This document shows positions 1-21,938 of a stretch of 21,938 bases of DNA, piece by piece. The stretch's first letter is position 1. Each line of letters starts with the position of its first letter. The translations under genes were made by a program, and so were the position numbers. The stretch is from a virus. The stretch covers positions 2,701 through 24,638 of the IMG/VR virus record IMGVR_UViG_3300008111_001051. The stretch is one strand, 5' to 3'. The notes under the pieces were generated by a model. That model was not told where the DNA came from. It searched no databases and worked only from the letters and a program-made list of their open reading frames with translations.

Positions 1-344
1 CGTTAAATGATGGTGCTACAGGCCCTATTAACATTACAGGTTTTAAATCTTATTCACTGTTAAAAGTTCAAACAAGTGCCGCTTCATGGGTAAGAATTTA
101 TGTCAGCGAATCAGCAAGACAAGCAGATGCTAGCAGAGCAGAAGGTGTTGATCCAAGTCCTGGTGCTGGTGTTATTGCAGAAATTATTACCACAGGTGCT
201 GAAACTATTTTAATTAGTCCTGCAACAATAGGATTTAACGACGATGATCCAGTAACAACAGATATTCCTGTAAGAGTAACTAATAAGAGTGGATCAACTG
301 CAACTATTACTGTAACACTTACATTATTACAATTAGAAGTATGA
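1..344 (+). CDS. Virion structural protein, C-terminal part (5' truncated)
   Basis: The reading frame enters from the left edge (first full codon at position 3) and stops at TGA 342-344, giving 113 residues of a longer protein. The segment is rich in Thr, Ser, Val and Ile and reads as beta-strand structure, with the phrases SYSLLKVQTS, WVRIYVS, GVIAEIITTGAETILISP and TNKSGSTATITVTLTLLQLEV. Similar C-terminal modules are familiar to me from structural proteins of T4-like marine phages, which suggests a virion or tail-fibre component; this is recall, not a search. The stop lies one base before the next ATG (346), so it belongs to the same late cluster as the two proteases. Where its N-terminus and domains begin cannot be seen. 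Confidence 0.75.
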   Translation, partial: LNDGATGPINITGFKSYSLLKVQTSAASWVRIYVSESARQADASRAEGVDPSPGAGVIAEIITTGAETILISPATIGFNDDDPVTTDIPVRVTNKSGSTATITVTLTLLQLEV

Positions 345-345
345 T

Positions 346-2886
346 ATGGCAATTTACAGACATTATGTGGTCACTCTTAAAAATAAGAGTGACCTAGAAC
401 AATTCTACCAAGACATGGAAACAGAGGGGCAATTTGAATTTGCCCCTTCTAGATCTGTTGAATGCGTTCATAAAAGAAATATAAGTCGAAACACTCACTA
501 TCGTTTAACTAATGCTGAAGCAGAAATATTAAGACAAGACCCTCGAGTACAGGGTGTTGAGCTAGATATACAAGAAACTAATCTAGTCAACGAACTCCAT
601 GCTGTGCAAACAGGTACATTTAGTCGAGCAACTGAACCTACTATTGGACAACGTAACTGGGGTTTATATAGATCTGTTTTAAGAACTAATCCAGAAAACT
701 GGGGTTCTGAAACTTCACTAACAGAAAAAACAGCCAGTGTTAATTTTACCGAAACTGGACTTGATGTTGATGTTGTTGTATTAGACGACATTGCATATCC
801 AACACATTTTGAAATCAATGGAAAACTTACACAGTATGATTGGTATGCCAATCATGATGCTGCGGTTCGTGGTGCAGCAGTTAGCATTACTAACGTTGAA
901 AGAGACAGTAGCAATAGAGCCACAGTAACTACCAACGGAGCACACAGTCTTGCAGTTGGAATGATTGTCACCGTTACCTGTACCAGTGACGCAACTTATA
1001 ATGCCACAGATGTTGCAATAACTGCTGTGTCAGCTAGTATCAACGGTGGTATTGTTGATAAGTTTAGATATGCCAATACTGGATCACAAGAAAATACTAA
1101 ATCTGCTACAGGTACATGGGTTGGTAAGTACAAATATTATACAACCACACCCGGAGACAGCTACACTGGCGCAAATAATCATGCTACTCACGTGGCCGGT
1201 ATCATAGCAGGTGAAAATCAAGGATGGGCCAAAGATGCTAACCTATTTAATTTAAGACATGATACTGCAAACTATGACTTAAATCCTTCATCAGCTAATC
1301 AATATACTCCCCTAGGTTATGTTATTGACTACCTTCGTGCATGGCATAACAACAAAGGCAACAGCAATCCTACAATAGTAAATTGTAGCTGGGGGTTAGG
1401 TACTAGAATTATTGGAAAAAATAATCCTTACACAGGTAACATAAAATCTAGATTTAGTGAAATTAGATACCAAGGTCAGACAATAACTCCACAAAGTCTC
1501 GGAAACCCAGAAGTTGACACAGGGTATTCTGGAGTATGTAGTGCTACTGCAAGATTAGCTACACTTCAATCAATAGTAAATGGCGGTAATAGAATTGCCA
1601 CTGTGTCAGGAAGTGCTACAGTGGACACATTAGCAAAGAATATACTAGGTAGAACAGGCATGACTTTAGTAGGAGCTCCTACTGGATCAAGCCCAACTGG
1701 CGTAGACGAATACGACGATGCTGCTTGGCAAATTTCGTTGCCGTTTGACATTTCCTATTTAGGTACTACATACGGCCCATCTCAAATTGGTGCTGATCCT
1801 AACCTAGGTACTATATGGATTAGTTCAAACAGTTTTGTACTATTTGGTGGTAGTGCTGCCGGCTGCTATACTGTAACAGTGGGTGCAGAAGGTCCTGCTG
1901 CTAGAAAAATACATGTTTCAGCTGGAGATAGAAGCTGCCAGAGAATATACACACAAACCAGCGGAACAACTCCAAACAGAACATTTAGAGTGCGTTGGGA
2001 AGGACACGATGCAGCCAATGGTGGTGTAGACGATGCTCCTACAGTAGTTTGGGAAATGACGTTCTACGAATCCTCAGGCAGCGGCAGTGGTGTAACTAAT
2101 GCTACGGTTGACCTACATATAGATCAAAATTCAAACTATAGAGGTGAATTCACTACTCAGCAATTATTATCCTACGGTGTTAATATCAATTATAATAATT
2201 CTCCACAGCGCAATGCTGCCTTTGAAGCAGACATGGATGATGCTATCCTTGACGGAATTATATTTGTCTGTTCTGCAGGCAACGATGCTCACAAAATAGA
2301 TCTACCTGGTGGACAAGACTACGACAACTATTTTGTAGATAACGGAATACCTTATTATTATCACAGAGGTTCAACACCCGGAGCACATCCTGATGTTATA
2401 TGCGTAGGTGCGCTATCTAGCTCAAGTGCAGAATATAAGATGCAGGCCAGTAATACTGGTCCCAGAGTAGATATCTATGCTCCAGGTATGAATGTTATTT
2501 CCGGAGTATATGACGGATCTGGTGATTCAGGTCCCACAAGTTCAGCGACGACTGTTGTTGAGAACGGTTCTACATATCAAAAGTACAATGGTTCAAGTAT
2601 GGCCACTGCACAGGTCACTGGATATCTTGCACTAGTATTAGAAAAATATCCTGCATTTACTCAAAGTCAAATTAACACATATCTGCTGTCACATGCAACT
2701 TTTGGAAAAATGTTTGAAACCTATGATGGCTACAATGATGTAACATCACTGCAGGACGGAAACAACCTTATACTTTATTATTTTAAGGACAGGGCAGAAC
2801 AGGGAACAGTATTTCCTTCTTATGCATTAGGCGCAAGACCTACTGACGGGCAAACTTACCCTAGAGTTAAAATAAGAAGAACATAA
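346..2886 (+). CDS. Subtilisin-like serine protease (S8), virion-associated, paralogue 1
   Basis: This 846-residue protein has all four S8 active-site signatures: Asp147 in VVVLDDIA, His279 in NHATHVAG, the oxyanion Asn646 in SAGND and Ser751 in GSSMATAQ. Residues 1-75 resemble an I9-type propeptide (YVVTLKN near the start, DPRVQGVELD at the end), which would act as folding chaperone and inhibitor. No signal peptide is visible, so it probably acts in the infected cell or on the particle. Compared with the next gene, it carries an extra beta-rich module (about residues 176-258) between Asp and His. A further beta domain (about 460-625) separates His from the oxyanion Asn. The start at 346 is supported by AGAAG six bases upstream. 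Its place between structural genes suggests a tail-associated protease or processing enzyme; the substrate is unknown. Family call strong, role inferred. Confidence 0.9.
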   Translation: MAIYRHYVVTLKNKSDLEQFYQDMETEGQFEFAPSRSVECVHKRNISRNTHYRLTNAEAEILRQDPRVQGVELDIQETNLVNELHAVQTGTFSRATEPTIGQRNWGLYRSVLRTNPENWGSETSLTEKTASVNFTETGLDVDVVVLDDIAYPTHFEINGKLTQYDWYANHDAAVRGAAVSITNVERDSSNRATVTTNGAHSLAVGMIVTVTCTSDATYNATDVAITAVSASINGGIVDKFRYANTGSQENTKSATGTWVGKYKYYTTTPGDSYTGANNHATHVAGIIAGENQGWAKDANLFNLRHDTANYDLNPSSANQYTPLGYVIDYLRAWHNNKGNSNPTIVNCSWGLGTRIIGKNNPYTGNIKSRFSEIRYQGQTITPQSLGNPEVDTGYSGVCSATARLATLQSIVNGGNRIATVSGSATVDTLAKNILGRTGMTLVGAPTGSSPTGVDEYDDAAWQISLPFDISYLGTTYGPSQIGADPNLGTIWISSNSFVLFGGSAAGCYTVTVGAEGPAARKIHVSAGDRSCQRIYTQTSGTTPNRTFRVRWEGHDAANGGVDDAPTVVWEMTFYESSGSGSGVTNATVDLHIDQNSNYRGEFTTQQLLSYGVNINYNNSPQRNAAFEADMDDAILDGIIFVCSAGNDAHKIDLPGGQDYDNYFVDNGIPYYYHRGSTPGAHPDVICVGALSSSSAEYKMQASNTGPRVDIYAPGMNVISGVYDGSGDSGPTSSATTVVENGSTYQKYNGSSMATAQVTGYLALVLEKYPAFTQSQINTYLLSHATFGKMFETYDGYNDVTSLQDGNNLILYYFKDRAEQGTVFPSYALGARPTDGQTYPRVKIRRT

Positions 2887-2897
2887 GGATTAGCAGT

Positions 2898-5891
2898 ATG
2901 TCAATGAAAGAATATGCAGCTAAAAAAGAATACATTGTAACTCTTTTTAAGCACGAAGATTTAGATCAGTTTTACAATGAAATGGAAAACCAAGGGGGCA
3001 AGGGATATGTTCCCGAGCGAGCAGTTGCAGTTATAGAAAGAAGAGACACTAGTAGAAATACACACTATTGGCTTACTGAATGGGAATCGTTAGAATTAAG
3101 AAAAGATTCTCGAGTAAGAAATGTTTGTCTTCATCCAAGATATCTAGGTATTAGTGCAGGTTTAACTGTGTTGCGAGAGCAAACATCTAGCAACTGGAAT
3201 AAAAGTTCTAGTACAGGTAACACTATGCTTAACTGGGGACTCCTTCGTTGCTACGAGGGCGAGGACAGGGGTGGTTGGGGTAGTAATGGTACTAACAATC
3301 AAACTGGCACAATTAAATTACCTGCAACAGGAAAAAATGTTGATGTTGTTGTTGTAGACGGTGACGGTATAATTTTTGGTCACCCAGAATATACTGTAAA
3401 CGCAGACGGCACTGGTAGTTATAGATCAAATCAATATAACTGGTTTCAGCATGACCCTGTTGTAAAAGGATCGGCAGCTAGTAACTATTCATACAGCATT
3501 TCAGATCATGCCACACATGTCTCTGGAACAATTGCCGGCAACACACAAGGTTGGGCTAGAGAAGCAAATATCTATAACATTTATTATTATGCTGGTGCAG
3601 TAGGCAATAATAATTTTCCCTATGTCATGGATTATGTAAGAGAGTTTCACAAAACTAAATCTATAAATCCTGCCACAGGGCGTAAAAATCCTACAATAAC
3701 AAATAATAGTTGGGGAATGAGTATCTTCCCCAGTGAGTGGTCTTTTGGTGACATAACTGCCGTAACATATAGAGGAACTCGATATACGCCAAGTGGTGCT
3801 GTGACTTTTTTAGGTGTCAGCGGCGTTTGTACTTCTAATGCTAGACTAGCACAGCTCAACGGATTTGAAAATCATGGTAATAGAATTACCACTACTGGTC
3901 CATATACACCACCGGGTCCACCGGGCGGTAGTATCCTTTCAATTCCAGAAACCTGGTTACAGCAAGGTCAGCAGGCATATATTACGCTCGTCGGAGCCAC
4001 TGGCCCTGATCCAGAGTATCAAGTGTTTGTTCAAGGTCCAGCTGATATCAATATTCTCAACAATACTGCCATTGACGTAGTTTCAGGAGCAATGAGTCTA
4101 ACCAGCGGAATTGAAATTTATGAAGGTGCTAATCCTGTTCCTATAGCAACATTCAGTGACGGTCCTTATAGTACAACTAATGGTGGAACTGTTGAAGCGT
4201 TAATTGAAGAATTCAATATTTCGTTGCCAAACTTTGAGCAGTATATTATAAAGTTTACGTCAGCTATAGTTCTAGAAGACGCTAGTAATCCAACATATGC
4301 TACTTCAATGAGTGTAACAGTTATTACAGAAACAACTCCAGCAACTGCTAGTGTAACTACTATTACTAACTCGCTGTTGGGCGCGGCAGCTCTTACACCA
4401 GCTATAACACCAAGCCTTGGCAATAACGATGACGGTTATTGGAATCTTACATTACCATTTAATATAACATATCTCGGTGCAACTTATACTACTATCTATG
4501 TGGGAACAAATTTTTATCTTACATTTACTGACGGGTCTACTATATATTCTGGTATCAGTGTATCTTCCCCAAACTTACCAAAAATAATGTTGTGTTGCGG
4601 TGATAGATCTGTGCAGAGAATTTACTATGGTGTAGAAGGAGCTGAAACAGCAACGTATACAGTTACTAATTCAGGAGCAAGTTCTTATACTATTAACTCA
4701 TCAGCTAATCCTACATTGACATTAGAAAGAGGCGGAACCTATACATTTAATGTCAGCGCCAGCGGTCATCCTTTTTGGATTAAAACTGCCCAAGTCACCG
4801 GAACTGGCAGCGCATATAGCACGGGAGTAACTAACAACGGAACTCAATCTGGTACTATAACATTTACAGTGCCTAATGATGCTCCTTCTACACTTTACTA
4901 CATTTGTCAAGTCCATAACGTTATGACTGGTGTTATAAATGTTATAGCAGGATCAAGAACTTACAGAGTACGTATGGAAGGATCAACTGGTACTACTGGA
5001 ACACTCGGTAGCCCTACTATGGTCTGTGAATATGTATTCTACGAAGCTACACCAGATCAGATTGATCTACAAATTGGCAGCAATGCAGCAAAGAGTTCAG
5101 GTACAGGATTTAGTACAGAACAGTTGAACACTTGGGGATTTATTTCTGGTCAACGAATTCCTAAACGTGTTGCTGCACTAGACAGTGATATAGAAGACGC
5201 TATCCAAGAAGGAATTATGTATGTCGGTGCTGCCGGTAACGGTCGTTGGAAACATTGCCTACCTGGTGATCCCGATTGGGACAATACTTTTGAAATGGCT
5301 ACTAGATATCCAGGTAGTGTTGCAGAACCTTACTATTACATGAGAGGAACTAGTCCAACAGCCAATGACGTATTTGATCCGCAAAGGCCAGTTGGCGACC
5401 AGGGTTATAACATACCAAATATCTGTGTTGGTTCTATAGATGTAACCTCAGGTGATTACAAAGCATCTTACAGTGATTGTGGTCCTGGTGTAGACATATG
5501 GGCACCGGGCACTAATATTATTAGCTCACTGACCAGCGGAGTAAATGATTCTAGAAGTTCGGGTACTACTTACTATCTAGGAAAATTTAGTGGAACTAGC
5601 ATGGCCAGTCCGCAGGTCTGCGGTGTGTTAGCCTGTGCTCTGGAAAACAATCCTTTTTGGAATCAAACACAAGCCAAAGAGTATATATTAAGTGTAGCTA
5701 AAAATGGTCAGATTACTGCTACTAATGGTGGCCCTGCAGATACTACAGATTTACAAGGTGCACCTAATAAGTTCTTGTATTATAAAAGAGAACGTTTAGA
5801 CACAGGAACAATGGTACCTAAACAGGCGGTTGGCGCTAGACCTACTACAGGAGCTGCATGGCCAAGGAGTCGAATACGTAGGTTCCGATAA
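2898..5891 (+). CDS. Subtilisin-like serine protease (S8) with inserted cupredoxin domain, paralogue 2
   Basis: This 997-residue S8 protease is a tandem paralogue of the gene before it, 11 bases away. The active-site residues are Asp154 (VVVVDGDG), His204 (DHATHVSG), Asn781 (AAGNGR) and Ser901 (GTSMASPQ). The N-terminal 80 residues match the I9-like propeptide of paralogue 1, sharing SRNTHY and a closing run of Leu-Arg-x-Asp-x-Arg-Val. Between His and Asn lie a Pro/Gly linker (PPGPPGG), a beta-rich insert of about 150 residues, and the beta domain shared with paralogue 1 (LPFNITYLGATY). That beta domain is split by a plastocyanin-like domain at about residues 580-692. The start at 2898 follows AAGGAT; Met at 2904 is an alternative. 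Possible roles are virion maturation, tail-tip digestion of surface protein, or structural use of the fold. Catalysis looks intact. Confidence 0.9.
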   Translation: MSMKEYAAKKEYIVTLFKHEDLDQFYNEMENQGGKGYVPERAVAVIERRDTSRNTHYWLTEWESLELRKDSRVRNVCLHPRYLGISAGLTVLREQTSSNWNKSSSTGNTMLNWGLLRCYEGEDRGGWGSNGTNNQTGTIKLPATGKNVDVVVVDGDGIIFGHPEYTVNADGTGSYRSNQYNWFQHDPVVKGSAASNYSYSISDHATHVSGTIAGNTQGWAREANIYNIYYYAGAVGNNNFPYVMDYVREFHKTKSINPATGRKNPTITNNSWGMSIFPSEWSFGDITAVTYRGTRYTPSGAVTFLGVSGVCTSNARLAQLNGFENHGNRITTTGPYTPPGPPGGSILSIPETWLQQGQQAYITLVGATGPDPEYQVFVQGPADINILNNTAIDVVSGAMSLTSGIEIYEGANPVPIATFSDGPYSTTNGGTVEALIEEFNISLPNFEQYIIKFTSAIVLEDASNPTYATSMSVTVITETTPATASVTTITNSLLGAAALTPAITPSLGNNDDGYWNLTLPFNITYLGATYTTIYVGTNFYLTFTDGSTIYSGISVSSPNLPKIMLCCGDRSVQRIYYGVEGAETATYTVTNSGASSYTINSSANPTLTLERGGTYTFNVSASGHPFWIKTAQVTGTGSAYSTGVTNNGTQSGTITFTVPNDAPSTLYYICQVHNVMTGVINVIAGSRTYRVRMEGSTGTTGTLGSPTMVCEYVFYEATPDQIDLQIGSNAAKSSGTGFSTEQLNTWGFISGQRIPKRVAALDSDIEDAIQEGIMYVGAAGNGRWKHCLPGDPDWDNTFEMATRYPGSVAEPYYYMRGTSPTANDVFDPQRPVGDQGYNIPNICVGSIDVTSGDYKASYSDCGPGVDIWAPGTNIISSLTSGVNDSRSSGTTYYLGKFSGTSMASPQVCGVLACALENNPFWNQTQAKEYILSVAKNGQITATNGGPADTTDLQGAPNKFLYYKRERLDTGTMVPKQAVGARPTTGAAWPRSRIRRFR
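4640..4965 (+). other. Cupredoxin-like (type-1 copper) domain inside paralogue 2
   Basis: Protease residues about 582-690 form a compact beta unit beginning TYTVTNSG and ending MTGVINVIAGS. It contains the usual cupredoxin elements: a strand followed by GGTYTFNVSASGHPFWIKT, then a C-terminal strand ending YYICQVHNVMTG. The likely copper ligands are His624, Cys670, His673 and Met676, which is the His/Cys-x2-His-x2-Met pattern of type-1 sites with a short final loop. In paralogue 1 the flanks corresponding to QRIY and FRVRWEG are joined by only about 10 residues, so the domain is a clean insertion here. Copper binding is inferred from the ligand pattern. Similar domains occur as add-ons in marine phage structural proteins, from general knowledge. 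Confidence 0.75.
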
Positions 5892-5934
5892 ATTATAGTT
5901 CCATTTTTAGGTAAATACATAAAACGGAGCTATG

Positions 5935-8900
5935 ATGGCATTATCTATTTGGATTCAAGATTCTGGCTACAGTTTTGGTATTCGACAAGAACGCGAAACT
6001 GTAGACATAAATTTACCCACTAATAATACGCCCGGAGTTACATTTTCTGTAATTGCGGGCAAACTTCCCCCCGGGTTAAGAATCTCTGGATATAAAATAG
6101 TAGGAACACCCTACGAAGTTCCTCGTACTACTGAATTTAAATTTGTAATAAGAGCCACTGCTACATCCGGAATAAGCGATAGAACTTTTTACATGACGGT
6201 TGCAGGAGCAGATGAGCCTCAATGGATATCACCGTCGGGCCCATTACCAGTCGGCTCAAATAACGCATATTTTGTTCTAGAAACAAGTTATATTGATTTT
6301 CAATTAGGTGCGTCTGATACCGATACTGCTGTTGGACAAAAATTAAATTATTTTATAGCCAGCGGAGAAGGAGAACTTCCTCCAGGTCTATTAATGACCA
6401 GCAGTGGCAGAATAACAGGTTTTATACAGCCGTTGCTACAGATTCCTGCTAAATCAGGTAACGGTCCTTTTGATACAGATCTCTACGACAGCGTAGCCTA
6501 TGACTTTGGATTTAGACCGTCAAACGGATACGACTCGTTTGTCTACGATTCAACTGTTTTTGACTTTTTTGTACCTACAACTAAACCTAGAAAGCTAAAC
6601 AGAAACTACGAATTTATAGCCACTATCACTGACGGTGATACTGTTAACAAACGCAAGTATAGAATATTTGTAGTAGGAGATGATTTCTTTAGAGCAGACA
6701 ATACTATTACTAGCTCAGGTAGCGGAACTTTTACCGCTGACGTTACTTATGTAAGAACGCCTATCTTTACCACACCGGCTAACTTGGGAATTAGAAGAGC
6801 TAACAACTATCAAACTTTTAAAATAGATATTTTTGAAGGATTTACAGATTTAGGCCCAATTAATTTTAGTTATTGTGATGTTAATGCAAGGATCAGCGGT
6901 ATTGTAAGAAAAGAATCTGCATCTGATAATAGACAAGGTTTAAATTTTATAAGGTTTGAAAGAGCTTCCGATGTTCCAAAAATAGGACAATTTGTAAGCT
7001 TTGCTGGCGACTTTCCAGGCGCGACTGGAAAAACCTATGATATCATAGGCGTAGATACCGTAGGTGGGGACACTTACAGGATTACTGTTATTCCTAACCT
7101 TGACATGTCTATTCCAGATAGTACAGCAATCTACATTGGTGATAAGAGTAAACTACCTCCCGGTATGAGTTTCGATGGAAACACTGGAGAAGTATTTGGT
7201 GTTGTACCTTACCAATCAGCAGTGACTAGAGAGTTTAATTTTACTATTAAAGCAACTAGGTTTGGTCAAAGCAGCGAAACTGCATCTAGTCGAAGACTGT
7301 TTACTGTCAAAATATTAGGCGAAGTTGAAAGTGTAATGACATGGAACAGTCCTAGCAGCCTCGGCAGTATTAATGCTGGATATGTCAGTGACTTATTTGT
7401 CCATGCAACTAGCACATTTAGTCCGCAGATTTTATATCGAGTAACTAGCGGTAAACTGCCAGCTGGTTTAAGTTTAAACTTTGATGGTGAAATAGTTGGT
7501 AAAGTAAACGAGGTTAACGATCAAGTAATATATAAAAGCTACTGGAAACCTAGCAAAAATTATGCTGTAGGAGATGTAGTAAAGCAAGACAATACTGCTG
7601 AAATTAGATCTATAATAAGAAGAAAAAACATAGCTACAGTTGTAACTACTACAGATCATAATTTTAAAAACGGAGCATTGACTAAAGTTATAACTGACAA
7701 TGACAGTTTTAATTTCTACGATTCAGTAAAAATAAATTTAGATCCTGTCAAAGTGTTGTCAGTAATAGATAAAGAACAAACCGGATCAATTTGGAGAGTA
7801 AAATTTGATATTGTTGATCAAAATTTAATGCCATTGGCTCCAGTGTTTACTCTAGCAGAAGGCAATGCTATATCAACTAGCAGTTTTGTTTGGCCAGTTG
7901 TTTCTGCATCTTCTACATCCGGAACTGGAACTGGAGCAGTATTTAGAGTTGAAAAAGTTTCTAATTTAATAAATCCTATATACAGAGGTGTTACTACAAT
8001 TAAATTAATTGATCCAGGTGTAGGATATAAGCCTGGAGATTCTATTACTGTCAGTGGTAGCCAACTTGGCGGAGTTGACGGGCTTCACGATTTAACATTT
8101 GTTACTTCATCGGGGTTAGAATTTTACTATGAAATACGTGGACAAAGTACCAGTACCTATAACGGAAGATGGCTGGCATTGTCAAGTACTATCGATAGCC
8201 TTACACTAGGCTACCCCAATGATCCAGGATTCTTTGGTTCTGGTATTATTGGTGTAAGCGTTGGTATAGCATCATTTGAAGGACAAACGCAGGTTCTTCC
8301 ATTAAATTATTTCAGCTACGAAAACAAAGGCAGAACTACAACAATGGCCAAAGCCATTGGATCAGCAACAGCTAGCCCTAGTTATTATAAATCAAATGAA
8401 GCTCACAATAGCGGATTATCTTTTGATCCAATTAAATGGGACCTTTATGAATTCCCTGTTACTGATTTAAGTCTTACTGCTATTGACGGAAATACTTTTA
8501 TTTTAGATGGTGCAAAAAACACTACTACGTTTGACAGAGAATACACATTCACTGTTGAAGCTGCTGATCCTTTGAGATTTAGTGCAGTAGAAAAAACATT
8601 TACATTAACAGTAGAAACACCAAACGATGTAAACTACAGCAATATTACAGTTAAGCCTTTCTTAAAACCAAATCAGCGAGAACTTTTTAAATCATTCATG
8701 AATAATGTTAATATATTTGATCAGAAATATATCTACAGACCCTACGATAAAAGTTATGGTATACAAAAAGATCTGCGTATGTTAGTCTATGCAGGTATAG
8801 AAACAAGACTGGCTGCAGAATATATCAGTGCCATGGGCAAAAATCACAAGGCAAAAAGATTCAGATTTGGTGAGATTAAATCTGCGGTGGCTAAAACGAC

Positions 8901-9468
8901 TGGCACTAACGACATTGTCTACGAAGTAGTTTACATAGAAATGATAGACACGTTAGAGAAAAACGGTAAAACATTACCGTTGTTATTAAAGTTACAAGAC
9001 AACAATAGACTAGTAACAGTAGATCAAAATAATCAATTTTATGATGGACCGCAGGAACTAGATACACAATTTTGGAATAGGCCAATACCATTCAATTCTA
9101 CCATTGATAGAACTGATGTTTATGTTGGAGATCCTGAAACAACATTTAGATTCCCAAGCAGTATAAGCTTGTGGCGTTATAGAATACGTAATATGCCAAA
9201 TACTAAATCTGAAAGAAATTACTTACCGTTATGGATGCGTAGTATTCAGCCCGGATCAGCAACAGAATTAAATTATACTGCTGCGGTACCGTTGTGCTTT
9301 TGCTTACCAGGTAAGTCTGCTGAAATACTGTTAAACATTAAGAACAGTAATTTTGACCCAAAAATACTAGATTACACCGTAGATCGCTACATAATTGATT
9401 CTGTAGACGGTGCCTACGACACGGATAAATATCTTGTATTTAGAAACGATAGGACCACATTAACATGA
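5935..9468 (+). CDS. Large virion structural protein with putative Ig-like (He_PIG-type) repeats
   Basis: This is a protein of about 1177 residues. I chose ATG 5935 over ATG 5932 because the GGAG at 5926-5929 sits five bases from it, and the N-terminus then reads MALSIWIQDSGYSFG. Four repeats carry the putative-Ig signature, a Leu-Pro-x-Gly-Leu/Met turn followed by a Gly-rich hairpin and a Thr-rich strand, at about residues 44, 148, 407 and 508. Long insertions interrupt the second and fourth. From about residue 900 a different, mixed domain starts (NYSNITVKPFLKP) and runs to the end. Such proteins are typical long tail-fibre, baseplate or decoration proteins of marine T4-like phages. The gene overlaps the next start by four bases (ATGA), so the two are probably translated and assembled together. 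Exact T4 counterpart not identified. Confidence 0.8.
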   Translation: MALSIWIQDSGYSFGIRQERETVDINLPTNNTPGVTFSVIAGKLPPGLRISGYKIVGTPYEVPRTTEFKFVIRATATSGISDRTFYMTVAGADEPQWISPSGPLPVGSNNAYFVLETSYIDFQLGASDTDTAVGQKLNYFIASGEGELPPGLLMTSSGRITGFIQPLLQIPAKSGNGPFDTDLYDSVAYDFGFRPSNGYDSFVYDSTVFDFFVPTTKPRKLNRNYEFIATITDGDTVNKRKYRIFVVGDDFFRADNTITSSGSGTFTADVTYVRTPIFTTPANLGIRRANNYQTFKIDIFEGFTDLGPINFSYCDVNARISGIVRKESASDNRQGLNFIRFERASDVPKIGQFVSFAGDFPGATGKTYDIIGVDTVGGDTYRITVIPNLDMSIPDSTAIYIGDKSKLPPGMSFDGNTGEVFGVVPYQSAVTREFNFTIKATRFGQSSETASSRRLFTVKILGEVESVMTWNSPSSLGSINAGYVSDLFVHATSTFSPQILYRVTSGKLPAGLSLNFDGEIVGKVNEVNDQVIYKSYWKPSKNYAVGDVVKQDNTAEIRSIIRRKNIATVVTTTDHNFKNGALTKVITDNDSFNFYDSVKINLDPVKVLSVIDKEQTGSIWRVKFDIVDQNLMPLAPVFTLAEGNAISTSSFVWPVVSASSTSGTGTGAVFRVEKVSNLINPIYRGVTTIKLIDPGVGYKPGDSITVSGSQLGGVDGLHDLTFVTSSGLEFYYEIRGQSTSTYNGRWLALSSTIDSLTLGYPNDPGFFGSGIIGVSVGIASFEGQTQVLPLNYFSYENKGRTTTMAKAIGSATASPSYYKSNEAHNSGLSFDPIKWDLYEFPVTDLSLTAIDGNTFILDGAKNTTTFDREYTFTVEAADPLRFSAVEKTFTLTVETPNDVNYSNITVKPFLKPNQRELFKSFMNNVNIFDQKYIYRPYDKSYGIQKDLRMLVYAGIETRLAAEYISAMGKNHKAKRFRFGEIKSAVAKTTGTNDIVYEVVYIEMIDTLEKNGKTLPLLLKLQDNNRLVTVDQNNQFYDGPQELDTQFWNRPIPFNSTIDRTDVYVGDPETTFRFPSSISLWRYRIRNMPNTKSERNYLPLWMRSIQPGSATELNYTAAVPLCFCLPGKSAEILLNIKNSNFDPKILDYTVDRYIIDSVDGAYDTDKYLVFRNDRTTLT

Positions 9469-10787
9469 CCAGTGCAATAGTAGCAAACACTATAGATGCT
9501 AATTTTCCAGTAGCAGGAGTTGACAACGACAGTCAAGGATTTAGAGATAACTTTAATGTTATTAAAACCGGCTTGTCTACTGCGGCTAGCGAAATTACAA
9601 CATTACAAGATACCACAGCCAAAATAAACGGTACTAATAACTTTAACGGAAATATATTAGATAATCTAGTATTAAGTCGTGCGTGGGGAGGTGCGTATCA
9701 AACTACTGCTACTTCAAACCTAGCAGTAAGTCTTACCAACGGTGAATATCAGCTTATTGAAGTAGCAGGTGCTGATAGACTTATTACTTTTGAAGGTTGG
9801 CCCGGTAACGACAAATACGGACGTATCCGCCTAGAATTAAGAAGTGACGGTACGCAAAGAACTATTACATTTGCTACTACCGGTGGCGGCACAGTTAAAT
9901 ATGAAATTGGTCAAAACCTAGCAGTTGCTACTGGTGCAGTACGAGAATTAAAATCCGTACTATCAAATACAACTAGACTTACCTATATTAATTCTAACCT
10001 TACATCAGGAATATTTGAAGTTGGTAACACTGTATACGGAACAGGCATTACTGGAACTGTAACAGTTTCAGCAGTAACACCAATGACCGGTAATGCAACC
10101 GGTACTACAGCTACATTAACCATTGGATACTCTAATATTGTAGTTGGGGCTGATACTTTTGTAACTATGAGTAGTAGCATTGCATCTGTTACAGATGGTG
10201 ATCCAGTTAAATTAGCAAGCATCACCGGAGTACCAGAATTAAGTATTACGCAAACATACTATGCTTATAAAGTTGGCGGAGATATAAAACTATCTAGTAG
10301 CCCAGTAAGTTATGTTGCAATAGCAACCACTGGTGCATATACCGGTGGGTCTCAAAATGCTTCTTTTCCATTATCAGGCGATGCAAATACTGTGACAATT
10401 GATTCAACAAACATGTATGTTGGTATGCCAATTAGCTTCACTGGTACAGGGTTCGGTGGTCTATTATCGTTAACTGACTATTTTGTTTCTGCAATTATCA
10501 GCGGAACAAGAATTAGAATAGCTACGAATCACGGTGGCACAGCAATTCAAACTTTTTCAACAGCATCTGGTACACTTACTCAAGTTCCTAGAACAATCCT
10601 TACTGTTACATGGGATTCTGGACAGGCAGTAGCATTTGGTTCCAATCTTACTGTTACTAGAAATGCACAGTCTATAGTAGCACCATTTACTGTTAGTGCA
10701 GATACATCAAGAAGAAAAGTAATTGAAGCATGGAAAGATCCATACGACAATGTTGTTTATATTAAATTTATTGGCGAGTTTGCATGA
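9465..10787 (+). CDS. Virion structural protein, tail/fibre-like
   Basis: The protein has 440 residues. Its N-terminus (IVANTIDANFPVAGVDNDSQ, then GFRDNFNVIKTGL and a short helix SEITTLQDTT) is a module I recognise from the start of structural proteins in T4-like marine phages, where it probably anchors the protein to the tail or baseplate. The rest is Thr/Ser/Gly-rich beta structure with several related strand units (SNTTRLTYIN, GNTVYGTGITG, SFTGTGFGGLLS), ending in a compact segment, VIEAWKDPYDNVVYIKFIGEF. AGGA at 9451 serves the start, which overlaps the preceding stop by four bases; the stop overlaps the next gene by four bases. No enzymatic motif is visible. A role as adhesin or fibre shaft is inference. 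Confidence 0.7.
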   Translation: MTSAIVANTIDANFPVAGVDNDSQGFRDNFNVIKTGLSTAASEITTLQDTTAKINGTNNFNGNILDNLVLSRAWGGAYQTTATSNLAVSLTNGEYQLIEVAGADRLITFEGWPGNDKYGRIRLELRSDGTQRTITFATTGGGTVKYEIGQNLAVATGAVRELKSVLSNTTRLTYINSNLTSGIFEVGNTVYGTGITGTVTVSAVTPMTGNATGTTATLTIGYSNIVVGADTFVTMSSSIASVTDGDPVKLASITGVPELSITQTYYAYKVGGDIKLSSSPVSYVAIATTGAYTGGSQNASFPLSGDANTVTIDSTNMYVGMPISFTGTGFGGLLSLTDYFVSAIISGTRIRIATNHGGTAIQTFSTASGTLTQVPRTILTVTWDSGQAVAFGSNLTVTRNAQSIVAPFTVSADTSRRKVIEAWKDPYDNVVYIKFIGEFA

Positions 10788-11017
10788 TACACCCTTTGTC
10801 TGAAGATTTTAGCCAGCTTAAAGAAACAGAGATTGAAAATAGATTGCAGGATCTGACTAAAAAATATTGGATCGCTCAAAATCCTGCAGTCAAACAACAA
10901 ATTTCTACCTTTATAGGTTTATACAGAGAAGAGCTTTCGACAAGAAGATCAAAACTTCTCGAGCAACAATACCAAAATAGAGATCAAGGACTTGACAAAT
11001 TAATAAATGTAAGTTAA
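10784..11017 (+). CDS. Small conserved phage protein, unknown function
   Basis: This 77-residue, highly charged and helix-prone protein starts MIHPLSEDFSQLKETEIENR and ends RDQGLDKLINVS. No known motif is visible; the heptad-like spacing of hydrophobics suggests one or two long helices. The ATGA overlap with the preceding structural gene points to translational coupling and a late, perhaps structural or assembly role. I have an impression of similar short proteins at this place in other marine T4-like phages but cannot name a function. The 3' end carries a TTGACA hexamer and half of an inverted repeat, so it may also hold the promoter of the next gene. Confidence 0.65.
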   Translation: MIHPLSEDFSQLKETEIENRLQDLTKKYWIAQNPAVKQQISTFIGLYREELSTRRSKLLEQQYQNRDQGLDKLINVS

Positions 11018-11026
11018 ACTTACACA
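10992..11026 (+). promoter_or_regulatory. Candidate sigma70-type promoter and inverted repeat before the DnaE-like gene
   Basis: TTGACA (10992-10997) is followed after 17 bases by TAAACT (11015-11020, four of six matches to TATAAT) and then, six bases on, by the ATG at 11027. The spacing is the same as at the two stronger promoters at 12533 and 20055, and no Shine-Dalgarno sequence precedes the ATG. A perfect inverted repeat, TGTAAGT-TAA-ACTTACA (11008-11024), covers the -10 region and could be an operator or a small hairpin; the upstream gene's stop codon is its loop. The -10 is weak and the -35 lies inside coding sequence, so this is tentative. Confidence 0.4.
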
Positions 11027-11527
11027 ATGAAATTTGACAAATACAAAAATCCGATCTTTGAAGAAAGGGACCTAATCAATCTGATATATCAAAATCAGTT
11101 TGATAAACTGCAAGGTCTTATCTGTGATGACACTGATGATATCAAAAAACTTTCCCAATTTGAAGATATACTGTTAACTAACAACATTGACAGAGAATAT
11201 CCTGTTGAAGATTTTGATCAAGCACTTCAACAAAATTGGTTAATGCCCGATGAATATAAAAACATGGACATCGAAGGATTTCTTGTAAATCAGTGTCCAA
11301 AAGAAAATTATCAAAGACTTATAGACGAACTTCAAGAATACAGAGCAAGAAATATGTTAAATCTATTACGCTGGCTCAAGTATTTTGTTGATACCTGCCG
11401 AAAAAACAACATAGTATGGGGAGTTGGTAGGGGTAGTAGTGTAGCCAGTTATACGCTATATCTGCTAGAAGTACATAAAATAGACAGTTTGAAATATAAT
11501 TTAGACTGGCGTGAATTTTTAAGATAA
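11027..11527 (+). CDS. DnaE-like (DNA polymerase III alpha) fragment protein
   Basis: The protein has 166 residues. Its C-terminal third resembles the start of the palm region of bacterial replicative polymerase alpha subunit: a helix (LRWLKYFVDTCRKNNI), then VGRGSSVASYTLYLLEV and IDSLKYNLDWREFL. This corresponds to the E. coli DnaE segment containing GPGRGSGAGSLVAY and DPLEFDLLFERFL. GRGSS lies at residues 134-138. The protein ends where DnaE continues towards its first catalytic Asp-x-Asp, so it cannot be a polymerase by itself. The N-terminal part is acidic and lacks a visible PHP motif. It has no Shine-Dalgarno sequence and is preceded by a promoter-like element. Possible jobs include binding nucleotide or DNA, or interfering with host polymerase III; both are inference. 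Similar short proteins may exist in other marine T4-like phages. Confidence 0.65.
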   Translation: MKFDKYKNPIFEERDLINLIYQNQFDKLQGLICDDTDDIKKLSQFEDILLTNNIDREYPVEDFDQALQQNWLMPDEYKNMDIEGFLVNQCPKENYQRLIDELQEYRARNMLNLLRWLKYFVDTCRKNNIVWGVGRGSSVASYTLYLLEVHKIDSLKYNLDWREFLR

Positions 11528-11553
11528 GTACATATATAACAAGGAGACCTATC

Positions 11554-11769
11554 ATGGCACAAAAAGAAGCACCAAAACAAGTTTATCGCACCATGCAGGG
11601 CAAAGAAGTTGATTTAGACAAGCTTCGTAGCCGCAACGAATCTACACTAGCAGTTGGTAATGCTAGAGTGAATGCCCGTGGTGACGAAATTGGACCTGGC
11701 GGCAAAATTATTCGCAAGCGTGAAGAAATTGTCAATGATTATTATGTAGGCAAATCAAACAGCAATTGA
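11554..11769 (+). CDS. Small conserved basic phage protein, unknown function
   Basis: This 71-residue protein has a strong ribosome binding site (AAGGAGA, 11541-11547, seven bases before the ATG), suggesting abundant synthesis. The central stretch LAVGNARVNARGDEIGPGGK followed by IIRKREEIVNDYY looks strongly constrained, and I recall proteins of this form in T4-like marine phages next to groES. No enzymatic motif or membrane segment is present, and it is rich in Lys, Arg, Asn and Gly. The gene ends eight bases before groES and shares its transcript. A structural or assembly role would fit the setting, but the function is unknown. Confidence 0.65.
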   Translation: MAQKEAPKQVYRTMQGKEVDLDKLRSRNESTLAVGNARVNARGDEIGPGGKIIRKREEIVNDYYVGKSNSN

Positions 11770-11776
11770 GGCTTTT

Positions 11777-12151
11777 ATGAACGTAGTTAAAGGAAATATC
11801 GTCCCACTTCGGGATAATATATTAGTCGCTGACATGAATTTCGAAGAGCAAACTACTGCCAGCGGAATTATAATTCAAAGCGATGATGGTAAAAGCCACG
11901 GAGTTAAACCCAGATGGTGTCGAGTGTGGGCTATTGGTCCTGACCAACACGATGTAAAAGTTGGAGAATGGATTTACATTGAACACGGCCGTTGGACACG
12001 AGGCATCAAAGTTGATGACAATGGCAACGAGATTATAATTCGAAGAGTTGATACAAACGCAATTTTACTCCGAGCTGATGAACGCCCATCTGATGCGTAC
12101 CTGGGCATGGACAGCGGAACTGCTCCGCCGGTTGAAGCTTACAGGGTATAA
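11777..12151 (+). CDS. groES: Co-chaperonin GroES-like (functional analogue of T4 gp31)
   Basis: The protein has 124 residues. The N-terminal part (VKGNIVPLRDNILVADM), the region where the GroES mobile loop is expected (EQTTASGIIIQSDDGKSHGV), and the strand GEWIYIEHGRWTRGIKV match the GroES beta-barrel order. A co-chaperonin caps the host GroEL ring; in T4 the gp31 protein is needed to fold the major capsid protein gp23, and the same job is likely here. The protein is about 25 residues longer than bacterial GroES, with an acidic/Pro-containing tail after ILLRADERP. The start ATG at 11777 has GAGG seven bases upstream. The stop at 12149-12151 abuts the start of the MazG-like gene at 12153. Confidence 0.85.
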   Translation: MNVVKGNIVPLRDNILVADMNFEEQTTASGIIIQSDDGKSHGVKPRWCRVWAIGPDQHDVKVGEWIYIEHGRWTRGIKVDDNGNEIIIRRVDTNAILLRADERPSDAYLGMDSGTAPPVEAYRV

Positions 12152-12152
12152 C

Positions 12153-12521
12153 ATGACTAATCCATTTAGAGATCAAGAGAAGTTTATGCGAGCCTGCGAT
12201 CAAACAGTAGGCGAAAAAAACATTAGTCAATATACAATGTATTATGGGCTAATCAAAGAAGAAGTTGCAGAACTCATGCAGGCCCATAGTCAAGGCGATC
12301 AAATAGAACAGCTAGATGCACTTATAGACATTCTAGTAGTTACTGTTGGTGCTATACACAGCATGGGTGCAGACGGCGAAGGCGCTTGGAAAGAAGTCAT
12401 GAAAACAAATTTTGCCAAGATCAATAAAGAAACTGGTAAAGTTCGTAAGCGTGAAGACGGTAAGGTATTGAAACCCGTAGGGTGGGTGCCCCCGGAGTTA
12501 AGACAGTATTTGTCTAAATAA
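12153..12521 (+). CDS. mazG: MazG-like nucleotide pyrophosphohydrolase
   Basis: The protein has 122 residues starting MTNPFRDQEKFM. ATG 12153 is chosen because AGGG lies six bases upstream and the frame before it only overlaps groES. The helix pair KEEVAEL (Glu37, Glu40) and EQLDALIDIL (Glu52, Asp55, Asp59) gives the ExxE...ExxD magnesium site of the all-alpha NTP pyrophosphatase superfamily (MazG, dUTPase-2, HisE). Members hydrolyse NTPs to NMP and pyrophosphate; phage versions have been proposed to adjust nucleotide or alarmone pools. The C-terminus (VLKPVGWVPPELRQYL) is an additional conserved-looking tail. The gene ends four bases before a terminator hairpin, closing the groES transcript. 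The exact substrate cannot be read from sequence. Confidence 0.8.
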   Translation: MTNPFRDQEKFMRACDQTVGEKNISQYTMYYGLIKEEVAELMQAHSQGDQIEQLDALIDILVVTVGAIHSMGADGEGAWKEVMKTNFAKINKETGKVRKREDGKVLKPVGWVPPELRQYLSK

Positions 12522-12524
12522 CTC

Positions 12525-12553
12525 AAAGGGTCTTGACAGACCCTTTCTTTTTC
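12525..12553 (+). terminator. Rho-independent terminator whose loop is a -35 hexamer
   Basis: A perfect 8-bp stem, AAAGGGTC (12525-12532) with GACCCTTT (12539-12546), encloses a six-base loop and is followed by CTTTTTC. It starts four bases after the MazG-like stop codon. The loop is exactly TTGACA, which doubles as the -35 of the promoter of the next operon. Confidence 0.85.
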
Positions 12554-12561
12554 GTTATAAT
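12533..12561 (+). promoter_or_regulatory. Consensus sigma70 promoter, early operon 1 (leaderless)
   Basis: TTGACA (12533-12538) and TATAAT (12556-12561), both perfect, are separated by 17 bases. The ATG of the next gene is at 12568, six bases after the -10, which is where transcription would be expected to begin. There is no Shine-Dalgarno sequence, so the first gene would be translated from a leaderless mRNA. Recognition by unmodified host RNA polymerase implies early expression. Confidence 0.85.
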
Positions 12562-12567
12562 GTTCAC

Positions 12568-12813
12568 ATGGGATTCAAAAAAAATTGGGACATTGGAGAC
12601 ATTGCTTCTCAAATAAACTCGCTGGTCATTGAAATTAATTCAAGGCATAATGACGGATTTACTGCATGGTATTCGAAGCAAGACCTGTGGCAGATCAAAT
12701 GGCTAGTTGATGATGCAGTAAACCGTTCCACAGACTTTGGCCAAGACGAAGAGCAATGGCTTAAAGAACAGGATCAAAAAAGAATGTGGCAAACTCTTAA
12801 AGGTGACAAATAA
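12568..12813 (+). CDS. Small early protein, unknown function
   Basis: The protein has 81 residues, MGFKKNWDIGDIASQINSLV at the start, with several Trp residues and a charged C-terminus (EEQWLKEQDQKRMWQTLKGD). No known motif. It is the first gene of an operon driven by a consensus host-type promoter and seems to be read from a leaderless message; no other in-frame Met near the start offers a conventional site. The mostly helical, Trp-containing small protein in first position fits an early host-takeover or replication-accessory factor, but that is inference. Its stop codon overlaps the next start (TAATG). Confidence 0.65.
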   Translation: MGFKKNWDIGDIASQINSLVIEINSRHNDGFTAWYSKQDLWQIKWLVDDAVNRSTDFGQDEEQWLKEQDQKRMWQTLKGDK

Positions 12814-13019
12814 TGCAATCTTTTCGTACATGGCTTCGAGAACTTTGGCTGGAAAATTGTAACGAGCACGACATTTATAACGAGCCCAGATACACCATGG
12901 GCGAATATTTTGCCAGATATAAATGGTGGCTTAAACGAGAATATAAGCATCAAAAAAATGTAGAGAAAAAAACAAGGAGTGATTATGAAAGAGGAATTAA
13001 TTGGGAAGGCGGGATTTAG
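12813..13019 (+). CDS. Small early protein, unknown function
   Basis: The protein has 68 residues and is rich in Trp, Tyr, Glu and Arg: MQSFRTWLRELWLENCNEHD, then YTMGEYFARYKWWLKREYKHQ. It looks like two amphipathic aromatic helices. Its start overlaps the previous stop by one base, and AAAGGTGA upstream is a fair ribosome site. The last 12 residues are coded in a stretch that overlaps the next gene (start 12985), so the C-terminal tail is probably not constrained for its own function. I recall similar short Trp-rich proteins in T4-like marine phages but no function for them. Confidence 0.6.
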   Translation: MQSFRTWLRELWLENCNEHDIYNEPRYTMGEYFARYKWWLKREYKHQKNVEKKTRSDYERGINWEGGI

Positions 13020-13257
13020 CAGTACCTATGAAAGAGACCGTTTGAACAAACTAATTGATTTAGTAGTAGAAGAATGTTTAGACGCAGTGAGTAATACTCC
13101 TGCGCATTGTGCCTTTACCACTTACGATCTAGGCACAGTAGAGTGTACAATACAGAAAAGTTTAGATACAATAACTGAAAAATTTAACTTAAAACAGAGG
13201 CAAAGGACTTCAAATGAAAGAACTATGGGTGGAAAAGTATCGGCCAAAGACCGTTGA
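12985..13257 (+). CDS. Small early protein, unknown function
   Basis: The protein has 90 residues. The start ATG 12985 is preferred over GTG 12979 because AAGGAG (12974-12979) lies five bases before the ATG. The protein begins MKEELIGKAGFSSTYERDRL, with a helical core (LNKLIDLVVEECLDAV), and has three Cys residues without metal-site spacing. No known domain is seen. It overlaps the preceding gene by 35 bases and the clamp loader gene by 44 bases, so all three are likely coupled in translation. The last 15 residues fall in the overlap. A role with the replication genes downstream is suggested only by position. Confidence 0.6.
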   Translation: MKEELIGKAGFSSTYERDRLNKLIDLVVEECLDAVSNTPAHCAFTTYDLGTVECTIQKSLDTITEKFNLKQRQRTSNERTMGGKVSAKDR

Positions 13258-14137
13258 TGGTTATGTATGGCGTGATGAATTTCAAAAGAAAACAGTACTG
13301 TCTTGGATCAAAGATAAAAGCATACCGCATTTACTGTTAAGTGGTAGTCCAGGCATTGGTAAAACTACTATGGCTAAAATGGTTCTCCACGAAATGGAGA
13401 TACCAGAATATGACATTTTAGAAATTAACGCTAGTCGTGAACGTGGTATTGGTGAAGTACGACATCGAATTACAAACTTTATTCAGATGATGCCTTTTGG
13501 TCCATTTAAAGTAGTGTTGTTAGACGAAGCTGACGAACTTACTCCAGATGCCCAGGCAGCAATGCGTGGAGTAATGGAAGAGTACGCTAGCACCAGCAGA
13601 TTTATTTTAACCTGTAATCATCAAAATAAAATTATACCAGCTATTCATAGTCGTTGCCAGCAGTTCCACTTTGAGAAAATTGACGCTACTGAATTTACAG
13701 CTCGTGTAGCTACTATCCTAGTTGAAGAAGGTGTAGAGTTTGATTTAGATACACTAGATACTTTTGTTAAAGTAACCTACCCAGATCTACGCAAATGTAT
13801 CAATCTTGTACAGCAAAACACCCAAGAAGATAAACTAATAAAACCTAATACCAATGATATTGGCACATTAGATTATCGTATTGAAATGGTTGAGTTGTTT
13901 AAGAAAGGTAAGATAAACGAAGCTAGAAAACTGCTGTGCGGTAAGGCTAGACCAGAAGAGATGGACGATATCTATCGTTGGATGTATGATAATATTGAAT
14001 TGTTTGGCAAAGATGAACAAACACAAGACTCTGCTATCCTTACTATCAAACAAGGATTAGTTGATCATACACTGGTTATTGATCCTGAAATCAATTTGGC
14101 TGCTACACTTATTAGACTTGCGAGACTATCACAATGA
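13214..14137 (+). CDS. 44: Sliding-clamp loader large subunit (T4 gp44-like AAA+ ATPase)
   Basis: The protein has 307 residues, close to T4 gp44 (319). In order it shows [11 protein letters not shown] typical of RFC/gp44, Walker A GSPGIGKT (residues 44-51), Walker B VVLLDEAD (100-107), the sensor-1 Asn135 in TCNHQ, and the SRC motif (146-148). It would form the ATPase core that loads the gp45 clamp on primed DNA for the phage polymerase. The start at 13214 has AAAGGA upstream and lies within the preceding gene. In T4 the small loader subunit gp62 follows directly; here a ferredoxin gene follows with a four-base overlap, and no gp62-like gene is in the window. Confidence 0.92.
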
Positions 14138-14457
14138 CACATTTAGTAACTGAAAATTGCATTAAGTGTAAACACACTGACTGTGTTGAAGTGTGCCCCG
14201 TTGACTGTTTTAAAGAAGGGCCAAACTTTCTTGTTATTGATCCCGACGAATGTATTGACTGTGGTGTTTGTATTCCAGAATGCCCTATTGATGCTATTGT
14301 TCAAGACAATGATGTTACTGTTGACGTTGTATTTTGGAATGAACTTAACACTAGGTTAAGCAAACAGTGGCCTTCAATTACCAAAAGAAAAGATGCGCTG
14401 CCTGATGCTGCCGAGTGGAAAGACAAGCCTAATAAGATCGATCTCCTAGAAGAATGA
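14134..14457 (+). CDS. fdxA: 7Fe ferredoxin (FdxA type, [3Fe-4S][4Fe-4S])
   Basis: The protein has 107 residues, the usual length of bacterial FdxA/Azotobacter FdI-type ferredoxins, and follows them from the start ([20 protein letters not shown]). The Cys pattern is complete. By comparison with FdI, Cys9, Cys17 and Cys50 would bind the [3Fe-4S] cluster, and Cys21, Cys40, Cys43 and Cys46 the [4Fe-4S] cluster; Cys12 and Cys25 are extra. The C-terminal helix region ([20 protein letters not shown]) is also typical. It is a low-potential electron carrier; the partner could be a host reductase or a phage oxidoreductase elsewhere in the genome. It sits by four-base overlaps between the clamp loader and dCMP deaminase genes, so expression with DNA synthesis is implied. 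Likely acquired from a bacterium. Confidence 0.92.
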
Positions 14458-14960
14458 AACAAAAGTATATAGACCTATACATGGACTGGGCAAAACGTGC
14501 ATCAGAGTTAAGTCATGCACGTCGTCTACATGTTGGTGCCGTGATTGTTAAAGACGATACAGTTATCAGCTACGGCTATAACGGTATGCCTGCAGGCTGG
14601 GACAATAACTGTGAAGATATTAAATGGGATTCAGGTGCAGGTGGTTGGCTGAGTCCTGAAGAGATTGTGGAACAGTATCCTTACGAAGGCTGGCACGAAG
14701 GTGCTCAACGAAATGTTCGTTACGGCTTAAAAACTAAACCAGAGGTACTACATGCGGAAACTAATGCAATCGCTAAACTTGCACGATCGAGTAACAGTGG
14801 CTTGGATGCTGATATTTTTATTACTCACGCTCCTTGCCTAGACTGTGCCAAACTGATTTATCAGTCAGGTATTCGCCGTGTTTATTTTAATCAAAACTAT
14901 AGAGATGACGCAGGCATCAAATTCCTCGAAGCATCAGGAATTGAAATAACGCAAACATAA
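14454..14960 (+). CDS. cd: Deoxycytidylate (dCMP) deaminase
   Basis: The protein has 168 residues. The zinc site is clear: His100-Ala-Glu102 (LHAETNAI) and Pro127-Cys128-x-x-Cys131 (APCLDC), with the N-terminal [12 protein letters not shown] and GYNGMPAG of the ComEB/T4 Cd family. A long insertion (about residues 55-90) between these parts occurs in several phage dCMP deaminases. The enzyme converts dCMP to dUMP, feeding dTMP synthesis and adjusting the C:T balance towards an AT-rich genome. The ATGA overlap couples it to the ferredoxin. It is the last gene of early operon 1; its stop merges into the terminator stem. Confidence 0.9.
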
Positions 14961-14984
14961 AAGGGCTCCGAAGAGCCCTTTTTT
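14959..14984. terminator. Bidirectional hairpin terminator between dCMP deaminase and phoH
   Basis: The stem AAAAGGGCTC (14959-14968) pairs with GAGCCCTTTT (14973-14982) around a CGAA tetraloop. It has A's on the left and T's on the right, so it can stop transcription from both sides. Here the plus-strand early operon and the minus-strand phoH gene converge; the left arm begins inside the deaminase stop codon and phoH stops at 14983. Confidence 0.88.
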
Positions 14985-15708
14985 ATTCGTCACCGTATAA
15001 GTTTAGAACTTCTGCGACTGCTCTGTGTCTTTCGATATCTCGTTGATCAAAGCGCACAACATCAATGTGTTGGGTTTTGCGTCCTTCAATCTTTCCGATA
15101 AAATCGATAAGTCCATTATCTTTTAATCTATCTGCTTGGGCTAAATCTCCTGTAACGACCATGGTGCTGTTTTCACCTAGTCTAGTTAGTAACATTTTCA
15201 TTTGATTCTGCGTGGCATTTTGCATTTCGTCTGCTATGATATAAGCATTCTTAAATGTGCGTCCACGCATATAAGCAAGTGGGCTGATTTCAATTGTGCC
15301 ATCTTCAAGCATGGCGGCTATCTCTTTAGTCTGATAGTATTCTCCTAAAACATCAAAAATAGGTCTTGTCCACGGAGCCATCTTTTCATTAAGCGTACCT
15401 GGTAAGAACCCAATATCTTCATCTACGGAAACGGCGGGTCTTGTTACTATGATTTTATCAATTACACCTTCTTGCAATAACTTAATCCCGTTTAAGACTG
15501 CCAACAGAGTTTTACCCGTGCCTGCTGGGCCGATAGCAAACACGATGTTCTTATGATCATCTTGTAGCTTCTGTAGGTATGTTTCTTGGTTCTTATTGCG
15601 AGGTAGTAGTGCAACTCTACGCTTCTTTTGAGGCACAGTTTGGTGCGATTGGAAGTCAATCACATTAACATTTGAAGTAAAACGTTTTTTTACGCGGTTT
15701 TTACTCAT
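14983..15708 (-). CDS. phoH: PhoH-like ATPase
   Basis: The protein has 241 residues. It has Walker A GPAGTGKT (residues 60-67), PhoH signatures IIVTRPAVSVDEDIGFLPG and PLAYMRGRTF, Walker B IIADEMQN (Asp160, Glu161) and TGD (186-188). An N-terminal basic segment of about 40 residues precedes the ATPase core, and residues after about 200 form the usual C-terminal helix region. PhoH proteins are related to the ATPase part of superfamily-1 helicases; the role in phages is unsettled and may concern RNA metabolism or the phosphate-stress response. Ribosome site GGGAG lies upstream of the ATG. It is the only gene here on the minus strand and is transcribed alone between a terminator and a divergent intergenic region. 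Confidence 0.92.
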   Translation of the reverse strand: MSKNRVKKRFTSNVNVIDFQSHQTVPQKKRRVALLPRNKNQETYLQKLQDDHKNIVFAIGPAGTGKTLLAVLNGIKLLQEGVIDKIIVTRPAVSVDEDIGFLPGTLNEKMAPWTRPIFDVLGEYYQTKEIAAMLEDGTIEISPLAYMRGRTFKNAYIIADEMQNATQNQMKMLLTRLGENSTMVVTGDLAQADRLKDNGLIDFIGKIEGRKTQHIDVVRFDQRDIERHRAVAEVLNLYGDE

Positions 15709-15739
15709 TCAGTTCTCCCACTTTTTAAAAGTTAAAAGC

Positions 15740-15779
15740 AGGACTTGTAGCGACCGCCCTTGATAACTACAGAGGTCCT
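15740..15779 (-). promoter_or_regulatory. Hairpin in the phoH 5' leader
   Basis: On the minus strand AGGAC...GTAG pairs with CTAC...GTCCT (plus-strand arms 15740-15744/15775-15779 and 15747-15750/15767-15770), separated by small internal loops and closed by a loop of about 16 bases. It lies between the phoH start and an upstream TAAATA element (minus strand, 15787-15792). If that element were a T4-type late promoter, the transcript would begin almost at the hairpin. Function unknown. Confidence 0.35.
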
Positions 15780-15838
15780 ACATTTTTATTTAACAAATAA
15801 ACCCAAAAGTAATATGATAAGATATGATTTAAAGCCAG

Positions 15839-15850
15839 CTAAATAAGTAT
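15839..15850 (+). promoter_or_regulatory. Candidate T4-type late promoter
   Basis: CTAAATAAGTAT contains TAAATA (15840-15845) in an AT-rich region with no recognisable -35, 31 bases before the ATG at 15871. T4 late promoters consist of a TATAAATA -10 element alone. A nearly identical element lies 32 bases before the endolysin start. The resemblance is partial and the region is AT-rich, so confidence is low. Confidence 0.35.
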
Positions 15851-15870
15851 AGAAATTTCTAGGACTGAAA

Positions 15871-16452
15871 ATGAGAGATATTTTAGATGTTATTAAAAAT
15901 GTAGAATCAATCTACAGTGCCAATTCTAGTTTAAGCACACTCAAAGACTTTGAGCGTGTGCTAGACGAAATGGATATGTACGTATATAAAAATTGGCTAG
16001 ACGGTGAGCTTGCCGAAGGTCCTATTGTAGAACGTCATTGGATCAAAGCCAGCTTTATGTGGCCTATGGAAAAAATGCCCGATCCTATGGCTGCAAAGCG
16101 CCTGCTAGACTACGGGTGTAAAGTACGTTACGAGCGCACACACCTATTAGAGCCACGTGAAGTAAAGACACACGAAGATCTACGTCCAGGTACCCAAAAG
16201 GGCAAACTAGATCGTAATCCTGTATGGGTAGTAGAAATTACTATGCCGCGCAAACTTGTTTCAGATATCTTTGAAGGTCACATGACAAAAATGAGAGAAA
16301 GCATTGGTATCGGTAGCACTGAAGGGAAACAGGCTGCACCAGCTGAACAAGCTGACGAAATGACAGCACAGTCCGGAATGGGAGCTGCTGTAGCAGGCGG
16401 GGCCCCGGCAGGTGGGATGCCTGCGGCTCCAGTACCGGGTGCAGGAGTTTAA
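15871..16452 (+). CDS. Conserved phage protein with Ala/Gly/Pro-rich tail, unknown function
   Basis: The protein has 193 residues. The first 145 or so form a folded-looking, charged domain (MRDILDVIKNVESIYSANSS, then VYKNWLDGELAEGPIVERHW and NPVWVVEITMPRKLVSDIFE). The last 50 residues are low-complexity Ala, Gly, Pro and Gln and ought to be disordered. No enzymatic motif is recognised. TAGGA precedes the start and a late-type promoter candidate lies just before it. Proteins of this type seem to be shared among marine T4-like phages and are probably virion or assembly related, but I cannot name a function. The next gene begins two bases after its stop. Confidence 0.6.
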   Translation: MRDILDVIKNVESIYSANSSLSTLKDFERVLDEMDMYVYKNWLDGELAEGPIVERHWIKASFMWPMEKMPDPMAAKRLLDYGCKVRYERTHLLEPREVKTHEDLRPGTQKGKLDRNPVWVVEITMPRKLVSDIFEGHMTKMRESIGIGSTEGKQAAPAEQADEMTAQSGMGAAVAGGAPAGGMPAAPVPGAGV

Positions 16453-16453
16453 T

Positions 16454-17167
16454 ATGAGTTTAAAAGAAAACGATTTGCGCGATCTAATTGAAAACATATT
16501 TGAGATCGATAGCTATGCTTCAAAAATGGGCAATGACAAAGACATTGTAGTGTTAAGTTTTACCGTTGAAGATAAAGAGCCAGCAGAAGACCTTGTGAAT
16601 TTTGTTGAACGCGGCTATGATTTTGTATTAGATGCTGACGCAAGTCCAGGCGAACTCAATGATGGCAAGTATAAAGTGTTTGTTGAATTAGAAAGAAATA
16701 AAAGAGTTGCCGAACAAATTCAAGAAATTATGTACGGTGTTACTAACTTAACTGGCAATAAAGATTTTAAATTTAGATATTATAAAAGTTTTAACTCGTT
16801 ATCATTAGACAATCTCAACGAAATGATTCCAACTAGTCCCAACGACTACGAAATAAAAATCAAAGAAAATACTTTGAATAATTTCAGTAACTTCTTTAAC
16901 AAAAGCTATCTTGAAAGCATAAGTGTAGACAATGACGATCTAGTATTTCAAAAGAAATATGCAGAACCCTTACGTATGCGTATTAAAGGCGCTGGGCCTA
17001 GAGCTGAAGTCTATGAAAGTCTTCCAGGTAGAATAATGATTGAAAGCAAAGACATAGCTGAGACTCTTTATCTAACCAAGTATATTGGAAGCTATAACAT
17101 AACTAAAATTAACCAAACATTTGTATTTGAAAATGGGAACTTTGCAGTAGCACTGGAGAAATTATAA
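16454..17167 (+). CDS. Conserved phage protein, unknown function
   Basis: The protein has 237 residues. ATG 16454 is chosen since GGAG (16444-16447) is six bases before it and the frame upstream only overlaps the previous gene. It begins MSLKENDLRDLIENIFEIDS and is acidic and mixed alpha/beta, with no signal peptide, membrane segment or recognised motif. Gly-rich turns occur near residues 75 and 180-200 (GAGPRAEVYESLPGR). It sits between the Ala/Gly-tailed protein and the lysis region and overlaps the following start by one base (TAATG), so it is probably expressed late. Confidence 0.6.
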   Translation: MSLKENDLRDLIENIFEIDSYASKMGNDKDIVVLSFTVEDKEPAEDLVNFVERGYDFVLDADASPGELNDGKYKVFVELERNKRVAEQIQEIMYGVTNLTGNKDFKFRYYKSFNSLSLDNLNEMIPTSPNDYEIKIKENTLNNFSNFFNKSYLESISVDNDDLVFQKKYAEPLRMRIKGAGPRAEVYESLPGRIMIESKDIAETLYLTKYIGSYNITKINQTFVFENGNFAVALEKL

Positions 17168-17712
17168 TGTGGCAACTAACTTGGATGTTGAGCCTTCTAC
17201 CTGATTGGTTTTGGTCTCTTGTTTTAATTGCAGGCGTCATTGGTTTAATTGCATCTTGGATTCTTAAAAAGATTCCGTTTATTTCAAACAATGCATTACC
17301 TATTAAAGTAATTTCTATAATACTTTTACTAGTAGGTGTATACTTCCAAGGCGTAATTGCCAATGAAGAAAAATGGCAGGCTAGGGTAAAAGAATTAGAA
17401 GAAAAAGTTCGAGTAGCTGAAGATAAATCTAAAGAGACTAATGTAAAGATTGAAGAAAAAATTGTTTACAAAGATCGAATAGTTAAAGAAAAAGCACAGG
17501 CACAGATACAATACATCGACAGGCTAGTAAAAGGCGATACTATAGAGATCACTAAAGATATGAGTCAAGCTGAACGTGATAAATTTGCAGCTAGACAAAA
17601 AGAACTTGAGCACGCTCTTAAAAGCTGTCCTGTTCCTCAAATTATAGTTGATGAACACAATAAGGCTGCAATTAAAGAGTTAAATCAAATTGTAAAGGAT
17701 AACAAGAAATGA
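17167..17712 (+). CDS. Inner-membrane coiled-coil protein, probable i-spanin (Rz-like)
   Basis: The protein has 181 residues. Two hydrophobic segments (about 16-33 and 46-63) are followed by a long Lys/Glu-rich coiled coil (about 68-115: WQARVKELEEKVRVAEDKSK and on) and a C-terminal helical region with one Cys. Together with the overlapping lipoprotein gene behind it and the endolysin next, this fits an inner-membrane spanin that spans the periplasm and helps disrupt the outer membrane after peptidoglycan is cut. Classical Rz has one membrane segment; the second here is unusual and would put the coiled coil back on the side of the N-terminus. Alternatively it has a holin-like role. GGAG precedes the start. 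Confidence 0.6.
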   Translation: MWQLTWMLSLLPDWFWSLVLIAGVIGLIASWILKKIPFISNNALPIKVISIILLLVGVYFQGVIANEEKWQARVKELEEKVRVAEDKSKETNVKIEEKIVYKDRIVKEKAQAQIQYIDRLVKGDTIEITKDMSQAERDKFAARQKELEHALKSCPVPQIIVDEHNKAAIKELNQIVKDNKK

Positions 17713-17975
17713 AACATCTTGCAGTAATCTTTGCAATATTTTTAGCAGGATGCTCTACAGTAACTCCTGTTAAAAGAAACTTTCCGGAAGTTCCTAAAAC
17801 TTTTATGGAACAATGCCCGGAACTGCAACAAATAGTCGGTGATAAGGTAGCGATTACCGACTTGTTAAAAGTAGTAGTTAACAACTATACACTTTATTAT
17901 CAATGTTCAAATAAAGTTGATGGTTGGAAAGAATGGTACGACGAACAGAAAAAGGTGTTCGATTCAGTTAAATAA
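17709..17975 (+). CDS. Outer-membrane lipoprotein, probable o-spanin (Rz1-like)
   Basis: The protein has 88 residues. A short signal sequence (MKHLAVIFAIFLAGCS) ends in a lipobox, with Cys15 as the expected acylated residue, so the mature protein would be anchored in the outer membrane or periplasmic face. After a Pro-containing stretch (PVKRNFPEVPKTF) two Cys residues (Cys37 and the one in YYQCSN) could form a disulphide. The gene overlaps the coiled-coil membrane protein by four bases and precedes the endolysin by 25 bases, matching i-spanin/o-spanin pairing. Rz1 proteins are usually Pro-rich; this one is only moderately so. Confidence 0.65.
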   Translation: MKHLAVIFAIFLAGCSTVTPVKRNFPEVPKTFMEQCPELQQIVGDKVAITDLLKVVVNNYTLYYQCSNKVDGWKEWYDEQKKVFDSVK

Positions 17976-17980
17976 CTATA
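17968..17980 (+). promoter_or_regulatory. Candidate T4-type late promoter of the endolysin
   Basis: TTAAATAACTATA contains TAAATA (17969-17974) and overlaps the stop codon of the lipoprotein gene. It lies 32 bases before the endolysin ATG and closely resembles the element at 15839. Because AAATAA also arises from Lys-stop, coincidence is possible. Confidence 0.3.
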
Positions 17981-18000
17981 CATTATAATTAGGAGCGACA

Positions 18001-18633
18001 ATGAGTTTTATATTAAGTCAGGAACAGCTAGCACAGCTTATTCCGGGTAATCCCTACGTGGATCATTGGTACGAAGCATTGGCAATTTGTTTGCCAGACT
18101 ATGACATTAATACACCACGAAGAGTAGCAGCGTTTGTAGCACAATGCGCCCACGAAAGCGGGGGCTTTAGAATGCTAAAGGAAAATTTAAATTACAAGGC
18201 AGCAACTCTACGTAAAATTTTTCCTAAATACTTCCCAACAGATGCAATGGCTGCACAATTTGCAGCATTGCCAAACAAGCAAGAAGCCATTGCCAACAGA
18301 GTCTACGGAGGACGTATGGGCAATGGGCCAGAAGAAACGGGAGACGGTTTCCGTTATCTAGGTCGCGGGCTTATTCAACTTACTGGTAAAAATAACTATC
18401 AAGCGTTTGCTGACAGTATTGAGACACCCGTTGAAGAAATACCAGAATATCTAGCAACGTTTGAAGGTGCTGTACAATCAGCTTGCTGGTTCTGGGAAAC
18501 AAATAAACTTAATCAATGGGCAGATAAAGACGACATTCTTACATTGACTAAACGCATTAACGGTGGTACTATTGGTTTGGACGATCGTATCAAACACTAT
18601 AATCACGCCCTGCATGTTTTAGGAGCACACTAA
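18001..18633 (+). CDS. Endolysin, GH19 (chitinase class I-like) lysozyme
   Basis: The protein has 210 residues. The GH19 features are HESGGF with the probable acid Glu52, GDGFRYLGRGLIQLTGKNNY (residues 114-133, the substrate-cleft motif), WFWETNKLNQWAD, and INGGTIGLDDR. Enzymes of this group in phages hydrolyse the glycan strands of peptidoglycan at the end of infection. There is no signal peptide, so it must reach the murein through a holin. A good ribosome site (AGGAG, 17991-17995) stands five bases before the start. The gene is followed at once by two membrane-protein genes, either of which may supply the holin. Confidence 0.88.
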   Translation: MSFILSQEQLAQLIPGNPYVDHWYEALAICLPDYDINTPRRVAAFVAQCAHESGGFRMLKENLNYKAATLRKIFPKYFPTDAMAAQFAALPNKQEAIANRVYGGRMGNGPEETGDGFRYLGRGLIQLTGKNNYQAFADSIETPVEEIPEYLATFEGAVQSACWFWETNKLNQWADKDDILTLTKRINGGTIGLDDRIKHYNHALHVLGAH

Positions 18634-19151
18634 TGAGCGAAGTTAAACCATTATCACGATCAGAGCGTGAAGCAAAGATCAAAGACAAAGCAGGATTTGT
18701 CATTGTATTTTTAGCTGCTATTTTAGCGATCAGCACAATGATTGGCGGACAGAATAGCAGTAAAATTATGAATAACACTATTGCCGCTAACAATCAATGG
18801 GCATGGTATCAGGCAAAGAATGTACGTCAGGTGTTGTATGAAACTGCTGCGGTTGAATCAAAAATTCCTGCTAACAGAGAAAAGTTTCTAGCAGAAGCTG
18901 CTCGTATGGAGGCAGACAAAAAAGAAATTATGCAGAAGGCTAAAGCATTAGAAACTGAAAGAGAGCAGGCTAGACAAAAATCTCCTTGGTTTACATGGGG
19001 TGGTAGTGTTCTACAGATTGCCATTGTTCTACTTACAGCCAGTATTCTTGCTGTGAGTATGCCAATGTTTTGGATAAGTCTAGTTGTAGGAACAGCTGGT
19101 AGTTTGTTTGTAAGTCAAGCACTATGGCTTTGGCTTCCATTTAGTTTATAA
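18633..19151 (+). CDS. DUF4337-like membrane protein in the lysis region
   Basis: The protein has 172 residues. One hydrophobic segment lies at about 21-39, then the motif-like stretch NNTIAANNQWAWYQAKNVRQ, a charged helical or coiled region (about 80-118), and two further hydrophobic segments (about 123-143 and 146-168). This order, and the wording around WYQAKNVRQVLYE, fits the DUF4337 family of bacterial membrane proteins of unknown function. It overlaps the endolysin stop by one base. A role as holin or antiholin partner is possible by position only. GGAG lies nine bases before the start. Confidence 0.65.
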   Translation: MSEVKPLSRSEREAKIKDKAGFVIVFLAAILAISTMIGGQNSSKIMNNTIAANNQWAWYQAKNVRQVLYETAAVESKIPANREKFLAEAARMEADKKEIMQKAKALETEREQARQKSPWFTWGGSVLQIAIVLLTASILAVSMPMFWISLVVGTAGSLFVSQALWLWLPFSL

Positions 19152-19161
19152 GAGGTGAGCG

Positions 19162-19758
19162 ATGAGCGATAAAGAATATGAAAAAATGAGTGCTTCTGAA
19201 AAGAAGAAAGAAGATTGGATGAACAGTAAATGGCGTCCTATGATGGGATGGTCATACATGCTGACCTGCATTGCAGACTTTGTTATTTTTCCAGTACTAT
19301 GGTCAATTTTACAAAGTATAAGTAAGGGACAGGTAAACGTACAATGGCAACCCATTACCCTACAAGGTGCTGGATTATATCACATTGCCATGGGTGCTGT
19401 TCTAGGTATTGCGGCCTACGGTCGTACACAGGAAAAACTAGGAGGAGCAAATAATGGCGGAGTCCAATTACCATCGAATGTCGGAACAACATATCAACCA
19501 CCTGCGCCAGTCGGACAGTCCGCAGCCGGTGGATTTGGTTCACCAGCACCAGTTACAAATTCCTGGGGATCCCAACCCCTGGGTGGTACAGGCGGCTTTG
19601 GAGGCGCACCTACATCAGCGTCATCAGGCGGCTTTGGTGGCGGTTCAGGATTTGGAGCGCCAGCGGCTAGCGGGTTCGGAGCAGCACCAGCAGCCGGAGT
19701 AACTACAGGATGGGGAGGAAAGAAAGCACCTCCACCACAATATGATCCAGAAATTTAA
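19162..19758 (+). CDS. Holin-like membrane protein with FG-rich C-terminal tail
   Basis: The protein has 198 residues. After a charged N-terminus come hydrophobic segments at about 29-50 (SYMLTCIADFVIFPVLWSIL) and 69-87 (GAGLYHIAMGAVLGIAAYG), with WQPITLQGAG between them. This matches the holin family found in gene transfer agents and marine phages (the three-TM GTA holin type). Such proteins permeabilise the inner membrane to release endolysin. The last 95 or so residues are Gly/Pro/Ala/Phe-rich with five GFG units and no charged residue until the end, and so should be disordered; this is far longer than a holin needs. The start follows AGAGGTGA. The holin call is by family resemblance and position. 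Confidence 0.72.
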   Translation: MSDKEYEKMSASEKKKEDWMNSKWRPMMGWSYMLTCIADFVIFPVLWSILQSISKGQVNVQWQPITLQGAGLYHIAMGAVLGIAAYGRTQEKLGGANNGGVQLPSNVGTTYQPPAPVGQSAAGGFGSPAPVTNSWGSQPLGGTGGFGGAPTSASSGGFGGGSGFGAPAASGFGAAPAAGVTTGWGGKKAPPPQYDPEI

Positions 19759-19768
19759 GGAGTAGATT

Positions 19769-19999
19769 ATGAAATTTATTTTAGCATTAGTAACAAGTCT
19801 AGCATTAATTGGCGGTGCTTATGCCGCCGATGACAAAGAAGGTCCAGGAAAAGGCGAAATGAAGACTGTTTGTCATCCAAAGAAAGACAAAGACGGAAAA
19901 GAAGTCAAAGGCAAGGACGGCAAGGTTGTTGAAGAATGTAAACAGGTCAAAGTGCGTAAAAAGCTCGAAGGCACTGAAATTCCACCAGCAAAAAAGTAA
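19769..19999 (+). CDS. Small exported Lys-rich protein, unknown function
   Basis: The protein has 76 residues. A Sec-type signal peptide is clear (MKFILALVTSLALIGGAYA, cleavage probably after AYA at residue 19), followed by a mature chain of about 57 residues dominated by Lys, Glu, Gly and Asp with two Cys (Cys35 and Cys57) that could form a disulphide in the periplasm. A short internal repeat, KDGKEVKGKDGKV, is present. A strong ribosome site AAGGAG (19757-19762) overlaps the end of the holin-like gene. As last gene of the lysis operon it may act in the periplasm during lysis or exclusion, but no family is recognised. Confidence 0.65.
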   Translation: MKFILALVTSLALIGGAYAADDKEGPGKGEMKTVCHPKKDKDGKEVKGKDGKVVEECKQVKVRKKLEGTEIPPAKK

Positions 20000-20016
20000 A
20001 ATATTTTTGACTTCAA

Positions 20017-20044
20017 ACAAAAGGCATAGAGATATGCCTTTTGT
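20017..20044 (+). terminator. Hairpin terminator after the lysis operon
   Basis: A perfect 12-bp stem, ACAAAAGGCATA (20017-20028) with TATGCCTTTTGT (20033-20044), closes a GAGA loop. The T-tract is partly inside the stem, as in bidirectional terminators. It lies 17 bases after the stop of the exported protein and ten bases before the next promoter's -35. Confidence 0.8.
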
Positions 20045-20054
20045 CATTTGTATG

Positions 20055-20083
20055 TTGACATTGTCAGTTTTTTAATATATAAT
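20055..20083 (+). promoter_or_regulatory. Consensus sigma70 promoter, early operon 2 (leaderless dnaJ)
   Basis: Perfect TTGACA (20055-20060) and TATAAT (20078-20083) are 17 bases apart, and the dnaJ ATG (20090) is again six bases after the -10. No Shine-Dalgarno sequence precedes it. The element is identical in geometry to the promoter at 12533. Confidence 0.85.
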
Positions 20084-20089
20084 AGTGCT

Positions 20090-20941
20090 ATGGATTACTA
20101 TAAAATTTTAGAAGTTAACGAAAACGCATCTTTGGATGAAATAAAGCGATCTTACAGGAAGCTTGCAGCCAAACATCATCCCGATAAAGGTGGTGATACG
20201 AAAAAGTTCCAAGAAATATCACAGGCCTACGATACATTAAGCGACCCTGATAAAAAATCTATCTACGATGCAGAAAAGAACGGACAGGGGTTTGGACATG
20301 CTGGCGCAGGGCCGGGATGGTTTGATGTTGGTGCTATGTTTGGGCAGGGATTTGGAAGAGGACATCCTTTTGAAGAAATCTTTAGGCAAGGTCAGCGTCG
20401 AGCTAAAAATCGTGATTTAAATATCAACATACGAATTGCCTTTGATAAAAGTTATACCGGCACAGAGTTAGAAGCCAATTACAAATTGCCATCCGGTAAA
20501 AATCAAAATGTACTGATTAAAGTACCGCCGGGTATACAAAGTGGTCAAACTATTCGATACACTGGCATGGGTGACGATAGCATACTCCAGTTGCCCCGTG
20601 GTGATTTACTAGTCACTGTGGTTGTTGAACCAAGTCAAATATACGAACGATTAGGCGATCACCTTATTGCCTATGTTGCAGTTGATCCATTTGAAGCCAT
20701 GCTAGGATGTACTAAACTAGTAGAAGTTCCGGGTGGTAAAAATATAAGATTTAACCTGCCCCCGGGTGTTGATCCGCACAGCGATTTTGCATCTGCAGGG
20801 TTAGGTTTCAAAAACATAAACAGTAACTTTCACGGAGACCTTATTATTAAAATTAAAATGCAAATCCCGGCAGTAAAAGATCCGGACCTTAAAGATAAGC
20901 TAGAAAAATTATATGCTGAAATTAGTCTCACATCCAAATGA
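20090..20941 (+). CDS. dnaJ: DnaJ-family (Hsp40, type II) co-chaperone
   Basis: The protein has 283 residues from ATG 20090; a TTG upstream in frame (20048) is ignored because it precedes the promoter and because J-domains start MDYYKILEV. The J-domain (residues 1-65) has the essential His30-Pro31-Asp32. A Gly/Phe-rich linker (GQGFGHAGAGPGWFD, MFGQGFGRGHPFEE) follows, then the C-terminal substrate-binding domains (LNINIRIAFDKSYTGTELEA, IKVPPGIQSGQTIRYTGMGD, VDPFEAMLGCTKLVEVPGG). There is no Cys-rich zinc domain, so it is CbpA/type II. It would stimulate host DnaK and deliver unfolded phage proteins. First gene of early operon 2; its end overlaps deformylase by 29 bases. Confidence 0.9.
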   Translation: MDYYKILEVNENASLDEIKRSYRKLAAKHHPDKGGDTKKFQEISQAYDTLSDPDKKSIYDAEKNGQGFGHAGAGPGWFDVGAMFGQGFGRGHPFEEIFRQGQRRAKNRDLNINIRIAFDKSYTGTELEANYKLPSGKNQNVLIKVPPGIQSGQTIRYTGMGDDSILQLPRGDLLVTVVVEPSQIYERLGDHLIAYVAVDPFEAMLGCTKLVEVPGGKNIRFNLPPGVDPHSDFASAGLGFKNINSNFHGDLIIKIKMQIPAVKDPDLKDKLEKLYAEISLTSK

Positions 20942-21446
20942 TATATTAAACAGACCTATGCCGGAATTTGATTTTGATAATCCGGCAATGGATCCTAAAG
21001 ACCTAGAAGAAGAAATGGTCAAACTTATGTATGCTGAAAACGGTATTGGGCTTGCCGCACCACAATGCGGAATAGAAGCTCGAGTGTTTACAATGTACAC
21101 AAGAAATCTGCAGGGCGTAACAGAACCCTTTGCAGTATTCAATCCTAAAGTTATTGCTACCAGCGATGACGAAACTCAAGACTACGAAGGCTGTCTGAGT
21201 TTTCCAAATCTGCTGTTAGCAGTAAGACGTCCAGAAAACATTGTAGTCGAATTTTTTGACAGAGATAAAAATCCTGTTATAATAAGACTTGACGGCATCG
21301 ATGCAAGATGCTTTTTACACGAATTAGATCATTTGAATGGCGTATGCTTTATTTCTAAAGTAAGCAAATTCAAATTAGATTTAGCTATTAAAAAACAAAG
21401 GAAACGTAATGGTAGAACCCAGCAGCGAGCTTCAGCTAGTATTTGA
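20913..21446 (+). CDS. def: Peptide deformylase
   Basis: The protein has 177 residues. All three deformylase motifs are present: GIGLAAPQ (44-51), EGCLS with metal ligand Cys94, and HELDH with ligands His136 and His140 and catalytic Glu137. It removes the N-formyl group from nascent proteins. The C-terminus (RKRNGRTQQRASASI) is basic and overlaps the following gene. The start ATG 20913 lies inside dnaJ (29-base overlap) and gives the expected MLKLVSHPND. Phage deformylases occur in several marine phages and may support high rates of phage protein maturation or, as proposed for cyanophages, turnover of photosystem proteins; the latter does not apply here, as no photosystem gene is seen. Confidence 0.92.
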   Translation: MLKLVSHPNDILNRPMPEFDFDNPAMDPKDLEEEMVKLMYAENGIGLAAPQCGIEARVFTMYTRNLQGVTEPFAVFNPKVIATSDDETQDYEGCLSFPNLLLAVRRPENIVVEFFDRDKNPVIIRLDGIDARCFLHELDHLNGVCFISKVSKFKLDLAIKKQRKRNGRTQQRASASI

Positions 21447-21938
21447 AAAAGCAATTAATGTTGCCAAACAGTTAAAGCACGATTATCTTACTATAGAGCA
21501 TTTATTATTCTCAATGCTCTGTGAAGATAGCTTTTTTAATTGTGTGCAGGGTTATGGTGCCGATCCAGAATACATTAAAAAGAATCTCGAACACTATCTT
21601 AAAAATAAATGTGACGAGATCATTAACAATACAACCACAGACATTAAGCCTCGTAAAACTCAAACAGTTGAGCGTGTTCTTAACCGTGCTTTTACACAGG
21701 TGTTGTTTAACGGTCGTCAACGTATCGAAAGCACAGACGTTTTCCTTGCCATGATGAGTGAAAAACGTAGCTGGGCTAGTTACTATATTCAACAAGCTGA
21801 TATCGATAAAGAAAAGTTTGCAGATTATCTAAACAACGAAGTTGAGCCTGTTGAAGAAGAAGATCCTCGTGACAACGCTGGAGAACGAGCTATTAAATCT
21901 TTTACCAGCAACCTTAATGAGCTGGTAAGAAAAGGCAA
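21409..21938 (+). CDS. clpA: ClpA-like Clp ATPase, N-terminal part (runs off the right edge)
   Basis: An open frame from ATG 21409 to the window end gives 176 complete codons. It begins MVEPSSELQLVFEKAINVAK, followed by TIEHLLFSML and VERVLNRAFTQVLFNGRQRI, which are the two Clp-N repeats. Residues after about 155 form an acidic linker and then FTSNLNELVRKGK, the point where ClpA enters its first AAA+ domain (compare FTTNLNQLARVGG in E. coli), so it resembles ClpA rather than ClpB. ClpA unfolds proteins and feeds ClpP, receiving N-degron substrates from ClpS. AAAGGAAA precedes the start, which overlaps deformylase by 38 bases. Whether it has both ATPase domains and a ClpP-binding loop cannot be seen. 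Confidence 0.85.
   Translation, partial: MVEPSSELQLVFEKAINVAKQLKHDYLTIEHLLFSMLCEDSFFNCVQGYGADPEYIKKNLEHYLKNKCDEIINNTTTDIKPRKTQTVERVLNRAFTQVLFNGRQRIESTDVFLAMMSEKRSWASYYIQQADIDKEKFADYLNNEVEPVEEEDPRDNAGERAIKSFTSNLNELVRKG

Follow-up and report, generated by a model that had tools for sequence, protein, structure and literature searches.

The second of two subtilase paralogues encoded in the window, the 21,938-nucleotide stretch of viral DNA analysed here (positions 2,701 to 24,638 of IMG/VR record IMGVR_UViG_3300008111_001051), incorporates a 105-residue domain with a predicted cupredoxin fold and a predicted type-1 copper site. We suggest that this domain represents an optional cassette in a tail-region subtilase, where it would serve as a copper-loaded accessory in attachment, a reading to which, taken as a whole, we assign a probability of roughly 0.55.

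The carrier protease and its paralogue

Protein 2 (2898..5891, + strand; 997 amino acids), which carries the cassette, belongs to the subtilase family (PF00082, peptidase S8; Score: 78.9 bits against a cut-off of 21.8; e-value: 5.4e-22). Paralogue 1 (346..2886, + strand; 846 amino acids; PF00082 e-value: 8.7e-33) is a subtilase without the cassette and is 42% identical to protein 2 in the alignment. The residues of protein 2 that we take to be the catalytic residues of the subtilase, all encoded on the + strand, are Asp154 (3357-3359) and His204 (3507-3509), both present in 77/77 aligned proteases, as well as Asn781 (5238-5240) and Ser901 (5598-5600), present in 75/77 and 74/77, the other two and three rows, respectively, being gaps. 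The source of protein 2 is a lake phage, in which the protease is encoded in the tail region. The gene neighbourhood and the annotation of homologues as tail or baseplate proteins suggest that the protease is found in the phage particle.

A model of full-length protein 2, built from 12 sequences, was too poor (pLDDT: 45.8) to place the cassette relative to the active site, and a search of the PDB with this model gave no usable match. A megablast of the whole window against phages gave no match, while a promoter and terminator scan of positions 200-6100 produced 13 promoter-like sites (18.3 expected) and four terminator-like sites (3.3 expected), nothing of which was usable.

Borders and setting of the cassette

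The cassette comprises residues 582-686 (4641..4955, + strand; 315 nt, in frame) and stands in place of a 12-nt (4-aa) loop seen in cassette-less relatives. Its borders were set against the viral contig L158, which has no insert and four residues at the site, as do 56/77 of the aligned proteases. The first-pass annotation had given the interval as 4640-4965; an insert is indeed located there, but its borders were off by 1 and 10 nt. Its further claim, that paralogue 1 has only a short loop at the insertion site, is borne out by the pairwise alignment, with QRIY-TQTSGTTPN-RTFRVR in paralogue 1 opposite QRIYYGVEG-[105 aa]-RTYRVR in paralogue 2, and is sharpened by the comparison of contig L158 with its cassette-bearing counterpart L004. 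The unit had also been described as inserted into a phage protease, which is correct in that it lies within protein 2, but the alignments indicate that it sits in a loop belonging to a distinct beta domain, outside the subtilase fold proper. This beta domain (about residues 500-730; 4395..5087, + strand, limits approximate) is also present in paralogue 1, has the layout LPFNITYLG ... QRIY, cassette, RTYRVR ... FYE, and is positioned between the parts bearing the catalytic His and the catalytic Ser.

Predicted fold and family matches

Residues 576-693 were modelled as a confident beta-sandwich of eight strands (pLDDT: 91). A Foldseek comparison against the PDB returned 75 matches at E <= 0.001, the best 50 of which are all cupredoxin-fold copper proteins, with AcoP the top match among those listed (e-value: 2.3e-6). 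VIA-align was led by rusticyanin (2cal; Z: 10.4; rmsd: 2.3 Å; 95 residues; 23% identity), in a tie with nitrite reductase and small laccases, which are within 1 Z of it. The model thus matches cupredoxins of known structure along most of its length, and the original proposal of a cupredoxin domain was upheld by structure prediction and fold search, the outcome being a Greek-key fold. Furthermore, a profile of 49 domains gave nine matches among PDB sequences at E <= 10, all of them copper proteins and the best a copper nitrite reductase (e-value: 0.009), while phmmer with the single window domain found nothing in PDB sequences at E <= 10.

Alignment to the plastocyanin family, which had been proposed as a check, succeeded in part: hhalign against a PF00127 comparison set (6/7 pattern-found stretches, from 15 loci) gave a probability of 86 and an e-value of 4.8e-6 with Cys, His and Met in register, but the first His was out of register. 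The window domain falls short of the PF00127 Copper-bind cut-off and matches no Pfam copper family at E <= 1, while weak PF00127 matches are found in 16/49 relatives (best e-value: 0.0012). The commonest weak NCBIfam match is TIGR02657 amicyanin, in 17/49 members (best e-value: 0.013); the window domain itself matches NCBIfam amicyanin weakly, with an e-value of 0.086 or 0.13, far below the cut-off. A search for SoxE (PF06525) found it in 1/8 genomes. In single-sequence Pfam searches the top match is DUF4352, which is not a copper family and whose alignment on the window domain ends before the metal loop; the score was 26.0 bits for a 118-aa version of the domain (cut-off: 25.9), against 25.3 with a 140-aa version and 19.9 with the whole of protein 2. 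PHROGs labels cover only the carriers of the domain, as tail, head-and-packaging or unknown proteins, and with Pfam giving at most DUF4352, many proteins could therefore be re-annotated.

Predicted copper ligands and their conservation

Four residues in cupredoxin order had been picked out by eye, and a script run on the 997-aa ORF located them as claimed. The predicted ligands are His624 (4767..4769; context SGHPF), the thiolate Cys670 (4905..4907; context YYICQVH), the second His, His673 (4914..4916), and the axial Met676 (4923..4925), all on the + strand. Type-1 copper loops follow the spacing C-x(2-4)-H-x(2-4)-M. With H-x45-C-x2-H-x2-M, the window domain has the order His, Cys, His, Met/Gln and a loop within this range, and by its sequence it holds a complete type-1 ligand set with a C-x2-H-x2-M loop, as a predicted site. 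In the structural comparison with rusticyanin (1rcy/1e30), model positions 6-108 align to chain positions 34-155, range ends that are compatible with C95/H98/M101 lying on Cys138/His143/Met148, presumably the ligands of rusticyanin.

Fifty-two distinct domains, namely the query and 51 others, were obtained from 88 matches in 80 viral loci. His624, Cys670 and His673 are each conserved in 52/52 and Met676 in 51/52, at identities to the query falling as low as 34%, so that the quartet is conserved beyond chance. The domain alignment holds 49 of these 52, as L032 and L075 contain a stop and L069 was omitted. A wider aligned census was restricted to domain segments 75 residues or longer (261 distinct; 48 gapped at a ligand column; 150 representatives after clustering at about 85% similarity), with L081 and L226-L241 excluded beforehand. 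The full ligand set is kept in 116/150 representatives, and Cys, the second His and an axial Met or Gln occur together in 120, proportions which do not represent natural frequencies because the queries were chosen and one was a ligand-free copy. Gln replaces the axial Met in three of the 150, a swap known in stellacyanin. The other 30 representatives lack the Cys: 26 carry GWH, the mark of a single sister group, L113 and L143 stop short of the metal loop and are uninformative, and L037 and L133 are others. Taking fold and ligands together, we consider it very likely that the domain has a cupredoxin fold with a copper-competent site.

Gain and loss of the cassette

Among the aligned proteases the cassette is present in 21/77 and absent from 56/77, and the protease tree implies at least nine changes between presence and absence. 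This tree includes 77/80 proteases, L067, L134 and L136 being left out as their domain is C-terminal and not alignable there; the 21 cassette-bearing rows include near-copies (four of the window type, four of the L014 type and six of the L171 type), and L160 joins the L171 group where long branches meet. The trees are quick ones with SH-aLRT support only, and the domain tree (100 columns, 135 rows) has many unresolved forks. The viral contigs L004 and L158, with and without the cassette, respectively, differ by it and are 99.5-99.8% identical over about 4 kb on each side. From the tree and this pair, gain and loss are frequent and, at least once, recent. The catalytic residues are kept in the 56/77 proteases without the cassette, L158 included. 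Phages lacking the cassette might instead hold the domain at another site; in a set of 80 loci, a copy elsewhere in the fetched stretch occurs in 0/56 cassette-less and 1/24 cassette-bearing loci, but five loci fetched via the domain itself (L009, L010, L012, L013 and L024) do combine a cassette-less subtilase with another carrier. We hold with good confidence that the domain is an optional accessory module.

Distribution of the domain

A copper protein domain on a virion protease had been expected to be unusual, an expectation that does not hold among phages: relatives of the domain are found in 359/50,697 phage records, often in baseplate or tail proteins. They also occur in bacterial proteins and in collagen-repeat proteins. 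Only 13/80 loci first fetched via the domain have it on a subtilase ORF. It is placed C-terminally on the protease in S-H9-1, ACG-2014j and L067, while in S-SSM7 it is encoded in a gene adjoining that of a PF00082 protein. In L009, L010, L012, L013 and L024, all fetched via the domain, a cassette-less subtilase lies beside another carrier of the domain, and a gp9-type copy is found in cultured cyanophages. Among the matches listed from the open literature (titles and abstract openings, subscription journals being mostly outside), no description of a blue-copper-type domain on phage particles was found; likewise, no paper in the open literature was found on a eukaryotic link (DOMON, DM13, plastocyanin).

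Possible roles of the domain

Under the preferred reading, the cassette would move among phages by recombination through the conserved flanks of the loop. Once outside the host cytoplasm, the site would be loaded with one copper ion drawn from the surrounding water or from the envelope of the host, and bound copper would fix the ligand loops. The domain may then act in the manner of phage Ig-like decorations, as an accessory giving weak attachment to the host surface. Attachment as the job of the domain is put forward tentatively, as a strict four-ligand site exceeds the needs of a plain adhesion module.

The same full type-1 set, which is more than generic metal-binding residues, can be read as the signature of a redox or antioxidant function, in which a particle-borne site cycling between Cu(I) and Cu(II) would remove superoxide or take electrons at the host envelope, protecting or triggering the particle in sunlit water. 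The closest folds include the electron-transfer proteins rusticyanin, AcoP, plastocyanin and amicyanin, and the three representatives with Gln for Met also fit such a role. However, the domain is found in many different proteins, and a non-systematic look at the annotated loci revealed no shared redox partner, and we consider this function unlikely.

Frequent and at least once recent gain or loss would also be expected of a passenger, a mobile beta-sandwich spacer with no role for copper, the ligands being kept since the copies are young and derive from a functional pool. The fold alone can be useful, as the sister group retains a related domain without the ligands. After clustering at about 85% similarity, the full set nevertheless persists in 116 of the 150 representatives, and Cys, second His and axial residue in 120, which makes a passenger somewhat less probable still.

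The direct fusion to an intact subtilase further raises the prospect that copper in the insert alters the adjoining protease, as an on/off switch at the host surface. The pairing recurs, in the C-terminal arrangement of S-H9-1, ACG-2014j and L067, in the adjoining genes of S-SSM7 and in the five loci where a cassette-less subtilase shares the locus. The retention of catalytic residues in the 56/77 cassette-less proteases, including L158, which is near-identical to L004, and the presence of the domain on a subtilase ORF in only 13/80 loci argue against such gating, which we regard as improbable. An ordinary Ig-like or DUF4352 domain with four coincidental residues, for which the 118-aa version barely above the Pfam cut-off might be cited, is rejected because every fold match listed is a cupredoxin and the four residues vary little or not at all. 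Phage plastocyanin (petE) was likewise discarded as a reading, the domain being fused and below the PF00127 cut-off.

It is possible, if rather doubtful, that working blue-copper domains are displayed on the tails of many aquatic tailed phages, as a mobile type-1 copper cassette that is exchanged in and out of exposed loops in tail proteins and proteases and is loaded outside the host, with metal chemistry, either redox or copper-dependent binding, acting in adsorption or particle survival. Should the site be loaded, phage tails would constitute a class of copper-protein carriers that we have not found named anywhere, and waterborne copper could influence how phages adsorb or decay. Display on tails would further imply that phage particles contain stoichiometric copper. 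The question is directly testable with the gp9-type copy in cultured cyanophages and the near-isogenic natural pair L004/L158.

Comparison with known systems

The best structural matches of the window domain are the Acidithiobacillus cupredoxins rusticyanin and AcoP, with which it shares about 20% identity. Both occur free in the periplasm and have a known role in electron transfer, and their ligand loops (C-x4-H-x4-M) are longer than that of the window domain. The kinds and order of ligands are those of amicyanin, pseudoazurin and plastocyanin (PF00127), and the C-x2-H-x2-M loop is also that of amicyanin. However, PF00127 proteins are free carriers, whereas the window domain is a module within larger proteins, and it has Pro after the first His (GHPFWIKT) where the PF00127 family has Asn.

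Phage Ig-like domains are not known to have a copper site and differ in fold from cupredoxins. They are likewise beta-sandwich modules, optional and promiscuous, in exposed positions, and Ig-like accessory domains in phage structural proteins were reportedly described by Fraser et al. in 2006. In PMC8718954 they are proposed to be weak binders of surface carbohydrates, a role given there as not yet verified. Cyanophage plastocyanin is likewise a cupredoxin encoded by marine phages, PMC3037559 giving PetE for 10/16 genomes. Cyanophage petE is, however, a separate metabolic gene, whereas the window domain forms a module within proteins of tail type.

Subtilase pair and position of the insert

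The window, which covers 21,938 of the 24,638 bases of the IMG/VR virus record, contains two adjoining genes for subtilase family proteins (Pfam PF00082), namely protein 1 (346-2886; 846 aa; E 8.7e-33) and protein 2 (2898-5891; 997 aa; E 5.4e-22), which share 42% amino acid identity. In protein 2, alignment with protein 1 places an insert after QRIYYGVEG and before RTYRVR, and comparison with the cassette-free contig L158 delimits it as a cassette of residues 582-686 (4641-4955). The first-pass annotation had proposed that this insert carries a type-1 copper site, and the His624, Cys670, His673 and Met676 residues it named are all present at those positions. Alignments further place the cassette in a beta domain common to both paralogues, between the parts bearing the catalytic His and the catalytic Ser.

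A second stretch of protein 2 (residues 345-476; 3930-4325) also lacks a counterpart in paralogue 1 and is modelled as a beta domain (local pLDDT about 80-90), the rest of the model being poor; fold matches from this model include carbohydrate-binding modules, in a search that was overall not usable. Protein 1 in turn carries an insert (residues about 192-277; 919-1176) that lies between its Asp and His motifs and is absent from paralogue 2. In contig L162 (4.8 kb; near-identical to the window), the frame of protein 1 is broken in two, which may be an assembly error.

Predicted fold of the cassette domain

The modelled domain (residues 576-693; eight strands; mean pLDDT 91) matches cupredoxins in both Foldseek and VIA-align, in agreement with the fold initially proposed. 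Foldseek returned 75 PDB matches at E ≤ 0.001, and the best 50 of these 75 are all cupredoxin-fold copper proteins: AcoP, rusticyanin, plastocyanin, amicyanin, pseudoazurin, nitrite reductases, laccases and a CuA domain. The top VIA-align match is the rusticyanin variant 2cal (Z 10.4; 2.3 Å; 95 residues), tied with nitrite reductase and small laccases (Z 9.4-10.0). Against rusticyanin 1rcy, the alignment runs over 6-108 of the model and 34-155 of the chain; at its C-terminal end the two numberings differ by 47, which would bring Met676 (Met101 in the model) onto Met148, the axial ligand of rusticyanin.

The sequence-based case is weak and points in the same direction. The domain alignment comprises 49 members, namely the window's own and relatives from viruses that share 34-99% identity with it; 17 of the 49 show weak matches to amicyanin (best E 0.013), six to rusticyanin (best E 0.0059) and 16 to Copper-bind (best E 0.0012). 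When the domain profile was compared with PDB sequences, all nine matches at E ≤ 10 were copper proteins. In hhalign comparison with six plastocyanin-family proteins (probability 86; E 4.8e-6), a family that the first-pass annotation had named for such a check, Cys, His and Met fall in register and the first His does not. Counter to a cupredoxin assignment, however, DUF4352 is the Pfam family that the window domain matches best (26.0 bits; cut-off 25.9), in an alignment that stops before the metal loop.

Conservation of the predicted copper ligands

Among 52 distinct domains, His624, Cys670 and His673 are invariant and Met676 is retained in 51, the Met of the single exception being shifted one residue later. 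The ligand census was extended to a non-random sample of 150 representatives at about 85% similarity, taken from the fetched loci minus L081 and L226-L241; 116 have His-Cys-His-Met, three have His-Cys-His-Gln, one is missing the first His alone and 30 lack the Cys. Wherever the Cys occurs (70 viral and 50 cellular representatives), it is accompanied by the second His and by an axial Met or Gln (120/120). Of the 30 Cys-less representatives, 11 retain a His at the first ligand position, four show a His at the second and one has a Met. As 26 of them belong to a GWH-marked sister group in tail-type proteins and two stop short of the loop, the count covers few independent losses. A single metal site would predict that the loop is present or absent as one unit.

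The entire Cys-His-Met loop is missing from this sister group (L242-L271); one P-SSM7 protein (L142) contains both a ligand-bearing and a ligand-free copy of the domain. In two phage loci (L282 and L307) and an Acidobacteria contig (L086), the axial Met is replaced by Gln and the other ligands are kept, a substitution known from stellacyanin.

Gain and loss of the cassette

A protease-alignment scan provided 80 further loci. All viral loci fetched by then, the window included with its two proteins, gave 80 distinct full-length proteases (≥600 aa), which were aligned; three that carry the cupredoxin domain at the C-terminus were set aside, leaving 77. The loop holds the cassette in 21 and exactly four residues in 56, ending in Pro-Asn in 42 of the latter (e.g. 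TAPN and SAPN). In the protease tree, built with the insert excluded and with near-copies among its rows, the trait changes at least nine times even when only strongly supported branches are counted.

Two viral contigs, with (L004) and without (L158) the cassette, share 99.78% identity in the 3,997 nt upstream and 99.45% in the 4,010 nt downstream; at the site itself they differ in frame (315 versus 12 nt). There are no mismatches in the 443 nt next to the upstream border. One mismatch lies inside the last four bases of the cassette, and the 4,006 nt beyond it contain 21, three within 21 nt and three at 166-177 nt. This pattern would fit replacement through homologous recombination with a relative better than clean excision. 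An assembly error is made less likely by the SAPN loop of L158, which agrees with the empty-site consensus of the family. In the poorly resolved domain tree, the copies from proteases do not form one group (eight changes, three forced by starred branches), and more than one cassette donor is therefore possible.

Distribution of the domain

Relatives at E ≤ 1e-3 occur in 359 of 50,697 phage records (276 Synechococcus, 52 cyanophage, 21 Prochlorococcus and 10 others), many being isolates of the same few phages. Of 60 rows sampled down this list, 48 bear the annotation gp9-type baseplate wedge tail fibre connector, and the others comprise tail fibres, a tail pin, hypothetical proteins and the S-H9-1 subtilisin-like protease. 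S8 proteases and tail fibres of phages are among the BFVD matches, and the PHROGs categories of carriers are tail (baseplate connector, wedge, tail fibre, minor tail), head-and-packaging and unknown. A scan of cellular genome contigs yielded 52 loci in Bacteroidota, Pseudomonadota, archaea and others, several with N-termini that appear lipoprotein-like by eye. Pfam comparison of five cellular carriers identified a CHRD domain and a short Cu-oxidase_2 match outside the domain in one and collagen repeats in another; collagen repeats also occur in two of four viral carriers. The domain is thus a promiscuous module, and the protease is one of its carriers. In PS1/OCS116-type marine bacteria (L083, L085, L087, L090 and similar loci), proteins of ~430 aa harbor two adjacent domain copies with full ligands in both.

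Additional genes in the window

The clamp loader is nearest to those of PA5oct-like Pseudomonas jumbo phages (55.9% identity), and paralogue 1 to cyanophage proteins (<40% identity among the best 15 matches listed). A phage-encoded ferredoxin (14134-14457; Fer4 and DUF3470 matches) resembles 7Fe ferredoxins. A 166-aa ORF (11027-11527) matches part of bacterial DNA polymerase III alpha, preceded by a weak, sub-cut-off match to the T4 RNA ligase 1 C-terminus, and looks like a fragment or small fusion. Further matches are to Cpn10 (11777-12151), PRA-PH (MazG-like; 12048-12521), PhoH (14983-15708), DnaJ (20048-20941) and peptide deformylase (20913-21446).

Possible role and comparison with known systems

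We favor an attachment module that would be loaded with copper. A redox role of the domain is the first rival. A copper-gated protease is another; the catalytic residues are kept in the aligned proteases with or without the cassette (D154 and H204 in 77/77, N781 in 75/77 and S901 in 74/77), such that the domain looks like an accessory of the protease. The domain might also be a passenger. Besides its resemblance in behavior to phage Ig-like domains, the strictness of the ligand set indicates that the metal, too, is of importance. Free copper is scarce in the host cytoplasm, in which phage proteins fold, and loading of the proposed attachment module is therefore assumed to occur outside the host.

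By predicted structure and sequence, the domain has the fold and ligand set of type-1 copper proteins, and it does not reach the curated cut-off of PF00127. Among the papers listed in searches of an open-access library, no title or displayed abstract opening describes such domains on phage particles. Plastocyanin is known from cyanophages as petE (excerpt of PMC3037559), and identity of the domain with this gene was rejected. Phage Ig-like domains have been proposed as weak binders of surface carbohydrates (excerpt of PMC8718954), and the cassette domain is like them in being both optional and common to different tail proteins.
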